64,000 nucleotides of DNA from Actinomyces sp. AC-20-1 (GTDB lineage: Bacteria; Actinomycetota; Actinomycetes; Actinomycetales; Actinomycetaceae), in the NCBI RefSeq assembly GCF_023369555.1, contig NZ_JACJVC010000002.1:62001-126000 (forward strand), given 5' to 3'. The notes under the pieces are model-generated. The model was not told the DNA's origin. It searched no databases and saw only the letters and a program-made list of their open reading frames with translations. Shown here piece after piece: positions 1 to 64,000 of this stretch (its first letter is position 1; every line of letters begins with the position of its first letter). The translations under genes and the position numbers were made by a program.

Positions 1-97
1 CGCGCGCCCGCTCGTAGGACAGGGAGGCGACGTCCGCGTGGGCGTTCTCGCCGCCGGCGTCGCTTCCGAGGGGGGAGGTGTCCGGGCTCAGGCTCAT
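1..97 (-). CDS. xseB: Exodeoxyribonuclease VII small subunit, partial
   Basis: Small subunit of exonuclease VII, which with XseA degrades single-stranded DNA in the cytoplasm. Only the first 32 codons are present; the gene runs off the left edge. After a variable Ser/Gly/Asp-rich leader of about 24 residues the reading is ASLSYERAR, matching the LSYEQAR helix that opens actinobacterial XseB proteins. xseA lies on the same strand at 7018-8346, which supports the call. The two genes are usually adjacent or overlapping; here 6.9 kb of sugar-utilisation genes separates them, so xseB must use its own promoter or read-through from the GH32 gene. No clear Shine-Dalgarno is visible. Confidence 0.75.
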   Translation of the reverse strand, partial: MSLSPDTSPLGSDAGGENAHADVASLSYERAR

Positions 98-244
98 ACG
101 GCGATTCTTGCACGGTGGTCCGACGCGTTGGGAGGCCCGGGAGCGGCCAGCGCCGGAGCAGCCCGGGGGACCCGCGCGCGGGGTGGCGGCCGCGCTTGTG
201 GAGACGGGCGGCACGAGGCCCGGCGGCAGCGTCACCTGTCAGGC

Positions 245-1468
245 CTAGGCGGTTGTCGACACGGTCAAGTCGGAGTCCGTGCTGGTCGCGAAGCACCCCG
301 TCCGCAGGAAGACCTCGAGGACAGGGCCGTCGACGAGGACCGGGACGTGTCTGCCAGGATCACCGGGAATGGTCAGGCTCTGGTCGTCTGAGGCCACCTC
401 GGTCCCGGTCGCTGTGCGCCTCAGGACGGTCGTGGTCCCGCCGCCCGAGGACGCGCTGAGGGTGGTGGCCGAGGGATCCCAGTCGAGCAGGGCCGGCGAC
501 CCGGTCTGCGCGGTCTCGTTGAGGGCGGTGAGCCTTGCCGTGAGGCTCGGGTGCGGGCGCGTCACGAGGTGACCGCCCTCGAGCGACAGCTGGTGGGGGA
601 CGCTGTGAGCGCCGACCCAGCCCTGGGCCGGGCCGCCGACCCCGCGCATCCAGAATATGAGGCAGGGCTGACCGTCACGGTCACGGAAGAAGGAGGGGGC
701 GTAGTAGCTGTCTCCGTAGGTGAGGCGGTGCCAACGGTGCGGGGTGAACCGGTTGTGCTCGTACCTGCCGATGGCGTAGGCGACGTGGTGCAGCACGTCG
801 GCGTCCCACACGGATGTGATGAGCACGTGGGACCCGTCGATCTCGAACAGCTGCGGGCACTCCCACAGGGTGCCTGTCCACACGGGGTCCGTGACGCTGC
901 GTGAGCGCTGGGCGGCCAGCCCGTCGTAGCTCCACCTGAGACGGTCGGGTGAGGAGAAGGCCGCGGCCGCGGCGGTGCCGTCGCGCAGGGCCGTGCCCAC
1001 GAGCATGCGCCAGCCGGAACCGTCGCGGAACACGAAGGGATCGCGGAAGGCGACGGCGTCGAGCTCTGTGGGCAGGTCGACGACGACGTCGCCCTTCTCC
1101 CAGTGGTCCCAGCCCGGGTCGGTGGGGCGCGCGACGCGGACGCGACCGATGCCGAAGTCGGGCACGCTCACTGAGGTGTAGAAGGCCAGGGCCTCACCGG
1201 CGTCGTCGATGGTGACCGACCCGGACCAGACGCCGTCGTCGCCATCGCCGGGGGCCAAGGCGATGGGGCGGTGCTCCCAGGTGATGAGGTCGTCGCTGAC
1301 GGCGTGCCCCCAGTGGCAGCCGGGTGCCCATGCCGTGCGGCCGGGGACGTGCTGGAAGAACAGGTGGTAGCGGCCGTCAACGACGCTGATCCCATGCGGG
1401 TCGTTGATCCAGCCTGACTGGGCCGTGAAGTGCGCGGCGGGCCTTGTGCGTGTGGGTGCCCCATCCAT
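245..1468 (-). CDS. Glycoside hydrolase family 32 (intracellular beta-fructofuranosidase/fructan hydrolase)
   Basis: A 407-residue GH32 enzyme that cleaves beta-linked fructose from sucrose, inulobiose or fructooligosaccharides. The three diagnostic motifs are present: WINDPHG at residues 20-26 (nucleophile Asp23, usual form WMNDPNG), FRDPF with the transition-state Asp143, and WECPQ with the acid/base Glu203. The catalytic five-blade propeller comes first; the C-terminal beta-sandwich after about residue 300 is shorter than in long family members. There is no signal peptide, so it should act in the cytoplasm on imported sugar. It is divergent from the transport genes and shares the palindromic operator with them. 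Exact substrate cannot be read from sequence. Confidence 0.9.
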   Translation of the reverse strand: MDGAPTRTRPAAHFTAQSGWINDPHGISVVDGRYHLFFQHVPGRTAWAPGCHWGHAVSDDLITWEHRPIALAPGDGDDGVWSGSVTIDDAGEALAFYTSVSVPDFGIGRVRVARPTDPGWDHWEKGDVVVDLPTELDAVAFRDPFVFRDGSGWRMLVGTALRDGTAAAAAFSSPDRLRWSYDGLAAQRSRSVTDPVWTGTLWECPQLFEIDGSHVLITSVWDADVLHHVAYAIGRYEHNRFTPHRWHRLTYGDSYYAPSFFRDRDGQPCLIFWMRGVGGPAQGWVGAHSVPHQLSLEGGHLVTRPHPSLTARLTALNETAQTGSPALLDWDPSATTLSASSGGGTTTVLRRTATGTEVASDDQSLTIPGDPGRHVPVLVDGPVLEVFLRTGCFATSTDSDLTVSTTA

Positions 1469-1525
1469 TGTCCATCCCCCTTGATGAGATTGTCATGAGC
1501 TGCGAGTGCCTGCGAGGACGAGACC

Positions 1526-1564
1526 AGTATGGGGTTGGCACGACGTTTTGGCAAAACGTATTGT
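1526..1564. promoter_or_regulatory. Divergent promoters with a 17-bp LacI-type operator
   Basis: Bases 1543-1559 read ACGTTTTG-G-CAAAACGT, a perfect inverted repeat with 8-bp arms around a central G, the format of LacI/GalR operators. It overlaps two plausible sigma-70-type promoters. Rightward: TTGGCA at 1535-1540 and TATTGT at 1559-1564, spacer 18, toward the binding-protein gene. Leftward: TTGCCA (complement of 1549-1554) and CATACT (complement of 1526-1531), spacer 17, toward the GH32 gene. The LacI protein encoded at 5856-6899 is the obvious candidate ligand. Palindrome is seen; promoter assignment and partner are inference. Confidence 0.65.
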
Positions 1565-1638
1565 CAGCGATGGGGACGGCCGACGACGTCACGTCCCACC
1601 TCTCCGTGCACTGACGCACAGAAGATGGAGGCGAAGTG

Positions 1639-2940
1639 ATGATGCTTCGTGGTACCTCAGCCCAACTTGCCCGACGCACGTTCCTCGGAGGCAGCCTCAC
1701 CCTCGCGACCGCGGCGACCCTCGCAGCATGCGGTGCCGGCGGCAGCGGCTCCTCAGACGACGGCGACACCCTCACCGTCCTGGTCGAGGCCGGCGGACAC
1801 GGCCAGCTCCAGCCGATCGCCGACCAGTTCCAGGCGGAGACCGGGACCAAGGTGTCCTTCGTCGAGCTCCCCTACGACGGCCTCTACAACCGCCTGAGCA
1901 GCGAGCTCAACGGCAACGCTGTCTCCTTCGACGTCGCAGCCCTTGACGCCATCTGGCTTCCCGCGTTCCAGAGCTCACTCACACCACTGGACAGCCTGTT
2001 CACCGATGAGGTGAAGGGGGACATCTTCCCCGCGCTCGTCGAGGAGGCGGCGGTCGACGGCACCTTCGTGGGGATGCCGGTGTGGACCAACGCCGAGATC
2101 CTCTTCTACCGCAAGGACCTGTTCGAGGACCCCGCCCACCAGGCCGCCTTCCCACAGGCCTACGGCTGCGAGCTCACCCCGCCGGCCACCTGGCAGCAGT
2201 ACCACGACGCTGCCGAGTACTTCTTCAACGCCGGTGGTGGGGACTACTACGGCACCGACGTCAAGGGGGCCGTCGAGACCGAGTGGCTCGCCACCCTCTC
2301 CCAGGCCGGCGAGGAGGTCATGGTCGTTGACCTGGACGGCAAGGTCTCGCTCGGCAGCAGCGAGGGCCGTGCCGCCCTCGACTTTTACACCGGGCTGCTG
2401 CCCTTCGCGCCCTCCGGGGCGGCGCAGCTGGACTGGGCGGGTGCGCAGAACCTGTTCAACCAGGGCCAGCTCGCGCTCATGCGCTTCTGGGCGCACGCCT
2501 ACCGGCAGGTGCCCGAGGGCTCCCCGGTGGCGGGCAAGGTGGGGGTCGCCCCGATGATCGGCGGTGACGCCGGCGTAGCGGGTGTTCCGGGCGCCTGGTA
2601 CCTGTCCATCGCGCAGGCGAGCAAGAAGCAGGACAAGGCCCTCGAGTTCATCCGGTACGCATACGACCACAACGAGCTGAGCGTCGACACGAGCCTCGGG
2701 CTCGCCTCAAGGATCTCCGTCCTCGAGTCGCGCCAGGATGACGAGGGCTTCGAGCACTACGCCCCACTCCTCGACACCCTCAACGCTCCCGCGACCCGGC
2801 CCCGCCCGGCCATCGCCCACTGGCAGCAGATCGTTGACACCGCCCTCATCCCGATGATCCAGAAGGCAGTGGAGCCGGGTGCGGACAACGCCGCACTCCT
2901 CGAGGATGCGAAGGCGCAGGTCGAGAGCGTTGTCGGCTGA
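1639..2940 (+). CDS. ABC sugar transporter substrate-binding lipoprotein
   Basis: Extracellular solute-binding protein of a carbohydrate ABC importer, family 1 type. The N-terminus has a twin Arg (ARRTFLGG) followed by a hydrophobic stretch and a lipobox ending LAAC at about residue 31, so it is probably exported by Tat and lipid-anchored. The mature part starts with a Gly/Ser linker and then TLTVLVEAGG, the usual first strand. GGAGG at 1627-1631 is 7 nt before ATG 1639; GTG 1636 and ATG 1642 are in-frame alternatives. It overlaps the permease gene that follows and shares its operon. The neighbouring GH32 and GH91 genes suggest fructan oligosaccharides or difructose anhydride as ligand, which is inference. 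Confidence 0.85.
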   Translation: MMLRGTSAQLARRTFLGGSLTLATAATLAACGAGGSGSSDDGDTLTVLVEAGGHGQLQPIADQFQAETGTKVSFVELPYDGLYNRLSSELNGNAVSFDVAALDAIWLPAFQSSLTPLDSLFTDEVKGDIFPALVEEAAVDGTFVGMPVWTNAEILFYRKDLFEDPAHQAAFPQAYGCELTPPATWQQYHDAAEYFFNAGGGDYYGTDVKGAVETEWLATLSQAGEEVMVVDLDGKVSLGSSEGRAALDFYTGLLPFAPSGAAQLDWAGAQNLFNQGQLALMRFWAHAYRQVPEGSPVAGKVGVAPMIGGDAGVAGVPGAWYLSIAQASKKQDKALEFIRYAYDHNELSVDTSLGLASRISVLESRQDDEGFEHYAPLLDTLNAPATRPRPAIAHWQQIVDTALIPMIQKAVEPGADNAALLEDAKAQVESVVG

Positions 2941-4333
2941 CACCCTCTCCCGTCCGGCGCCCGCGGGCACGGCGGCAACCCGCGGAGCCGGTGGCCAACC
3001 GGCTCCGCGCCGTCGGGGCATCACGGACCGCCAGTTCGCCACCCTGCTCATGCTGCCTGCGACGGTGTTCCTCGCGCTGTTCGTCTTCTTCGAGTTCTGC
3101 CTCGGGCTCGCCGCCGCGCTCATGTTCTCCCTCCTGGGCAACGCGTCGAGGATCTTCAGGACGGTCTTCCTCTACCCGCTCATGATCGCGCCGGTCGTCG
3201 CGGGCCTGCTCTGGCGGTTCCTGCTCATCGACAGCTTCGGCATCATCAACGAGCTTCTCGACAGGGCCGGGCTGCTGTCGTCGTCGGGAGACATCCCCTG
3301 GCTGTCGGACCCCGACATCGCCCTGTTCTCCGTCGCCATCCCGGACATCTGGCTCACCACGTCGTTCATGACGCTCGTGCTGTTCGCCGGCCTGCAGAAC
3401 ATCCCGGGTGACGTCATCGAGGCAGCGAGGATCGACGGCGCCCGCAACCTCACGATCCTGTTCCGCATCATCATCCCGCTGCTGCGGCCCGTCATCGCCG
3501 TCGCCCTCATCATCCGCGGTGTCGACGCCGCACGCGCCTTCGACGTCATCCTCATCCAGACGAACGGAGGGCCTCAGCAGAGCACCGAGGTCATGTCGAT
3601 GCTCATCTACCGCACCATGGTCCGATTCGGCGACCCCGGGCTTGCCAGCGCCATGGGCACTCTCTACCTCATTGCCATGATGGTCATCGCCTCGATCGCA
3701 GTCATCGCCTCCTTCATCAACGGGGCGGTCACCGCGCTGCTGTCCACCCTCATCTCACTGCTGCTGGCACTGCCCGCCGCCTACGCGGTCACACGATTCC
3801 GCACCCGTTACGGGCGGGTCTTCATCGTCCTGGCACTCGTCATGCGGATGGTCCCCCCGATCGCCGTCGGAGTCCCCATGGTGCAGGTATTCCAGTCCAT
3901 CGGCCTGTATGACACCTCCCTCGCCCTGGCGCTCGCGCACGTGACCATCTCACTGCCGCTGTCCATCTGGCTCATGGCCAGCTTCTTCGAGTCCGTTCCG
4001 GTCGAGCTGGAGGAGGCGGCCAAGATCGACGGTGCCAGCCGGCTCGGCGCCCTGTGGCGCGTCGTCCTGCCGGTCACGTCAGGAGGCATCGCGGTCACAG
4101 CCATCTTCGCGTTCCTCGCCTCATGGAATGAGTTCCTCTTCTCCCTGCTGCTGACCGCCTTCCGGTCGCAGACGACGCCGATCGTCATCGCCAACTTCCA
4201 GACCCAGTTCGGTCTCGACTGGGGTGCGATGACAGCACTCGCCATCCTCTACTCCGTGCCAGTCATCCTGCTGACCTTCATGCTTCAGAAGCACATCGTG
4301 GCAGGCATGACCCTCGGAGCGGTGAAGGGCTGA
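2906..4333 (+). CDS. Fused sugar ABC permease (MalF-type + MalG-type in one polypeptide)
   Basis: Membrane channel of the sugar importer. One uninterrupted frame carries two permease cores, each with its ATPase-contact EAA loop: EAARIDGA near residue 175 and EEAAKIDGA near residue 375. The first half keeps TM1 (LLMLPATVFLALFVF) but runs straight into the end of TM2 (EFCLGLAAAL); the extracytoplasmic loop of roughly 65-70 residues is absent. After the last TM of the first half (about residue 268) the frame continues into NGAVTALLSTLIS, the second TM of a MalG-type protein, so that protein's TM1 and first loop are missing too. Both BPD_transp_1 cores survive. ATG 2906 overlaps the upstream gene by 35 bp; TTG 2930 is an alternative start. 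No ATPase gene is nearby, so a shared MsmK-type ATPase is likely. Confidence 0.75.
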   Translation: MRRRRSRALSADTLSRPAPAGTAATRGAGGQPAPRRRGITDRQFATLLMLPATVFLALFVFFEFCLGLAAALMFSLLGNASRIFRTVFLYPLMIAPVVAGLLWRFLLIDSFGIINELLDRAGLLSSSGDIPWLSDPDIALFSVAIPDIWLTTSFMTLVLFAGLQNIPGDVIEAARIDGARNLTILFRIIIPLLRPVIAVALIIRGVDAARAFDVILIQTNGGPQQSTEVMSMLIYRTMVRFGDPGLASAMGTLYLIAMMVIASIAVIASFINGAVTALLSTLISLLLALPAAYAVTRFRTRYGRVFIVLALVMRMVPPIAVGVPMVQVFQSIGLYDTSLALALAHVTISLPLSIWLMASFFESVPVELEEAAKIDGASRLGALWRVVLPVTSGGIAVTAIFAFLASWNEFLFSLLLTAFRSQTTPIVIANFQTQFGLDWGAMTALAILYSVPVILLTFMLQKHIVAGMTLGAVKG

Positions 4334-4378
4334 ACCGTCACCGCCTCCCCCACCAGACCACCACCCCTCGCGTCAACG

Positions 4379-4401
4379 CCGGCCCCACCTCCCGGGGCCG
4401 G
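4379..4401 (+). terminator. Intercistronic GC hairpin
   Basis: Perfect 8-bp inverted repeat CCGGCCCC / GGGGCCGG with a 7-nt loop, lying between the permease stop (4333) and the GH91 start (4439). There is no U-run. It could attenuate transcription into GH91 and lacI or protect the upstream message. Confidence 0.45.
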
Positions 4402-4438
4402 TGGGGACCCCGCACCGCAGGACCCGAATCGAGGCATC

Positions 4439-5781
4439 ATGCACCCCACCACCTACTACGACGTCACGACATGGCCCCACGGAGACCCGTACGACGACAT
4501 CGGCGCGGTCATCAACGACATGGTCGCCGACATCAAGACCCGCCAGCACGACCCGGACACAGGCTCCGGGGGCAAGCCTGGCGCGGTCATCGTCATCCCC
4601 CCGGGCGACTACCGGCTACGCACACAGGAGCGCATCGACATCAGCTTCCTCAGGATCCAAGGGGCCGGGCACGGCTTCACCTCGTCGAGTATCCGCTTCA
4701 ACGTCCCCCGCGAGGAGTGGGCCGGGCTGCACGAGCTGTGGCCTGGTGGCAGCCGCGTCATGGTCGACCTGCCGGTGGCACCGGCTGGTGAGCCTGCCGA
4801 CGCCGCCGCGTTCAGGATCATCCGCCAGGGAAGCCCGCGCATCAGCTCCGTCGAGCTCGTGGGATTCTGCATCGACGCCTGCACTTCGACGACGACGGCA
4901 CCACCGCCGACCCGGAGAACTCCTACGTCAACGGCAAGACCGGCATCTACGTCGAGGACCCCAACGACTCCTTCAAGGTCACGGGAATGGGCCTGGTGTA
5001 CCTCGAGCACGCGCTGACGGTCTGCAAGGCCGACGCCCTGTCCATCCACGACTGCTTCATCGCCGAGTGCGGTTCCTGCATCGAGCTGCTCGGTTGGGGC
5101 CAGGCCTCCAAGGTCACCGACAACCTCATCGGTGCCGGCCCGGCGGGCCACTCCATCTACGCCGAGAACCACGGCGGGCTCCTCATCGCCTCGAACAACG
5201 TGTTCCCGCGTGGCTCCAGCAGTGTCCACCTCCATGGGGTCACCCGCTCAAGCGTCACCAGCAACCGGCTGCACTCGTTCTACCCTGGCATGGTGGTCCT
5301 CGACGGCTCCAGCTCGGAGAACCTCATCGGCTCGAACCACCTCCTGCGTGACCATGAGCCATGGACACCGTTCCTCGACATCGACAACGGAAGGGACGAC
5401 GACGAGGGCCTCGTGCGCCTTGAGGGCTCCGACAACTCCGTCATCGCCAACCACCTGTCCCTCGCAGTGGACTCGGCACGTGTCCGGCCCGCGGGCAGGC
5501 GACCAGTTGCGATCCGGGTGGTCAGCGGCTCCGGCAACTACGTGGCCAACAACCACGTCGTCGCCCGGGACACGAGCGCTGAGGCCAGCGACTCCTGCTT
5601 CGAGGCGCAGGTGGGAGCGATGCTGACCACGGACGCGTCGCAACGCCTCGACACCACGACCGTCCTGGTGGAGGACAGCGCGACGATGACGACCGTCGTC
5701 GACTCGGGAACAGAGGGGCAGGTGGTGCTCGACAGGTCGGTCAACGCGTTCAGGGCGACGCCCGAGATTGGTGCCCGCTGA
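4439..5781 (+). pseudogene. Inulin fructotransferase / difructose-anhydride hydrolase (GH91), frameshifted
   Basis: Right-handed beta-helix enzyme of family GH91, which converts inulin to difructose anhydride I or III or, in some members, hydrolyses the anhydride. Family hallmarks are strong: GGKPGAVIVIPPGDY, IQGAGHGFTSSSIRF, WPGGSR, YVNGKTGIYV, GWGQASKVTDNLIGAG and NHLLRDHEPWTPF. The first frame ends its homology at GFCIDA (about 4879); homology resumes one frame over at LHFDDDG. Restoring one G (GACGCCTG to GACGGCCTG near 4877) gives the expected GFCIDGLHF and a product of about 447 residues, full family length. No signal peptide is visible, unlike classical secreted inulin fructotransferases, so the ancestor probably acted inside the cell. 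A sequencing error is possible. Confidence 0.85.
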
Positions 5782-5855
5782 TCGAGGCGGGCTCACGAGC
5801 CGTCGTGTGAGAGTTGGTGCTGGAAGCAGTACCGCCACTCCGAGAAGGGAAGCAG

Positions 5856-6899
5856 ATGGCGCGTCGCAAGACTGTGGGGATCCGGGACGTCGCCCGGGAG
5901 GCGCAGGTCTCCGTCACCACCGTGTCGCACATCCTCAACAACGTGTCGTACGCCCGGGCCAGCGAGGAGACCCGCCAGCGAGTCCGTGACACCGCAGCCC
6001 GGCTCGGCTACGGGCCGAACCGAATGGCACGGAGCCTGCGCCTTCAGCGCTCGGAGATGATCGGTCTGCTCAGCGAGGACATCGCCACCACGCCGCACGC
6101 GGGACGCATCCTCCTGGGTGCCCAGGAGACAGCGCGTGAGGCCGGCCTCACCCTCGTCCTCATCAACACGACACAGTCGGCGACCGACACGGAACGAGAC
6201 GTCGAGGCCCTCCTGCGCCAGCAGGTCGACGGCGTCCTCTACGCCACGATGTACCACCGTGTCGTCGAGGTCCCGGAGGGTCTCGGCAGCGTGCCCACGG
6301 TTCTCATCGACGCGCAGGACGTGAGGGGCAAGGTCTCCTCGGTGGTGCCGGACGAGGCCGCCGGTGCCGCGGCTGCCGTCCAGGAGCTCATCGACCACGG
6401 GCACCGCCGGATCGGCTTCATCACGAACACCGACGACGTTCCCGCCACCCACGGCCGGCTCGCCGGGTACCGGGCAAGCCTCGAGGGCGCAGGCGTTCCG
6501 TTCGACAGCTCTCTCGTCGTCGCCCGGGTCTCCGAGACCGAAGGAGGCTATGAGGCAGCCCTCGCAGTCCTGCGGTCCAGCCCCCGTCCCACGGCGTTGT
6601 TCTGCTACAACGACCGTATGGCCATGGGTGCCTACCGTGCGGCGGCAGAGCTGGGCCTTCGGGTTCCTGACGACCTGTCGATCGTCGGGTTCGACAACCA
6701 GGAGATCGTCGCGGAAGGGCTTTACCCGTCTCTCACCACAGTTGCCCTGCCCCACTACGAGATGGGCAGGTGGGCGATGAAGCGCCTCATCGCCATGCTT
6801 GGCACCGACGGCGAGGACGCCCCACCTGTGGAGCACGTTGTCCTGCCGTGCCCGCTTATCAGACGTGAGTCCGTGGCTGTCGCCCGCGCCATCGGCTGA
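5856..6899 (+). CDS. LacI/GalR-family transcriptional regulator of the fructan locus
   Basis: A 347-residue repressor. The N-terminal helix-turn-helix reads IRDVAREAQVSVTTVSHILN, followed by a hinge ending MARSLR and a periplasmic-binding-protein-like sensor domain (LINTTQSATDTE, GHRRIGFI, FCYNDRMAMG, IVGFDNQEI). The start is ATG 5856, preceded by GAAGGGA; an upstream in-frame GTG at 5814 would add only a non-homologous leader. As the last gene of the rightward operon it probably senses an imported sugar and releases the palindrome at 1543-1559, repressing both divergent promoters. Ligand is not predictable here. Confidence 0.9.
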   Translation: MARRKTVGIRDVAREAQVSVTTVSHILNNVSYARASEETRQRVRDTAARLGYGPNRMARSLRLQRSEMIGLLSEDIATTPHAGRILLGAQETAREAGLTLVLINTTQSATDTERDVEALLRQQVDGVLYATMYHRVVEVPEGLGSVPTVLIDAQDVRGKVSSVVPDEAAGAAAAVQELIDHGHRRIGFITNTDDVPATHGRLAGYRASLEGAGVPFDSSLVVARVSETEGGYEAALAVLRSSPRPTALFCYNDRMAMGAYRAAAELGLRVPDDLSIVGFDNQEIVAEGLYPSLTTVALPHYEMGRWAMKRLIAMLGTDGEDAPPVEHVVLPCPLIRRESVAVARAIG

Positions 6900-6985
6900 C
6901 CGCTGAGGGGAGGGGCGTCGCTGTCCGCACAACGGCCAGGACGGGCCCGGTCCCTCAGGCCGTCACCCTTGTCCGGTCACGTCCT

Positions 6986-7002
6986 GCGGGTCAGGGACCC
7001 GC
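6986..7002. terminator. Hairpin between convergent lacI and xseA
   Basis: GCGGGTC-AGG-GACCCGC is a perfect 7-bp stem with a 3-nt loop between the 3' ends of lacI (stop 6899) and xseA (stop 7018). It could end transcription in both directions, though no T-run follows on either strand. Confidence 0.5.
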
Positions 7003-7017
7003 GTGCGGGGCGGCGGC

Positions 7018-8346
7018 TCAGGATGGTGGGGCGGTCGGCTTGGTGGTGCCCACGACCTGGGCGATGAGACGGCCCTGGGCGAGCACGCCCTCGATGAGGT
7101 CGCCCTTCCTCAGGTCCTCCGCGCTCGTGACGACGCCGACGCCCGGCTTGCGCAGGATCGCGTAGCCGCGGTCGAGGACCCCCTGCGGGGACAGGGCCGT
7201 CAGCTGCGCGCGGTGAGCCCGCAGGTCCGCCGACGCCAGGTCGAGGGCACCGCCCAGCGCGCGGCGCATCCTCTCGCGGGTGCGTCCCAGCTCCGCCTCC
7301 TGCTCGCGGACGATGACCGTCGGGTCCGCCATGACGGGGCGCTCGCGCACACGGTCGAGGCGGGTCTGCTCCTCATCGAGGCGGGCGGCGAGGGCTGAGC
7401 GGATGCGCGAGCGGGCCTGGTCGAGGCCGACCGTCTCCTGCGCCAGGTCCGGCACGATCCGTCGGGCCGCGTCCGTGGGGGTCGAGGCCCGGTAGTCGGC
7501 GACGTCGTCGAGCACGGGTCGGTCCGTCTCGTGGCCGATGGCCGAGACGAGCGGCGTGCGGCAGGCGGCGGCCGCACGCACCAGCCCCTCGTCGGAGAAG
7601 GGGAGCAGGTCCTCGACGGCGCCTCCGCCGCGGGCGACGACGATGACGTCCACCAGCGGGTCCGCGTCCAGCTCCTGGATCGCCGCAGTCACCTGGCCGA
7701 CGGCGTGCACACCCTGGACGGCCACCTCACGGACCTGGAAGGGCAGTCCCGGCCAGCGCAGACGGGCGTTGACGATGACGTCGTCCTTCGCCTTGGCGTC
7801 GCGCCCGCACACGAGGCCCACCGTGCGGGGCAGGAAGGGCAGGGGCCGCTTGCGCTCAGGGGCGAGGAGGCCCTCGGCGGCGAGCGTGCGGCGCAGCTGC
7901 TCGATACGGGCGAGCAGGTCCCCGGTGCCGACGGCCCGGACGTCGTCGAGCTGGAGCTGGAGGGAGCCTGCGCGCGTCCAGAAGGTGGGGCGGCCGTGGG
8001 CGACGACGCGCATGCCGTCCGTGACCTCGGCTCCCATCGCCTGCTCGGAGGAGACGAGGTCACGGCGGTACATGGCGGCACGCAGGCTGACCTCGGTGGA
8101 CACGTCCCGCAGGGTGAGGAAGGACATGCCGGAGCGGCGGTTGACCTGCACGACCTGGGCCTCGACCCACACCTCGGTCATACGGGCGACGTAGCCCTCG
8201 ATCTTGGCGGACAGGAGCGACAGCGGCCACGGGTTCTCAGGCGTCGTCTCGCGGGCGAGCCGGGCAGGCTCGCGGGTGGTGGCCGGGTTGGCTCGCTGGG
8301 CGTCTGAGCGTTGGGCGGCCAGGCTCGACGGGGGCTGCGGGGTCAC
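7018..8346 (-). CDS. xseA: Exodeoxyribonuclease VII large subunit
   Basis: Catalytic subunit of exonuclease VII, which degrades single-stranded DNA during repair. The 442 residues show a variable Pro/Ala/Arg-rich leader of about 40, an N-terminal OB-fold (EGYVARMTEVWVEAQVVQVN, SFLTLRD), the catalytic core (GLVCGRDAKAKDDV, ARGGGAVEDLLPF, SAIGHETDRPVLDDVAD, ASTPTDAA) and an Arg/Glu-rich coiled-coil C-terminus that binds XseB. The start is GTG 8346; CACAGT at 8353-8358 (complement) lies 6 nt upstream, so the mRNA may be leaderless. Its normal partner xseB has been pushed 6.9 kb downstream. Confidence 0.93.
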   Translation of the reverse strand: MTPQPPSSLAAQRSDAQRANPATTREPARLARETTPENPWPLSLLSAKIEGYVARMTEVWVEAQVVQVNRRSGMSFLTLRDVSTEVSLRAAMYRRDLVSSEQAMGAEVTDGMRVVAHGRPTFWTRAGSLQLQLDDVRAVGTGDLLARIEQLRRTLAAEGLLAPERKRPLPFLPRTVGLVCGRDAKAKDDVIVNARLRWPGLPFQVREVAVQGVHAVGQVTAAIQELDADPLVDVIVVARGGGAVEDLLPFSDEGLVRAAAACRTPLVSAIGHETDRPVLDDVADYRASTPTDAARRIVPDLAQETVGLDQARSRIRSALAARLDEEQTRLDRVRERPVMADPTVIVREQEAELGRTRERMRRALGGALDLASADLRAHRAQLTALSPQGVLDRGYAILRKPGVGVVTSAEDLRKGDLIEGVLAQGRLIAQVVGTTKPTAPPS

Positions 8347-8524
8347 GGGGCCACTGTGCCACGCGGACGGGCGCTACCCGCTGCGTGCGCTCCCGGTGCT
8401 GGCGTCGGCAGTGGGCTCCTCGGGCCGGGTCCCCGGTCTCCGGGCGTGGGGAGCCGGGCGCCGCAGGTGCAGCCCCTGGGGAGCCTGCCGCGTGGGCGCG
8501 TGGAGGCGGGGCCGGGCACGGGGG

Positions 8525-9799
8525 TCAGGGGCGCGGGCGCTCCTGACCCTCAAGGCGCGTGAGCTCGGGGGCGGTGAGCGCGCGCACCTGCGCGTCGTCG
8601 GGGGAGACCTGCCGCGGGCTCGGCACCTCGCTGGCCAGCGAGTCGAGGCTGCGCGCGGTCACCAGCAGCCGCGACTCCAGGGAGGCGACCGTGCGGTTGT
8701 AGGAGGAGACCGAACGGGTCAGGCTCGCCCCCAGCGCGTCCAGGTGCCCGGCCACCGTCCCCAGCCGCTCGTAGAGCGTGCGCCCGAGCTCAAGCAGCTC
8801 CTGGGCGTCCTCGGTCACCGCCGTGCGCGCCCAGGCGCTCGCGCAGGTGCGCAGCAGTGCCAGGAGGGAGGCCGGGGAGGCCAGGGCCACACCCCTGCCC
8901 AGGGCGTGCTCCATGAGCGTGGGGTCCGCCTCCAGCGCCGCCGCCAGCACCGGCTCCGCGGGCACGAACAGGACGACGAGCTCGGGTGAGGCCCCTAGTG
9001 CCCGGTCGTATCCGCGGGACGCCAACGCGTCCACGTGCGAGCGCAGCGCCGCCGCGTGAGCCGCCAGCAGCCGGCGACGCTCAGCCTCGTCGGGCTCCCC
9101 GCCGTCGGGCCCGCCACCTTCTCCGCCCAGGCCCGCTGCCCGCAGGTAGGCGTCCATGGGCACCTTGGCGTCCAGCGCGAGAAAACCGTCCCCCGGAAGC
9201 CGGACGACGACATCGGGACGTGATCCGTCACCCTCCCTCGAGCCGGCCCCGGCCACCCCACCCGGGCCGCCGGAGCGGGAGGCCAGCACCGAGGCGACCG
9301 AGCGCTGCTCGAAGAAGTCCACGTGCGCCAGCATCCCCGAGGCCTCCAGCACGCGCGCCAGCTCCACCTCACCCCACAAGCCACGGCTCGAGCGCGAGCG
9401 CAGCGCACCCGTGAGCGCCGCCGTCGTGCGCCTCAGCTCCTCCTCCGCCCGGGCCCCCGCCCGCAGCTGCTCCGACAGTGTCGCGTGCTGGGCCGCCCGC
9501 TCGCGCTCCATCATCTCCACACGCGCGCCCACCTGCTCCAGCTGCGCGCGCACCGGCGCCAGCGCCCGCAGGACCGAGCCGTCACGCTCCGCCCGCTCCT
9601 CCGCCAGGACCGCCCGCTGCTCAAGCTCCTCCGCGCGCGCCCGCCACTGAGCCGCGTCCGTGCGGGCGCTCGCGGCCTCGTCGCGGCCCCCGGCGCGCGC
9701 CGTCGCCGCCCGGGCCACCGCCAACGCGTAGCCGAGCGCCGCCCCCACACCGAGACCGATGAGCAGGACCAGGAGGACAAGAGGGGAGGAGAAGGTCAT
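8525..9799 (-). CDS. rmuC: DNA recombination protein RmuC
   Basis: RmuC-family protein, proposed to limit sequence inversions at short inverted repeats. It begins with one membrane segment (VLLVLLIGLGVGAALGYALAV), continues with an Ala/Glu/Arg-rich coiled coil (about residues 30-130) and then the PD-(D/E)XK-like RmuC domain (SRGLWGEVELARVLEASGM, RPDVVVRLPGDGFLALDAKVPMD, LVVLFVPAEPVLAAAL, SPASLLALLRT). The EVELARVLE and DAKVPMD segments are the usual signature. Length of 424 residues is normal. It faces away from ychF; 178 bp separate it from xseA on the same strand. Confidence 0.9.
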   Translation of the reverse strand: MTFSSPLVLLVLLIGLGVGAALGYALAVARAATARAGGRDEAASARTDAAQWRARAEELEQRAVLAEERAERDGSVLRALAPVRAQLEQVGARVEMMERERAAQHATLSEQLRAGARAEEELRRTTAALTGALRSRSSRGLWGEVELARVLEASGMLAHVDFFEQRSVASVLASRSGGPGGVAGAGSREGDGSRPDVVVRLPGDGFLALDAKVPMDAYLRAAGLGGEGGGPDGGEPDEAERRRLLAAHAAALRSHVDALASRGYDRALGASPELVVLFVPAEPVLAAALEADPTLMEHALGRGVALASPASLLALLRTCASAWARTAVTEDAQELLELGRTLYERLGTVAGHLDALGASLTRSVSSYNRTVASLESRLLVTARSLDSLASEVPSPRQVSPDDAQVRALTAPELTRLEGQERPRP

Positions 9800-9873
9800 G
9801 GAACGAGGATGTGTCAGGGATGTGACACGAATCCGGGCCCGAGCGCGGGACCCGGGCTGCGCCGTCGGACCCT

Positions 9874-9888
9874 TAGACTCCGGGCGTG
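9874..9888 (+). promoter_or_regulatory. Leaderless-type promoter of ychF
   Basis: TAGACT at 9874-9879 is followed by exactly 6 nt and then GTG 9886. A start point 6-7 nt after the -10 element would place the 5' end on the start codon itself; no Shine-Dalgarno is present. It is one of about twenty such arrangements in the window. Confidence 0.55.
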
Positions 9889-10965
9889 GCCCTCACTATC
9901 GGAATCGTCGGACTGCCCAACGTCGGCAAGTCCACCTTGTTCAACGCCCTCACCCGCGCGACCGTGCTCGCGGCGAACTACCCCTTCGCCACCATCGAGC
10001 CCAACGTCGGCGTCGTCCCGCTGCCCGATCCGCGCCTGGGTGTGCTCGCCGAGATCTTCGGCTCCGAGCGCATCCTGCCCGCCACCGTCTCCTTCGTCGA
10101 CATCGCCGGCATCGTGCGCGGCGCGAGCGAGGGCGAGGGCCTGGGCAACCAGTTCCTCGCCAACATCCGCGAGGCCGACGCCATCTGCATGGTCACCCGC
10201 GCCTTCGACGACCCCGACGTCGTCCACGTCGACGGCAAGGTCGAGCCCGCCAGCGACATCGAGACCATCGTCACTGAGCTCGTCCTCGCCGACATCCAGA
10301 CCCTCGAGAAGGCCCTGCCCCGCCTGGAGAAGGAGGTGCGGGGCAGGAAGACCGACCCGACCGTCCTCGAGACCGCCAAGGCCGCCCTCGCGGTCCTCGA
10401 GGAGGGCAGGCTCCTGTCCTCGGCCGCCGCCGGGCTCGACGCCGACGTGCTGCGCTCCTTCCAGCTCATGACCACCAAGCCCTTCATCTACGTCTTCAAC
10501 ATGGACGACGACGGCCTGCGCGACGAGGCCAGGCAGGCCGAGCTGCGCGCGCTGGTGGCACCGGCCGAGGCGATCTTCCTCGACGCCCAGTTCGAGTCCG
10601 AGCTCGTCGAGCTCGAGCCGGAGGAGGCCGCCGAGATGCTGCACGAGAACGGGCAGGACGAGGCCGGGCTCGACAAGCTCGCCCGCGTCGGCTTCGACAC
10701 GCTGGGCCTGCAGACCTACCTCACCGCCGGCCCCAAGGAGTCGCGCGCCTGGACGATCCGCAAGGGCTGGACCGCCCCGCAGGCCGCCGGCGTCATCCAC
10801 AGCGACTTCGAGCGCGGCTTCATCAAGGCCGAGGTCATCTCCTTCGAGGACCTCGTCGAGCAGGGCTCGGTGGCCGAGGCCCGCGCCCACGGCAAGATGC
10901 GCATGGAGGGCAAGGACTACGTCATGCGCGACGGGGACGTGGTCGAGTTCCGGTTCAATGTGTGA
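9886..10965 (+). CDS. ychF: Redox-regulated ATPase / ribosome-associated GTPase-family protein YchF
   Basis: Obg-like P-loop ATPase that binds ribosomes and affects translation and stress responses. The G1 motif GLPNVGKST is at residues 8-16, G3 is DIAGIVRGASEGEGLGNQFL, and the NKxD-type specificity motif is replaced by NMDDD, consistent with ATP rather than GTP preference. A central helical insert (residues 130-200) and a C-terminal TGS domain ending DGDVVEFRFNV complete the 359 residues, the normal family length. The GTG start is supported by conserved ALTIGIVGLPN immediately after it. Confidence 0.95.
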   Translation: MALTIGIVGLPNVGKSTLFNALTRATVLAANYPFATIEPNVGVVPLPDPRLGVLAEIFGSERILPATVSFVDIAGIVRGASEGEGLGNQFLANIREADAICMVTRAFDDPDVVHVDGKVEPASDIETIVTELVLADIQTLEKALPRLEKEVRGRKTDPTVLETAKAALAVLEEGRLLSSAAAGLDADVLRSFQLMTTKPFIYVFNMDDDGLRDEARQAELRALVAPAEAIFLDAQFESELVELEPEEAAEMLHENGQDEAGLDKLARVGFDTLGLQTYLTAGPKESRAWTIRKGWTAPQAAGVIHSDFERGFIKAEVISFEDLVEQGSVAEARAHGKMRMEGKDYVMRDGDVVEFRFNV

Positions 10966-11001
10966 GGCCGGTTCGAGACGCACGCCCGATGGCGAGATGG
11001 C

Positions 11002-11457
11002 GTGAGTGTGTCCGAGCAGCGGCACGGCGATGACCTCGAGCGTCTGGTCGCTGAGTGCCGGACCCTGATCGAGTCCCGGTTCCCCGGTGGTGCGGAGGAG
11101 GGGGCGGCGGCGGTCCTGCTGGATGACGGCAGCGTCCTGATGGGTACCAGCCCGCACTTCGTCAATCCGGCGACGGCGCTGTGCCACGAGGCCGAGCCCT
11201 ACTGCGCCGCCTACCGGCTGGGACGGGGTGTGACCGCCTCCGTGTGCCTGCACCGTGAGGCGGCGGGGCGGTACCTGGTTCTCAGCCCCTGTGGTGTGTG
11301 CCGTGAGCGCTTGGCGATGTGGGGTCCCGATGTTCTCGTGGCGGTCGCAGACAGCGATGACCCGACCGTCGTTGAGTGGGTGACCTTGAAGGATGTGCTG
11401 CCGCACTACTGGCTCACGGCGTTCGAGTCTGAGGGGGAGTCCTCGTGGAACTGCTGA
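11002..11457 (+). CDS. Cytidine deaminase-like zinc enzyme
   Basis: Small (151 residues) deaminase-fold protein of the cytidine/blasticidin deaminase group, which hydrolyses the amino group of a pyrimidine nucleoside or related base. Zinc and catalytic motifs are visible: LCHEAEPYCAA carries the H-x-E proton shuttle and SPCGVCRERL the two metal Cys residues. GTG 11002 and GTG 11008 are alternative starts. It follows ychF by 36 bp and could be co-transcribed. The C-terminal tail (LPHYWLTAFE) is typical of stand-alone Gram-positive homologues. True substrate is uncertain. Confidence 0.75.
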   Translation: MSVSEQRHGDDLERLVAECRTLIESRFPGGAEEGAAAVLLDDGSVLMGTSPHFVNPATALCHEAEPYCAAYRLGRGVTASVCLHREAAGRYLVLSPCGVCRERLAMWGPDVLVAVADSDDPTVVEWVTLKDVLPHYWLTAFESEGESSWNC

Positions 11458-11783
11458 CGCGATGCGCTGGAGACGCAGGGTGGTCGCTGTCGTCAGTGGG
11501 CTGGACCTCGGCCCGGAGGACGTCATCCGGGTGGCCGCCGGCGCAGCATGACTGGTCCCACTCCTCGCCCTGGCGGGATCACAGGTCTTCCCTCCTGATG
11601 AGAACCTCAGCCCGAGCCAGCGGTACATGTCGAACGGGTTCACGCACGGGACAGCCAGTACTTGGCCCGCGTCCGGGATCTTGATCCTGTGCTTCGAGGC
11701 CGGTTCTTGTGCGTTGTCTACCGCCTGGAGGCATGACCCAGCCGTTGTGCTAGTGGTGTTCCTGATGTGTCGAGAAAAGCCCA
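11458..11783. other. Lower-GC intergenic stretch without a recognisable gene
   Basis: No frame in this stretch gives a protein I recognise, and codon third positions are not G/C-biased as in neighbouring genes. It could hold decayed coding sequence, such as the remains of a mobile insertion next to the XRE gene, but I cannot assign a family. It ends at the inverted repeat that precedes the XRE gene. Confidence 0.4.
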
Positions 11784-11828
11784 CCGCGTTGAGTACTCGG
11801 TGAGCGCTCAACGCGGTATATTGACAGC
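11784..11828 (+). promoter_or_regulatory. Inverted repeat plus leaderless promoter of the XRE gene
   Basis: CCGCGTTGAG (11784-11793) and CTCAACGCGG (11807-11816) form a perfect 10-bp inverted repeat with a 13-nt spacer that itself carries AGCGCT. The right arm abuts a strong -10, TATATT at 11817-11822, only 6 nt before ATG 11829, so the transcript should start at or near the AUG. The geometry suggests autoregulation by the encoded helix-turn-helix protein (inference). Confidence 0.6.
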
Positions 11829-12569
11829 ATGAGTACGGGTGCTGAAAAGAGGCGTGAAGCAGGTTTGACGCAGCAGGAGGCGGCCACCAGGGCTGGTGTG
11901 AGTGTTGCTACCTGGCGTCGTTGGGAGATGGATCCCCAGGCTGTCAGTGAGGCGACGTGCAAGGCCTGTGAGGCTGTCTTCGAGGAACGTCGAGTGGACA
12001 GCGCCTGGGCGTCTGAAGCGCGTGACTATGTCGCGGCATGGGAGGACTCCCCGCGTCTCACGCCGCGCCAGGCGTGCGCCATATCGCTCTCGCTGGAGGT
12101 GTGGGCTGACGTGGATCTTCGTGACTGGATTGACAATCCAGCTGATCCCTTGCACCTTGTGGAGCCGTTCAACCAGTTTGACCCGCGCGTCATGATCCGG
12201 GTGGGTGAGAACCGGGCCTGGGCCGAGTGTGTGGCTGAACGCTGCATGGCGATCGCGACTGAGATCAGGGCAGGGGTTCTTCCTTTTGACCGGCCGGGGC
12301 CGTTCATTGATGAGGTCCTCATGGGCGTGGGCTTGGAGCGCGCCAAGATCTATCTCGTTGATCAGCCTGACATGTTCGAGGAGGTCCCTGAGCGCGTCGG
12401 TGTCGAGTCGGGAGATGAGTGGCTCGTCGGTGATGAGGACTGGGATGCTGTGAGTGACGGCTTCGATGACGAGTGCAGGTGGGACATGTGGGAAGTTCCG
12501 CTGTACCGGCGTCATCCGCTGCTCCCTGTGTTGTTGAGGGAGAACCCTCCGATCACGTGGTGCGACTAG
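11829..12569 (+). CDS. XRE-type helix-turn-helix protein with unknown C-terminal domain
   Basis: A 246-residue protein whose N-terminus (residues 6-60) is an XRE/Cro helix-turn-helix: KRREAGLTQQEAATRAGVSV then ATWRRWE. The remaining 180 residues are acidic and Trp-rich (YVAAWEDSP, RDWIDNPADPLHL, RVGENRAWAECVAERC) and match no family I know. G+C content and codon choice are visibly lower than in the surrounding genes (many A/T third positions), suggesting recent acquisition. It has no recognisable toxin partner beside it. The inverted repeat immediately upstream suggests that it controls itself. Confidence 0.7.
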   Translation: MSTGAEKRREAGLTQQEAATRAGVSVATWRRWEMDPQAVSEATCKACEAVFEERRVDSAWASEARDYVAAWEDSPRLTPRQACAISLSLEVWADVDLRDWIDNPADPLHLVEPFNQFDPRVMIRVGENRAWAECVAERCMAIATEIRAGVLPFDRPGPFIDEVLMGVGLERAKIYLVDQPDMFEEVPERVGVESGDEWLVGDEDWDAVSDGFDDECRWDMWEVPLYRRHPLLPVLLRENPPITWCD

Positions 12570-12604
12570 CGGGAGGGGGTCCGTGTTGGAGCTGGATTCT
12601 TGTG

Positions 12605-12715
12605 TGTCACGGATCCCTGGTCAGAGATTCTTGTGCGCCAGCGGATCCGCGAAATTCCGCGGTTCATGTTGCACTCGTGAGTGCTTGGGCGCCCTCTGAC
12701 TAGGGATGAGTGACA
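12605..12715. repeat. Palindromic repeat family A, copy 1 (111 bp)
   Basis: Left end TGTCACGGATCCCTGGTCAGAG and the complement of the right end TGTCACTCATCCCTAGTCAGAG agree at 19 of 22 positions. The centre contains GCGGATCCGCGAAATTCCGCGG. It begins 35 bp after the XRE stop codon. Copies 2 (20072-20183) and 3 (33541-33651) share ends, length and CCGCGG core. No target-site duplication is evident. Confidence 0.8.
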
Positions 12716-13207
12716 GGCTCCCGGTCGTACGCGAGCTCCTGCTGCTCGGCAGGGGATGTTTGCGCGACTCGTAGCCGATGCGCAGATAGCAGTCTCTTGA
12801 TTGAGTGAAGTAGGTGCGTACCACTGGCGACAGTGGGAGGGGCGGTCGCCACCCTCCGGCGTCTCTGAGCGTGAGGGAGTCCGAGCGTCCAGCCCCGTCG
12901 CAGACTGCTTACTGGAACGCCTACTGGAAAAAAGACGCGGTGCGGGGCGCGTGCTCCGGGTCTCGAAGGCTCCGCTCCAGTTCCAAGGGAGAGGGGGACC
13001 TGCTGGTGTCGACCGACGCCCTGCAGCGGCTCGTGGGACGCATGCTCATCTCCCTCGAGGAGTCCGTGCGTGCCGCGCCGAGGTGACAGCGGGCCGACGG
13101 CGGTGGGGGACCCCGGCCTCAAGCCCGAATTCGTGTCGGACCCCCGGGTAGCCTGGTCTTGCTGCCCTCCCCGGCACCCCGTGACCCGTTCGACCCAGGA
13201 GAACGCG
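12716..13207. other. Intergenic region upstream of the L,D-transpeptidase gene
   Basis: A stretch of about 490 bp with no confident gene. A frame at 12814-13086 (90 residues) is open but lacks recognisable homology and codon bias. TAGCCT near 13148 could be the -10 of the L,D-transpeptidase promoter, with a leader of about 45 nt. Confidence 0.4.
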
Positions 13208-14413
13208 ATGACCCGCCCCCGCCACGGCCTCGTGGCCATAGTCGCCACCGCGCTGCTCGCCCTGACCCTGACGTCGGTCTCCCCAGCTGCCGCCGACGGC
13301 GTCGCCTCCGACGCGTCCTCCCAGAAACAGGGCACCTACGCGACGCCGGCCACCGAGCCCGCCGTCCCGGACGCCACAGGCTCAGACCCCGCCGCCCCGC
13401 CGTCGGACGAGGCCACCCCGGACCCCCAGCCCTCAACCCCGGCTCCCGACCCTTCGCCGGCCCCGGAACCGCCCGCCCCCTCCCCTCAGCCCACCACCGG
13501 CTCCTGGGCCCGGGACTCCGCGGGCTGGAGGTACGTCCTCAGCGACGGCACCGCAGTCGCCCACCAGGTCAAGGAGATCGGTGGCGTCGTCTACGCCTTC
13601 GACGCCACCGGGCACATCGCCCGAGGCTGGTACCGCGGCCCCCAGGGCCGCTGGTACCTGTCCTCCGACCACGGTGTGCGCACCGGCTGGCAGCGCGACG
13701 GCGCCACCTGGTACTACCTCGGCTCAAGCGGCGCGATGGCGACGAAGTGGCTGCTCGACGGTGGCACCTGGTACTTCATGCGGGACTCGGGCGCCATGGC
13801 CACCGGCTGGGTGCGGGACGGCTCCCACTGGTACCACCTGTCCAGCAGCGGTGCCATGACAACAGGGTGGCTCCACAGCGGCGACTGGTACTACCTCGAC
13901 CCGTCGAGCGGCGGCGCGATGGCTACCGGGTGGCGGAGCATCGGTGGACGCTGGAGCTACTTCGACGCCTGGGACGGGTTCTGGGTCACCAACCGGGCCG
14001 GCTTCGACGCCGACTGGGCCTACGCGAGGACCCTCTACAGCCCGACCAACTACCTCATCGTCGTCGACACCAGCGCCCCGCACTGCATGTCCTTCTACTG
14101 GCGCGACGGCGCCTGGCAGCCCCACCACGACTGGCCCTGCTCCGTCGGAGCCGGCTCGACCCCCACGGTCCGCGGCACCTTCTCCATCGGCTCTCGCGGC
14201 CGCTCCTTCGGCTCCGGCTACACCGCCTACTGGTGGACCCAGTTCCACCACGACTACCTCTTCCACTCGATCCTGTACCACCAGGGCACCTATACCGTCC
14301 AGGACGGGACCCTCGGCGGGCACGTCTCCCACGGCTGCGTGCGCATGCGGTTCCAGGACGCCAAGTGGATCCACGACAACGTCCCGTCGGGCACCCGCGT
14401 CGTCATCTACTGA
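13208..14413 (+). CDS. Secreted L,D-transpeptidase with cell-wall-binding repeats
   Basis: Extracellular YkuD-type enzyme expected to cross-link or modify peptidoglycan. Order: signal peptide (residues 1-31, hydrophobic core LVAIVATALLALTLT), Pro/Ala/Thr/Ser-rich linker to about residue 98, then six or seven aromatic-Gly repeats of the choline-binding/CW-binding type (units such as TGWVRDGSHWYHLSSSGAM), then the catalytic domain from about residue 275. The catalytic signature HVSHGCVRM is intact with His375 and Cys377. Start ATG 13208 follows AGGAGA; a longer open frame to 13070 has no signal peptide. Repeats of this type tether proteins to wall polymers in other Gram-positives; their ligand here is unknown. 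Confidence 0.88.
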   Translation: MTRPRHGLVAIVATALLALTLTSVSPAAADGVASDASSQKQGTYATPATEPAVPDATGSDPAAPPSDEATPDPQPSTPAPDPSPAPEPPAPSPQPTTGSWARDSAGWRYVLSDGTAVAHQVKEIGGVVYAFDATGHIARGWYRGPQGRWYLSSDHGVRTGWQRDGATWYYLGSSGAMATKWLLDGGTWYFMRDSGAMATGWVRDGSHWYHLSSSGAMTTGWLHSGDWYYLDPSSGGAMATGWRSIGGRWSYFDAWDGFWVTNRAGFDADWAYARTLYSPTNYLIVVDTSAPHCMSFYWRDGAWQPHHDWPCSVGAGSTPTVRGTFSIGSRGRSFGSGYTAYWWTQFHHDYLFHSILYHQGTYTVQDGTLGGHVSHGCVRMRFQDAKWIHDNVPSGTRVVIY

Positions 14414-14495
14414 ACCGCCTGCACCGCCTACGCGGCAACCGCCGGCTGCGCACCGACCGGTGGTGAACAACAGCGCCCGCCACGCCCACCCGGGC

Positions 14496-15017
14496 TCACA
14501 CGCTGAGCACGCCCCTCCACCCGCGGGAGGCGTAGTACGAGTCCGCCCCGTTGTGGTACACGAACACCCGCCCGTAGCGGCGGTCACCGAAGAGGGCACC
14601 GCCCAACGCGCGCAGATGCGGGGGAGTGGCGAGCCACGTCGAGGTCCTCAGGTCGAACTCGCCCAGGCCCTGCAAGTGGTGGTACTCCTCCTCGCTCATG
14701 AGCCGTACCCCGGCGGCCGTGGCCTCGCCAGCGGCGCTGCCCCGAGGTGAGTTTCGCTTTCTCCCGAGCAAAGCCTCCTCGTCGAGACACAGGCTCCGCC
14801 TGCCCGCAGGAGACTCCACCGAACAGTCATAGAAGGTGACGGCGCCGGTCTGGTTGTCGATGCCGACGACGTCGGGCTCGCCGCCGGTGCTCTCCAGGAG
14901 CTCCAGGACACTCAGAGTCTCGGGGCGCTCCGCCAGACGCGCCGCCACCTGCTCCCACCGTACTCCGGCATGGCGGTGCGGGTGGGAGACGAAACGAGCG
15001 TGGAGGACGTCGAGCAT
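14496..15017 (-). CDS. DUF4256 family protein
   Basis: A 173-residue cytoplasmic protein of unknown function, closely following the DUF4256 pattern: an LxARF-x-HxHRHxGVxW opening, GGEPDVVGIDNQTGAVTFYD, SPAGRRSLC, LMSEEEYHHLQGLGEFD, TSTWLATP and the ending GGALFGDRRYGRVFVYHNGA. Conservation runs from residue 1 to the end, so the start is secure; AGGAGGGG precedes it. No enzymatic activity is established for the family as far as I know. It is transcribed toward the L,D-transpeptidase gene but does not appear functionally tied to it. Confidence 0.85.
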   Translation of the reverse strand: MLDVLHARFVSHPHRHAGVRWEQVAARLAERPETLSVLELLESTGGEPDVVGIDNQTGAVTFYDCSVESPAGRRSLCLDEEALLGRKRNSPRGSAAGEATAAGVRLMSEEEYHHLQGLGEFDLRTSTWLATPPHLRALGGALFGDRRYGRVFVYHNGADSYYASRGWRGVLSV

Positions 15018-15289
15018 GTCCCCTCCTGTTCATGGCGGGTGGCTGGTGGGAGCGTCGTCCCCGGCCTAGAGGCTAGTGACCTTCAGGTCGCAACGCTCAT
15101 CCCTGTCCTCATGTGCCGCCCGCCGGCGGATATGACGATCGCCACGCGCCGAGGGGCGTGCGGGACCCATGCGATACCCTCGGGCCCGTCAGAGCCCGGC
15201 TCGCCCCTTGTTCACATGGCGATCGGACGGCGGCCGAGAGCAGGACGCCTCACGCCAGTCCCCGGGCTGAACGCCGTCGAGAGGCATGC

Positions 15290-17128
15290 ATGACCGAGGC
15301 CCACAGCCCGGACCAGACCACCCACCCCACCACCCTCGCAGGCCAGGAGCCACGGCCAGAGCCGTCCGCGTCGGGCGCTGAGGCTCCCGACGCCACCCCG
15401 AGCGCCGCGAGCGAGCTCGCCGACCTCCTTGTCGCCACCGCTACTGGCACCGCAGCCACCGAGCAGCCCGAGCCTCCCGCCGCAGCCGACGAGGAGGACA
15501 CCCCCGCCCGCATCGACTGGGCCGTCGCCGCTCCCGCAGGACTCATCGCGCTCGCCGTCGTCGCCTGGGGCCTGGCCTCACCCGGCACCTTCGCGCACCT
15601 GGCCTCCACCGCCCTGACCGGCCTGCTGGACAACTTCGGCTGGGCCTTCATCCTCTTCGGCACCGTCTTCGTCGCCTTCATCGTCTTCGTCGCCTTCTCC
15701 AAGTTCGGCACCATCAGGCTCGGCGCCTCCGACGAGGCACCCGAGTTCCGCACCTCCTCGTGGATCGCCATGATGTTCGCCGCCGGCATGGGCATCGGCC
15801 TCATGTTCTACGGGGCCACCGAGCCGCTGACCTACTACCGCGACGGCGTGCCCGGGCACAGCCCCCGCGAGGTCGGCACCGCCATGGCCCAGTCCATGTT
15901 CCACTGGACCCTGCACCCGTGGGCCATCTACGCCGTCGTGGGGCTGGCCATCGCCTACTCCACCTTCAGGGTCGGACGCAGCCAGCTCCTCTCCCAGGCC
16001 TTCGTGCCCCTCATCGGCGAGCGCCTCGCCCAGGGCTGGCTCGGCAAGGCCATCGACGTCTCCTCTATCGTCGCCACCGTCTTCGGCACCGCCTGCTCAC
16101 TCGGCGTCGGCGCCATCCAGATCCGGGCGGGCCTGCAGGCCTCCGGGCTCGTCCGCGACCCCAGCTCCCAGGTGGTCCTGGGCATCGTCCTCGTCCTGAC
16201 CCTGTGCTTCCTGCTGTCCGCGATCAGCGGCGTGGGCAAGGGCATCCAGTACCTGTCCAACGCGAACATGATCCTGGCTGCCCTGCTGGCGGTCTTCGTG
16301 TTCGTCCTCGGCCCGACCGTCTCCATCCTCAACCTCATCCCGAGCTCGATCGGCACCTACCTGTCCCAGTTCTTCGAGATGGCCGGGCGCACCGCCGAGT
16401 CCGCCGACGCCACCGCCGGCGACTGGCTGGGCGGCTGGACCATCTTCTACTGGGCCTGGTGGACCTCCTGGAGCCCCTTCGTCGGCATGTTCCTCGCCCG
16501 CATCTCGCGCGGACGCACCATCCGTGAGTTCTGCGTGACCATCCTCTTCGTGCCCGCGGGCGTCAGCGTCGTGTGGTTCGCGATCTTCGGCGGCACGGCC
16601 ATCACCCTGGAGCGCGCGAGCCAGTCGATCTGGGGCGACGGCTCCGCCGAGGCCCAGCTGTTCAACCTCCTGCACACCCTGCCGGGAGGTGCGGCCGCGG
16701 GCGTCGTCGCCATGATCCTGCTGGCGACCTTCTTCATCACCTCCGCGGACTCCGCCTCCACCGTCATGGGCTCCATGAGCCAGGGCGGGAGCCCCGACGC
16801 CAGCCCCTGGGTGTCCGCTGCCTGGGGCGTGGCGACGGCCGCCATCGGCCTGACGCTGCTGCTGTCCGGCTCCGACGGCGCGCTCGGCAACCTCCAGGAC
16901 GTCACGATCATCGCGGCGAGCCCCTTCCTGCTTGTCCTCATCGGACTCATGCTCTCCCTCGTCAAGGGGCTGCGCGAGGACGTCATCTACCTGGAGTACC
17001 GGGAGAACCAGCGCTTCCAGCAGCGCATGGCGCGTGAGCGGCGCCTGCACCGCGAGGCGCGTGAGCGCCGCGCCCGGCGCGCGCAGCTGCGGCACCCGGG
17101 ACGGGCCCTGCGCCCCGAGAGGCGCTGA
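15290..17128 (+). CDS. BCCT-family glycine betaine/choline/carnitine transporter
   Basis: Twelve-TM secondary transporter (612 residues) that imports compatible solutes such as glycine betaine. Diagnostic segments are [26 protein letters not shown], and the Trp-rich binding region [29 protein letters not shown]. The first 75 residues form an unusual acidic Ala/Pro/Glu-rich tail, and the last 45 are Arg-rich ([19 protein letters not shown]), resembling the osmosensing tails of BetP-type carriers (inference). Start ATG 15290 is at the edge of conserved composition. The stop is followed after 3 bp by an inverted-repeat element. Confidence 0.92.
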
Positions 17129-17131
17129 GCC

Positions 17132-17263
17132 TGTCACGATCCAGGCCATTGCCGCAGGGGCACCAGTCCGGCCCTGGGGCAGGACCGCGTCATCTCAATG
17201 AGAAGTGGCTCGCTGTGCGGCGCCGCGGCCGCCGGTCGGGGAGGAATGGCCTGGATCGTGACA
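17132..17263. repeat. Inverted-repeat element with 19-bp perfect ends (family A relative)
   Basis: TGTCACGATCCAGGCCATT at 17132-17150 is repeated exactly in inverted orientation at 17245-17263. The 132-bp unit fills the space between the convergent BCCT (stop 17128) and MFS (stop 17277) genes. The ends share TGTCACG-ATCC with the 111-bp family, and the interior holds a GCCGCGGC core. It could serve as a two-way terminator or be a non-autonomous mobile element. Confidence 0.75.
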
Positions 17264-17276
17264 CCAGCCGGTGCGC

Positions 17277-18527
17277 CTACCGGCGGCTGAGCCTCTCGGA
17301 CATCACCAGCCCCAGGACCCCCAGCCCCATGAGGTACACGGGGAAGATCCACAGGCCCGTCGCTGAGGACAGGAAGCCGAACAGCGGAGGCATGAGCGTC
17401 GCCCCCGTGTAGGCGGCCGCCATCTGGATGCCGACGATCGCCTGCGAGTTCTCGCGCCCGAAGTTGTCCGGCGTCGAGTGGATGATCGCCGGGTAGATCG
17501 GGGCCGAGCCCACGCCCGCGAGGATGAGCCCCGCGAAGGACACGCCGCCCAGCGGCAGCGCGAGCACGAGCGAGCCGATGACCGCCAGGCAGAAGCCGAG
17601 GCGGATGAGCGCCCGGTCTCCCAGACGGTCGGCGACGAAGCCCGCGAGGAAGCGCCCTGCCGTGAGCCCCAGGATGTAGAAGGCGCCGAAGCGGGCCGCC
17701 AGCGTCGGGTCGAAGCCCCGGTCGTTGACGAAGTAGGTGGCGCCCCACAGCATCGCCGTCGCCTCCATGGCGCAGTAGGCGAAGAAGGCCAGCAGCACAT
17801 AGGGCACGCCCGGGATGCGCAGGGACCGGACGAGCGGGACCGCCTGGGCCTCGGGCGCGTCGTCCGCCGCGGTGTGGGCGGTGGCGACCCGGCGCCACAT
17901 CGGCAGCGTGGCGAGGAGGAAGGCCGCGAGCACGGCCTGGATCCAGCCCACGCCCGAGTAGGCGGAGGGCCAGCCGCCGTCCGTCGCCAGGGCCAGGCTC
18001 ATGATGAAGGGGCTGATGGAGGCGCCCACGCCCCAGAAGGAGTGCAGCCAGTTCATGTGGCGGGCGTTGTAGTACAGGGCCACGTAGTTGTTGAGGGCGG
18101 CGTCGACGGCGCCCGCACCGAGCCCGTAGGGGACGGCCCACAGCAGCAGCATCCAGAACTGGGTGGCGGTGGAGAAGCCGAGGAGGGCCAGGGCCGTCAT
18201 GGCGACGCTCACGGCCGTGACGAGGCCGACGCCGAAGCGCCGCGTGAGCCTGTCGGAGCTGAGGGAGGAGACGATCGTGCCCAGGGCGATGATGAAGGTG
18301 ACGATGCCCGCGAAGGAGGTCGGCACCGACAGGTCCTCGTGCATGACGGGCCAGCCGGAGCCGACGAGGGAGTCGGGCAGGCCGAGGCTGACGAAGGCGA
18401 GGTAGATGATCGCGAGCAGAAGTGCGTACACGACGGCGTCTCCGGGTGCGTGGGTCAGGGGCAGGTCGATGCTAACCGAGTGGTTGCTAGATTGCTGGGG
18501 CGTGGCCCGTGGTGCGAGGTCAGTCAC
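17277..18527 (-). CDS. MFS transporter (FucP/sugar-efflux-like)
   Basis: Twelve-TM major facilitator of 416 residues. It opens with YALLLAIIYLAFVSLGLPDSLVG, and the second TM is followed by SSDRLTRRFG, the loop 2-3 signature. LWAVPYGLGAGAVDAALNNYVALYYNARHMNWLHSFW-type wording matches fucose/glucose MFS proteins. The second half repeats the fold (RFLAGFVADRLGDR). GTG 18527 overlaps the arfB stop as GTGA, suggesting translational coupling; an internal GTG just before YALLL is an alternative. Substrate is not predictable. Confidence 0.85.
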   Translation of the reverse strand: MTDLAPRATPQQSSNHSVSIDLPLTHAPGDAVVYALLLAIIYLAFVSLGLPDSLVGSGWPVMHEDLSVPTSFAGIVTFIIALGTIVSSLSSDRLTRRFGVGLVTAVSVAMTALALLGFSTATQFWMLLLWAVPYGLGAGAVDAALNNYVALYYNARHMNWLHSFWGVGASISPFIMSLALATDGGWPSAYSGVGWIQAVLAAFLLATLPMWRRVATAHTAADDAPEAQAVPLVRSLRIPGVPYVLLAFFAYCAMEATAMLWGATYFVNDRGFDPTLAARFGAFYILGLTAGRFLAGFVADRLGDRALIRLGFCLAVIGSLVLALPLGGVSFAGLILAGVGSAPIYPAIIHSTPDNFGRENSQAIVGIQMAAAYTGATLMPPLFGFLSSATGLWIFPVYLMGLGVLGLVMSERLSRR

Positions 18528-18973
18528 CCGGGCGGCCGCCGCCTGCCCGCCTTGATCTCGCTGCGCCGCTTCTTCGCCGCCAGCCGACGGCACTGGGAGG
18601 TGTGCGTCGGCCTCGTCGCCCGCCGCACCTGGGCGGGGGCGAGCGCCGCCCGCAGCAGGCCCGCCAGGCGCTCGCGGGCCGCCTTGCGGTTCTGGCGCTG
18701 CGAGCGCTGCTGCGAGGCCGTGACCGTCAGGACCGTCCCCGTCAGGTAGCCGGGCGCGTGCCGGGCGAGGTGCGTCAGGGCGCGCTCGCGCTGGTGCTCG
18801 TCCAGGGCCGACGTCGTCGCCACGTCCAGGCTCAGCTGGACCCGTGAGTCGGAGGTGTTGACGCCCTGGCCTCCCGGCCCGCCCGAGTGGGAGAAGGTCT
18901 CGACCAGCTCGCCCGCCGGGACCGTCAGCCCCTTCGGGCAGCCCGGGCCGGGGCTGATGCGCAGGTCGTCCAT
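18524..18973 (-). CDS. arfB: Peptidyl-tRNA hydrolase ArfB (ribosome rescue)
   Basis: A 149-residue relative of class-I release factors that frees ribosomes stalled on non-stop mRNA. The catalytic SGGPGGQGVNT loop lies near residues 30-40 with the Gly-Gly-Gln triad, and the Lys/Arg-rich tail (KKRRSEIKAGRRRPPG) is the segment that enters the mRNA channel. ATG 18973 starts the conserved MDDLRISPGPGCP; longer in-frame starts add only non-homologous residues. It is coupled by a 4-bp overlap to the MFS transporter downstream. Confidence 0.92.
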   Translation of the reverse strand: MDDLRISPGPGCPKGLTVPAGELVETFSHSGGPGGQGVNTSDSRVQLSLDVATTSALDEHQRERALTHLARHAPGYLTGTVLTVTASQQRSQRQNRKAARERLAGLLRAALAPAQVRRATRPTHTSQCRRLAAKKRRSEIKAGRRRPPG

Positions 18974-19086
18974 GGCGACAGTCTGGCCCGTGTCGTCGTG
19001 CTCGTGCCGGTGAGACGCATGACCTGAAGGAAACATCCGGGTGGAAGACTGACGGCCGATTCGGAACGTCTACCAGGAGGCCCACA

Positions 19087-20058
19087 ATGATCAGGGTTGC
19101 TATCAACGGCTACGGGAACCTCGGACGCGGCGTTGAGCAGGCCGTGAGCAAGACCGAGGACATGGAGGTTGCCGTCGTCCTCACCCGGCGCGACCCCGCC
19201 AGCGTCACCACCCTCGGGGCGCCCGTCGCCCACCTCGACGACGCCGCCGAGTGGGTCGGCAAGGTGGATGTCTGCGTCAACTGCGGTGGTTCCGCCACCG
19301 ACCTCATCGAGCAGACCCCTGCCGCCACCGCCTTGTTCCACACGGTCGACTCCTTCGACACCCACGCGCGCATCCCCGAGCACTTCGCCGCCGTCGACGC
19401 CGCCGCGAGGGCGGCCGGCCACCTCACCCTCGTCTCCGCCGGCTGGGACCCGGGCCTGTTCTCCATGCTGCGGGTGCTCGGCGAGGCCGTCCTGCCCGAC
19501 GGCGAGACCACCACCTTCTGGGGGCCCGGCGTCTCCCAGGGCCACTCCGACGCCCTGCGGCGCATCGACGGCGTGCTCGACGCCAAGCAGTACACGCTGC
19601 CGGTCCCGGCGGCGGTCGAGCGGGCCAGGTCCGGCTCCGCCGCGGGCCTCACCACCCGCGACAAGCACACGCGCGACTGCTACGTCGTGGCCGCCGAGGG
19701 GGCGGACCTGGCCGCCATCGAGGCAGAGATCAAGGCGATGCCGAACTACTTCGCGGACTACGACACGACCGTCACCTTCGTCACCGCCGAGGAGCTGGCC
19801 GCCGAGCACGCCGGCATCCCGCACGGGGGTCAGGTCATTCGTCGCGGCGCCACCTCCGACGGCGTGCACGAGACCATCGGCTTCGAGCTGGCGCTGGACT
19901 CCAACCCCGAGTTCACCGGTGCCGTGCTCGTGGCCGTCGCCCGAGCCGTGGCGCGGATGGCTGGGCGCGGCGAGACCGGTGCGCGCACCGTCTTCGACGT
20001 CACCCTCGCGGACCTGTCCCCCCGGAGCCCGGAGGAGCTGCGCGCCAGCTACCTGTGA
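19087..20058 (+). CDS. ddh: meso-Diaminopimelate dehydrogenase
   Basis: NADPH-dependent enzyme that makes meso-diaminopimelate from tetrahydrodipicolinate and ammonia in one step, bypassing the succinylase branch. The nucleotide-binding GYGNLGRG is at residues 8-15, followed by VVLTRRDP; substrate-binding segments HTVDSFDTHARIPEHF, SAGWDPGLFSMLR and WGPGVSQGHSDALRRI are intact. The 323-residue length is standard. AGGAGG lies 7-8 nt before ATG. The window also encodes dapD and dapC of the succinylase route. A family A repeat begins 13 bp after the stop. Confidence 0.95.
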   Translation: MIRVAINGYGNLGRGVEQAVSKTEDMEVAVVLTRRDPASVTTLGAPVAHLDDAAEWVGKVDVCVNCGGSATDLIEQTPAATALFHTVDSFDTHARIPEHFAAVDAAARAAGHLTLVSAGWDPGLFSMLRVLGEAVLPDGETTTFWGPGVSQGHSDALRRIDGVLDAKQYTLPVPAAVERARSGSAAGLTTRDKHTRDCYVVAAEGADLAAIEAEIKAMPNYFADYDTTVTFVTAEELAAEHAGIPHGGQVIRRGATSDGVHETIGFELALDSNPEFTGAVLVAVARAVARMAGRGETGARTVFDVTLADLSPRSPEELRASYL

Positions 20059-20071
20059 GGCGGCGGACGCC

Positions 20072-20183
20072 TGTCACGCATCCCTAGTCAGAGCCCGCCC
20101 TGGGCTCTCCGGGTGTCCCAGAAACCGCGGAATCCCGCGGGTCTGCTGAGAGACCGGAGTCTCTGACCAGGGATGCGTGACAT
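20072..20183. repeat. Palindromic repeat family A, copy 2 (112 bp)
   Basis: Best-preserved copy: left end TGTCACGCATCCCTAGTCAG and the complement of the right end TGTCACGCATCCCTGGTCAG differ at one position, and the match extends to AG. The centre carries ACCGCGGAATCCCGCGGG. It lies between ddh and vapB. Confidence 0.85.
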
Positions 20184-20218
20184 TGGCGGCGGCTGCGCAC
20201 TGACTCAGGGCGGTGAGG

Positions 20219-20246
20219 CCTGTGGAGAGCCGCGGCTGTCCACAGG
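20219..20246. promoter_or_regulatory. 28-bp near-perfect palindrome upstream of vapBC
   Basis: The 28 bases consist of CCTGTGGA, G, the self-complementary AGCCGCGGCT, G, and TCCACAGG; only the paired ninth positions fail to match. It lies 86 bp before vapB GTG 20332. An operator for the VapBC complex or a terminator hairpin is possible. Confidence 0.5.
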
Positions 20247-20331
20247 CTCGGGGCAGGATCTGCCGCTCATGCTTGCCGCTGTGCATGAGGAAGGCCATCG
20301 TGAGATGTCGAACCTGATGCAGGAGGCGGCT

Positions 20332-20535
20332 GTGCGCACGACGATCACCATTGACGACGACCTCCTCGAACGGGCTGTCGAGCTCACCGGCATCCACGAG
20401 CGCTCCGCACTCGTGCGCGAGGCCGTTGAGACTCTCGTTCGCGTGGAGAGCGCGCGCCGCCTGACGCGGCTCGGGGGAACCGATCCCGTGGCTCAGGCGG
20501 GACGACGTCGACGCGAGGTGCATGATCCTCGTTGA
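20332..20535 (+). CDS. vapB: VapB-type antitoxin
   Basis: A 67-residue antitoxin that should bind VapC and its own promoter. It begins with the ribbon-helix-helix segment RTTITIDDDLLERAVELTG followed by HERSALVREAVETLV and an Arg-rich C-terminus that would wrap the toxin. GTG 20332 is chosen because AGGAGG at 20321-20326 is 5 nt upstream and homology begins there; longer in-frame starts add unrelated residues. It overlaps vapC by 14 bp, the usual coupling in these modules. Confidence 0.88.
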   Translation: MRTTITIDDDLLERAVELTGIHERSALVREAVETLVRVESARRLTRLGGTDPVAQAGRRRREVHDPR

Positions 20536-20884
20536 CACGAGCATCTGGATCGATCACCTCCGCTCGGCAGATCCCAGGCTGCAGGAGCTCCTTGAGCAGG
20601 ACGAGGCCTGCACCCACGGGCTCGTCCTGACCGGGCTGGCCGTGGGGGCCCTCTCCCGTCGCGCGGAGGTCCTTGTGCTTTGCAGCGGTTGCGGAGCCTT
20701 CCGACGGGTCCGTGACGCCGAAGCGCAGTGGCTCATCGAGTCCCGCCGGCTCTGGGGGCAGGGCCTGTCCGCGGTCGATGTCCACCTCCTGGCTGCTGTT
20801 CTCGCTGTGGATGGCGCGATGCTGTGGACCCGGGACATGCGCCTCGCCGCCGCGGCGGATGACCTCGGCGTCGCCTGGCGGTGA
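20522..20884 (+). CDS. vapC: VapC-type PIN-domain toxin with altered catalytic residue
   Basis: A 120-residue PIN-domain ribonuclease-fold protein. The first acidic residue is in place (ILVDTS, Asp5), as are the later ones in LSAVDVHLLAA and LWTRDMRLA. The second catalytic acid, Glu in the family motif H-P-F-V-I-G-E-L-A-L-G, is replaced by Gly38 (HGLVLTGLAVG; codon GGG 20633-20635), one transition away from GAG. The active site may therefore be weakened, making this a disarmed or diverging toxin. Otherwise fold and length are normal, and the vapB overlap is intact. Confidence 0.85.
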   Translation: MILVDTSIWIDHLRSADPRLQELLEQDEACTHGLVLTGLAVGALSRRAEVLVLCSGCGAFRRVRDAEAQWLIESRRLWGQGLSAVDVHLLAAVLAVDGAMLWTRDMRLAAAADDLGVAWR

Positions 20885-20969
20885 AGCGGCTGTTGCCACA
20901 GGACCTCGCCCTCGTCGGGGCACGCCCCGGGATGGCCTGTCGAGCTTCATCCGCACCTATGCTCTACCC

Positions 20970-21860
20970 ATGTCGACCTCACTCACTGTCCTGCGCACCG
21001 GAACCGTCGTCGTCGACGAGGCCCTGCCGTACCACCGCGCCACCGACCGCCCGCTCGCCTGGACCCATGCGGGCCGCTCACGCCGCCACCTCATCGAGGC
21101 GCCGGTCTCCTGCTACCTCATCGAGAACCGGCACGGCCTGACCCTCATCGACTCCGGCTGGCACGCGGGCAACCGGGACCGGGCCTGGCAGGTTGCCAAC
21201 CTGCGCCAGCAGTACCCCGTCAACAAGGCGGTCCTGCCCGACGGCGAGGCCATCCACGAGCAGCTCGAGGAGCGTGGGCTGCGCCCGCAGGACCTGGACC
21301 TCGTCCTCCTGTCCCACCTGCACTGCGACCACGCCGACGGCCTGCGCCACCTCGCCGGTGCCCCGAGGGTCCTCGTCTCCGCGCCCGAGCTGAGCGCAGC
21401 GAGCCGGGACCGGCTTCGCTACCTGCCCCACGAGTGGAAGGGCGTCGACGTCGGCACGTTCCTCTGGGACACGCAGGTCGGTCCCTTCGGCGCGGGCTGG
21501 GACGTCTTCGGTGACGGCGACCTCGTCATGGTCCACGTCCCCGGCCACGCCTGGGGACTGTGCGCGACGCTCGTGCGCGGTGACGTGACCACCGAGGGCG
21601 ACGACGCCGAGCGCGCCGGCTGGGTCGGCGGCGTCGACGCTCCGGGGCGTGAGGACCCACGAGCCTTCCACCTGCTGACCTCCGACGTCGGCTATGGGCG
21701 CCCATCCTTTGACGAGGGCCTGCGGCCCGGAGTCGTCGTCGACGCGGGGCTCGCCGAGCACTCGCTCGCCTGGGTGCGGGCCGTCGAGTCCGACCCGCGC
21801 TGCCTCGGCCTCATGGCCAACCACGACCCCGAGGTGAGGCCCGGCGCCCGGGTGTTCTGA
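20970..21860 (+). CDS. Metallo-beta-lactamase-fold hydrolase (AHL-lactonase-like)
   Basis: A 296-residue MBL-fold hydrolase. The zinc motif HLHCDHADG is intact, preceded by DLVLLS and followed by the metal ligands in VHVPGHAWG, SDVGYG and MANHDPE. The opening (CYLIENRHGLTLIDSGW) and spacing resemble N-acyl-homoserine lactonases and related lactone hydrolases, but sequence alone cannot name the substrate. ATG 20970 has no Shine-Dalgarno; TATGCT at 20958-20963 is 6 nt upstream, consistent with a leaderless transcript. It converges on trpB. Confidence 0.85.
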   Translation: MSTSLTVLRTGTVVVDEALPYHRATDRPLAWTHAGRSRRHLIEAPVSCYLIENRHGLTLIDSGWHAGNRDRAWQVANLRQQYPVNKAVLPDGEAIHEQLEERGLRPQDLDLVLLSHLHCDHADGLRHLAGAPRVLVSAPELSAASRDRLRYLPHEWKGVDVGTFLWDTQVGPFGAGWDVFGDGDLVMVHVPGHAWGLCATLVRGDVTTEGDDAERAGWVGGVDAPGREDPRAFHLLTSDVGYGRPSFDEGLRPGVVVDAGLAEHSLAWVRAVESDPRCLGLMANHDPEVRPGARVF

Positions 21861-21871
21861 CCCCGGCGCCG
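21860..21871. terminator. GC palindrome between convergent MBL and trpB genes
   Basis: CCCGGCGCCGGG is a perfect 12-bp palindrome starting at the end of the MBL stop codon and 20 bp before the trpB stop codon. It may contribute to two-way termination; no T-run is present. Confidence 0.3.
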
Positions 21872-21891
21872 GGCACCGCGCCCAGCCGCGC

Positions 21892-23265
21892 TCAGTGGTG
21901 CGCGACCGTTCGACCCGCCTCACGGGCGTTGGACTCGGCCGTCATCATCCTGAGGATCTCGGAGATCTTGAGCCCGCGCGTGGGCACCGCCACCGGGTCC
22001 TCGAACAGCAGGTCTCCGAGCACGTTCTGCACGTACTCCATGTCCTTGTCCCCACGGCCCGACAGGTTGACGAGGATGCTCACCGGCTCTCCCTCGTAGC
22101 CCTCGGCCTCCAGCTCCTCCGCCATCTTCAGCGCCTGCGCCAGCGCGTGCGAGGACTCCAGCGCCGGGATGATCCCCTCGTAGCGGCTGAGCACACGGAA
22201 GGCCTGCAGAGCCTCGTTGTCGTCGATCCCCAGGTACTCGGCCCGGCCCGTCTGCATGAGCCACGCGTGCTCAGCCCCCACCCCCGGGTAGTCCAGGCCC
22301 GCGGACACGGAGAAGGACTCGCCGACGTTGCCGTCGCTCGAGCGCAGCACGTAGGAGCGCGAGCCGTGCAGGATGCCGATCTCACCGCGGTTGAGCGGGG
22401 CGCCGTGACGGTGCGTGTCCAGCCCCTCACCGGCCGGCTCCACGCCGATGAGGCGCACGTCGGCGTTGCCCGGCTCGTCCTTGAGGTACTCGGCGAAGGC
22501 GCCGATCGCGTTGGAGCCGCCACCGACCGCGGCGACCACGTAGTCCGGCAGACGGCCCGTGCGCTGAAGCATCTGCTCGCGCGTCTCGCGGGAGATGACC
22601 GACTGGAACTCCTTGACGAGCGTCGGGAAGGGGTGGGGGCCGCAGGCCGAGCCCAGCAGGTAGTGCGTCGTCGACAGGTTCTCCACCCAGTCGCCCAGCG
22701 CGATGTCGATCGCGTTGGACATCGAGCCGCCCTCGTCATTGGTCACCGGCACGACCTTCGCGCCCATGAGGCGCATGCGGCGCACGTTCGGCTGCTGGCG
22801 GGCCACGTCCGTCGCCCCCATGTAGATCGTGCACTCCATGCCCATGAGCGCGGCCACCATGGCGGTCGCCGTCCCGTGCTGGCCGGCGCCCGTCTCGGCG
22901 ATGAGACGCGTCTTGCCCAGGCGCTTGGCGAGCAGGGCCTGCGCGAGCACCTGGTTGCCCTTGTGCGCGCCGCCGTGGGCCAGGTCCTCGCGCTTGAGGA
23001 AGATGCGGGCCCTGCCGCGCCCGTGGCCCTCAAGGGGCAGGTTGGCGCACTCGGTGATGGGGGTCGGGCGGCCCAGGTACTCGCGCTGGAGGCGGTCGAG
23101 CTCGGCGAGGAAGGCGGGGTCGGCGACGGCCTCGACGTAGGCCCTCTCCAGCTCGTCGAGCACGGGAAGGAGCCGGTCGGGCACGTACTGCCCGCCGAAC
23201 TCGCCGAAGAAGGCCGGGATGAGGGTGTCGCGGGTCTGGATCGCGGGGGTCTGGTCGCTGGTCAT
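21892..23265 (-). CDS. trpB: Tryptophan synthase beta chain
   Basis: PLP enzyme joining indole and serine to give tryptophan. The PLP-lysine motif reads LAHGGAHKGNQVLAQALLAKR, and GAGQHGTATAM, the phosphate-binding GGGSNAIG, and the KREDLAHGG context match the enterobacterial-type TrpB. At 457 residues it exceeds E. coli TrpB by about 60, mainly through a C-terminal extension after SGRGDKDMEYVQ. No trpA or other trp gene is visible in the window, so it is an orphan here and may work with a distant alpha subunit or salvage indole. AAGGA precedes ATG 23265. Confidence 0.95.
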   Translation of the reverse strand: MTSDQTPAIQTRDTLIPAFFGEFGGQYVPDRLLPVLDELERAYVEAVADPAFLAELDRLQREYLGRPTPITECANLPLEGHGRGRARIFLKREDLAHGGAHKGNQVLAQALLAKRLGKTRLIAETGAGQHGTATAMVAALMGMECTIYMGATDVARQQPNVRRMRLMGAKVVPVTNDEGGSMSNAIDIALGDWVENLSTTHYLLGSACGPHPFPTLVKEFQSVISRETREQMLQRTGRLPDYVVAAVGGGSNAIGAFAEYLKDEPGNADVRLIGVEPAGEGLDTHRHGAPLNRGEIGILHGSRSYVLRSSDGNVGESFSVSAGLDYPGVGAEHAWLMQTGRAEYLGIDDNEALQAFRVLSRYEGIIPALESSHALAQALKMAEELEAEGYEGEPVSILVNLSGRGDKDMEYVQNVLGDLLFEDPVAVPTRGLKISEILRMMTAESNAREAGRTVAHH

Positions 23266-23466
23266 GGGTGGTCCTTCTCGGTCATGGGTCCCGACGACGC
23301 GGGGTCCGCCGGACGCGCGACCGGCCCGCAGCCTCGGGTGAGGGGCGAGCCGGGTGGTCGGTGCACGGTGAGGCGGCGGGCGCCGTCGGGCGCGCCACCA
23401 CCGCTCCTCGCACCTCAGTGGTGCTAGGTGATGCTAGGGGCCGGTGGCACGGCGGGCAAGGCGCGC

Positions 23467-24468
23467 TCAACCGGTGGCCAGGGTCTGTGCGATCTCGTCA
23501 CGCACCTGCTGCGCGGCGCCGCGTCGCGTCACCATCTCGTCGACGACGACGAGCCCCAGCACCACCGCGAAGCCCACCATCCCCAGGCCCACCACGGCCC
23601 CGAGCTGCGCTCCCGGCGCGAGGAGGGTGCCGGAGTCGGACTGCCACGGCCACAGCGCCCTCAGGCCCCCCACCATGAGCCCCGCCAGCGCCGCCAGGGT
23701 CATCGCCTCGTAGCGGGCCAGCAGCACCTGCAGGGCCTTGACTACGACGGCCAGCCCGACGAGGGCCCCCGCCGCGAAGAGGCCGAGGTAGCCCAGGTCG
23801 AGGGTGTCCACGGCGCGCAGCGTCGGCTGGTACAGGCCCAGCGTGAGCAGCAGGAAGGAGCCCGACAGGCCCGGCAGGACGAGGGCGGAGACGGCGATGG
23901 CGGCCGCTGCGACGACGACGAGGGGGTGAGGTGTGAGCCTCGTGGGCTCCAGCGACACGAGCAGGTAGGTGAGGACCGCTGCGAGGACGCCGACGGCGAG
24001 CAGTCGCAGCGGGCGCTGGCGGCGGGTGCGCGACCCCAGGGGCACGGCCCCGATGGAGGCGGTGATCATGCGTACCGGCACGGCCACGGAGGCGAGCACC
24101 ATGCCCAGGAAGAGGCCGCGCATGAGCGTGGGGTGGTGCTCGACGGCGTCGGCCATGGGCCCGGCGACGGTGAGGACCGCCACCGCCATCCCGGCCATGA
24201 CGGGCAGGAGCACGCGCCACTGCACCTCGGCCAGGCAGGCGCGGGCGCCGGCGACCCGGTCCGGGCCGGTGACGAGCGCCTTGACGGCGGAGATGAGCGC
24301 GGAGGCGGAGCCGATGAGCTCGTGGTAGATGCCGACGACGAGGGCGACTGTGCCGCCGGAGACGCCGGGGACGGTCTCCACCGTGCCGATGAGGGCGCCG
24401 CGCACGACGTTGCCCAGGACGCTGGTGCGCCGGCGCGGGGTGGGGGTACCGGGGGCGGTGGGCGTCAT
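23467..24468 (-). CDS. popT: DUF368 membrane protein (PopT-type undecaprenyl-phosphate translocase)
   Basis: Polytopic membrane protein of 333 residues with about nine hydrophobic segments. The family signatures are ALIGTVETVPGVSGGTVALVVGIY near residue 25 and the internal repeat ALVLPGLSGSFLLLTLGLY near residue 195. DUF368 proteins have been assigned as flippases that recycle undecaprenyl phosphate across the membrane for wall polymer synthesis. GGAGA precedes ATG 24468. It stands alone, 200 bp upstream of trpB on the same strand. Confidence 0.88.
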   Translation of the reverse strand: MTPTAPGTPTPRRRTSVLGNVVRGALIGTVETVPGVSGGTVALVVGIYHELIGSASALISAVKALVTGPDRVAGARACLAEVQWRVLLPVMAGMAVAVLTVAGPMADAVEHHPTLMRGLFLGMVLASVAVPVRMITASIGAVPLGSRTRRQRPLRLLAVGVLAAVLTYLLVSLEPTRLTPHPLVVVAAAAIAVSALVLPGLSGSFLLLTLGLYQPTLRAVDTLDLGYLGLFAAGALVGLAVVVKALQVLLARYEAMTLAALAGLMVGGLRALWPWQSDSGTLLAPGAQLGAVVGLGMVGFAVVLGLVVVDEMVTRRGAAQQVRDEIAQTLATG

Positions 24469-24647
24469 GCGGGTCTCCTCGGGCTCGGGCGCTGTCCTGC
24501 GACGACGGTAAGGGCTGATCCTGTGGGCGTCATGCGCGTGAGGCGTGAGACGCGTCGCGGTCGGGGCTGCGGGGTGGCCGGGGCGGCGGACCCGCTCGTC
24601 TCCGTCCGGGTTTGCCGTGCCCGGCGCCGACGGCGGACAGTGGCCCC

Positions 24648-25253
24648 GTGACCAGCAACGAGCCCGACCGAGACCCCCGCGGCACCCTCGACATCGACGC
24701 CCGCGGCGGTGCCCCCGCTGCCCGGGTCCCCGAGGGCCCGCGCGGCCTGCTCACGGTGCGCGCCGCCCGGCCCGAGGACGCCGCCCGCGTCGCCCGCCTG
24801 CTGTGCCTGCGCGCGGGCACGAGCGTGGACAGGGCGAGGCAGCAGGCGCCGGCCATGATCGAGAACCTGCCGGCGCTCGTCATCGCGACCCTCACGCCCG
24901 ACGGCGTCAGCGCCGAGGACGCCGAGGCCCTGGCGGTCCCGGTCGCGCTCTCCGGCGCCTTCTTCCTGCCCGAGGGCATGTTCGCCGAGGACGGCTGGAT
25001 GGTCACCGGCCTGGTCATCGACCCCGATGTCAGGCGCGGGGGCATCGGGCGGGCCGTGCTGGCCGAGCTCGTGCGCCAGGTCGGCGCCCTCCAGCCGGGG
25101 GCTGTGCTCCAGACCTTCGTGGACGCCACCCACCACGCGGCACTCGCCATGCACCTGTCCGTCGGCTTCCAGAAGGTCGAGGAGAGGCGGACCTTCGCGG
25201 GTATGGAGATGCCCGACGGCGGTGTGGTGCTCGCCGTCGTCTGCCCCGGCTGA
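24648..25253 (+). CDS. GNAT-family N-acetyltransferase
   Basis: A 201-residue acetyl-CoA-dependent acyltransferase. The GNAT core begins at LLTVRAARPEDAARVARLL; motif A, the CoA pyrophosphate loop, reads VTGLVIDPDVRRGGIGRAVL, and the final strand is AMHLSVGFQKVEERRTF. The first 30 residues are a disordered Asp/Arg/Gly leader. GTG 24648 is preferred: GACAGT at 24636-24641 is 6 nt upstream and no Shine-Dalgarno is seen; a TTG at 24612 is a weaker alternative. Substrate unknown. Confidence 0.8.
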   Translation: MTSNEPDRDPRGTLDIDARGGAPAARVPEGPRGLLTVRAARPEDAARVARLLCLRAGTSVDRARQQAPAMIENLPALVIATLTPDGVSAEDAEALAVPVALSGAFFLPEGMFAEDGWMVTGLVIDPDVRRGGIGRAVLAELVRQVGALQPGAVLQTFVDATHHAALAMHLSVGFQKVEERRTFAGMEMPDGGVVLAVVCPG

Positions 25254-25296
25254 GCCGGCGCCCTCCCCCTGAGTCCTGCACCCCCTGCGTCCTGCA

Positions 25297-25365
25297 CGAG
25301 TTCGAGGGTTATGCACCGAGTTCGAGCCTTCAGCCCTCGAACTCGGTGCATAACCCTCGAACTCG
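25297..25365. repeat. 69-bp hairpin element family B, copy 1
   Basis: Two perfectly complementary 30-bp arms (25297-25326 and 25336-25365) flank a 9-nt loop. Each arm is CGAGTTCGAG, ten spacer bases, CGAGTTCGAG. It lies between the convergent GNAT and M48 genes. Copy 2 at 26852-26920 has identical dimensions and about 24/30 and 22/30 identity in the arms. Confidence 0.85.
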
Positions 25366-25396
25366 CGGTGGGGGTGGTGGGGAGAGGCGTGCCGGG

Positions 25397-26716
25397 TCAG
25401 GGCTGGGCGGGCGGCTGGGTAGGCGCTGACGTGGGCGGCTGGTTGGGCGCCGACGCGGGTGGCTGGGTAGGCGGCGACATCGGCACCGGCGTCGGGTCCG
25501 CGAGCCTGAGGGTGTCGCGCGGCACCGTGTACTCCACGCCCGGGTAGCGGCCGAACTGCTCCTCGCCCGTGCGCGGCCCGAAGGCGTCCAGCACGGCCAG
25601 GGCCTGGCCCGGCGTCGGCCAGCCCGTGGAGGCGGACGAGCCCGTGGGCGTCGTCGGCGCGAACCACGCCGTCGACTCCTTCGGCCGCAGCATGATCCGG
25701 CCGGGGGCGCGGCGGTCGCGCAGCGCGTGCGCGCGCCACGTGTGCACCGGGTGGGAGGAGGCCCACACGACCAGGTGCAGCCACAGGCCCTTCTCGCGCG
25801 TGGCCCGGTCCGCCATCGCGTGCAGGTTGACCTGCGCTCCCAGGTACTTGCCGCCGGCCAGCAGGCCGATCGCGCCGGGCACGCCCTGCGGCGCCACCGA
25901 GTAGCCGTGGTTGTCCGCCGTGTACTCCTGGGCGCGCGACAGCGCCTGGCTGAGCAGCGGGATGTTGGAGGCCAGCATCGTCGCGACGATGCGGAACCAG
26001 GAGACGTGCCCGGCCGCGAGGTGGCCGACCTCGTGGCCGATGACGAAGCGCAGCGCCTCGGGGTCGCGGGCCCGGCCGCCGACCTCGAACAGGTCCGAGT
26101 GGACGACGATGAAGCGCCTGAAGCCGTGGCCCGAGGCGAAGGCGTTGATGCTGCCGTTGCCGAGCACGACGTAGGCGTCCGGGACCCGGCGCAGGCCGAA
26201 GTGCCGGGCCGCCTCGACCACCATGCGGTAGCCCTCGGGGAACTGGGTGGGGCTCATCTGGACGGCGCGGGAGCGCTGCTCGGCGTAGAGCAGGGCGCGC
26301 ACGACCCACACGATGACGGGGATGAGGGGCACGACGAGCAGGAACTGCGCGCCGGCGGAGGCGGTGTCCCCGACGAAGAACTCACGCACGTCCGCCGGCC
26401 AGCCGGTCGGGTCCGGGACCGCGAGGAGCCACCCGCACAGCGCGGCCCACAGGACCAGGCCCAGCCCGCTGAGGATGACGCTCGTCCACATCAGGGGGAG
26501 CTCGGCGGGGTGGCGCAGCGGCTTGATGCCCCACAGCCCGTGCACGGTGGCGCCGTTGGCGAGGGTCGGCGGCGCCGCCTCGGGGGCCGGGACGCCTGGA
26601 GGCGCGACGGGCGCCGCCGGAGCCGGCCCGGGGACGGGCGAGGGGCCCGCGAAGGGGCCGGCGGGGGAGGGGCGGGCCTCGGACCCAGGGGTCTGAGCGG
26701 AGTCGTGATCGGTCAT
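25397..26716 (-). CDS. Membrane M48-family metallopeptidase
   Basis: Integral-membrane zinc peptidase of 439 residues. Order: a Pro/Ala-rich cytoplasmic tail to residue 50, two membrane segments (WTSVILSGLGLVLWAALCGWLL and FLLVVPLIPVIVWVVRALL), the catalytic domain with GSINAFASG, RFVIGHEVGHLAAGHVSW (HExxH) and the distal ligand region AQEYTADNHG, then a C-terminal Pro/Thr/Gln repeat tail (PTQPPASAPNQPPTSAP). M48 proteins commonly degrade misfolded membrane proteins. TAGCGT (complement of 26723-26728) is 6 nt before ATG 26716, so the mRNA is probably leaderless. Family B hairpins lie on both sides. Confidence 0.88.
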   Translation of the reverse strand: MTDHDSAQTPGSEARPSPAGPFAGPSPVPGPAPAAPVAPPGVPAPEAAPPTLANGATVHGLWGIKPLRHPAELPLMWTSVILSGLGLVLWAALCGWLLAVPDPTGWPADVREFFVGDTASAGAQFLLVVPLIPVIVWVVRALLYAEQRSRAVQMSPTQFPEGYRMVVEAARHFGLRRVPDAYVVLGNGSINAFASGHGFRRFIVVHSDLFEVGGRARDPEALRFVIGHEVGHLAAGHVSWFRIVATMLASNIPLLSQALSRAQEYTADNHGYSVAPQGVPGAIGLLAGGKYLGAQVNLHAMADRATREKGLWLHLVVWASSHPVHTWRAHALRDRRAPGRIMLRPKESTAWFAPTTPTGSSASTGWPTPGQALAVLDAFGPRTGEEQFGRYPGVEYTVPRDTLRLADPTPVPMSPPTQPPASAPNQPPTSAPTQPPAQP

Positions 26717-26851
26717 GCGCCCACGCTAAGGGTCCGCACCCGTCCACCGGCTGGGCCGTGGGGATGATCTGCGGCCGGCGGCGTCGTCCTCCTGCGGAAG
26801 GAGGGAGGGGTGGGTGCGTGTGGCCGTCGTCTCCTCTCTCCCCGCCGACGC

Positions 26852-26920
26852 CGAGCTCGAGGTTGAGGCGCCGAGCTCGAGGACTAGGGCATCGACCTCG
26901 GCACCTAAGGCTCGAGCTCG
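26852..26920. repeat. 69-bp hairpin element family B, copy 2
   Basis: Degenerate copy with arms at 26852-26881 and 26891-26920 (24/30 complementary) and a 9-nt loop. The half-site CGAGCTCGAG occurs twice in the left arm. It lies between the divergent M48 and Pth2-like promoters. Confidence 0.7.
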
Positions 26921-26984
26921 TGAGTGAGGGCGAAGGCGAGGGTGAGGGATGGGTGCGTGCCGGGCAGGACGCTAGGGTCTGCGC

Positions 26985-27827
26985 GTGAGAGACCCGCAGC
27001 CAGGACCCGCCGCCCCCGCCGCACCCGCGGCTCCCGCCCCGCCGGTCTCCCCACTGAGCCCCGGCGCCGAGGTCGCCCCCGGCACCGAGTGGGGCATGCA
27101 GGTCACCGTCCGCTACGACAAGGTCCACCCCTCGCGCCGCGTCGACGTCGCCGAGGCCACCGCGCGCGCCGTCGTCGCCCTCCTCGCCTCACCCGAGGCC
27201 GCCCCCGGCGGGCCCTGGCACGAGGCGGTGCGCTACTGGCGCGACGGGCGCATCCGCAAGCTCGTGCGCCGCGCCCGGGGCCGGCGCTGGGACGAGGTCC
27301 AGTCCCTGCCGGGCGCCACCGTCACCCAGGACGGGCCCCTGGGCTGGGCGCCCGCAGCGGCCCGCGCCCTCGTCCCGGCTCCTGTCCGCCCCCTGCCCGC
27401 GGCCCTGGCCAAGACGCAGGTCGAGGGCACGCACTTCCCCCACGGTGACGAGCTTCCGCCGCCGCCCGCAGCGGTGACCGCCGCCGTCCACCGGGCCGGG
27501 ACCACAGGCCGGAACGCCGCCGACCTGCTCGCCCTGGGCAGCGCCTCGACGTCCCAGGGCGCCCTCGTCACCATCGAGGTGACCCCGCTGCACGAGATGA
27601 CCTCCGGCAAGCTCTGCGCCCAGGTCGCCCACGCCGCCCAGCTGGCCTGGCAGAGCCCTCACATGCCCCCGGCCCTGCGCAGCGCCTGGGCCGAGGACGG
27701 CTACCGCGTGCGCGTCATCTGGCCCGAGCGCGGGGCGTGGGACTCCACGCCCCGGCCCGTCTCGGTCGTGGACGCGGGACTCACCGAGCTCGGAGGGCCC
27801 ACGGAGACGACCCGCGCCTTCTGGTGA
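26985..27827 (+). CDS. Peptidyl-tRNA hydrolase II-like protein
   Basis: A 280-residue protein with a Pth2-type domain at the C-terminus. HEMTSGKLCAQVAHAAQLAW near residues 200-220 matches the K-x-x-A-Q-x-x-H-A-A core of Pth2 enzymes that recycle peptidyl-tRNA, and SVVDAGLTELGGPTETTRAFW matches their final strand. The first 190 residues, with a Pro/Ala leader and an Arg-rich segment, are typical of the long actinobacterial form. GTG 26985 is preceded at 6 nt by TAGGGT (26973-26978) and has no Shine-Dalgarno. Catalytic activity is assumed from the family. Confidence 0.78.
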   Translation: MRDPQPGPAAPAAPAAPAPPVSPLSPGAEVAPGTEWGMQVTVRYDKVHPSRRVDVAEATARAVVALLASPEAAPGGPWHEAVRYWRDGRIRKLVRRARGRRWDEVQSLPGATVTQDGPLGWAPAAARALVPAPVRPLPAALAKTQVEGTHFPHGDELPPPPAAVTAAVHRAGTTGRNAADLLALGSASTSQGALVTIEVTPLHEMTSGKLCAQVAHAAQLAWQSPHMPPALRSAWAEDGYRVRVIWPERGAWDSTPRPVSVVDAGLTELGGPTETTRAFW

Positions 27828-27883
27828 CGCCGGGCCCAGCCGGCTGCGGTGGGCCGGGGACCCGCCGCCTCGGGCGGCGGCGG

Positions 27884-28474
27884 TCAGGCGGCGACGGCGG
27901 AGGAGCCGAGCGCGACGGCCTCCTCCTCGTCCTCCACCGGCTCGGGCGTGCCCCGGAAGACCCACAGGCGCATGAGCGTGTAGAGGTACAGGCCCTCGCA
28001 GCACGCTGAGATGACGCGCGCGAGCTCGGCGTTGACACCGGCCAGGTGCAGGACGCTCGACAGCCCCAGGATGAAGATGACGTACTGGCTCACGAGCCCG
28101 ACGACGTAGCGGCCGCCCTGCGCGGACAGTGAGCCGTGCGACTGGAAGTTGAGCCACCGGTTGAGCACCAGCGAGTAGGCGCCGGCCACGAGGTAGCCGA
28201 GGGTCACTGCCAGCGGGTAGAACACGTGCATCCGCTCGTACATCACCCACAGCAGGCAGATGTCGATGACGAAGGCCGAGCCGTTGATGAGGGCGTAGCC
28301 GATGAAGGTCACGGGCACGAGCGCGCGCAGGCGCCGGGGCAGGACCCGGTGGATGCGGGAGATGACCTTGAGGAAGGCGTGCGGGGCACGGCGCGAGGGG
28401 TCGTTGAGGACGTCGAGACGGTCCTGGATCCGGTCGCGCACCGCGCTGGTCGCCGTCCGCGCCGCTACCGACAT
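27884..28474 (-). CDS. GtrA-like membrane protein
   Basis: Four-TM protein of 196 residues of the GtrA/DPMS family, thought to move lipid-linked sugars across the membrane during wall or glycan assembly. Segments: LVPVTFIGYALINGSAFVID, FYPLAVTLGYLVAGAYSLVLNRWLNF (with the conserved N-R-x-x-x-F), YVVGLVSQYVIFILGLSSVLHL and VISACCEGLYLYTLMRLWVF. ATG 28474 is selected by AGGAGGACGCG just upstream; the tail is acidic. No glycosyltransferase partner is adjacent. Confidence 0.85.
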   Translation of the reverse strand: MSVAARTATSAVRDRIQDRLDVLNDPSRRAPHAFLKVISRIHRVLPRRLRALVPVTFIGYALINGSAFVIDICLLWVMYERMHVFYPLAVTLGYLVAGAYSLVLNRWLNFQSHGSLSAQGGRYVVGLVSQYVIFILGLSSVLHLAGVNAELARVISACCEGLYLYTLMRLWVFRGTPEPVEDEEEAVALGSSAVAA

Positions 28475-28611
28475 CGCGTCCTCCTCCTGTGGCACTCACC
28501 GGTTGAGCGCTACCTGACACGGAGTCTTCCCTGCCCCGGCCGGTGGGGCAAGCCCACCAGGATGAGATCAGGGGCGCACCCGGGTCCTCCCTGAGAAGGA
28601 CAAGGGTCCCT

Positions 28612-28626
28612 CCCGCCAGCGGCGGG
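28612..28626 (-). terminator. Hairpin 3' of the HAD gene
   Basis: CCCGCC-AGC-GGCGGG forms a perfect 6-bp stem with a 3-nt loop just beyond the HAD stop (28633) on the minus strand, before gtrA. No T-run follows. Confidence 0.45.
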
Positions 28627-28632
28627 CGCCCG

Positions 28633-29340
28633 TCAGGAGGGCCGCGACAGCGCCTCGACGACGCCCCGGCGCAGCACCTGGCCGCCGGCGTCCACCGGGT
28701 GGTGCAGGACCCGCAGCCCCACGCCCCGGGCCGAGGCGATGTTCTCGGCGCTGTCGTCCACGAACAGGGCCTCGTGGGCGCTCACCCCGGCCAGGCGCAG
28801 GACGGTCTCGAAGTAGCGCGGGTCCGGCTTGGCGACCCCGAGCGTGCAGGAGTAGGCGTCGAGATCGCACAGCCCGTCGTAGCGCAGCTGCGAGCGCATC
28901 CACCCCATCCGCTCCTCGTGCTGGTTCGTCGCCAGGACCGTGAGGTAGCCGGCCGCCCTGAGGTCGGCCACCAGCTGGCGGGCGGCCGGGTCCGGCGTCG
29001 CCCGCCGCCACACGCGCATGAGGTCGTCGGTGCCGACCTCCAGGCCCAGGCGCTCCACCAGCCGGTCCAGCAGGTCGGCCAGTCTCTCGCGCCCCTCGAG
29101 GGCCGGGTGCTCCTCGGTGAGCAGGCAGTCGGCGAACTCCGGCCCCCCGGCCTCGGCCAGGGCCTGGCGCCAGGGGGTGCCGATGAGCTGCAGCACGCCG
29201 TCGGCGTCGAGCAGGACAGCGCGAACGGCCCCGGTGCCGACGGGCGGGATGGCAGCCGGTGCCGGGGGCCTGGCGGCGGGCGGTGCGGGAGGACGGCCCT
29301 CGGCGGCCGCGGGGGAGTGGGGCGTGGCGGACTCGGTCAT
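28633..29340 (-). CDS. HAD-superfamily hydrolase
   Basis: A 235-residue haloacid-dehalogenase-fold phosphatase-like enzyme. Motif I is AVLLDADGVLQ (nucleophile Asp, Asp+2), motif II is LATNQ, motif III is GVAKPDPRYFETVL and motif IV is ALFVDDSAENI. A helical cap lies between motifs I and II. The first 40 residues are an Ala/Pro-rich leader. ATG 29340 has CAGGAT 6 nt upstream and no Shine-Dalgarno. Substrate cannot be predicted; small phosphorylated metabolites are typical. Confidence 0.85.
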   Translation of the reverse strand: MTESATPHSPAAAEGRPPAPPAARPPAPAAIPPVGTGAVRAVLLDADGVLQLIGTPWRQALAEAGGPEFADCLLTEEHPALEGRERLADLLDRLVERLGLEVGTDDLMRVWRRATPDPAARQLVADLRAAGYLTVLATNQHEERMGWMRSQLRYDGLCDLDAYSCTLGVAKPDPRYFETVLRLAGVSAHEALFVDDSAENIASARGVGLRVLHHPVDAGGQVLRRGVVEALSRPS

Positions 29341-29385
29341 GCCCTCATCCTGCCCCGCCCGGCGGCCCGGTGGGAGACTGTCGCC

Positions 29386-30819
29386 ATGCCTGAGCACACC
29401 ACCGACCGAGCCCCTGCCACGACCAGCGCGCGCGCGGCCACGGTCCTCACCGACGCCGACGCCTACACCGCCTCGCTCATTGACCTCGTCACCGCCTCAC
29501 CCTCGAGCTACCACGCGGCCGCCGCCCTCGCAGCCCGGCTCGAGGCCGCCGGCTTCACCGCGGTGGACGAGACCGTCCCCTGGGGTGAGGACCTGCCCGA
29601 GCGCGGCTACGTGCTGCGCGACGGCGCCGTGGCCGCCTGGATGCTGCCGCAGGCTCCCGGCCCCGCCACCGCCTTCCGCGTCGTCGGCTCCCACACGGAC
29701 TCGCCCGCCCTCAAGCTCAAGCCCGCCGCCGCCCTGGCCCGCGAGGGCTACCAGCTCGTCAACGCCGAGGTCTACGGCGGCCCCCTGCTCAACTCCTTCC
29801 TCGACCGCGACCTGGGCCTGGCCGGCCGGCTCGTCACCCACGACGGCGCCGTCCACCTCGTGCGCACCGGCCCCCTCGCGCGCGTCGCCCAGCTCGCCCC
29901 GCACCTGGACCGCAGCGTCAACGAGGGCTTGCACCTGGACCGCCAGGCCCACCTGACGCCCCTGTGGTCCCTCTGCGGTCAGGCGGCCGGGACCGAGGAC
30001 GCCGCCACGCGCGGCGAGGCCGACGCCGTCGAGCAGCACCTGTGCGAGCTCGCCGGGATCGAGAGGGCCGAGCTCGCCTCCCACGACGTCCTCACCTACC
30101 CCACGGAGGCCCCCGGGCGGATCGGCCGCCACGGCGAGATGCTCGCCTCCTCGCGCCTGGACAACCTCAGCTCCGTCCAGGCCAGCCTCGTCGCCCTCGA
30201 GGCCCTGGCGGCCGGCGCCGGCCTCGGCGAGGGCGCCACGGCCCGGTGGGAGTCCGCCACGGCCCGGTGGGAGTCCGCCACGGCGCGCGACGCCGTCGTC
30301 CTCATCGCCAACGACCATGAGGAGGTCGGCTCCGAGACCCGCTCGGGCGCCGCCGGCCCCTTCCTCGAGGTGGTGCTGCGCCGTCTCGCGCGCCGCATGG
30401 GCCTGGAGGGGGAGGCCTTCGAGGCGGCGATGGCTCGCTCCGTGTGCGTGTCCGCCGACGCCGGCCACGGCGTCCACCCCTGCTACCCGGACAAGCACGA
30501 CCCGGCCGTGCGCCCGGTGCTCGGCGGCGGCCCCCTGCTCAAGGTCAACGCGAGCCAGCGCTACGCCTCCGACGCCGTGGGCGCGGCCCTGTGGGAGCGG
30601 GCCTGCCGCGCCGCGGGCGTGCCGCACCAGGACTTCGTGTCCTCCAACGCGGTGCCCTGCGGCTCGACCATCGGCCCGATCACCGCGACCCGCCTGGGGA
30701 TGACGACGGTGGATGTGGGCCAGCCGCTGCTGTCGATGCACTCGCAGCGCGAGCTGTGCGCCGTCGTCGACGGCCCCTGGCTCGCCCAGGCGCTGGCCGC
30801 CTTCTGGGCGGGGCTGTGA
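29386..30819 (+). CDS. M18-family aspartyl aminopeptidase
   Basis: Zinc aminopeptidase (477 residues) removing N-terminal acidic residues from peptides in the cytoplasm. Metal and catalytic motifs are intact: GSHTDSPALKLKP, SSRLDNLSSVQASL, ANDHEEVGSETRSGA and QPLLSMHSQRE. A 21-bp tandem duplication encoding ARWESAT twice lies near residue 285 in a surface insertion. The start is ATG 29386, with GAGACT at 29374-29379 6 nt before it; the frame stays open far upstream, antisense to the HAD gene, but that is not coding. The stop overlaps the ychJ-like gene as GTGA. Confidence 0.92.
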   Translation: MPEHTTDRAPATTSARAATVLTDADAYTASLIDLVTASPSSYHAAAALAARLEAAGFTAVDETVPWGEDLPERGYVLRDGAVAAWMLPQAPGPATAFRVVGSHTDSPALKLKPAAALAREGYQLVNAEVYGGPLLNSFLDRDLGLAGRLVTHDGAVHLVRTGPLARVAQLAPHLDRSVNEGLHLDRQAHLTPLWSLCGQAAGTEDAATRGEADAVEQHLCELAGIERAELASHDVLTYPTEAPGRIGRHGEMLASSRLDNLSSVQASLVALEALAAGAGLGEGATARWESATARWESATARDAVVLIANDHEEVGSETRSGAAGPFLEVVLRRLARRMGLEGEAFEAAMARSVCVSADAGHGVHPCYPDKHDPAVRPVLGGGPLLKVNASQRYASDAVGAALWERACRAAGVPHQDFVSSNAVPCGSTIGPITATRLGMTTVDVGQPLLSMHSQRELCAVVDGPWLAQALAAFWAGL

Positions 30820-31289
30820 GCGCGCGCCGAGCCCGAGGGCCCGTGCACCCGTCCGGCGGCTCGCCCGTGCGCAGCGCCGGGGCCCGGCCCGCCGACCCCT
30901 GCCCCTGCGGCAGTGGACGGGTCTTCGCCGACTGCTGCGAGAGCGTGCTCGACGGCGCCGCCACCCCCACGGCCGAGACGCTCATGCGCTCGCGCTACAC
31001 GGCCTTCGCCGTCGGCGACGAGGACCACCTCTTCCGCACCTGGCACCCGCGCACCCGCCCGGACGGCCCCTACTGCCACCCCGGCACGCGCTGGCTGGGG
31101 CTCACCGTCCACGAGTGCGTCGGGGGAGGGGAGGAGGCCGCCGACGGCGAGGAGGCGGTCGTTGAGCTCACGGCCCGCTTCGAGACGGTGGACGGGCGCG
31201 GCGGCACGGTGCTCGACGCGCTGAGGGAGCGCAGCACCTTCGTCCGGCGGGCCGGCCGCTGGCTCTACGTCGACGGCGAGCACCTGTAG
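30816..31289 (+). CDS. YchJ/UPF0225 family SEC-C motif protein
   Basis: A 157-residue protein with the zinc-binding SEC-C motif near the N-terminus (CPCGSGRVFADCC) and the YchJ core (ETLMRSRYTAFAVGDEDHLFRTWHP, WLGLTVHE). Function is not established; SEC-C modules occur in SecA and in several nucleic-acid-associated proteins. GTG 30816 overlaps the M18 stop by 4 bp, implying translational coupling, and the first 25 residues are a basic Gly/Pro-rich leader. Confidence 0.85.
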   Translation: MSARRARGPVHPSGGSPVRSAGARPADPCPCGSGRVFADCCESVLDGAATPTAETLMRSRYTAFAVGDEDHLFRTWHPRTRPDGPYCHPGTRWLGLTVHECVGGGEEAADGEEAVVELTARFETVDGRGGTVLDALRERSTFVRRAGRWLYVDGEHL

Positions 31290-31355
31290 ACCCTGCGGGA
31301 CCGGCCGCGGGCCGCCGGCTACCTGCGGGACCGGGTGCGCCTGCTGAGACCCGGC

Positions 31356-32486
31356 TCAGGCCCAGGTACCGCGCCAGTACTGGGCGGGGAAGCCCGCCTC
31401 CTGCCAGCCGTCCACCCCCAGCTCGTGCGCCCACCGCAGCGGCGCGAACGGGTCGCGCAGCGCGTAGCGCCCCACCGCCACGGCGTCCGCCTGGCCGGTG
31501 AGCAGCACCTGCTCCGCCTGCGCCCCGCTCTCGATGCGCCCGACGGCCACCACCACCGGGCTGCCCCCGCCCGTCGTCGTCATCGCGGCCACCGCCTGGC
31601 GCACCTGGGCGGCGAAACGGACCTGGTAGCCCGGGCCCGTGGGGAAGCGTGCAGGGACGTTGCCGGCCGTCGAGATGTGCAGGACGTCAACGCCGGCCAC
31701 GACCAGCTCGCGTGCGAGCACCGCCGTGTCCTCGCCCGTGAGACCGCCCTCGACCCAGTCGGTCGCGGACAGGCGGATGCCCAGCACCCGCCCCTCGGGC
31801 CCCTCCCCGAGCACCCGGCGCACGGCGCGCACCGTCTCCAGGGCGAAGCGGCGCCGTCCCTCCGGCGAGCCTCCGAGCGCGTCCTCGCGCTCATTGGACA
31901 GCGGGGACAGGAACTGGTGGATGAGGTAGCCGTGCGCACCGTGCAGCTCGATGAGGTCGTAGCCGGCCTCAACCGCGCGCCGGGCCGCCGACGCGAAGGC
32001 GTCGGCAACCTCGTGGGCCTCGGCGGCGCTCAGTGCCCGCGGCACCGCGTGGCCCGGGTAGGCCAGGGCCGAGGGCGCGACCAGGTCCCAGCCCGCCAGG
32101 GTGCTCGTGCGCGCCGCGCCGCCCTCCGCCGTCGGCAGCCACGGCGGGGTGCCGGCCTTGCGGCCGCCGTGCCCCAGCTGGATCCCCGCCAGCGCGCCGC
32201 CGGCGTGGACGGCCTCCACCAGGCGCCGGTGGCCCTCCACCTGGGCGTCGTCCCACAGGCCGAGGTCGCGCGGGGACAGGCGGCCGCCCGGCGCCACCGC
32301 GGTCGCCTCGACGACGACGGTGCCGAAGCCGCCCAGCGCACGGGCCGCGTAGTGCCGCACGTGCCAGTCGGTGACCACTCCGTCCTCGGCGTCGACGCTG
32401 TACATGCACATGGGCGGCAGCCACAGGCGGTTGCGCGCGCTCGCGGCGCGCATGGTGAGGGGCTCGAGGAGGAGGGGCGTGCTCAT
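31356..32486 (-). CDS. NADH:flavin oxidoreductase, Old Yellow Enzyme family (YqjM-like)
   Basis: FMN-dependent ene-reductase of 376 residues that reduces activated C=C bonds. Features: NRLWLPPMCMYSVDAEDG (FMN and Cys contact near the N-terminus, as in YqjM), GIQLGHGGRKAG (the His-Gly-Gly-Arg segment), IELHGAHGYLIHQFLSPLSNEREDALGGS and the phosphate-binding AVGRIESGAQAEQVL with DAVAVGRYALRDP. ATG 32486 has TAGCGT 7 nt upstream and no Shine-Dalgarno. It is divergent from the patatin gene, 90 bp apart. Confidence 0.92.
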   Translation of the reverse strand: MSTPLLLEPLTMRAASARNRLWLPPMCMYSVDAEDGVVTDWHVRHYAARALGGFGTVVVEATAVAPGGRLSPRDLGLWDDAQVEGHRRLVEAVHAGGALAGIQLGHGGRKAGTPPWLPTAEGGAARTSTLAGWDLVAPSALAYPGHAVPRALSAAEAHEVADAFASAARRAVEAGYDLIELHGAHGYLIHQFLSPLSNEREDALGGSPEGRRRFALETVRAVRRVLGEGPEGRVLGIRLSATDWVEGGLTGEDTAVLARELVVAGVDVLHISTAGNVPARFPTGPGYQVRFAAQVRQAVAAMTTTGGGSPVVVAVGRIESGAQAEQVLLTGQADAVAVGRYALRDPFAPLRWAHELGVDGWQEAGFPAQYWRGTWA

Positions 32487-32576
32487 GACGGCGACGCTAC
32501 GCGCGCGGGCGCCCGCCCTCCTCGTGGCGAGGACCACACTGACCTGAGGGTGCCCGGCCTCGATAGCCTGCGGGCG

Positions 32577-33539
32577 ATGACCACCGCCAGCCCCTCGCGC
32601 CCGACCCGCCCCGTCCGCTTCGGCCAGCCCGGCCACGCCCCGGCCCCCGTCACCACCGAGGTCGACGGCGTCGCCCTCGTCTTCGAGGGAGGCGGCATGC
32701 GCGGCACCTACACGGCGGCGCTCGTGCAGGTGATGCTCGAGGCCGGTCTCGCCTTCCCCTGGGTCGGGGGCATCTCCGCCGGGTCCACCCACACCGTCAA
32801 CATGGTCTCGCGGGACCTGTGGCGCACCCGTGAGGCCTTCGTTGGCCTGCCCGCGGACCCCGAGGCCGGCGGCTGGGGCTCCTTCGTCCGGGGGCAGGGC
32901 TACTTCAACTCCGAGCACATCTACCAGCACACCTCCCTGCCCAACGAGCGCATCCCCTTCGACTGGCCCTCTTTCGCGGCCTCGACCTGCACGGTGCGCA
33001 TCGGCGCCTTCCGCTGCGACACTGGCGAGATGGTCTACTGGGGCCTGGAGGACATGGACGAGCTGGCGGACCTGACGGTCCGCTGCCAGGCCTCCTCCTC
33101 GATGCCGGTGCTCATGCCCACCGTCCACATCGACGGCGTGCCATACCTCGACGGGGCCCTGGGCCCCACCGGTGGCTTCGCGACGGACGCGGCGCTCGCG
33201 GACGGCTACGAGCGCATGCTCGTGGTCTCCACCCGCGCGGCCGGCTACCGCAAGCCGGCCGAGAGGCGGCCCGGGGCCTACCGGCGCCTGTTCCGCCGCA
33301 CCCCGGCCGTGGCGGAGGGGATCATCGCGCGCCCGGCCGGCTACAACCGGACCCTCGGGTGGCTGGAGGAGGAGCGGCGCGCCGGGCGCGTCTACCTGTA
33401 CCAGCCCGAGCGGATGCCGATCGAGAACGGCGAGCTGCGCTACGACCGGGTCTCGAGCGCCTACGAGATGGGTCTGGTGCAGGCGCGCCGTGAGCTGCCG
33501 AGGATCCTGGAGTTCCTGGGCGTCGGTTCCGCGGGCTAG
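32577..33539 (+). CDS. Patatin-like phospholipase
   Basis: A 320-residue lipid acyl hydrolase with the Ser-Asp dyad of patatins. The oxyanion loop is VFEGGGMRGTYTAAL, the nucleophile motif is GGISAGSTHTVN (G-x-S-x-G) and the Asp motif is YLDGALGPTGG. No signal peptide is present. ATG 32577 has TAGCCT (32564-32569) 7 nt upstream and no Shine-Dalgarno. The stop codon abuts a family A repeat. Bacterial patatins of this length usually act on membrane phospholipids; role unknown here. Confidence 0.9.
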   Translation: MTTASPSRPTRPVRFGQPGHAPAPVTTEVDGVALVFEGGGMRGTYTAALVQVMLEAGLAFPWVGGISAGSTHTVNMVSRDLWRTREAFVGLPADPEAGGWGSFVRGQGYFNSEHIYQHTSLPNERIPFDWPSFAASTCTVRIGAFRCDTGEMVYWGLEDMDELADLTVRCQASSSMPVLMPTVHIDGVPYLDGALGPTGGFATDAALADGYERMLVVSTRAAGYRKPAERRPGAYRRLFRRTPAVAEGIIARPAGYNRTLGWLEEERRAGRVYLYQPERMPIENGELRYDRVSSAYEMGLVQARRELPRILEFLGVGSAG

Positions 33540-33540
33540 G

Positions 33541-33651
33541 TGTCACGCATCCCTGGTTAGAACGCTTCTCATGTGGGAGGTTCCGCGGGATTCCGCGGCT
33601 CCTGTGGTGGCCGAGCAGGGTGCGGCGGGCTCTGACCAGGGATGAGTGACA
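33541..33651. repeat. Palindromic repeat family A, copy 3 (111 bp)
   Basis: Left end TGTCACGCATCCCTGGTTAG, right-end complement TGTCACTCATCCCTGGTCAG. The core is TTCCGCGGGATTCCGCGG. The element fills the gap between convergent genes almost exactly, 1 bp after the patatin stop and 2 bp before the Nudix stop. Confidence 0.85.
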
Positions 33652-33653
33652 GG

Positions 33654-34166
33654 TCAGAGCCCGCTGCGGCCCTCGAAGCCGAAGACCGTCACCGCGGGCA
33701 CGCTCGCCCCGCCGCGCAGCTGCCCGGCGAGCAGGTCCATCACGTGCCGCTCGTGCGGAGGAACCCGCGGCAGGTCGTCGAGGGGGTACCAGGCGAGGCT
33801 CGCGGTCCTGGCGGCCTCCGAGATGGCCGGCTCGCCCCGCCAGCGCCTGAGGGTGAAGAACCAGTCCACCCGCTGCTCGCGCGGGTCGCCTCCGGGGTCG
33901 TTCGTGCGGTGCATGCCCGTGAGCGGCTCGAGGTCCGCCGGGTCGACGACGACGCCCAGCTCCTCCCCGGCCTCGCGCACGGCCGCCTCCAGGACGGACT
34001 CGCCGTCCTCCACGTGGCCGGCGGCGCCGCAGGCCCAGTAGCCGTCCATGTAGCCCGTGCCCTGGCGCAGCTGCAGCAGGACCTGAGGCAGGGCGTGCCC
34101 GGCGGGGGCCTCGCGCAGGAGCAGGACGTAGGCGGCGGGGACGAGGGCGAAGGGGCGGCGGCTCAC
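33654..34166 (-). CDS. Nudix hydrolase
   Basis: A 170-residue Nudix-fold pyrophosphatase. The Nudix box reads GHVEDGESVLEAAVREAGEELGV, fitting GX5EX7REUXEEXGU with all three metal-binding acids. Flanking strands YVLLLREAPAG and VDWFFTLRRWRG resemble the family that hydrolyses (d)NTP derivatives or coenzyme pyrophosphates; substrate is unknown. GTG 34166 is preceded at 6 nt by TAGCGT (complement of 34173-34178), another leaderless arrangement. Confidence 0.88.
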   Translation of the reverse strand: MSRRPFALVPAAYVLLLREAPAGHALPQVLLQLRQGTGYMDGYWACGAAGHVEDGESVLEAAVREAGEELGVVVDPADLEPLTGMHRTNDPGGDPREQRVDWFFTLRRWRGEPAISEAARTASLAWYPLDDLPRVPPHERHVMDLLAGQLRGGASVPAVTVFGFEGRSGL

Positions 34167-34222
34167 GCGCCCACGCTACCGGCGCCTATGCTGCCCCCAG
34201 GCCCGCCGTTCGAGGAGGAACC

Positions 34223-35227
34223 ATGCAGGAGCAGACCACGACCCTCACCGCCTCCGACTCCAAGCCCCTGTTCGTGCGGGCCTGGCTGCCCGACGGCGTG
34301 GGGCCCCTGCGCTGCGGGGAGGAGCGCGTGGGGGTTCCCGACGGCGCCCGCCCGCGCGCCGTCATCCAGCTCGTGCACGGCATGGCCGAGCACTCCGGCC
34401 GCTACGGGCGCCTCGGGCGGGCCGCCGTCGCCCGGGGGATCGCCGTCGTCGCCGACGACCACCGCGGGCACGGGGCCACCATCGCGGTGCCCGACGAGCG
34501 CGGACACACCGACGACGTCGACGGCTGGCAGCGGGTCCTGGACGACCTCACCCACGTGCGGGCCGCGGTCAACGCCTCCTGGCCGGGCGTCCCCGTCATC
34601 CTCATGGGCCACTCCTGGGGGTCGCTGCTCGTGCGCGGGTGGGTGGCTCAGCTGCCCCGGCACGCGCAGGCCCTGGGCGGTGAGGCGGCGCTCGCCGGCC
34701 TGGTGGTCATGGGCACGGCCGCGGGCCCCGGGCCGCTGGGGCACGTGGGCGTGGCGCTCGCCCGTGCCGAGGCCCGCCTGCGCGGGCCCCGGCACGTGTC
34801 CACCACCCTGGACCGGGTGGCCGGGGGCGGGAGGAACGCGCCCTTCGAGCCCCGGCGCACGGACTTCGACTGGCTCAGCCGCGACGAGGCGGAGGTGGAC
34901 GCCTACCTCGCCGACCCGCTGTGCGGGTTCGTGTGCACCAGCGCCTTCTTCCGCGACCTCGCCGTCGGCGCGGTCGAGGTCAACCGGCGGGCCTCCTTCG
35001 AGGCGGTCCCCCGGGACCTGCCGGTACTCGTCGTCTCGGGTGAGGCTGACCCGGTCGGCGGCATGGGCGAGGGCGTGCGGGCCGTGGCGACGGCGATGCG
35101 CCGGGCCGGGGTGCGTGACGTGACCCTGCGGCTGTACCCGGGGGCGCGCCACGAGCTGCTCAACGAGACGAACCGCGAGGAGGTCACGGCCGGGCTGCTG
35201 GCCTGGGTGGAGGAGCACCTGGGCTGA
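34223..35227 (+). CDS. Alpha/beta hydrolase (monoacylglycerol lipase-like)
   Basis: A 334-residue serine hydrolase of the lysophospholipase/monoglyceride lipase type. The oxyanion motif VHGMAEHSGRYGRL, nucleophile elbow GHSWGSLL, catalytic Asp in VSGEADPVGG and His in GARHELLNE are all present. No signal peptide is seen. GAGGAGG precedes ATG 34223, in contrast with the leaderless neighbours. Likely a cytoplasmic lipid or ester hydrolase. Confidence 0.88.
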   Translation: MQEQTTTLTASDSKPLFVRAWLPDGVGPLRCGEERVGVPDGARPRAVIQLVHGMAEHSGRYGRLGRAAVARGIAVVADDHRGHGATIAVPDERGHTDDVDGWQRVLDDLTHVRAAVNASWPGVPVILMGHSWGSLLVRGWVAQLPRHAQALGGEAALAGLVVMGTAAGPGPLGHVGVALARAEARLRGPRHVSTTLDRVAGGGRNAPFEPRRTDFDWLSRDEAEVDAYLADPLCGFVCTSAFFRDLAVGAVEVNRRASFEAVPRDLPVLVVSGEADPVGGMGEGVRAVATAMRRAGVRDVTLRLYPGARHELLNETNREEVTAGLLAWVEEHLG

Positions 35228-35259
35228 GCGGTGGGGCTGCGTGCTGCGACGGAGCGCTG

Positions 35260-35343
35260 TTGTGGGATATCCACAAAGCTGCCGCGGCAGTGCCGACGCC
35301 GGCGTCGGATGATCCGGGGGCTCCTGGCGTCTACGGTTGTCGC
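35260..35343 (+). promoter_or_regulatory. bioY upstream region with two palindromes and leaderless promoter
   Basis: TTGTGG-GATAT-CCACAA (35260-35276) and the perfect 16-bp palindrome CCGACGCCGGCGTCGG (35293-35308) precede bioY. TACGGT at 35332-35337 lies 6 nt before ATG 35344. One palindrome may bind a biotin-responsive repressor, but neither matches a BirA or BioQ site I can recall with certainty. Confidence 0.45.
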
Positions 35344-35952
35344 ATGTCGCTGAACAAGAACCTCTCGACGTCCCGCTCCCGCCTGAGCGCCGGGGGTGGT
35401 GCGGTGCGCGAGTCCTCCGTCGCCCTCCTCGGTGCGCTCACCCGTGAGGCCGTGCTCGTGCTGGCCGGCACCGCCGTCATCGCCCTCGTCGGCCAGCTGC
35501 GGGCGCCGCTGCCCTTCACCCCCGTCCCGGTGACGCTGGGCACGCTGGCCGTCCTCGGGGTCGGCGCCGTCCTCGGCTCGCGGCGCGGCGCGGCCTCCGC
35601 CCTGCTGCTGGCCCTGGCGGCCGCCATGGGCGCGCCGGTGCTGCAGGGCTTCACGAGCGGGGTCACGGCCTCCTTCGGCTACGTCATCGGCTACGCGCTG
35701 GTGGCGGTGGTCGCCGGGCGGGCCGTGCGCGCCGCCTCCTGGCCGCGCCGCCTGGGCCTCATGATGCTGGCCTCCGCGCTCGTGTACGTGCCGGGCCTGG
35801 CCTGGCTCGCCGTCGCCACCGGAGCCCCGCTGGGCGCGGTCCTCGGCATGGGGCTGGCCCCCTTCGTCGTCGGGGACCTGCTCAAGTCGCTCCTGGCCTC
35901 GGCGCTGCCCGCCCGCCTCTCACTGCCCGGGCGAACCGGCCTCGGGGGCTGA
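35344..35952 (+). CDS. bioY: Biotin transporter substrate-binding subunit BioY
   Basis: S component of an energy-coupling-factor biotin importer, 202 residues with about six membrane segments. Family features include the loop LRAPLPFTPVPVTLGTLAVLGVGAVLGSRRGA (biotin-site region), GVTASFGYVIGYALVAVVAGR and the C-terminal GLAPFVVGDLLKSLLASAL. No EcfAT genes are adjacent, so it relies on shared or distant modules, or functions alone as some BioY proteins do. Confidence 0.93.
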   Translation: MSLNKNLSTSRSRLSAGGGAVRESSVALLGALTREAVLVLAGTAVIALVGQLRAPLPFTPVPVTLGTLAVLGVGAVLGSRRGAASALLLALAAAMGAPVLQGFTSGVTASFGYVIGYALVAVVAGRAVRAASWPRRLGLMMLASALVYVPGLAWLAVATGAPLGAVLGMGLAPFVVGDLLKSLLASALPARLSLPGRTGLGG

Positions 35953-36126
35953 GCCCGCTCCTCCTCCCTCCTTCTCTTCTGTGCGGCGGCCTGTGGCCCA
36001 GGTGGCGCCTGCGGGCGTCCCTCGGGCTGCGGGCCGCCGCCTCTGAGCGCGGGGCGGGCCGCAGGCGGGCGCCGTTATTCGAGACGGGTTGTCCGGATCC
36101 TGGATGATGGGGGTAGGCATACCGGC

Positions 36127-37119
36127 ATGACCGCCCCTGTCACCACTCCCGGGCCCGCGCCAAGCAATGAGCCCAGCAGCGAGGACCGCTCCGCGCGCCT
36201 CGCCGTCACCGTCTTCCCCCTCATGATCATCGCCTCCTTCATCATGGCGATGCTCCTGCCCGAGCAGCTCTCCCCGCTCAGCGCCGGCACCAGCTACGCG
36301 CTCGGCATCATCATGTTCGGCATGGGCCTGACGCTCACGCCGCCCGACTTCGCCCTCGTCGTCAAGCGGCCCCTGCCCGTCCTCATCGGCGTCCTCGCCC
36401 AGTTCGTCATCATGCCGCTCACCGCGGTCCTGCTCACCTGGCTCCTCCACCTGCCCAGCGCCATCGCCGTCGGCGTCGTCCTCGTCGGGTGCGCACCCGG
36501 CGGCACCTCCTCCAACGTCATCTCCTACCTCGCGCGCGGAGACGTCGCCCTGAGCGTCACCATGACCTCCGTCTCCACCCTGCTGGCGCCCCTGGCGACT
36601 CCGCTGCTCACCCAGTGGCTCGCCGGCGCCTACATGCCCGTCAACGCCGGCGCCATGGCGACGAGCATCGTCAAGATGGTCCTCGTGCCCGTCATCGGAG
36701 GGCTCGTCGTGCGCATGCTCCTGCCGCGCCTGGTCGCCAGGGTCCTGCCCGCCATGCCCTGGGTCTCCGTCCTCGGCATCTGCTACGTCGTCATGGCCGT
36801 CGTGTCCGGCTCCGCGGGCAAGATCCTGTCCGCCGGCGCGACCGTGCTCGCCGTCGTCGTGCTCCACAACCTCATCGGCTACCTGCTCGGCTTCGTCACG
36901 GGCAAGGTCCTCGTCCGCGACGAGCGCGTCGCGCGCACCACCTCCATCGAGGTCGGCATGCAGAACTCCGGGCTCGCCGCCACCCTGGCTGCCGGCCACT
37001 TTGCCTCCACCCCCGAGACCGCCCTGCCCGGTGCCGTCTTCTCCGTGTGGCACAACCTCTCCGGCGCCGTCCTGGCCATGTGCTACCGCAGCCGCGACCG
37101 CAAGGTGCTCGCGGCCTGA
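36127..37119 (+). CDS. BASS-family sodium symporter
   Basis: A 330-residue bile acid:sodium symporter-family carrier with ten TM segments. Sodium-site signatures are VGCAPGGTSSNVISYLARGD near residue 120 and EVGMQNSGLAATLAAG near residue 280. Bacterial members move organic anions such as pantoate or 2-keto acids; the substrate is not readable here. AGGCAT/TAGGCA lies 6-7 nt before ATG 36127, so leaderless. The first 25 residues form a soluble tail. Confidence 0.9.
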   Translation: MTAPVTTPGPAPSNEPSSEDRSARLAVTVFPLMIIASFIMAMLLPEQLSPLSAGTSYALGIIMFGMGLTLTPPDFALVVKRPLPVLIGVLAQFVIMPLTAVLLTWLLHLPSAIAVGVVLVGCAPGGTSSNVISYLARGDVALSVTMTSVSTLLAPLATPLLTQWLAGAYMPVNAGAMATSIVKMVLVPVIGGLVVRMLLPRLVARVLPAMPWVSVLGICYVVMAVVSGSAGKILSAGATVLAVVVLHNLIGYLLGFVTGKVLVRDERVARTTSIEVGMQNSGLAATLAAGHFASTPETALPGAVFSVWHNLSGAVLAMCYRSRDRKVLAA

Positions 37120-37159
37120 GTGGGGGCCAGCGGCGCTGCGGTGGCCTAGCCTGAGGCCC

Positions 37160-38236
37160 ATGCCCGCCAGCGCCCCGGTCCTGTCCGTCCTCGACCTCGT
37201 CCCCGTCAGCGCCGGGCGCACCCGGGCCCAGGCCCTGGCTGAGATGACCGGGCTCGCCCGCACCGCCGAGGCCTGCGGCTACCACCGCTACTGGATCGCC
37301 GAGCACCACGGCTCCACCACCTACCTCGCCGCCGCCACCACCGTCCTCATGGGGCAGGTCCTGGCGGCCACCGAGCGCATCGGCGTCGCCTCGGGCGGCA
37401 TCATGCTGCCCAACCACGCGCCGCTCGTCGTCGCCGAGCAGGTCGGCACCCTGGCCGAGCTCTACCCCGGCCGCGTGGCCCTGGGCCTGGGGCGCGCCCC
37501 GGGCACCGACCCGCTCACCGCCTCCGCCCTGCGCCGCCGGGCCGCTGACCCCCGCTCCTTCGCCCAGGAGGTCCTCGAGACCCTGGTCTACCTCGGCCAG
37601 GTGCCCGACGACGTCCCCGCCGCCGTCCCGGGCTCACTCGTCCCCGGTGCCGGCCCCGGCGAGCTCCCCGCCCCCGTCCGCCGGGTGCGCGCCGTGCCGG
37701 GGGAGGGCACCGGCCCCCAGGCCTGGGTGCTGGGCTCCTCCGTCAACGGCGCCCGCGTGGCCGGCACGCTCGGCCTGCCCCTCGCCGTCGCCTCGCACTT
37801 CGCCCCCGCCCAGGCGGAGGCCGCCGTCGTCACCTACCGCTCCGTCTTCGACGCCTCCGCCCCCACCTCGCCCGACGCGCGCCCCCACGTGGCCGCCGCC
37901 GTCAACGTCATGGTCGCCCCCACCGAGGGCGAGGCTCGGCGGCTGTTCACGACGGCGATGGCCGCCGCCGCCCGGGTCGTCGGCGGCCGCCCCGCCCCGC
38001 TGGACCCTCCCAGTGAGGACCCCGCCGCCTGGCGGGACCTGGCGCCGGGCCGGGAGGCCGCCGTCGAGCAGGCCATGGCCCTGTCCTTCGTCGGCACCGC
38101 CGCCGACGTCGCCACCCGGCTGAGGGCGCTGACCGAGCGCTGGGGCCTGGAGGAGGTGCTGGTGGTCAGCTATGCGCACGACGCCTGCGCCCGGCGCCGC
38201 TCCTACGAGATGCTGGCCCGCGCGTGGATGACGTGA
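37160..38236 (+). CDS. LLM-class flavin-dependent oxidoreductase
   Basis: Luciferase-like monooxygenase of 358 residues. The MsnO8-type opening LSVLDLVPVSAGRT is followed by CGYHRYWIAEHHGS, IGVASGGIMLPNHAPLVVAEQ and LYPGRVALGLGRAPGTD, which are the flavin-binding strands of the TIM barrel. The C-terminal VGTAADVATRLRAL is typical. ATG 37160 has TAGCCT (37147-37152) 7 nt upstream. Oxidised substrate unknown. Confidence 0.88.
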   Translation: MPASAPVLSVLDLVPVSAGRTRAQALAEMTGLARTAEACGYHRYWIAEHHGSTTYLAAATTVLMGQVLAATERIGVASGGIMLPNHAPLVVAEQVGTLAELYPGRVALGLGRAPGTDPLTASALRRRAADPRSFAQEVLETLVYLGQVPDDVPAAVPGSLVPGAGPGELPAPVRRVRAVPGEGTGPQAWVLGSSVNGARVAGTLGLPLAVASHFAPAQAEAAVVTYRSVFDASAPTSPDARPHVAAAVNVMVAPTEGEARRLFTTAMAAAARVVGGRPAPLDPPSEDPAAWRDLAPGREAAVEQAMALSFVGTAADVATRLRALTERWGLEEVLVVSYAHDACARRRSYEMLARAWMT

Positions 38237-38362
38237 CCACTCTCACGGTGCATCGTCATGCGTGAGGCAGTGCAGGAGCAGATCGGCGTCGCTATGGTCC
38301 TGAACGTGCCTTCGTGCCCTCAGCCGAGGTGGCGTCTCCGGTCGTCTCTTTGGCTGGACCCG

Positions 38363-38394
38363 CGTATTCTCATACGGTCCGCGGTGTATATAAC
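38363..38394 (+). promoter_or_regulatory. Promoter region of the peptide ABC operon
   Basis: The inverted repeat CGTAT-TCTC-ATACG (38363-38376) is followed by an AT-rich -10, TATATAAC at 38387-38394, unusual in this GC-rich DNA. A leader of about 75 nt and GGAGG (38467-38471) precede the ATG. The repeat may be an operator. Confidence 0.5.
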
Positions 38395-38476
38395 CTCGAC
38401 ATAAGCCTTGCGCACCCCGCCGAGGCGGGCGCGGGCCCCACCGGCCACGCGCCATCCCACCCCACTGGAGGTCCCC

Positions 38477-40126
38477 ATGACCACTGCTCAGATCTCGCGC
38501 CGCATGTTCGGCGGCCTCGGCGCCGCCGGCATCACGGCTCTCCTCCTCGCCTCCTGCGGCTCCAACGACTCCTCCGGCTCCGGCTCCTCCGAGGGCTCCG
38601 GCTCCGGCCAGGCCGCCGCCGCCGGCGGCAAGCTCACCCTCGCCTACAACTCCGACGGCCCGCACAAGGCCTGGGTCGAGGCCGTGTGCAACTCCGTGAG
38701 CAACACGCTGGGCATCAGCATGGAGCCGCTGCCCTTCGCCCAGTTCTCCGAGATGCGCAAGCAGATCACCGACCACACCCTCCTCGGCGCCTTCCGCACC
38801 GGCTGGCAGGGCGACTACCCGTCGATGGCCAACTTCCTCGGCGCCACCTTCCGCACCGGCGCCGGCGCCAACGACTCGCGCTACTCCAACGAGGAGTTCG
38901 ACAAGTTCCTCGACGAGGCCGCCGCCGCCAGCACCGACGACGCCGCCCTCGAGCTCCACCTCAAGGCGCAGGCCGTCCTCATGAAGGACCTGCCCGCCAT
39001 CCCGCTGTGGTACCAGAACGGCTTCGGCGGCCACTCCAACAACGTCTCCGACGTCGTCTTCAACTGGAAGTCCGTCCCCGAGTACAGCGCGGTCAAGACC
39101 ACCGCCGCCGACGGCATCATCTTCGCCAACGGTACCGAGCCGCAGAACGCCCTCATCCCCTCCAACACCAACGAGGTCGGAGGTGGGCGCGTCGTCGACC
39201 TCGTCTTCGCCAACCTCGTGCGCTTCGAGGTCGACGGCACCCCCGTCAACGAGGTCGCCGAGTCCATCGAGACCGAGGACAACCAGACCTACACCATCAA
39301 GATCAAGGACGGCTGGACCTTCACCGACGGCACCCCCGTCACCGCCGACTCCTTCATCAAGGCGTGGAACTACGGCGCCCTGCTGTCCAACGCCCACCTG
39401 TCGAGCTACTTCTACGAGGTCATCGAGGGCTTCTCCTTCGAGGAGGACTCCGAGCTCACCGGTCTGACCAAGATCGACGACCTCACCTTCACCGTCAAGC
39501 TCACCGCCCCCGCCTCCGACTTCAAGCTCCGCCTGGGCTACACCGCCTTCGCGCCGCTGCCCGAGGTCGCCTTCGAGGACATGGAGGCCTTCGGTCAGGC
39601 CCCCATCGGCAACGGCCCCTACAAGGTCGACAGCTGGACGCACGACTCCGAGATCGTCCTTTCCAAGAACGCCGACTACAAGGGCGGGGTGACGGTCGCC
39701 AACGAGGGTGTCACCTTCACCATGTACACGGACTACGACGCCGCCTACAACGACCTGCTCGCGGACTCCCTCGACGTCATCGACGCCCTGCCGGACTCGG
39801 CCCTGTCCACCTTCGCCGAGGAGCTCGGTGAGCGCGCGATCAACCAGCCGGGTGCCGTCGTCCAGCTCTTCGCGATCGACTGCGAGGCCGAGCACTTCAA
39901 GATGGACGAGGAGGGCCGCCTGCGCCGCGCCGCCCTGTCCCGGGCCGTCAACCGCAAGGAGATCTGCGACACGCTGTTCTACGGCACCCGCACCCCGGCC
40001 TCCGACTTCACCTCCCCGGTCATCGCCGGCTGGACGGAGGACGTGGAGGGCAACGAGGTCCTGGACTTCGACGAGGCCGAGGCCAAGAGCCTGTGGGAGC
40101 AGGCCAACGCCATCGCCGAGTTCTGA
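38477..40126 (+). CDS. Oligopeptide ABC transporter substrate-binding lipoprotein, circularly permuted
   Basis: Type II (DppA/OppA family) peptide-binding lipoprotein, 549 residues. Twin-Arg SRRMFGGLG and lipobox LLLASC place the lipid-modified Cys at 27, followed by a Ser/Gly linker. The next 160 residues (KLTLAYNSDGPHKAW, FRTGWQGDYPS, LPAIPLWYQN, VVFNWKSVPEY) are what normally forms the C-terminus of this family. Only after residue 209 comes the usual start of the mature protein (IIFANGTEPQNALIPSNTNE), running to NRKEICDTLFYG and ending LWEQANAIAEF. The family order is therefore inverted without loss of either part. Near-identical 15-bp direct repeats bound the moved 486-bp segment. The frame is intact and the operon complete, so it may be functional. 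Confidence 0.85.
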   Translation: MTTAQISRRMFGGLGAAGITALLLASCGSNDSSGSGSSEGSGSGQAAAAGGKLTLAYNSDGPHKAWVEAVCNSVSNTLGISMEPLPFAQFSEMRKQITDHTLLGAFRTGWQGDYPSMANFLGATFRTGAGANDSRYSNEEFDKFLDEAAAASTDDAALELHLKAQAVLMKDLPAIPLWYQNGFGGHSNNVSDVVFNWKSVPEYSAVKTTAADGIIFANGTEPQNALIPSNTNEVGGGRVVDLVFANLVRFEVDGTPVNEVAESIETEDNQTYTIKIKDGWTFTDGTPVTADSFIKAWNYGALLSNAHLSSYFYEVIEGFSFEEDSELTGLTKIDDLTFTVKLTAPASDFKLRLGYTAFAPLPEVAFEDMEAFGQAPIGNGPYKVDSWTHDSEIVLSKNADYKGGVTVANEGVTFTMYTDYDAAYNDLLADSLDVIDALPDSALSTFAEELGERAINQPGAVVQLFAIDCEAEHFKMDEEGRLRRAALSRAVNRKEICDTLFYGTRTPASDFTSPVIAGWTEDVEGNEVLDFDEAEAKSLWEQANAIAEF

Positions 40127-40182
40127 CACCCACCTGAGACCGTCCCTCAGGCCCCTGGCGGTCTGACGGTCCCAGCCTCACC

Positions 40183-40224
40183 GTGCACCGGGCCCGTACC
40201 CTGCGAGGTGCGGGCCCGGCGCAC
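40183..40224 (+). promoter_or_regulatory. Strong intercistronic hairpin between binding protein and permease
   Basis: GTGCACCGGGCCCG (40183-40196) pairs with CGGGCCCGGCGCAC (40211-40224) at 13 of 14 positions around a 14-nt loop. Hairpins in this position commonly stabilise the upstream message or cut read-through, giving more binding protein than membrane subunits. Confidence 0.6.
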
Positions 40225-40280
40225 GTCGGGACCAGCCCGACATGCCCGTCCCACCCCCGACCCACCCAAAGGAGGCGCCG

Positions 40281-41210
40281 ATGGTCCGCTACGCCGGACG
40301 CAGGCTGCTGCAGATGATCCCCGTGTTCTTCGGGGCCACCCTCCTGATCTACGCGATGGTCTTCGCACTGCCCGGAGACCCCGTCGCCGCCCTCGGAGGC
40401 GAGCGCGCCCTGAGCCCGGCCGTGCAGGAGCAGATCCGCGCCAGCTACAACCTGGACAAGCCCTTCCTCGTGCAGTACCTGCTGTACCTCAAGGGCGTGT
40501 TCACCCTCGACCTGGGCACGACGCTGCGCGGCTCGCGCCCCATCGTCGAGGTCCTGGCCGGCGCCTACCCGGTGACCATCAAGCTCGCCCTCATGGCCCT
40601 GACCTTCGAGGCCGTCGCCGGCATCACGGTCGGCTTCATCGCCGGTGTGCGCAAGGGCCGCTGGTTCGACGCCACCGCCCTCGTGCTCTCCCTCGTCGTC
40701 ATCGCCGTGCCGACCTTCGTCATCGGCTTCCTCCTGCAGTTCTTCATCGGCGTGCGCCTGGGGTGGCTGCCGGTCACCGCAGGCAACAGCCCCGGTTTCA
40801 AGGAGCTGCTCATGCCGGCCCTCGTGCTCGGCGCCGTCTCCTTCGCCTACGTGCTGCGCCTGACGCGCACCGAGGTCGCCGAGAACCTCTCCGCCGACTA
40901 CGTGCGCACCGCGCGCGCCAAGGGCCTGTCCGGCACCCGCGTCATGGTCGTCCACGTCCTGCGCAACTCGCTCGTGCCCGTCATCACCTTCCTCGGCGCG
41001 GACCTCGGCGCCCTCATGGGCGGCGCCATCGTCACCGAGGGCATCTTCAACATCAGCGGCGTCGGAGGCACCCTCTACCGCGCCATCCTCCAGGGTGAGG
41101 GCCCCACCGTCGTGTCCTTCACGACCGTCCTCATCCTCGTCTTCATCATCTCCAACCTCGTCGTGGACCTGCTCTACGCCGCTCTCGACCCGAGGATCCG
41201 CTATGCCTGA
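40281..41210 (+). CDS. Peptide ABC transporter permease, DppB/OppB type
   Basis: First membrane subunit of the peptide importer, 309 residues. It opens MVRYAGRRLLQMIPVFFGATLLIY, has the external PGDPVAALGGE loop, and carries the ATPase-contact loop DYVRTARAKGLS...LRNSLVPV. Six TM segments are visible, ending with LDPRIRYA, the usual OppB terminus. AAAGGAGG precedes ATG 40281. Its end overlaps the start of the next gene by 8 bp. Confidence 0.93.
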   Translation: MVRYAGRRLLQMIPVFFGATLLIYAMVFALPGDPVAALGGERALSPAVQEQIRASYNLDKPFLVQYLLYLKGVFTLDLGTTLRGSRPIVEVLAGAYPVTIKLALMALTFEAVAGITVGFIAGVRKGRWFDATALVLSLVVIAVPTFVIGFLLQFFIGVRLGWLPVTAGNSPGFKELLMPALVLGAVSFAYVLRLTRTEVAENLSADYVRTARAKGLSGTRVMVVHVLRNSLVPVITFLGADLGALMGGAIVTEGIFNISGVGGTLYRAILQGEGPTVVSFTTVLILVFIISNLVVDLLYAALDPRIRYA

Positions 41211-42159
41211 CAACCAGCACACCCTCGCCCGCCCCGGCCAGGAGCGCTACGTCGCCGAGATCGACGAGCAGGGCCTGGGCGCCGTCGACGCCGTCTCCGA
41301 CGAGTCCGCCCCCTCCTCCATGTGGGGCGAGGCCTGGAAGCAGCTGCGCCGCCGCCCGATCTTCTGGGTCGCCGCCGTCCTCATCGTCGGCGCCCTCCTC
41401 CTGGCCATCGCCCCGGGCCTGTTCACCCGGGTGGACCCCACCTTCTGCCAGCTGCGCGACTCCTACGGCCCCGCCACCGGCGGCCACCCCTTCGGCTTCG
41501 ACCGCCAGGGCTGCGACATCTTCTCGCGCACCATCCACGGCGCCCGTGCCTCCGTCACCGTCGGCGTGCTCACGACGCTCATCGTCGTGCTCATCGGCGC
41601 CGTCATCGGCTCCCTCGCCGGCTTCTTCGGCGGCTGGCTCGACGCGCTGCTCGCCCGCTTCACCGACATCTTCTTCGCGGTGCCCTTCGTGCTGGCCGCC
41701 ATCGTTGTCATGCAGATGTTCAAGGGCCGCTCCTCCATCGCCACCGTCGTGCTGGTCCTGGCCATCTTCGGCTGGCCCCAGATCGCCCGCATCACCCGCG
41801 GCGCCGTCATGAGCGTGAAGAACGAGGACTTCGTCACCGCCTCGCGCTCGCTCGGATCCAGCCGGATGGCGATCCTCGTGCGCCACGTGCTGCCCAACGC
41901 CGCCGCTCCCATCATCGTGACCGCGACCGTCCAGCTCGGCGCCTTCATCGTCTCCGAGGCGACCCTGTCCTTCCTCGGCGTCGGCCTGCCGCCCTCGATG
42001 GTCTCCTGGGGGGCGGACATCGCCTCCGCTCAGGCCGCCCTGCGCGACCACATCTCCGTCCTCCTCTACCCGGCCGGGGCCCTGGCCCTGACCGTCCTCG
42101 GATTCATCATGATGGGCGACGCCGTGCGCGACGCCCTCGACCCGAAGGCCCGCAAGTGA
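41203..42159 (+). CDS. Peptide ABC transporter permease, DppC/OppC type
   Basis: Second membrane subunit, 318 residues. A 40-residue soluble leader precedes the N-terminal OppC module (WKQLRRRPIFWVAAVLIVGALLL). The extracytoplasmic HPFGFDRQGCDIFSRTIHGAR segment is the family signature (HPLGTDxxGRDxxSR), and the EAA loop reads EDFVTASRSLGSSRMAILVRHVLPN. It ends DALDPKARK. The stop overlaps the ATPase GTG as GTGA. Confidence 0.93.
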   Translation: MPDNQHTLARPGQERYVAEIDEQGLGAVDAVSDESAPSSMWGEAWKQLRRRPIFWVAAVLIVGALLLAIAPGLFTRVDPTFCQLRDSYGPATGGHPFGFDRQGCDIFSRTIHGARASVTVGVLTTLIVVLIGAVIGSLAGFFGGWLDALLARFTDIFFAVPFVLAAIVVMQMFKGRSSIATVVLVLAIFGWPQIARITRGAVMSVKNEDFVTASRSLGSSRMAILVRHVLPNAAAPIIVTATVQLGAFIVSEATLSFLGVGLPPSMVSWGADIASAQAALRDHISVLLYPAGALALTVLGFIMMGDAVRDALDPKARK

Positions 42160-43928
42160 GTACCGCGAACACCCCCACCACCGAAGGCACGGACACCACC
42201 GCACTGCTCGAGGTCCGCGATCTCGAGGTCGCCTTCCGGTCCTCCACCGGGCTCGTGCCGGCCGTGCGTAAGGCCAACCTCACGCTCTACCCGGGCCAGT
42301 CCGTCGCCATCGTCGGCGAGTCCGGCTCCGGCAAGTCCACGCTGGCCTCCGCGGTCATCGGCCTGCTGCCCGGCACCGGCCGCGTCACCGGCGGCACCAT
42401 CACCTTCAACGGCACGGACATCACCCACGCCAGCGCCCGCGAGTACCAGGCCCTGCGCGGCAGCGAGATCGGCCTGGTCCCCCAGGACCCGATGAGCAAC
42501 CTCAACCCCGTGTGGTCCATCGGCTTCCAGGTCAAGGAGGCCCTCAAGGCCAACGGTCTGGCCGGGGTCGCCGACGACCGCCTCGCCGCCCTCGCCGCCG
42601 CCGAGAAGGGCGAGGAGGTCTCCGCCGGCGGGCGCATCGACGTCGACGAGCAGGTCGCCCTCCTCCTGGAGGAGGCCGGTCTGCCCGACGCCGCCCGGCG
42701 CGCCCGCCAGTACCCGCACGAGTTCTCCGGCGGCATGCGCCAGCGGGCCCTCATCGCCATCGGCCTGGCGGCCCGCCCCCAGCTGCTCATCGCCGACGAG
42801 CCCACCAGCGCCCTGGACGTCACCGTCCAGCGCCGCATCCTCGACCACCTCGGCGAGCAGATCCACAGCCTTGGCACCGCGATGCTGTTCATCACCCACG
42901 ACCTGGGCCTGGCCGCCGAGCGCGCCGAGCACATCGTCGTCATGCACCGCGGTCGCGTGGTCGAGTCCGGCCCCTCCATCGAGGTCCTGCAGGACCCCCG
43001 CCACCCCTACACCCAGCGCCTGGTCCAGGCCGCCCCGTCGCTGGCCTCGCGCCGCATCCAGACGGCTCACGCCGCCGGCATCCAGGTGAGCGAGGACGAG
43101 CTCGGCGTGCGCGAGATCGCCGACGACGTCGACGAGGTCCTGCGCACCGAGCACCTGACGAAGGTCTTCGACGTCCGCGGCGCCAAGGGGGAGGCCAAGA
43201 CCCTCAAGGCCGTCGACGATGTCACCTTCGGGGTGCGGCGCGGCACGACCACCGCGCTCGTGGGCGAGTCGGGCTCCGGCAAGTCCACGGTCGCCAACAT
43301 CATCCTCAACCTCCTGGACCCCACCTCCGGCAAGGTCTTCCACAATGGGGTCGACCTGTCCACGCTGGGGGACAAGGAGCTCTTCGCGCTGCGACGCATC
43401 ATGCAGCCGGTCTTCCAGAACCCCTACGGCTCCCTCGACCCCATGTACTCGATCTTCCGGGTCATCGAGGAGCCCCTGCGGGTCCACCACGTCGGCACCC
43501 GTCAGGAGCGCGAGACGCGGGTGGCCGAGCTGCTCGACCTCGTGTCCCTGCCGCGCTCGGTCATGCGCCGCTACCCCAACGAGCTCTCCGGCGGTCAGCG
43601 CCAGCGCGTCGCCATCGCCCGCGCCCTGGCCCTCAGGCCCGAGATCATCGTGCTGGACGAGGCGGTCTCGGCCCTCGACGTCCTCGTCCAGGCGCAGGTG
43701 CTGCGCCTGCTGACGGACCTGCAGACCGAGCTGGGCCTGACCTACCTCTTCATCACCCACGACCTCGCCGTGGTCCGCCAGATCGCGGACGACGTCGTCG
43801 TCATGGAGCACGGTCGGGTCGTGGAGGCCGGGCCCTCCGACGATCTCTTCGACAACCCGCGCCAGGAGTACACGCGCGAGCTCATCAACGCCGTTCCGGG
43901 AGCCTCGATCCCCCTCTACGGCGCCTGA
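42156..43928 (+). CDS. Peptide ABC transporter dual ATPase, OppDF fusion
   Basis: Cytoplasmic energising subunit of 590 residues with two complete nucleotide-binding domains. Both have Walker [10 protein letters not shown] (about residues 54 and 370) and Q-loops. The signatures are [14 protein letters not shown] and [14 protein letters not shown], with Walker [13 protein letters not shown] and [12 protein letters not shown]. An oligopeptide-type C-terminal segment ([26 protein letters not shown]) follows each. Fusion of the two ATPases is common in actinobacteria. GTG 42156 is coupled to the permease stop. Confidence 0.94.
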
Positions 43929-43950
43929 GCCGCTGAGCCTCACCCACCAC

Positions 43951-43982
43951 GGCGGGGTCGCCCCCGCAGGGGCGGCCCCGCC
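43951..43982 (+). terminator. Terminator hairpin of the peptide ABC operon
   Basis: GGCGGGG, T, CGCCCC, CGCA loop, GGGGCG, G, CCCCGCC folds into a 14-position stem with one mismatched pair, 22 bp after the ATPase stop. Very stable and correctly placed; no U-run follows, as is common in actinobacteria. Confidence 0.7.
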
Positions 43983-44140
43983 TGCGTGAGCGGGCGCACA
44001 GGGGCGGTGTCGTTTCCGTCATGGCGACGGCCCGAGGCGCCCCCGTACTCTGGCGACGGTGTGCCCGTCGCCTGCGGACACTCGTCCCCAGGCGCGCCGA
44101 CCGACCCGGGCGCGCCTCCCGGACGGAAGAAGAGCCCCAT

Positions 44141-46063
44141 ATGACCGTGCGCCAGGACCTGCGCAACGTCGCCATCGTCGCCCACGTCGACCACGGCAAG
44201 ACCACCCTCGTCGACGCGATGCTCTGGGAGGCCGGGGCCTTCGGCACCCGCGCCACCCAGGAGAACACGGCCGAGCGCGTCATGGACTCCGGTGAGCTCG
44301 AGCGCGAGAAGGGCATCACCATCCTCGCGAAGAACACGGCCGTGCACTACGCCGGGCCGGCCGCCGTCGCCGCCGGGCTGAGCGAGGGCCTGACCATCAA
44401 CGTCATCGACACCCCCGGCCACGCCGACTTCGGCGGTGAGGTCGAGCGCGGCCTGTCCATGGTCGACGGTGTCGTCCTGCTCGTCGACGCCTCCGAGGGG
44501 CCGCTGCCCCAGACGCGCTTCGTCCTGCGCAAGGCCCTGGCTGCGAGCCTGCCGGTCATCGTCGTCGTCAACAAGGTCGACCGCCCCGACTCGCGCATCA
44601 GCGAGGTGGTCGAGGAGACCACCGACCTCCTGCTCGCCCTGGCCTCCGACCTGTCGGACGAGCACCCCGACATCGACCTCGACGCCGTCCTCGATGTCCC
44701 CGTCGTCTACGCCTCCGCCAAGGCCCGCCGCGCCGACACCGTCCAGCCGGCCGACGGCGACCTGCCCGCCAACACGGACCTCGAGCCCCTGTTCCGCACC
44801 ATCATCGAGCGCGTCCCCGGTCCCTCCTACGACGAGGGCGCCCCCCTCCAGGCGCACGTGACCAACCTCGACGCCTCCCCCTTCCTGGGCCGCCTGGCCC
44901 TGCTGCGCATCCACAACGGGACCCTGCGCAAGGGCCAGAGCGTCGCCTGGGCGCGTCACGACGGCACCATGTCCAGCGCCCGCGTCTCCGAGCTCCTCGT
45001 CACCGAGGGACTGGACCGCAAGCCCGCCGAGGAGGCGCACGCGGGCGACATCGTCGCCGTCGCCGGCATCGAGGACATCACCATCGGCGAGTCCCTCGTG
45101 GACCCCGAGGACCCGCGTCCGCTGCCGCTCATCACCGTGGACGACCCCGCCATCTCCATGACGATCGGCATCAACACCTCGCCGATGGCCGGGCGCACCA
45201 AGGGCGCCAAGGTCACGGCCCGCCAGGTCAAGGACCGCCTGGACCGCGAGCTCGTCGGCAACGTGTCCCTGCGCGTGCTGCCCACCGACCGCCCCGACGC
45301 CTGGGAGGTCCAGGGCCGCGGCGAGCTGGCCCTGGCGATCCTCGTCGAGCAGATGCGCCGTGAGGGCTTCGAGCTCACCGTCGGCAAGCCGCAGGTCGTC
45401 ACCAAGATGATCGACGGCAAGCGCCACGAGCCCGTCGAGCGCATGACGATCGACGTCCCCGAGGAGCACCTGGGCGCCGTCACCCAGCTCATGGCCGCCC
45501 GCAAGGGGCGCATGGAGACCATGACCAACCACGGCACCGGCTGGATCCGCATGGAGTTCCTCATCCCGGCGCGCGGCACCATCGGCCTGCGCACCCAGTT
45601 CCTCACCGAGACCCGCGGTACCGGCATCGCCTCCTCCATCGCGGAGGGCTACGAGCCCTGGGCCGGCCAGATCGTCTCGCGCACTACCGGCTCGCTCGTC
45701 TCCGACCGTGCGGGCGCCGTCACCGCCTACGCGCTCGTGCGCCTGCAGGACCGCGGGACCTTCTTCGTCGAGCCCACGCAGGAGACCTACGAGGGGCAGG
45801 TCGTCGGGGAGAACCCCCGCAACGAGGACATGGACGTCAACGTCGTGCGCGAGAAGCAGCAGACGAACATGCGCTCCTCCACCGCGGACTCCTTCGAGGC
45901 CCTGACCCCGCCGCGCCGGCTCACCCTGGAGGAGAGCCTGGAGTTCGCCGCCGAGGACGAGTGCGTCGAGGTCACCCCGGACGCGGTGCGCATCCGCAAG
46001 ATCATCCTCGACACGCAGGAGCGCTTCAAGGACGCGGCCCGCAGGCGCCGCTCCGAGGCCTGA
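44141..46063 (+). CDS. typA: Ribosome-binding translational GTPase TypA/BipA
   Basis: Elongation-factor-like GTPase of 640 residues that binds the ribosome and assists assembly and stress adaptation. G1 is AHVDHGKTT, switch I contains REKGITI, G3 is [15 protein letters not shown]4 is NKVDRPD and G5 is ASAKARR. Domains II, III and V follow, with the BipA-specific C-terminal region [25 protein letters not shown]. The ATG 44141 start is supported by conserved [16 protein letters not shown]. Confidence 0.95.
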
Positions 46064-46108
46064 CCGGCCGCCGCTGACCCGCCCCACGACACTGCCCAGG
46101 AGCGAGCC

Positions 46109-48010
46109 ATGGACAGCACCCCGACTCCCGACGACATCGCGCCCGAGGAGCCCACGCCGGCTAGCGAGGACACCGCCGAGCTCGCGCCCGTGAGCGAGGA
46201 GGGGACCGCCGTCGAGCCCGCGGACGCCGCCACCGGGACCCGCGGCCGACGACGCCTGGCCACCCTCCTGGGCATCGGCGCAGGCGCCCTCCTCCTCGTC
46301 CTGTGGGGCTCGGCCGCCGCGGCCACCACCCAGCACGTCTTCGCCGGCTCCACCGTCTCCGGCGTCGCCGTCGGAGGCATGAGCGCCGGCCGGGCCGAGC
46401 AGGTGCTCACCGAGACCATCGGGGCCCGGCTCGCCCAGACCGTCACCGTCGCCGTCCCCGGCGAGGACGGCGCCCCCGTCGCCACCGACACCCTCGTGCC
46501 CGCCCAGTCCGGCGTCAGCCTCGACGCCGCCGCCAGCATCGACACCCTCACCTCCCTCACCCTCAACCCCGTCACCATCATCGACCGCCTCACCGGCGCG
46601 CAGACCCAGGCCGTCACCGCCGTCGACACCCGGGCCCTCACCACCGCCCTCAACACGAGGCTCGCCACCCTCTCCCAGGGCACGGTCGATGCCACCGTCG
46701 CCCTTGACGGCACCACCCCCGTCCTCATCCCCGCCGTCTCCGGCACCGGCGTCGACGTCGCCGCCTCCGTCGAGGCCCTGAGCCATGGCTGGCCCCTGGG
46801 GCAGGAGACCGTCACCCTCGTCGCCGGCAGGACCGAGCCCGCCGTCACCGACGCCGACGCCCAGGCCCTCATCGACACCGTCCTCACGCCCCTGCTCGCC
46901 TCCGACGTCACCGTCAGCGCCGCCGGCACCGAGGCCGCCTCCACCGCCCAGGCCGACGCCGTCCTCACCCCCGCGGAGATCGCCGCCACCGCCAGCGTCG
47001 TCAACGAGTCCGGCGCCCTGTCCGTGCACCTCGACCCGGCCGGCCTGCGCGAGGCCGTCCTGGCGTACATGGGCGCCGCCGTCGAGACCGCCCCCGTCGA
47101 CGCCACCTTCACCATCGAGGGCAGCGCGGCCGGCACCCCCGTCTTCGTCCCCGGCACCACCGGGCTCAGCGTCGACGGCGAGGCCCTGGCCACCGCCGTT
47201 CTCGCCACGGCCAACGGCACGCGCACGCTCACGCTGCCGGTCACCGTCACCGAGCCGGAGCACAACGAGCCCGAGGCGCAGTGGGGCGTCACCGAGGTCG
47301 TCGGCGAGTACTCCACCCCCTTCTACTACGACCCTCAGCGCACCCAGAACCTCACCGCCGGGACCGCCGCCATCAACGGCACGGTTGTCCTGCCGGGGCA
47401 GACCTTCTCCCTCACCGAGGCCCTGGGGCCCGTGGACGCCGAGCACGGCTTCGCCTCCGCCGGCGTCTACACCAACGGCGTGCACTCCGACGCCGTCGGC
47501 GGGGGCCTGTCCCAGGTGGCCACCACCGTCTTCAACGCCGGCTTCGAGGCCGGGATGGACGACGTCGAGCACCACCCCCACTCCGTGTGGTTCACCCGCT
47601 ACCCGGCCGGGCGCGAGGCCACCCTGTGGACCGGGGTGCTCGACGTGAGGTGGACGAACTCCACTCCCTACTCCGTCCTCGTCCAGGCCTGGGTCTCCGA
47701 CGACGACGTCCACGTGCGCCTGTGGTCCACCCACTACTACGACGTCAGCATCGTCTCCAGTGAGCACACCGGCTATCGGCCCGTGCGCACCGAGACCTCC
47801 ACCGCCCCCGGCTGCGAGCCCTACGGGGGAGGCCAGGCCGGCTTCGACGTCACCGTCACCCGCACCCGCAGGGCACCCGACGGCACCGGCCCCGCCGACG
47901 ACGTGCTCACCACCTCCTACGCCGCTGACCACGCCCTGCGCTGCGTCGACCCCAACGCGCCCGCCACCCCGGACCCGGCCGCCCAGCCGGCGTCCGGGTC
48001 CCCGGCCTGA
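46109..48010 (+). CDS. VanW-family membrane-anchored protein with peptidoglycan-binding-like repeats
   Basis: A 633-residue surface protein. An acidic cytoplasmic tail of about 45 residues is followed by one TM (LATLLGIGAGALLLVLWGSAAA). Two or three repeats of the PG_binding_4 type come next (GVAVGGMSAGRAEQVL, VSLDAAASIDTL, GTTGLSVDGEALATA). The VanW domain follows from about residue 400 (GEYSTPFYYDPQRTQNLTAGT, PGQTFSLTEALGPVDAEHGF, VGGGLSQVATTVFNAGFEAG). VanW occurs in glycopeptide-resistance clusters and widely as a wall protein of uncertain role. The tail is Pro/Ala rich. It follows typA by 45 bp. Confidence 0.85.
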   Translation: MDSTPTPDDIAPEEPTPASEDTAELAPVSEEGTAVEPADAATGTRGRRRLATLLGIGAGALLLVLWGSAAAATTQHVFAGSTVSGVAVGGMSAGRAEQVLTETIGARLAQTVTVAVPGEDGAPVATDTLVPAQSGVSLDAAASIDTLTSLTLNPVTIIDRLTGAQTQAVTAVDTRALTTALNTRLATLSQGTVDATVALDGTTPVLIPAVSGTGVDVAASVEALSHGWPLGQETVTLVAGRTEPAVTDADAQALIDTVLTPLLASDVTVSAAGTEAASTAQADAVLTPAEIAATASVVNESGALSVHLDPAGLREAVLAYMGAAVETAPVDATFTIEGSAAGTPVFVPGTTGLSVDGEALATAVLATANGTRTLTLPVTVTEPEHNEPEAQWGVTEVVGEYSTPFYYDPQRTQNLTAGTAAINGTVVLPGQTFSLTEALGPVDAEHGFASAGVYTNGVHSDAVGGGLSQVATTVFNAGFEAGMDDVEHHPHSVWFTRYPAGREATLWTGVLDVRWTNSTPYSVLVQAWVSDDDVHVRLWSTHYYDVSIVSSEHTGYRPVRTETSTAPGCEPYGGGQAGFDVTVTRTRRAPDGTGPADDVLTTSYAADHALRCVDPNAPATPDPAAQPASGSPA

Positions 48011-48160
48011 ACACGCGCCGGGCGTGACGTTATCGGCGGTCCCCGCCCGCGGGTGCTCACCGCCACGGCCCCGCTCCCTTGGGCCCGCACCCGCCCCGGC
48101 ACATACTTGCCGCAGACCACACCGCCCTGCGGTGGGCGGCCCGAGGAACGAGGAGAGCGC

Positions 48161-48508
48161 ATGACCTACGTGATCGCCCAGCCCTGCGTCGACGTCAAGG
48201 ACAGGGCCTGCGTCGACGAGTGCCCCGTCGACTGCATCTACGAAGGCGAGCGCACCCTCTACATCAACGCCGACGAGTGCGTCGACTGCGGCGCCTGCGA
48301 GCCCGTGTGCCCCACCGAGGCGATCTTCTACGAGGACGACGTCCCCGACGAGTGGGTCGACTACACGCGCGCCAACATCGACTTCTTCTCCCTCAAGGGC
48401 CTGGGGGCGCCCGGCGGTGCCCAGCGCGTGGGCGCCCTCGACTACGACGACCCCATGATCGCCGCCCTGCCCCCGCAGAACGAGGAGTGGAAGACCGCCA
48501 ACGGCTGA
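48161..48508 (+). CDS. fdxA: Ferredoxin, 7Fe type
   Basis: A 115-residue electron carrier with one [3Fe-4S] and one [4Fe-4S] cluster. The Cys pattern [17 protein letters not shown] differs from the 2[4Fe-4S] spacing, and the second motif is [12 protein letters not shown]. The C-terminal extension [21 protein letters not shown] is typical of actinobacterial FdxA/FdxC. AGGAGA precedes ATG 48161. It sits immediately upstream of dapC, a widely conserved actinobacterial neighbourhood. Confidence 0.94.
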
Positions 48509-48581
48509 GCCCACCGCGGGCCACCGTCCCGGCCGTCGGCCGCGGCAGGCGCCGCCCGCCCCGCTGGGCCACAATCGGCCC

Positions 48582-49772
48582 ATGACGTCCACGACCCCCG
48601 CGCTGCCCAGGCCACTGGCCCTGCCCGACTTCCCGTGGGACTCGCTCGTGCCCTACCGCCGCCGCGCCGCCGAGCACCCCGGCGGCACCGTCGACCTGTC
48701 CATCGGCACCCCCGTCGACCCCACCCCCGCCCTCGCCCGCCGGGCACTGGACGCCGCCTCTGACGCCCCCGGGTACCCGGCTGTCGTCGGCACCCCCGCC
48801 CTGCGCGAGGCGGCCGCCGGCTGGTTCGCCCGCCGCCGCGGCGTCACGGGCCTGACCGGAGCCCACGTCATCCCCACCACCGGCTCCAAGGAGGCCGTCG
48901 CGCTCCTGCCCAGCCACCTGGGCGCGCGCCCCGGCGACCTCGTCCTGCACCCCCGGGCCGCCTACCCCACCTACGACGTCGGCGCACGCCTCGCAGGGGC
49001 GAGGCCCGTGCCGGTCGATGTCGAGGCCGACCCCACCACCTGGCGGCTGCCCGACGGCGCCCCGGTCATGGTCTGGCTCAACAGCCCCGGCAACCCCGAC
49101 GGCCACGTCCTGAGCGTCGAGCAGCTGGCCCGCGTCGTCGCCTGGGCGCGGGCGCGCGGCGCCGTCGTCGTCAGCGACGAGTGCTACGCCGAGCTCGCCT
49201 GGGCCGAGCCCTGGGCCACCCGGGGCGTGCCCAGCCTCCTCGACGCGCGCGTGAGCGGCACCCGGAGCGACGGCACCCCCGACCTCACCGGCCTCATCGC
49301 CCTGTACTCCCTGTCCAAGCAGTCCAACCTCGCCGGCTACCGCGCCGCCCTCATGGCCGGTGACCCGCACCTGCTCGCGGCCGTCACCGAGGTGCGCAAG
49401 CACTCGGGCCTCATGGTCCCCGCCCCCGTCATGGCCGCCATGACCGCCGTCCTGGCCGATGACGCGCACGTCGACGCCCAGCGCGAGACCTACCGGCGCC
49501 GCCGCGACCTGCTCCTGGAGGCCACCCGCGCCGCGGACCTCGTCAACGACCCGGGCTCGGTCGCGGGACTGTACCTGTGGCTGCGCGGCCCCGAGCGCAT
49601 GAGCGCCTTCGACCTCGTGGGGGCCTTCGCCGAGCTGGGGATCGTCGTCGCCCCGGGGGACTTCTACGGCGAGGCCGGCGCCGGGCGCGTGCGCGTGAGC
49701 CTGACCGAGACCGACGAGCGTGTCGGGGCCGCCTGCCGGCGCCTGGCCGCGACCGACCTGTTCCGGGCATGA
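48582..49772 (+). CDS. dapC: N-succinyldiaminopimelate aminotransferase
   Basis: PLP class-I/II aminotransferase (396 residues) converting N-succinyl-2-amino-6-ketopimelate to N-succinyl-diaminopimelate in lysine and peptidoglycan synthesis. Features: DLSIGTPVDPTP, TTGSKEAVALLPS, LNSPGNPDGHVLS, VVSDECYAELAW, and the PLP-lysine segment ALYSLSKQSNLAGYRAAL. Context with fdxA and the presence of dapD support DapC rather than another aminotransferase. CACAAT at 48570-48575 is 6 nt before ATG. Confidence 0.9.
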   Translation: MTSTTPALPRPLALPDFPWDSLVPYRRRAAEHPGGTVDLSIGTPVDPTPALARRALDAASDAPGYPAVVGTPALREAAAGWFARRRGVTGLTGAHVIPTTGSKEAVALLPSHLGARPGDLVLHPRAAYPTYDVGARLAGARPVPVDVEADPTTWRLPDGAPVMVWLNSPGNPDGHVLSVEQLARVVAWARARGAVVVSDECYAELAWAEPWATRGVPSLLDARVSGTRSDGTPDLTGLIALYSLSKQSNLAGYRAALMAGDPHLLAAVTEVRKHSGLMVPAPVMAAMTAVLADDAHVDAQRETYRRRRDLLLEATRAADLVNDPGSVAGLYLWLRGPERMSAFDLVGAFAELGIVVAPGDFYGEAGAGRVRVSLTETDERVGAACRRLAATDLFRA

Positions 49773-49800
49773 GCCCCGCACGTCGCCAGGGGAATGAGGT

Positions 49801-50352
49801 TTAGGCCCGCGTCGCGGTGGAGCTGGTGTTGAGCCAGCGCCCGTCCTCGTAGCGGTAGGTGTTGAAGATTGTCATCCGCCATGTGCCGTGGCTGCCGAGG
49901 ACCGTCGCCTCGATGTCGGCTGTCACCGTCAGGGTGGCGGTGTCCCCGTCCACCGTGACCTCGATGGGGCTGACCTCTTGGAAGCTGTGGTACTGGTAGT
50001 CGCCGCTGCTGAGGTCCTCGAGCGACTGCTGCTTGGTGACCGTCTGGCCGCTCATGTGCGTACCGACGTAGTCCTCGGCCAGGCCCTGAGCCACCGTGTC
50101 AACGTCGCCCGCCCTGAGGGCGGCCTGGTGCGTCTGGAACCTGTCGATGACCGCCTGCCGGTCACTGTCCGGCTGGCGGATCTCGGCTGGGGCGGGTGTG
50201 GCGGGTGTCGGTTGGTTGGTGCCGCTGCTGGGACTGACGCTGCTGGCAGGCTGTGAGGCCGGTACCGAGTTGGCGGTGGACGACTGTGCGCCTGAGCAGG
50301 CACTCAGGGCGGTGGTCACGAGCAGGGGGAGGGCAATGAGACGGCTGCGCAT
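49801..50352 (-). CDS. NTF2-like/SnoaL-type lipoprotein
   Basis: A 183-residue predicted lipoprotein. Signal LIALPLLVTTALSAC gives a lipobox Cys at about residue 19, followed by a Ser/Thr/Pro/Gln linker to residue 60. The remaining 120 residues have the pattern of an NTF2-like/DUF4440 fold (AVIDRFQTHQAALRAGDVDTVAQGL, EVTVDGDTATLTVTADIEAT, TYRYEDGRWLNT). Function unknown; such domains bind small ligands or act as chaperone-like subunits. It is divergent from the TetR gene across a large inverted repeat and is the likely regulated target. Confidence 0.75.
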   Translation of the reverse strand: MRSRLIALPLLVTTALSACSGAQSSTANSVPASQPASSVSPSSGTNQPTPATPAPAEIRQPDSDRQAVIDRFQTHQAALRAGDVDTVAQGLAEDYVGTHMSGQTVTKQQSLEDLSSGDYQYHSFQEVSPIEVTVDGDTATLTVTADIEATVLGSHGTWRMTIFNTYRYEDGRWLNTSSTATRA

Positions 50353-50406
50353 GGTGTGCTCCAGGTCGAGTGGGATGATGCTCCGGCAGGAACCGCGTAG
50401 GAGACT

Positions 50407-50445
50407 GACGGTCTGTTGCCAGTGGAGCCAACGTAACAGACCGTC
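50407..50445. promoter_or_regulatory. Operator-like inverted repeat between lipoprotein and tetR
   Basis: GACGGTCTGTT (50407-50417) and AACAGACCGTC (50435-50445) are perfect 11-bp inverted repeats separated by 17 bp. They lie in the 120-bp divergent promoter region, with TTAACT at 50452-50457 as a possible -10 for tetR. Size and position fit a TetR-family autoregulatory site. Confidence 0.6.
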
Positions 50446-50472
50446 GGTACCTTAACTAGTGAGGAGGGGCAC

Positions 50473-51147
50473 ATGGTGGAGGGTGGATTCCTCAGAGCCA
50501 GGACCCAGGAGCAGCGCGAGAGCCGCAGGGAGCAGATACTCGCCGCCACAAGGGCACTGCTCCAGGACAGGCGGGTCACGAGGACCAGTCTCAACGAGAT
50601 CGCCCGCCGCACAGGACTGGCCAAGTCCAATGTGCTGCGCTACTTCGGCTCCCGGGAGGCGATCCTGCTTGAGCTTGCACAGCGTGACTACGCCGCGTGG
50701 GTTGATGAGGTGACCCATGAGCTCGAGGACGCTGGAGGCGGAGGTGATCCTGTCACGGAGCTGGCTGTGGCGCTGGCCACCATTACCAGGCGCCCACTGC
50801 TGTGCGAGCTGCTCGGCTGCTCCGCCGCCGTCCTCGAGCACCATGTCAACGTCGAGGACATCATCGGGTACAAGACGGCGATGTACGGTCACATCATGCG
50901 GCTCGTAGCGGTGATCGAGTCCCGCCTGGGTCCGGTCCCCGAGCCCCTGCACACGGTGGTCGTCGTCGGTGTACACGGCATCATCTCTGAGCTGTGGGCC
51001 GTCACCCATCCCGCTCCGGCGCTGATGCAGGCGGCGCGCCGGGACGGTCGGCTCTTGCCGCCGCAGGACAATCTCGAACGGGAGATGAGCCAGGCGCTCG
51101 CCGTGCTGCTCGCAGGTGTGGCGGCACAGTCGCAGCTCAGCAACTGA
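50473..51147 (+). CDS. TetR-family transcriptional regulator
   Basis: A 224-residue repressor. The DNA-binding domain spans about residues 12-62: RREQILAATRALLQDR, TSLNEIARRTGLAKSNVLRYFGSREAILLELA. The C-terminal ligand domain (CELLGCSAAVLEHHVNVEDIIGYK, VVVGVHGIISELW) resembles the AcrR-like YcdC/TetR_C group but ligand is unknown. GAGGAGG is 5 nt before ATG 50473. The inverted repeat just upstream is probably its operator, controlling itself and the divergent lipoprotein. Confidence 0.88.
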   Translation: MVEGGFLRARTQEQRESRREQILAATRALLQDRRVTRTSLNEIARRTGLAKSNVLRYFGSREAILLELAQRDYAAWVDEVTHELEDAGGGGDPVTELAVALATITRRPLLCELLGCSAAVLEHHVNVEDIIGYKTAMYGHIMRLVAVIESRLGPVPEPLHTVVVVGVHGIISELWAVTHPAPALMQAARRDGRLLPPQDNLEREMSQALAVLLAGVAAQSQLSN

Positions 51148-51269
51148 TGGTGGGGCAGCCCTGCGGCGTCCTGCCCCGCAGGGCCTGAGGTCACTCGCGA
51201 GGTCGCCACCCTGCCCGAACCGCTACAGTGGCAGACGGCCCAGTCCCCCGAGCTGCACCAGGAGGAACC

Positions 51270-52649
<1,380 letters not shown>

Positions 52650-52684
52650 CCCCCGCCGCCCGCCTCGCCGCCGCGCGCTCCGGC

Positions 52685-53440
52685 TCAGTCGTCGCGTCGC
52701 GCACCGACGACGGCCGCCCGCAGCACCTCGCGGTTGAGGCGCGCGATCGCCTCCAACGGGATCCCCGCCGGGCACGTCGGCACGCACTCGCCGTACAGGG
52801 AGCAGGGGCCGAAGGCCTCGTCGAGCACACGGCTCATCGCGCGCGCCCGCCCGGCCCGCTGACCGGAGGCGGCCGGGACGAGGGACAGGTGCGCGAGCTT
52901 CGCGCCGGCGAACAGCATCGCGGCGCCGTTCGGGCAGGCGGCCACGCACGCCCCGCAGCCGATGCAGGCGGCGAAGTCGAGGGCCCTGCCCGCCCGCGCG
53001 CGGGGCTGGAGCACGCTGTCGGCGTCCGGGGCGGTGCCCGGGGCGACGTCCACCGTCCCGCCCGCCCGGATGAGCTCGTCGAGCGCGGAGCGGTCGACGA
53101 CGAGGTCGCGGATGACGGGGAAGGCGCCGGCGCGCAGCGGCTCGAGCCTCAAGCGCGTGACACCGGGGAAGGCGCGCAGGTGCTGGCGGCAGGCGGGCGT
53201 GTTGTCCGAGGGCCCGTGCGGGCGGCCGTTGACGAGGAAGCCGCACATGCCGCACACGCCCTCGCGGCAGTCGGACTCGAAGACGACGGGCTCGCGGCCC
53301 TCCTCGACGAGCGCGTCGTTGAGCCGGTCGAGCAGCTCGAGCAGGCTCATCTCCGCGGTCGCGTCGTCGACCGTGTACGACTCGAAACGGCCCCTGTCGC
53401 GCGGCCCGTCCTGGCGCCAGACCTCCAGCTCGACCCTCAT
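52685..53440 (-). CDS. sdhB: Succinate dehydrogenase/fumarate reductase iron-sulfur subunit
   Basis: A 251-residue electron-transfer subunit linking the flavoprotein to the quinone site. The plant-type [2Fe-2S] ligands are in ESDCREGVCGMCGFLVNG with a further Cys in NTPACRQHL. Two bacterial-type clusters follow: CIGCGACVAACP and CSLYGECVPTCP. It overlaps sdhA as ATGA. Substitutions and spacing resemble the short actinobacterial Sdh with a single b-type membrane subunit. Confidence 0.93.
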   Translation of the reverse strand: MRVELEVWRQDGPRDRGRFESYTVDDATAEMSLLELLDRLNDALVEEGREPVVFESDCREGVCGMCGFLVNGRPHGPSDNTPACRQHLRAFPGVTRLRLEPLRAGAFPVIRDLVVDRSALDELIRAGGTVDVAPGTAPDADSVLQPRARAGRALDFAACIGCGACVAACPNGAAMLFAGAKLAHLSLVPAASGQRAGRARAMSRVLDEAFGPCSLYGECVPTCPAGIPLEAIARLNREVLRAAVVGARRDD

Positions 53441-55434
53441 CGGTAGCTCCTCACCTGCATCGGGACCACGCGGAACTCGAGCGGCTCCGAGCGCCGCGTG
53501 TGCCGGCCGCCGTCAGCCGTGTGCCAGGCGGAGACCGTGCACCAGTGCTCGTCGTCGCGGCGGGCCTCGCCGTCGTCCTGGAACTCCTCGCGGAAGTGGG
53601 CCCCGGCGGACTCGCGCCGGTCGAGGGCGTCGAGGACCATGAGCTCGGCGAGCTCGAGGAAGTCGGCCACGCGCAGCGCCTTCTCCAGCTCCTGGTTGAG
53701 ACGCTGGTCGTGTCCCGTGACCTTGACGTCGCGCCAGAACTCCTCGCGCAGGGCCCGCACCTGCCCCAGGGCGTCGATGAGGCCCTCCCGGGTGCGCGAG
53801 ACCCCGCAGCCGGAGTAGAGGATCTCACCGAGCCGGCGGTGGAACCAGACGGGCCGGTGCGTGCCGCGGCAGGAGATGAGGGCGTCGACGCGCGCGCGGG
53901 CGTCAGCGGCGGCGGCCAGCGCCTCAGGCGCGTCGGGGGCCAGCGGCGCCGTCCCGACGAGGCCGGCGAGGAAGTCCGGCACGGCCAGGGGGAGGGTGAA
54001 CCAGCCGTCCACGCAGGCGCTCAGCAGTGAGTTCGCGCCGAGGCGGTTGGCGCCGTGGTAGTTGTTCGAGGCCTCGCCGCCCACGAAGAGGCCGGGGATG
54101 GTGGACATGTGGTTGAAGTCCACCCACAGCCCGCCCATCGTGAAGTGGGCGCCGGGCGCGATGCGCATGGGCACCTCGTAGGGGTCCTCACCGGTGGCGT
54201 CGAGGTACATGTCGAAGAGGTTGCCGTAGCGCGAGGCGATGACCTCGCGCCCGACGCGTGCGACCGCGTCGCGGAAGTCGAGGTAGACGGAGTTCCTCAG
54301 CGGCCCGACGCCGCGCCCGGCCTCGATCTGCTCGCGGGCGTTGCGGGAGGCGACGTCGCGGGGCGTGAGGTTGCCGAAGGCCGGGTACTTGCGCTCGAGG
54401 TAGTAGTCGCGCTCGTCCTCGGGGATGTCGTTGGCGGGGCGCGGGTCCCCCGGCCGCAGGGGCACCCAGATGCGGCCGTCGTTGCGCAGGGACTCGCTCA
54501 TGAGCGTCGTCTTGGACTGCCAGTGCGAGGAGACGGGCAGGGCCGTGGGGTGGAACTGCACGAGGCAGGGGCTGGCGAAGGCGGCTCCGCGCCGGTGCGC
54601 GCGCCACGTGGCCGAGGCGTTCGAGGACATGGCGAGCGTCGAGTAGTGGTAGACGCTGCCGTAGCCGCCGGTGGCGAGGATGACGGCGTGGGCCGTGCGG
54701 ACGCTGATCTCACCGGTGAGCAGGTCGCGCACGACGACGCCCTGGGCGCGGCCGTCGGCGACGACCAGGTCGAGCACCTCGGTGCGCGTGCGCATACGCA
54801 CACGGCCGGCAGCGACCTGCTCCTGGAGGGCCTGGGCGCAGGCGACCTCGAGCTGCTGGCCGGTCTGGCCGCGCGTGTAGTACGTGCGTGAGACCTGCAC
54901 GCCGCCGAAGGAGCGGGTGGCGAGCCTGCCGCCGTACTCGCGGGCGAAGGGGGCGCCGATGGCGTCCATGTGGTCGATGACGCGCACGGACTCCTCGGCA
55001 AGGCGGACGACGTCGGCCTCGCGGGCCCGGTAGTCGCCGCCCTTGACCGTGTCCTTGACGAAGCGGTGGAGGGTGTCGCCGTCGACCTGGCGGGCGCGGG
55101 CGGCGTTGATCCCGCCCTGGGCGGCGACGGAGTGGGCGCGGCGCGGGGAGTCGTGCAGGCTGAGGCACTCGACCTGGTAGCCGAGGCGTGCGAGGGTGGC
55201 GGCGGCGCCCGAGCCGGCCAGCCCCGTGCCGACGACGATGACGCTCATCGTGCGCCGGTTGGCGGGGCTCACGAGCCGGTACTCGTCGCGGCGCCGCGCC
55301 CAGGCCTGCTCGGGTGGGCAGTCGGGCAAGTGCGCGTCCAGGTCGTCACCGACGTCGTAGAGGCCGTCGACGGGGCCGGGGACGCGGGCGGTGGGGCCGG
55401 AGGGCTCCCCACGGGGCCCGGGGTGCGCGCTCAT
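53437..55434 (-). CDS. sdhA: Succinate dehydrogenase/fumarate reductase flavoprotein subunit
   Basis: FAD-containing catalytic subunit of 665 residues. GTGLAGSGAAATLARLGY binds the ADP part of FAD and RRAHSVAAQGGINAA carries the His that is covalently flavinylated. HPTALPVSSHWQSKTTLMSESLRNDGR and HFTMGGLWVD are substrate and active-site segments. The C-terminal region (HFREEFQDDGEARRDDEHWCT) ends as expected. About 60 residues precede the FAD domain, a feature of this subfamily. Coupled by 4-bp overlaps to both sdhC and sdhB. Confidence 0.95.
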   Translation of the reverse strand: MSAHPGPRGEPSGPTARVPGPVDGLYDVGDDLDAHLPDCPPEQAWARRRDEYRLVSPANRRTMSVIVVGTGLAGSGAAATLARLGYQVECLSLHDSPRRAHSVAAQGGINAARARQVDGDTLHRFVKDTVKGGDYRAREADVVRLAEESVRVIDHMDAIGAPFAREYGGRLATRSFGGVQVSRTYYTRGQTGQQLEVACAQALQEQVAAGRVRMRTRTEVLDLVVADGRAQGVVVRDLLTGEISVRTAHAVILATGGYGSVYHYSTLAMSSNASATWRAHRRGAAFASPCLVQFHPTALPVSSHWQSKTTLMSESLRNDGRIWVPLRPGDPRPANDIPEDERDYYLERKYPAFGNLTPRDVASRNAREQIEAGRGVGPLRNSVYLDFRDAVARVGREVIASRYGNLFDMYLDATGEDPYEVPMRIAPGAHFTMGGLWVDFNHMSTIPGLFVGGEASNNYHGANRLGANSLLSACVDGWFTLPLAVPDFLAGLVGTAPLAPDAPEALAAAADARARVDALISCRGTHRPVWFHRRLGEILYSGCGVSRTREGLIDALGQVRALREEFWRDVKVTGHDQRLNQELEKALRVADFLELAELMVLDALDRRESAGAHFREEFQDDGEARRDDEHWCTVSAWHTADGGRHTRRSEPLEFRVVPMQVRSYR

Positions 55435-56192
55435 GAGAGGACTCCTGTGAGGATGAGGAGCGGCAGGGCGCCGTTCGCCACGGCGACCGCGAGGGCGAGC
55501 GCGACGGCGGTGACGGCGAGGACGGTCCGCAGGCGGGGGCCGGTGGCACCGAGGTCGTGGGCGACGGTCCACAGGCCCTGGGCCAGGTGGAGGCCGAGGG
55601 TGAGCATGACGAGCGTGTAGAAGACCGCCATGCCGGGGCGCGACAGCGAGGCGAGGAGGTTCTCGTAGGCGTGGGCGGTGAGCTGCCCGCCGCTGCGCGC
55701 GGCCTCCTGGAAGGAGCCGGGGGAGACGAGCCGGCCGATCGTGAGGTCGAGCAGGTGGACGGCGACGAAGACGAGGAGCAGGCCCCCGGTGACGGTCATC
55801 GAGCCCGCGCCGAGCGCCGCGGGCCGCGTACCGCGACGGCGGAAGACGCCCCGGGCGCGTCGGCCCCGCAGCCGGAGCGTGAGAGCGCTGGCGACGTGCA
55901 GCAGCAGGCAGGTGGCGAGGACCGCCCGCAGCGCCCACAGGACGCCGTCGTGGGGGACGAGCGGGTAGCCGACGTCGCGCAGCCAGGCCGCGTACGAGTT
56001 GTAGGCGTCGGCGCCCTGAAAGACCTTGAGGTTGCCGAGCATGTGGACGAGGACGAAGGCGCCCATGACCGTGCCGGTCACGGCCGCCACCGGCTTGAGG
56101 ACGGCGTTGGAGGTCCAGCGGGCACCACGGTGGACCGGGCGGGGGGCCGGTGCGTCTCCCAGCGGGTCTCGTCGTGCGGTGGCCGGTGCCAT
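55431..56192 (-). CDS. sdhC: Succinate dehydrogenase cytochrome b subunit (b558 type)
   Basis: Membrane anchor of 253 residues with five TM segments and two b-heme sites, the Bacillus/Wolinella type that uses menaquinone. His-bearing helices: MGAFVLVHMLGNLKVFQG, LLLHVASALTLRLRG, FVAVHLLDLTIGRLV and LMLTLGLHLAQGLWTVAHDLG. The LHMLGNLK-type segment is characteristic. ATG 56192 is preferred; an upstream in-frame ATG at 56240 lies across the promoter. Menaquinone genes menE, menA and menB follow a few kilobases away, consistent with this quinone. Confidence 0.92.
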   Translation of the reverse strand: MAPATARRDPLGDAPAPRPVHRGARWTSNAVLKPVAAVTGTVMGAFVLVHMLGNLKVFQGADAYNSYAAWLRDVGYPLVPHDGVLWALRAVLATCLLLHVASALTLRLRGRRARGVFRRRGTRPAALGAGSMTVTGGLLLVFVAVHLLDLTIGRLVSPGSFQEAARSGGQLTAHAYENLLASLSRPGMAVFYTLVMLTLGLHLAQGLWTVAHDLGATGPRLRTVLAVTAVALALAVAVANGALPLLILTGVLS

Positions 56193-56223
56193 GAGCGTTC
56201 CTCGGGCTCGACAGGGGTCCTCA

Positions 56224-56229
56224 ACTATA
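56224..56229 (-). promoter_or_regulatory. -10 element of the sdhCAB operon
   Basis: TATAGT on the minus strand, 31 bp before the sdhC ATG, is a near-consensus -10 in otherwise GC-rich DNA. The -35 is not clear. Confidence 0.45.
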
Positions 56230-56296
56230 TCCCAGATCACACATTCCTGTGGGTCGGGTGAGGGACCGTGCCTGTCCGGGCACTGCCCGCGGGGGC

Positions 56297-57262
56297 TCAG
56301 GCGGAGGGCATCTCGATCTCCTTGCCGCCGCGCGGCATGGCCTCGACGGCGCCCGACTGGGAGTTGCGGCGGAACAGGACGTTGGAGGCGCCCGCCAGCG
56401 CCCGCGCCTCGACCACGCGCGGCTGGCGGAACTGCCCGTGCGGGCCCGGGACGACCCCACCCGAGGGCAGCAGCGCCACGCGCGTGCCCGCGGTGAGGTA
56501 GAGGCCCGCCTCGACCACGCAGTTGTCCCCCAGCGGGATCCCCAGGCCGGAGCTGGCGCCCAACAGGCAGCCCTCGCCCAGGCTCACCCGGTCCAGGCCG
56601 GGGGTGGGCGTGCCCATCGTCGAGGCGCCGACGCCGATGTCCGAGCCCGCACCGACGACGACGCCGTGGGCGACGCGCCCCTCGATGAGGGAGCGGCCCA
56701 GGGTACCCGCGTTGTAGTTGACGAAGCCGGACTGCATGACGACCGTGCCCTCGGACAGGTAGGCGCCCAGGCGCACGCCCCCGGCGTCGCCCACGCGCAC
56801 GCCCGAGGGCATGACGTAGTCGAGCATGCGCGGGAAGCGGTCCACCGAGCGGACCGTCACCGGGTGGCCGAGCCTGGCCAGCAGGCGTGCGCGCGTGGTC
56901 TCGAAGTCCTCGGCCGCGCAGGGCCCCTCACTCGTCCACACGACGTTGGCCAGGCGCGAGACGATCCCGTCGAGGTTGACGGTGCCGGGCAGCACGAGGC
57001 GGTGGGACAGCAGGTGCAGGCGCAGGTAGGCGCCCGCCACCGTCTGGGGGGCGTCGTCCAGGTCCGACCACGTGCGCACGACGGTCGTGTGCACGCCGCG
57101 GGCCTCGTCGCGCCGCTCCATGGCGGACAGGGTGGCGCGCAGGTCCGCGTGGCCGTCCTCGGGCTCGTCGCCCAGGACGGGCCTGGGGTACCAGACGTCA
57201 AGGGTGTTGCCGTCATCGGTCACGGTTGCGAGGCCCAGGCCCCATGCGCTGCGTGTCGTCAT
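56297..57262 (-). CDS. dapD: 2,3,4,5-Tetrahydropyridine-2,6-dicarboxylate N-succinyltransferase
   Basis: Succinylates tetrahydrodipicolinate, the first committed step of the succinylase DAP route. The 321-residue actinobacterial form has an N-terminal alpha/beta region, then a left-handed beta-helix of hexapeptide repeats (GVRVGDAGGVRLGAYLSEGT, VGAGSDIGVGASTMGT, VSLGEGCLLGASSGLGIPLGD) and a C-terminal loop (ALAGASNVLFRRNSQSGAVEA). TATCGT (complement of 57270-57275) is 7 nt before ATG 57262. Pairs functionally with dapC. Confidence 0.94.
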   Translation of the reverse strand: MTTRSAWGLGLATVTDDGNTLDVWYPRPVLGDEPEDGHADLRATLSAMERRDEARGVHTTVVRTWSDLDDAPQTVAGAYLRLHLLSHRLVLPGTVNLDGIVSRLANVVWTSEGPCAAEDFETTRARLLARLGHPVTVRSVDRFPRMLDYVMPSGVRVGDAGGVRLGAYLSEGTVVMQSGFVNYNAGTLGRSLIEGRVAHGVVVGAGSDIGVGASTMGTPTPGLDRVSLGEGCLLGASSGLGIPLGDNCVVEAGLYLTAGTRVALLPSGGVVPGPHGQFRQPRVVEARALAGASNVLFRRNSQSGAVEAMPRGGKEIEMPSA

Positions 57263-57328
57263 GGCTCACACGATACGGGAGGTCATGGGGCAGCGGGGGT
57301 CGCCGGCCGGGCGTGAGAGGATCACGCC

Positions 57329-58024
57329 ATGGCGAGCACGGCACGCACGACGATCCACCTCATGAGGCACGGTGAGGTCCACAACCCCGAGGGCGTCCTC
57401 TACGGGCGCATGCCCGGCTACCACCTGTCCGCGCTGGGCCACCGGATGGCGGCCCAGGTCGCCGACGTCCTGTCCTCCTCCGGCCACGACCTCGCGGCCG
57501 TCATCACCTCCCCGCTCGAGCGCGCCGTCGAGACCGGCGCCCCCACGGCCGCCGCCTTCGGCCTCGAGGCCCGGACGGACGTGCGGCTCATCGAGGCGGG
57601 CAACCACTTCGAGGGTGTGGCCGTCAACGCCAACCGGTGGGTCCTGGCCCACCCGGAGCACTGGCGCTACTACCTCAACCCCCTGCGACCCTCCTGGGGC
57701 GAGCCCTACACCGAGCTCGTCACCCGCGTGAGCGCCGTCGTGCGCGAGGCCCGGGCGCGCTACGAGGGCCACGAGGTGCTGCTCGTCTCCCACCAGCTGC
57801 CCGTGTGGGCCACCCGCCTGTGGCTCGAGGGCCGCCCGCTCGCCCACGACCCGCGTCGGCGCGAGTGCTCGCTCGCCTCACTCACCTCACTCACCTTCGA
57901 CGGCGCCACGCTCACGGGCCTGGCCTACTGGGAGCCCGCGGGCGACCTCCTGCGCCGCGCGCAGGACATGGTCCCCGGCACCTCGGCCGCCTCCGAGAAG
58001 CTGCCGGAGGAGGCCGCCAGGTGA
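57329..58024 (+). CDS. Histidine phosphatase (phosphoglycerate mutase-like)
   Basis: A 231-residue member of histidine phosphatase branch 1. The phosphohistidine motif is LMRHGEVHNPEG and the second catalytic segment is HEVLLVSHQLPVWA. Other conserved parts are YGRMPGYHLSALGHRMA and SPLERAVETGAPTAA. GAGGAT lies 6 nt before ATG 57329. Substrate unknown. Its stop overlaps the next gene as GTGA. Confidence 0.88.
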   Translation: MASTARTTIHLMRHGEVHNPEGVLYGRMPGYHLSALGHRMAAQVADVLSSSGHDLAAVITSPLERAVETGAPTAAAFGLEARTDVRLIEAGNHFEGVAVNANRWVLAHPEHWRYYLNPLRPSWGEPYTELVTRVSAVVREARARYEGHEVLLVSHQLPVWATRLWLEGRPLAHDPRRRECSLASLTSLTFDGATLTGLAYWEPAGDLLRRAQDMVPGTSAASEKLPEEAAR

Positions 58025-58764
58025 CGCCCCCCGACGGCCAGGAGCCCGAGGTCCTGGCGGGGGAGGGGCCGGGGGGAGCGCTGGTGCCCAGCGGCCCCAC
58101 CTGCCTCGCCCGCGCCGGGCGCCCTGAGCCCCGTCGCCCGTGGACCGGCCAGGACTTCGTGTGGTGGCACACCGCCGGGGTCCTCAGCTCGGTGCGCCGG
58201 GGCCGGCGGCCCAACCCGGTCTCGCCGGTGGTGGACCCGGTGCGCCGGACCTTCGCGGCCGACGAGGTCATGCTCGCCTCCTGCGACGCTGAGATGCTCG
58301 TCTACAGGCGCGGGGACGCGACCTACAACCCCTCGCGCGGCCTCTTCCTCGCCGGCGGGCCCGTGGGCCTGGCGCTCACCGCCGCCTTCTTCGGCGGGCA
58401 GGCCTACCTCAACAGCAAGCGCCGCAAGGCGGCGGAGGCGGACGCCGTCGAGCGCTGGCGGCACCTGGCCGACGCGCGCCTGACGGTCTCGACGCACGGG
58501 ATCTACATCGGCACGGGCGAGGGGATCATGCCGGTGGCCTTCCGCGACGTGCAGGAGGTGCTGCTCACCGGCACCGGCGAGGTGGTGATGGCGGCGGCCA
58601 ACAGCAGCGGCTCGGCGCGCTGGAAGCTGCGCGCGCAGTGGGCCGAGCTCGTGCTCGTCCTGTGGTCCGCGCAGTACATGCCGGAGCACCCGCAGGTGGC
58701 GGGGAGCGCGTGGCTGCCGCAGGACTGGTTCCTGCACGCAGCCGCGCACGGCTACGAGGTCTGA
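58021..58764 (+). CDS. Hypothetical actinobacterial protein with one membrane segment
   Basis: A 247-residue protein of no recognised family. Visible features: a Gly/Pro-rich basic N-terminal third, a core with DEVMLASCDAEMLVYRRGDATYNP, a possible membrane hairpin (GLFLAGGPVGLALTAAFFGGQAYL) followed by KRRKAAEADAVERWRHLADARL, and a C-terminal strand-rich part (ADARLTVSTHGIYIGTGEGI) resembling PH-like regulatory modules. GTG 58021 is translationally coupled to the histidine phosphatase. Function unknown. Confidence 0.65.
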   Translation: MTPPDGQEPEVLAGEGPGGALVPSGPTCLARAGRPEPRRPWTGQDFVWWHTAGVLSSVRRGRRPNPVSPVVDPVRRTFAADEVMLASCDAEMLVYRRGDATYNPSRGLFLAGGPVGLALTAAFFGGQAYLNSKRRKAAEADAVERWRHLADARLTVSTHGIYIGTGEGIMPVAFRDVQEVLLTGTGEVVMAAANSSGSARWKLRAQWAELVLVLWSAQYMPEHPQVAGSAWLPQDWFLHAAAHGYEV

Positions 58765-58792
58765 GGGCCCGCGTGAGGTCCGGGCAGAGCGC

Positions 58793-59149
58793 TCAGTCGT
58801 CCTCGCCGTCGTCCTCCTCCTTGCGCCGCCTGATGTCCCGCTCGAGGTTGCGCAGGAACTCCGGGTCGTCATCGGGTGCCACGGGCGTGGGCCGCTCGGG
58901 GCGGCGCAGCCGCGTGCCCTCACGCGAGGACCAGACGGTCGGCTCGACGTAGCCCCCGCGCTCCTCAGCCGCCTTGACCCGGCTCGTGATGATCCAGGCG
59001 ATCGGCCCGACCACCGTGATGGCGACGATAATGATGATCCACAGGAACTTCGGCATCCTCGCCGGCATGGACTCGTCCGGCGTGCGTGCGCAGTCCAGCA
59101 GTGAGTAGATCGTCAGGGCGATGACGAGGACAGTGAGGAGCAGGCGCAT
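58793..59149 (-). CDS. PLDc_N-domain small membrane protein
   Basis: A 118-residue protein with two TM segments (LLTVLVIALTIYSLLDCA and FLWIIIIVAITVVGPIAWIIT) in the PLDc_N/phospholipase-D-nuclease N-terminal pattern, plus a charged C-terminal tail rich in Arg, Asp and Glu. No catalytic phospholipase domain is attached. Such proteins are frequently found beside men genes in actinobacteria; role unknown. TAGGGT is 7 nt before ATG 59149. Confidence 0.8.
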   Translation of the reverse strand: MRLLLTVLVIALTIYSLLDCARTPDESMPARMPKFLWIIIIVAITVVGPIAWIITSRVKAAEERGGYVEPTVWSSREGTRLRRPERPTPVAPDDDPEFLRNLERDIRRRKEEDDGEDD

Positions 59150-59239
59150 GCCTCACACCCTAGCCGACGGCGTCCCGCCGGCCTCAGGGGCGGGCGGGCC
59201 CTCTCGCTCCTGGCGCACAGCGTGTGCGACGCTGGGGCG

Positions 59240-60481
59240 GTGACCACCCGCCCCGTCCGCCAGGTCCTGCCGCTCGTGGGCGGCACGCGCCCCGACGACG
59301 TCGCCCGACTGCACCGGGCCCTGGTGGACGCGGCCGCCCGGCCCGGGCCCCTGCTCCTGCCCGTGGCCCCCGGCGAGGACCCGGCCGGGACCCTCGCCCT
59401 GATCGAGGAGGCGGCCCGCCCCGACCTGGCCGAGCGGGCCGACGTCCTCCTGCGCACCTCGGGCTCGACCACCGGTACCGGCAGCCTCATCGCCATGAGC
59501 GCCGGGGCGCTGCTCGCCTCGGCGCACGCCACCCACGCCCGTCTGGGGGGACCCGGCGCCTGGGTCCTGGCCCTGCCCGCCCACCACGTCGCCGGCCTGC
59601 AGGTGCTCCTGCGCTCCGTCGTCGCCGGCACCCGCCCGCTCGTGCTCGACACCTCGGACGGCTTCGACCCCGAGGCCCTGGCCGACCTCCTCCAGGGGGC
59701 GCGCGCTCCGGGCGACGGCGGGCCGCGGCTGTACCTGTCCCTCGTGCCCACCCAGCTGCGGCGCTGCCTCGACAGCCCCCGTGCCAGCAGCGCCCTGGCG
59801 CGCTGCGCGACGGTCCTCGTCGGTGGGGCCGCCACCGGGGCGGACCTGCTCGCCCGGGCCCGCGGCTGCGGCGTCCCGGTGGTCACGACTTACGGGATGA
59901 GTGAGACCGGTGGCGGCTGCGTCTACGACGGCGTGGCGCTCGACGGCGTGGGCGTGCGCATCGAGGACCCCGACGCCGACGGCACGGGACGCGTGGTCCT
60001 CACCGGCCCCGTGCTCGCCGAGGGCCACCTCCTCGCCCCGGCCGGCACCACCACCTCCTTCCGTCCCGCCTCCGGCGGGGCGCCGCGCGCGGTCGTCACG
60101 GCCGACCGCGGCCGCCTCGAGAGCGGACGCCTCACCGTCCTCGGGCGCCTCGACGACGTCATCGTCACCGGGGGCGTCAAGGTCGAGCCGCGTGAGGTCG
60201 AGGAGGTGATGACGCGCCTGCCGGGCGTGGCCCAGGCCTGCGTCGTCGGCGTGCCCGACGAGCAGTGGGGCAGCGCCGTCGTCGCCGTCGTCGTCGCCCA
60301 CGACGGGCAGCAGGTGGAGGCCGGGGCCCTGCGCGCCGCCGCCCGCGCCCGGCTGGACGGGGCCCACGCGCCCAAGGAGGTCGTCGTCGTCGGCTCCCTG
60401 CCCGAGCGGGGACCGGGCAAGACGGACCGCCGCGCCGTGGCCCGGCTCGCGGCCGGGGCCCGTGCCGGGGGAGAACGGTGA
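59240..60481 (+). CDS. menE: o-Succinylbenzoate-CoA ligase
   Basis: Adenylate-forming enzyme (413 residues) activating o-succinylbenzoate in menaquinone biosynthesis. The ATP-binding loop is LLRTSGSTTGTGSLIAMS, followed by ALPAHHVAGLQVLLRS, TYGMSETGGGCVYDG and the C-terminal GRLDDVIVTGGVKVEPREVEEV and GPGKTDRRAV with the catalytic Lys. It is shorter than E. coli MenE in the N-terminal region. GACGCT at 59228-59233 is 6 nt before GTG 59240. The menA gene follows by 45 bp and menB is convergent. Confidence 0.92.
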   Translation: MTTRPVRQVLPLVGGTRPDDVARLHRALVDAAARPGPLLLPVAPGEDPAGTLALIEEAARPDLAERADVLLRTSGSTTGTGSLIAMSAGALLASAHATHARLGGPGAWVLALPAHHVAGLQVLLRSVVAGTRPLVLDTSDGFDPEALADLLQGARAPGDGGPRLYLSLVPTQLRRCLDSPRASSALARCATVLVGGAATGADLLARARGCGVPVVTTYGMSETGGGCVYDGVALDGVGVRIEDPDADGTGRVVLTGPVLAEGHLLAPAGTTTSFRPASGGAPRAVVTADRGRLESGRLTVLGRLDDVIVTGGVKVEPREVEEVMTRLPGVAQACVVGVPDEQWGSAVVAVVVAHDGQQVEAGALRAAARARLDGAHAPKEVVVVGSLPERGPGKTDRRAVARLAAGARAGGER

Positions 60482-60526
60482 GCCCCTTGCTACGCTCCGG
60501 GCAGCCGAGATGAGGAGGACAACCTC

Positions 60527-61495
60527 GTGACCGAGCCCGCCAGCCCGACCCGACCCGTCGCGTCGCAGCAGTCCGCCACGAGCTGGGCGGAGGTCGTGCG
60601 CCTGCGCACCCTGCCCGCCGCCGTCGCCCCCGTCATCCTGGGAGGCGGGGCCGCGGTGGCCCTGGGCACCTTCTCCCTGCCGCGCACCCTGCTCGCGGCG
60701 GGCGTCGCCCTGGCCCTGCAGATCGGCAGCAACCTCGCCAACGACTACTCCGACGGCGTGCGCGGCACCGACGACGAGCGCACCGGCCCGCCCCGGCTCA
60801 CCGCCAGCGGGCTGGTGGCCCCGTCGAGCGTCAAGCGCGCGGCCTTCGGGTGCTTCGGCGTCGCCGCGCTGCTGGGGCTCGTCGTCGTCGTCCTGACCCA
60901 GCAGTGGTGGCTCGTCCTCGCCGGCGTCGCCGCCGTGGCCGCCGCCTGGTTCTACACGGGCGGGCCGCGCCCCTACGGCTACGCGGGCCTGGGAGAGGTC
61001 TTCGTCTTCGTCTTCTTCGGCCTCATGGCCACCTGCGGCACCGTGTACATCCAGGGCGGCTCGGTGCCCGGCTGGGTGTGGGTGGCGGCCTGCGGCATCG
61101 GGCTCATCGCCTGCTCCCTGCTCATGGTCAACAACCTGCGCGACATCGACACGGACCCCGCCCACGGCAAGAGGACCCTGGCGGTGCGCCTGGGCGACGA
61201 GCGGGCCCGCACCGCCTTCGTGGCGATGGTGTACCTGCCGGTGGCGCTGGGGCTCGGGGCACTGGCCTGGGCCTGGACGGGGCAGGCCGGCGGGGGGAGC
61301 GAGCGGAACACGCTGTGGGCGGTGGTCGTCCTGCTGGTGGTGCTCCTCGTCCTGTCCGGGATGGCGGACCGGGTGACGCGCCCCGTCGTCGCCCGTGCCA
61401 CCGGGCGCGACCTCATCCCGGTCCTGCGCGACGCCGGGTTCTACGAGCTGGTCTACGGGGTCCTCATCGCCCTCGGGCTCATCGGCGCCTTCTGA
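60527..61495 (+). CDS. menA: 1,4-Dihydroxy-2-naphthoate polyprenyltransferase
   Basis: UbiA-superfamily membrane enzyme (322 residues) attaching the isoprenoid chain to dihydroxynaphthoate. Prenyl-diphosphate motifs: NLANDYSDGVRGTDDERTGP (first Asp-rich) and NNLRDIDTDPAHGKRTLAVRLG (second). Eight or nine TM segments are visible. GTG 60527 is preceded by GAGGAGGAC. Likely co-transcribed with menE. Confidence 0.95.
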   Translation: MTEPASPTRPVASQQSATSWAEVVRLRTLPAAVAPVILGGGAAVALGTFSLPRTLLAAGVALALQIGSNLANDYSDGVRGTDDERTGPPRLTASGLVAPSSVKRAAFGCFGVAALLGLVVVVLTQQWWLVLAGVAAVAAAWFYTGGPRPYGYAGLGEVFVFVFFGLMATCGTVYIQGGSVPGWVWVAACGIGLIACSLLMVNNLRDIDTDPAHGKRTLAVRLGDERARTAFVAMVYLPVALGLGALAWAWTGQAGGGSERNTLWAVVVLLVVLLVLSGMADRVTRPVVARATGRDLIPVLRDAGFYELVYGVLIALGLIGAF

Positions 61496-61543
61496 GCGGC
61501 GCTGCCGGCGAGCTGCCTGGACTGCGGTCCGGGGCACCCCGCC

Positions 61544-62602
61544 TCAGAAGTAGTACGGGTACGGCGACCAGTCCGGCTCGCGGCGCTGGAGGAAGGCGTC
61601 ACGGCCCTCGAGGGCCTCGTCCGTCATGTACGCCAGCCGCGTCGCCTCGCCGGCGAAGACCTGCTGGCCCGCCAGGCCGTCGTCGGCCAGGTTGAAGGCG
61701 AGCTTGAGCATGCGGATCGCCTGCGGGGACTTCGAGGCCACCGTGGCCGCGTACTCCAGGGCCCGCTCCTCGAGCTCGGCGTGCGGCACGGCCTCGTTGA
61801 CCACGCCCCAGCGCTCGGCCTCCTCGGCGCCGTAGGTGCGCGCCAGGAAGAAGATCTCCCGGGCGCGCTTGTCACCCACCTGCCGGGCCAGCAGGGCGGA
61901 GCCGTAGCCGGCGTCGAAGGAGCCGACGTTGGCGTCCGTCTGCTTGAAGCGCGCGTGCTCGAGCGAGGCGAGCGACAGGTCGCACACGACGTTGAGGGAG
62001 TGCCCGCCGCCGGCCGCCCATCCGGAGACGGCCGCGATGACGACCTTCGGCATGGTGCGGATGAGCCGCTGGACCTCCAGGATGTGCAGGCGCCCCGCCC
62101 GGGCGGCGTCGACGCGCGACTGCCGGGCCGCGACCTCGTCGTCATGGACGCCGGCCTGTGCGCGGTCGGCCGGGCTGCCGGCCTCAACCGTCTCGTAGTG
62201 GTAGCCGTCGCGCCCGCGGATGCGCTGGTCGCCACCGGAGCAGAACCCCCAGCCGCCGTCCCTGGGGGAGGGGCCGTTGCCGGTGAGGATGACGGCGCCG
62301 ACGTCCCCGCTCCTCCGGGCGTGGTCGAGCACCCGGTAGAGCTCGTCCACGGTGTGGGGGCGGAAGGCGTTGCGCAGCTCGGGGCGGTCGAGGGCGACGC
62401 GCACCACCGGCAGGTCGCGCAGCCACACGCCGTCGGCGTCGCGCTCACAGCCGCGGTGGTAGGTGACGTCGCTCAGGCCCCCCGGACCGGTCGAGCGGTT
62501 GGCGAAGCCCTCGACCTCGCGCCAGCGGGAGGGGTCGAAGACCTGCGAGACCCGCTCGGACAGCGGGTGGGGCGACGGCGCGGCGGGGCGGGAGGTGCTC
62601 AT
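61544..62602 (-). CDS. menB: 1,4-Dihydroxy-2-naphthoyl-CoA synthase
   Basis: Crotonase-fold ring-closing enzyme of menaquinone synthesis, 352 residues. Characteristic segments: VALDRPELRNAFRPHTVDELYRVLDHAR, GWGFCSGGDQRIRGRDGY, VIAAVSGWAAGGGHSLNVVCDL, TDANVGSFDAGYGSALLARQVG and the ending EPDWSPYPYYF, which is nearly invariant in MenB. TACCCT (complement of 62609-62614) is 6 nt before ATG 62602, so leaderless. It converges on menA. Confidence 0.95.
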   Translation of the reverse strand: MSTSRPAAPSPHPLSERVSQVFDPSRWREVEGFANRSTGPGGLSDVTYHRGCERDADGVWLRDLPVVRVALDRPELRNAFRPHTVDELYRVLDHARRSGDVGAVILTGNGPSPRDGGWGFCSGGDQRIRGRDGYHYETVEAGSPADRAQAGVHDDEVAARQSRVDAARAGRLHILEVQRLIRTMPKVVIAAVSGWAAGGGHSLNVVCDLSLASLEHARFKQTDANVGSFDAGYGSALLARQVGDKRAREIFFLARTYGAEEAERWGVVNEAVPHAELEERALEYAATVASKSPQAIRMLKLAFNLADDGLAGQQVFAGEATRLAYMTDEALEGRDAFLQRREPDWSPYPYYF

Positions 62603-62627
62603 GCGCCCAGGGTAGGGGTGGGCGTCC

Positions 62628-62846
62628 TCAGCGGGGCGCGTCCTCGTCGTGACCCTCCGGGGCCTCGTCGCGTCCGGGCGCCCCCGGCAGGGCCGTTCCG
62701 AGGAGCTCGGCGGCGGCCCACATGAAGCCGAACGCTCCCAGCCACGCCCACCACGGGATGCCCCGGTGGAACAGCACCATCGTGAGGACGATGACGGCCG
62801 CGAGCAGCGCCAGGTGCAGGTGCCGGGCCAGGGAGTGCGTGGACAT
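62628..62846 (-). CDS. Small two-TM membrane protein
   Basis: A 72-residue protein with two hydrophobic helices (LHLALLAAVIVLTMVLF and WAWLGAFGFMWAAAELLG) and an acidic C-terminal tail. AGGAGG sits 7 nt before ATG 62846 and the stop lies 25 bp before menB on the same strand, so the two may be co-transcribed. Codon use matches neighbouring genes. No family recognised. Confidence 0.7.
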   Translation of the reverse strand: MSTHSLARHLHLALLAAVIVLTMVLFHRGIPWWAWLGAFGFMWAAAELLGTALPGAPGRDEAPEGHDEDAPR

Positions 62847-62972
62847 GGTGGGACCTCCTTGTCGAGGCGCGAGCCTATACCCGGGCCTGTGCCCGAGCGC
62901 CCGGCGGCGCGTCCCGGGTGCGCGGGCGCCGTCGTCGGCCACGGCCTGCCGGGCGCCGGTAGCCTGTGGGTC

Positions 62973-64000
62973 ATGACGCTCATGACGCAGAGCCCCGCCG
63001 CCGTCGACCCCGCCGCCCGCGAGGTCATCCCCGCCCAGGCGGGAGGCGGGCTCGTCGCCTCCGAGACGGGGCGCCTGCGCGAGGTCATCGTCCACCGGCC
63101 CGGTGCCGAGATCGCCCGCCTGACCCCCATCAACGCGGACTCGCTCCTCTTCGACGACGCCCTCAACGTGCGCCGGGCCCAGGCCGAGCACGACGCCCTC
63201 ACCGCCATCCTGCGCGCCGAGGGCGTCATCGTCCACGACTTCCGCGACCTGCTCACCGAGGCCCTGGCCCACCCGGGCGCCCGCGCCCTCGTCCTCGAGG
63301 AGGCCGTCGGCCCCCAGGCGGTGGGCGTGTCCACCTCCGAGGTCCTCACCGACTACCTCCAGGGCCTGGGCGACGCCGAGCTCGCCGAGGTCCTCCTGGC
63401 CGGCATCACCCGCACCGAGCTGAGACAGCGACTCGACGCCGCCGACTCGCGCACCCTGTTCCACACGACCTTCCTGTCCACCCTCGAGGGGCAGTTCGTC
63501 ATCACCCCGCTGCCCAACCACCTGTTCACGCGCGACGCCTCCGCCTGGCTCTACGGCGGCTGCCACGTCAACACCATGGCCCTCGCCCCCCGCCACCGCG
63601 AGGCCGTCAACTACGAGGCCGTCTACCGCTTCCACCCGGCCTTCGCGGGCCGCGGCCTGCTGTGGACCCAGCCGCACGGGGCCGGCCCGGCCACCACCGA
63701 GGGCGGCGACTTCCTCGTCCTGGGCAACCGCACCCTCGTCATGGGCCTGTCCCACCGCTCCACGGCCGCCGGCGTCGAGCGCCTGGCCACCCGGCTGTTC
63801 GACGACGGCGTCGCCGACCGCGTCATCGGCGTCCACATGCCCGACCGCGCCTTCTACACCGAGCTCGACGCCGTCATGCACCTGGACACCCTCATGACGA
63901 TGGTCGCCCCGGACACCTGCCTGCGCTTCGCGGGCTTCACCGACGTCACGACCGTCGAGATCGAGCCCGGTGCCGCCCGCGGCTCCACGAAGGGCCCGGC
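62973..64000 (+). CDS. arcA: Arginine deiminase, partial (5' part)
   Basis: Converts arginine to citrulline and ammonia, the first step of the ATP-yielding arginine deiminase pathway. About 342 residues are present; the C-terminal part with the catalytic Cys runs off the right edge. Seen: SETGRLREVIVHRPGAEI, TPLPNHLFTRDASAWLYGG, TTEGGDFLVLGNRTLVMGLSHRS and MHLDTLMTMV, matching ArcA substrate-site segments. TAGCCT (62960-62965) is 7 nt before ATG 62973; ATG 62982 is an alternative start. Further arc genes, if any, lie outside the window. Confidence 0.93.
   Translation, partial: MTLMTQSPAAVDPAAREVIPAQAGGGLVASETGRLREVIVHRPGAEIARLTPINADSLLFDDALNVRRAQAEHDALTAILRAEGVIVHDFRDLLTEALAHPGARALVLEEAVGPQAVGVSTSEVLTDYLQGLGDAELAEVLLAGITRTELRQRLDAADSRTLFHTTFLSTLEGQFVITPLPNHLFTRDASAWLYGGCHVNTMALAPRHREAVNYEAVYRFHPAFAGRGLLWTQPHGAGPATTEGGDFLVLGNRTLVMGLSHRSTAAGVERLATRLFDDGVADRVIGVHMPDRAFYTELDAVMHLDTLMTMVAPDTCLRFAGFTDVTTVEIEPGAARGSTKGP

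Follow-up and report, generated by a model that had tools for sequence, protein, structure and literature searches.

To our knowledge, natural circular permutations are mostly single old events that connect remote relatives. Circular permutation of binding proteins is already known; Tp0684 (TpMglB-2) of Treponema pallidum, designated 'Type Ic / Cluster Bc', is a natural, lipid-anchored permuted binding protein that binds ligand and whose topology its authors consider a possible adaptation to anchoring in the membrane (PMC4990184), and glycine-betaine- and molybdate-binding proteins are related by circular permutation (CPSARST, PMC2395249). Like Tp0684, the protein described here is a natural circularly permuted substrate-binding protein, and its lipobox predicts a lipid anchor. 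However, Tp0684 has a cluster B sugar-binding fold, and the accessible text presents one permuted family and describes no repeated permutation at the same site. The betaine/molybdate pair is a remote structural relation with less than 24% identity, whereas here permuted and canonical orthologues are found within one genus. Dipeptide importer DppABCDF of Escherichia coli, in which Arg383 and Asp436 of DppA grip the dipeptide, is of the same importer type, but as far as the consulted text describes it, has the canonical order, a periplasmic binding protein and separate ATPases (PMC12136057). Another close known system is Mycobacterium tuberculosis DppA (Rv3666c; 7jls, 6e3d and 8wd9). No report of a permuted DppA or OppA was found in the open-access literature, which omits most subscription journals. 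Thus, as far as these searches reach, what is new is the cluster C case, the presence of both orders in one genus and operon, and the repeated origin at one site. In contrast to single old events between remote relatives, permuted and canonical orthologues occupy one operon in different species of a genus, and the rotation was apparently made several times.

The window, that is, the whole stretch of 64,000 nucleotides that was analysed, comes from Actinomyces sp. AC-20-1. Its binding-protein gene (Table 1) has an ATG start and a lipobox, LLASC, with Cys27, which predicts a lipoprotein, and lies in an operon with genes for OppB, OppC and an ATPase. The protein scored 198.9 bits against PF00496 (gathering cut-off, 32.4), its sole Pfam match at E ≤ 0.001; a scan of NCBIfam gave 11 matches, every one far under its cut-off. 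It is very probably the substrate-binding lipoprotein of a Dpp-type importer, with the mature domain permuted in place and with at least four origins of this rearrangement. The starts of the two permease genes are our own reading: the OppB-type frame opens at 40242, and for the OppC-type gene the Pfam scan covered 41230-42159. Both ATPases of the importer are contained in one fused protein.

Table 1. Features of the permuted binding-protein gene and its operon (positions in the window)
Feature	Position	Strand	Remark
DppA-type peptide-binding lipoprotein (549 aa) with circularly permuted mature part	38477..40126	+	Two-piece match, PF00496
Signal peptide to lipobox LLASC (Cys27)	38477..38557	+	Read from sequence
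Ser/Gly/Ala-rich tether, lipid Cys to folded domain	38558..38626	+	
15-bp repeat, first copy	38616..38630	+	Local, not an ancestral scar
Segment that moved (residues 51-206; C-terminal in canonical proteins), with Asp113	38627..39094	+	
Join of native C-terminus and native mature N-terminus	39095..39112	+	Predicted ordered
15-bp repeat, second copy, 14/15	39102..39116	+	
Canonical N-terminal part, residues 213-549, now C-terminal	39113..40123	+	End lies in helix-strand loop
Permease subunit, OppB/DppB type	40281..41210	+	PF00528, PF19300
Permease subunit, OppC/DppC type	41203..42159	+	PF00528, OppC_N
Fused double ATPase: two ABC_tran and two oligo_HPY stretches	42189..43928	+	Pfam

In a phmmer search of PDB sequences, the best match of the window protein was M. 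tuberculosis DppA (7jls/8wd9), and the solved-structure matches shown were mostly peptide-binding and other family-5 binding proteins. The match to 7jls consists of two stretches in swapped order: window residues 213-547 correspond to chain residues 29-375, and 50-218 correspond to 378-544. Each part of the canonical protein was found once in the window protein, with nothing duplicated or missing, and the canonical linear order of segments is absent; the native termini are joined and new termini lie elsewhere, as in a natural circular permutant. The Type I / cluster B sugar-binding fold (Cluster Bc) of the Tp0684 kind was not what the window protein showed. An earlier note on this DNA had claimed that a cluster C binding protein was circularly permuted in frame while its Dpp operon was otherwise normal; the swapped match shows the permutation to be genuine, and the OppB, OppC and fused ATPase genes follow downstream. 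The C-terminal sequence LWEQANAIAEF that the note pointed out is borne out as well, and at this point canonical Actinomyces proteins read AISPF(E/S/T)G-F(T/S)IAYN. The moved segment is present, although its boundaries are about 51-206 rather than about 52-208. By the usual domain boundaries, the new termini would fall in the C-lobe and outside the larger N-lobe, in contrast to the note, which had put them inside the large lobe. The rearrangement is also a trap for annotation, as the best SBP_bac_5 stretch covers profile positions 2-277 in the window protein versus 2-366 in a canonical Actinomyces protein (L039), and in all four permuted proteins scanned the best Pfam stretch was a part of the profile.

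Structure prediction, which had been proposed as a check, confidently gave the DppA fold for both orders, with both lobes complete. The AlphaFold models had a pLDDT of 88.8 and a pTM of 0.84 for the permuted protein and of 91.0 and 0.86 for the canonical one; in these models the helices and strands of the folded part pair one for one after rotation, with ends within about two residues. Residues 1-49 of the window protein had a pLDDT below 50. Asp113 of the window protein aligns with Asp445 of M. tuberculosis DppA, the ligand-gripping Asp, and among 36 permuted sequences the conservation at its position is 90% or more. The equivalents of Arg383 and Asp436 would also fall in the moved part, judging from the structural match to 1dpp (mature residues 1-344; numbering 28 below that of 8z1z). 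We infer that the permuted protein folds and closes on a peptide like canonical DppA, since the Asp that grips the ligand is retained in the moved segment. The membrane tether would now extend from the C-lobe instead of the N-lobe, if the usual lobe boundaries apply.

Among the matches listed, an orthologue was present in 34 of the 49 genomes of the genus Actinomyces, permuted in 29 and canonical in five (G010, G019, G025, G029 and G034); the other 15 genomes had distant paralogues only. The permuted genes comprise 24 with one collinear match, three whose two collinear matches lie in separate reading frames (G002, G022 and G030) and two that are further split (G015 and G045). In the window genome, the other matches were 27-30% identical, together with one of 44% over 56 residues; a paralogue on C42 is canonical, with the N-part ahead of the C-part, and C11 gave an N-part match only. 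A scan of named genomes, which identified the genus as Actinomyces, found 217 loci; 80 were kept, 66 of them canonical and 14 permuted (eight from Actinomyces, five from Microbacterium and one from Frigoribacterium sp. JB110). The gene order BioY-LLM-SBP-OppB-OppC-OppDF is common to permuted (L043, L044 and L046) and canonical loci (L036 and L039), where we take the two upstream neighbours to be BioY and a luciferase-like monooxygenase (LLM). Three of the five canonical Actinomyces loci (L035, L040 and L041) have the downstream genes only, without BioY or LLM in the fetched stretch; beside the permuted genes of G048 and G015, no match to OppB or OppC was found in the fetched stretch. A search of the family gave matches in 137 of 213 genomes, 34 of which are those of the genus; among the other 103, the 20 fetched loci were canonical, and the unfetched loci had canonical-type match ranges among the matches listed.

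The same permutation, in the same helix-strand loop, was found in Microbacterium, in families f8 and f20, and in a genus of f45, which belongs to another order. The surveys used permuted queries and are thus biased toward this cut; canonical matches mostly had the N-part as one unbroken match, so cuts in the N-part would show, while other cuts in the C-part could escape. Segment order was read from match ranges except in fetched loci, and was confirmed in the sequence for every permuted locus used. A survey of the order (396 genomes, 174 of them matching) gave four permuted genomes outside Actinomyces among the matches listed (G276, G395, G443 and G342). In Microbacterium (g61, so identified by a 100% match to M. 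halotolerans), at least six genomes were permuted among 173 matching and 295 searched, and two more named species (L082 and L093) outside these genomes have a permuted gene. The permuted order occurred in two of the seven matching f20 genomes (18 searched) and in eight of the 41 matching f8 genomes (221 searched). A survey of the class (394 genomes, 110 matching) added G1273, in whose genus (g169, the f45 genus) four of 45 matching genomes were permuted, with 49 searched; this genus is probably Aeromicrobium, as the N-part of G1249 is 88% identical to that of A. choanae. No further permuted lineage appeared in a phylum-wide sample of 336 genomes with 11 matching. Two candidates with partial matches (G470 and G328) turned out to be canonical. 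In genus g85 of f8, two loci are permuted (L215 and L216) and two canonical (L217 and L218), and the two orders lie far apart in the tree; this distance suggests gene replacement between lineages. The f20 genome G342 has three permuted copies (L208, L209 and L210), two of them without a permease match nearby, and thus the permuted gene itself has been duplicated there.

The position of the cut varies little. From the conserved LW to the end, permuted proteins have nine residues in Actinomyces (24 of 24) and f8 (n = 8), ten in Microbacterium (8 of 8), 9, 9, 10 and 16 in f20, and 11-12 in f45 (n = 4); a count of zero in three f8 genes and one f20 gene was an artefact of the pattern, the true end being nine after LW. 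For canonical proteins, the spacing from LW to the following strand was 12 residues in 90 of the 121 measured. These lengths indicate that the chain was opened in one short loop each time. At the other junction, the join from VPxY to EPQ has 15-17 residues in 37 of the 38 permuted proteins measured (ten others were missed by the pattern), about as long as the canonical C-terminal tail and the mature N-terminus together with hardly any extra residues; the long lipoprotein linker was therefore left out. In the AlphaFold model of the window protein, the join is ordered, with a mean pLDDT of 97 for residues 201-210 and 96 for 211-220. The permutation left the 5' end of the gene (signal peptide, lipobox and tether) in place, as it did the genes for the permease and ATPase downstream. 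In the sample, signal peptides vary between lineages, and those of permuted genes look like those of their canonical kin, loosely so in f20; each rotation therefore probably took place behind an unchanged 5' end. Such a rotation may have begun with an in-frame duplication of the mature part to give a fused tandem, from which the first N-part would be deleted and the second C-part truncated. Among the loci collected, none had a tandem, C-N-C or N-C-N-C arrangement, and six genes whose open reading frames were long or whose matches were doubled (G417, G744, G582, G523, G1124 and G1056) had the canonical order.

For the phylogeny, the two segments were aligned separately and then joined in one order; genes that were near-duplicates or had broken frames were omitted, as were paralogues on long branches, for example L194 in the trees of 95 and 63 rows. 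In a first tree of 92 rows, the permuted Microbacteriaceae fell inside canonical Microbacterium and the permuted Actinomyces beside canonical Actinomyces, and a single permuted clade was rejected (p = 9.5e-7). A tree of 133 rows had four changes of order, three of them forced by starred branches, and one of 95 rows had five. In the bootstrapped 63-row tree, every permuted group except f20 was placed with canonical kin at 94 or higher: actP (100) with its sister actC (100), micP (100) with two micC (96), f45P (100) with f45C (94-100), and f8P (99) with two f8C (98). Forcing all permuted sequences into one clade cost 374 log units (AU p = 3e-99). In pairwise tests, with constraint trees from fast searches, AU rejected nine of the ten unions of permuted groups (p ≤ 0.0013), and all unions among Actinomyces, Microbacterium, f8 and f45 were rejected by both AU and SH. 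The union of f8 and f20 was not rejected (AU p = 0.149), and that of Actinomyces and f20 was rejected by AU (0.0013) but not by SH (0.061). A tree of the N-part only had five changes and agreed with the whole-protein tree; a tree of the C-part only (155 columns) was weakly supported and had seven changes, with micP and f8P each split. Four or more independent origins within Actinomycetota are thus supported, namely in Actinomyces, Microbacterium, the f45 genus, and f8, possibly separate from f20. Five origins are likely, and we claim the lower number on account of the f8/f20 union and of the disagreement of AU and SH on Actinomyces and f20.

The window genome is a draft of 47 contigs, so that two tandem binding-protein genes might have been merged by mis-assembly, as the earlier note had considered. 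However, the same order is present in 28 other genomes of the genus, some of which, as G024, G026 and G027, are single-contig assemblies, and in four other groups, and the chance of an assembly error is therefore negligible. The note had also proposed looking for the normal order in sister strains and had counted close homologues with it as evidence against the permutation; five Actinomyces genomes have such a homologue, but they mark the permutation as a change that became fixed in evolution and not as an error. A more serious alternative is one ancient permutation, either transferred horizontally or retained by some lineages while others reverted. The cut in the same loop across all groups and the inseparability of f8 and f20 would agree with it. 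Nevertheless, this history is improbable, given the AU rejection of the all-permuted clade and of nine of the ten pairs, the five changes on which the N-part and whole-protein trees concur, and the likeness of the sampled signal peptides to those of each lineage's canonical kin. The AU and SH tests address clades and not a permuted ancestor with reversals, but to revert exactly, a gene would have to be permuted once more at both of these joins, and a permuted ancestor followed by several such reversals is unlikely.

As to how the separate rotations arose, the earlier note had proposed recombination at a 15-bp repeat, CCGCCGCCGRCGGCA. The two copies exist; they flank the moved segment at a spacing of 486 bp and are identical at 14 of 15 positions, and the repeat exceeds the background in the window (p 0.01) and in L006 (0 of 150 draws). 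It is conspicuous only in the window and in the nearest relative (13 of 15), however; in the remaining 22 of the 24 Actinomyces loci tested 9-12 of 15 positions agree (p between 0.05 and 0.90, with the respective genes as background), p ranges from 0.11 to 0.99 in 22 permuted loci outside Actinomyces, and the permutation is far older and predates the window species. The repeat is thus a recent local feature and not a scar, and a role for it in the permutation is very improbable. Recurrence at one loop could be expected if the native ends lie side by side and new ends are tolerated in few loops, or if the new anchor point is favoured. We give about an even chance to a neutral cause, compatible with several rotations in place, in which this is the sole loop that accepts new ends and rare duplications drift to fixation. 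The short join that omits the flexible linker, its order in the AlphaFold model and the lack of a common export route among the sampled groups are in line with this; the retention of the permuted order in Actinomyces (29 of 34) and its repeated fixation speak against it, but are not decisive. With regard to export, SRRMFG in the window signal peptide resembles what we take to be a Tat motif, and SRRxFG or a similar sequence, which we presume to be Tat-like, occurs in Actinomyces signal peptides of both orders (38477-38557 in the window; canonical L032, L033 and L036). Tat export of the folded protein was rejected as the common link, since among the sampled sequences the motif is present in both Actinomyces orders but could not be made out in the remaining permuted groups. 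Recurrence by selection, in which at least four actinobacterial lineages shifted the Dpp anchor from the N-lobe to the C-lobe and so improved delivery by the tethered protein to the permease, is a more tentative proposal. The idea is similar to what the Tp0684 authors suggest for their protein (PMC4990184), and if it is true, DppA would amount to a replicated experiment of nature on how protein topologies converge.

Some further features of these genes were observed. Among the 29 permuted Actinomyces genes, the frame is broken in five (G002, G030, G022, G015 and G045; loci L037, L038, L019, L020 and L030), and the gene of G045 (L037, 7662-10308) is split by about 1.1 kb. A dN/dS above 1 was obtained in one of 36 values. 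Between the binding-protein and permease genes of the window, a 19-nt inverted repeat (89%) is present at 40182-40225, which may form a hairpin that sets the ratio of binding-protein to permease expression.
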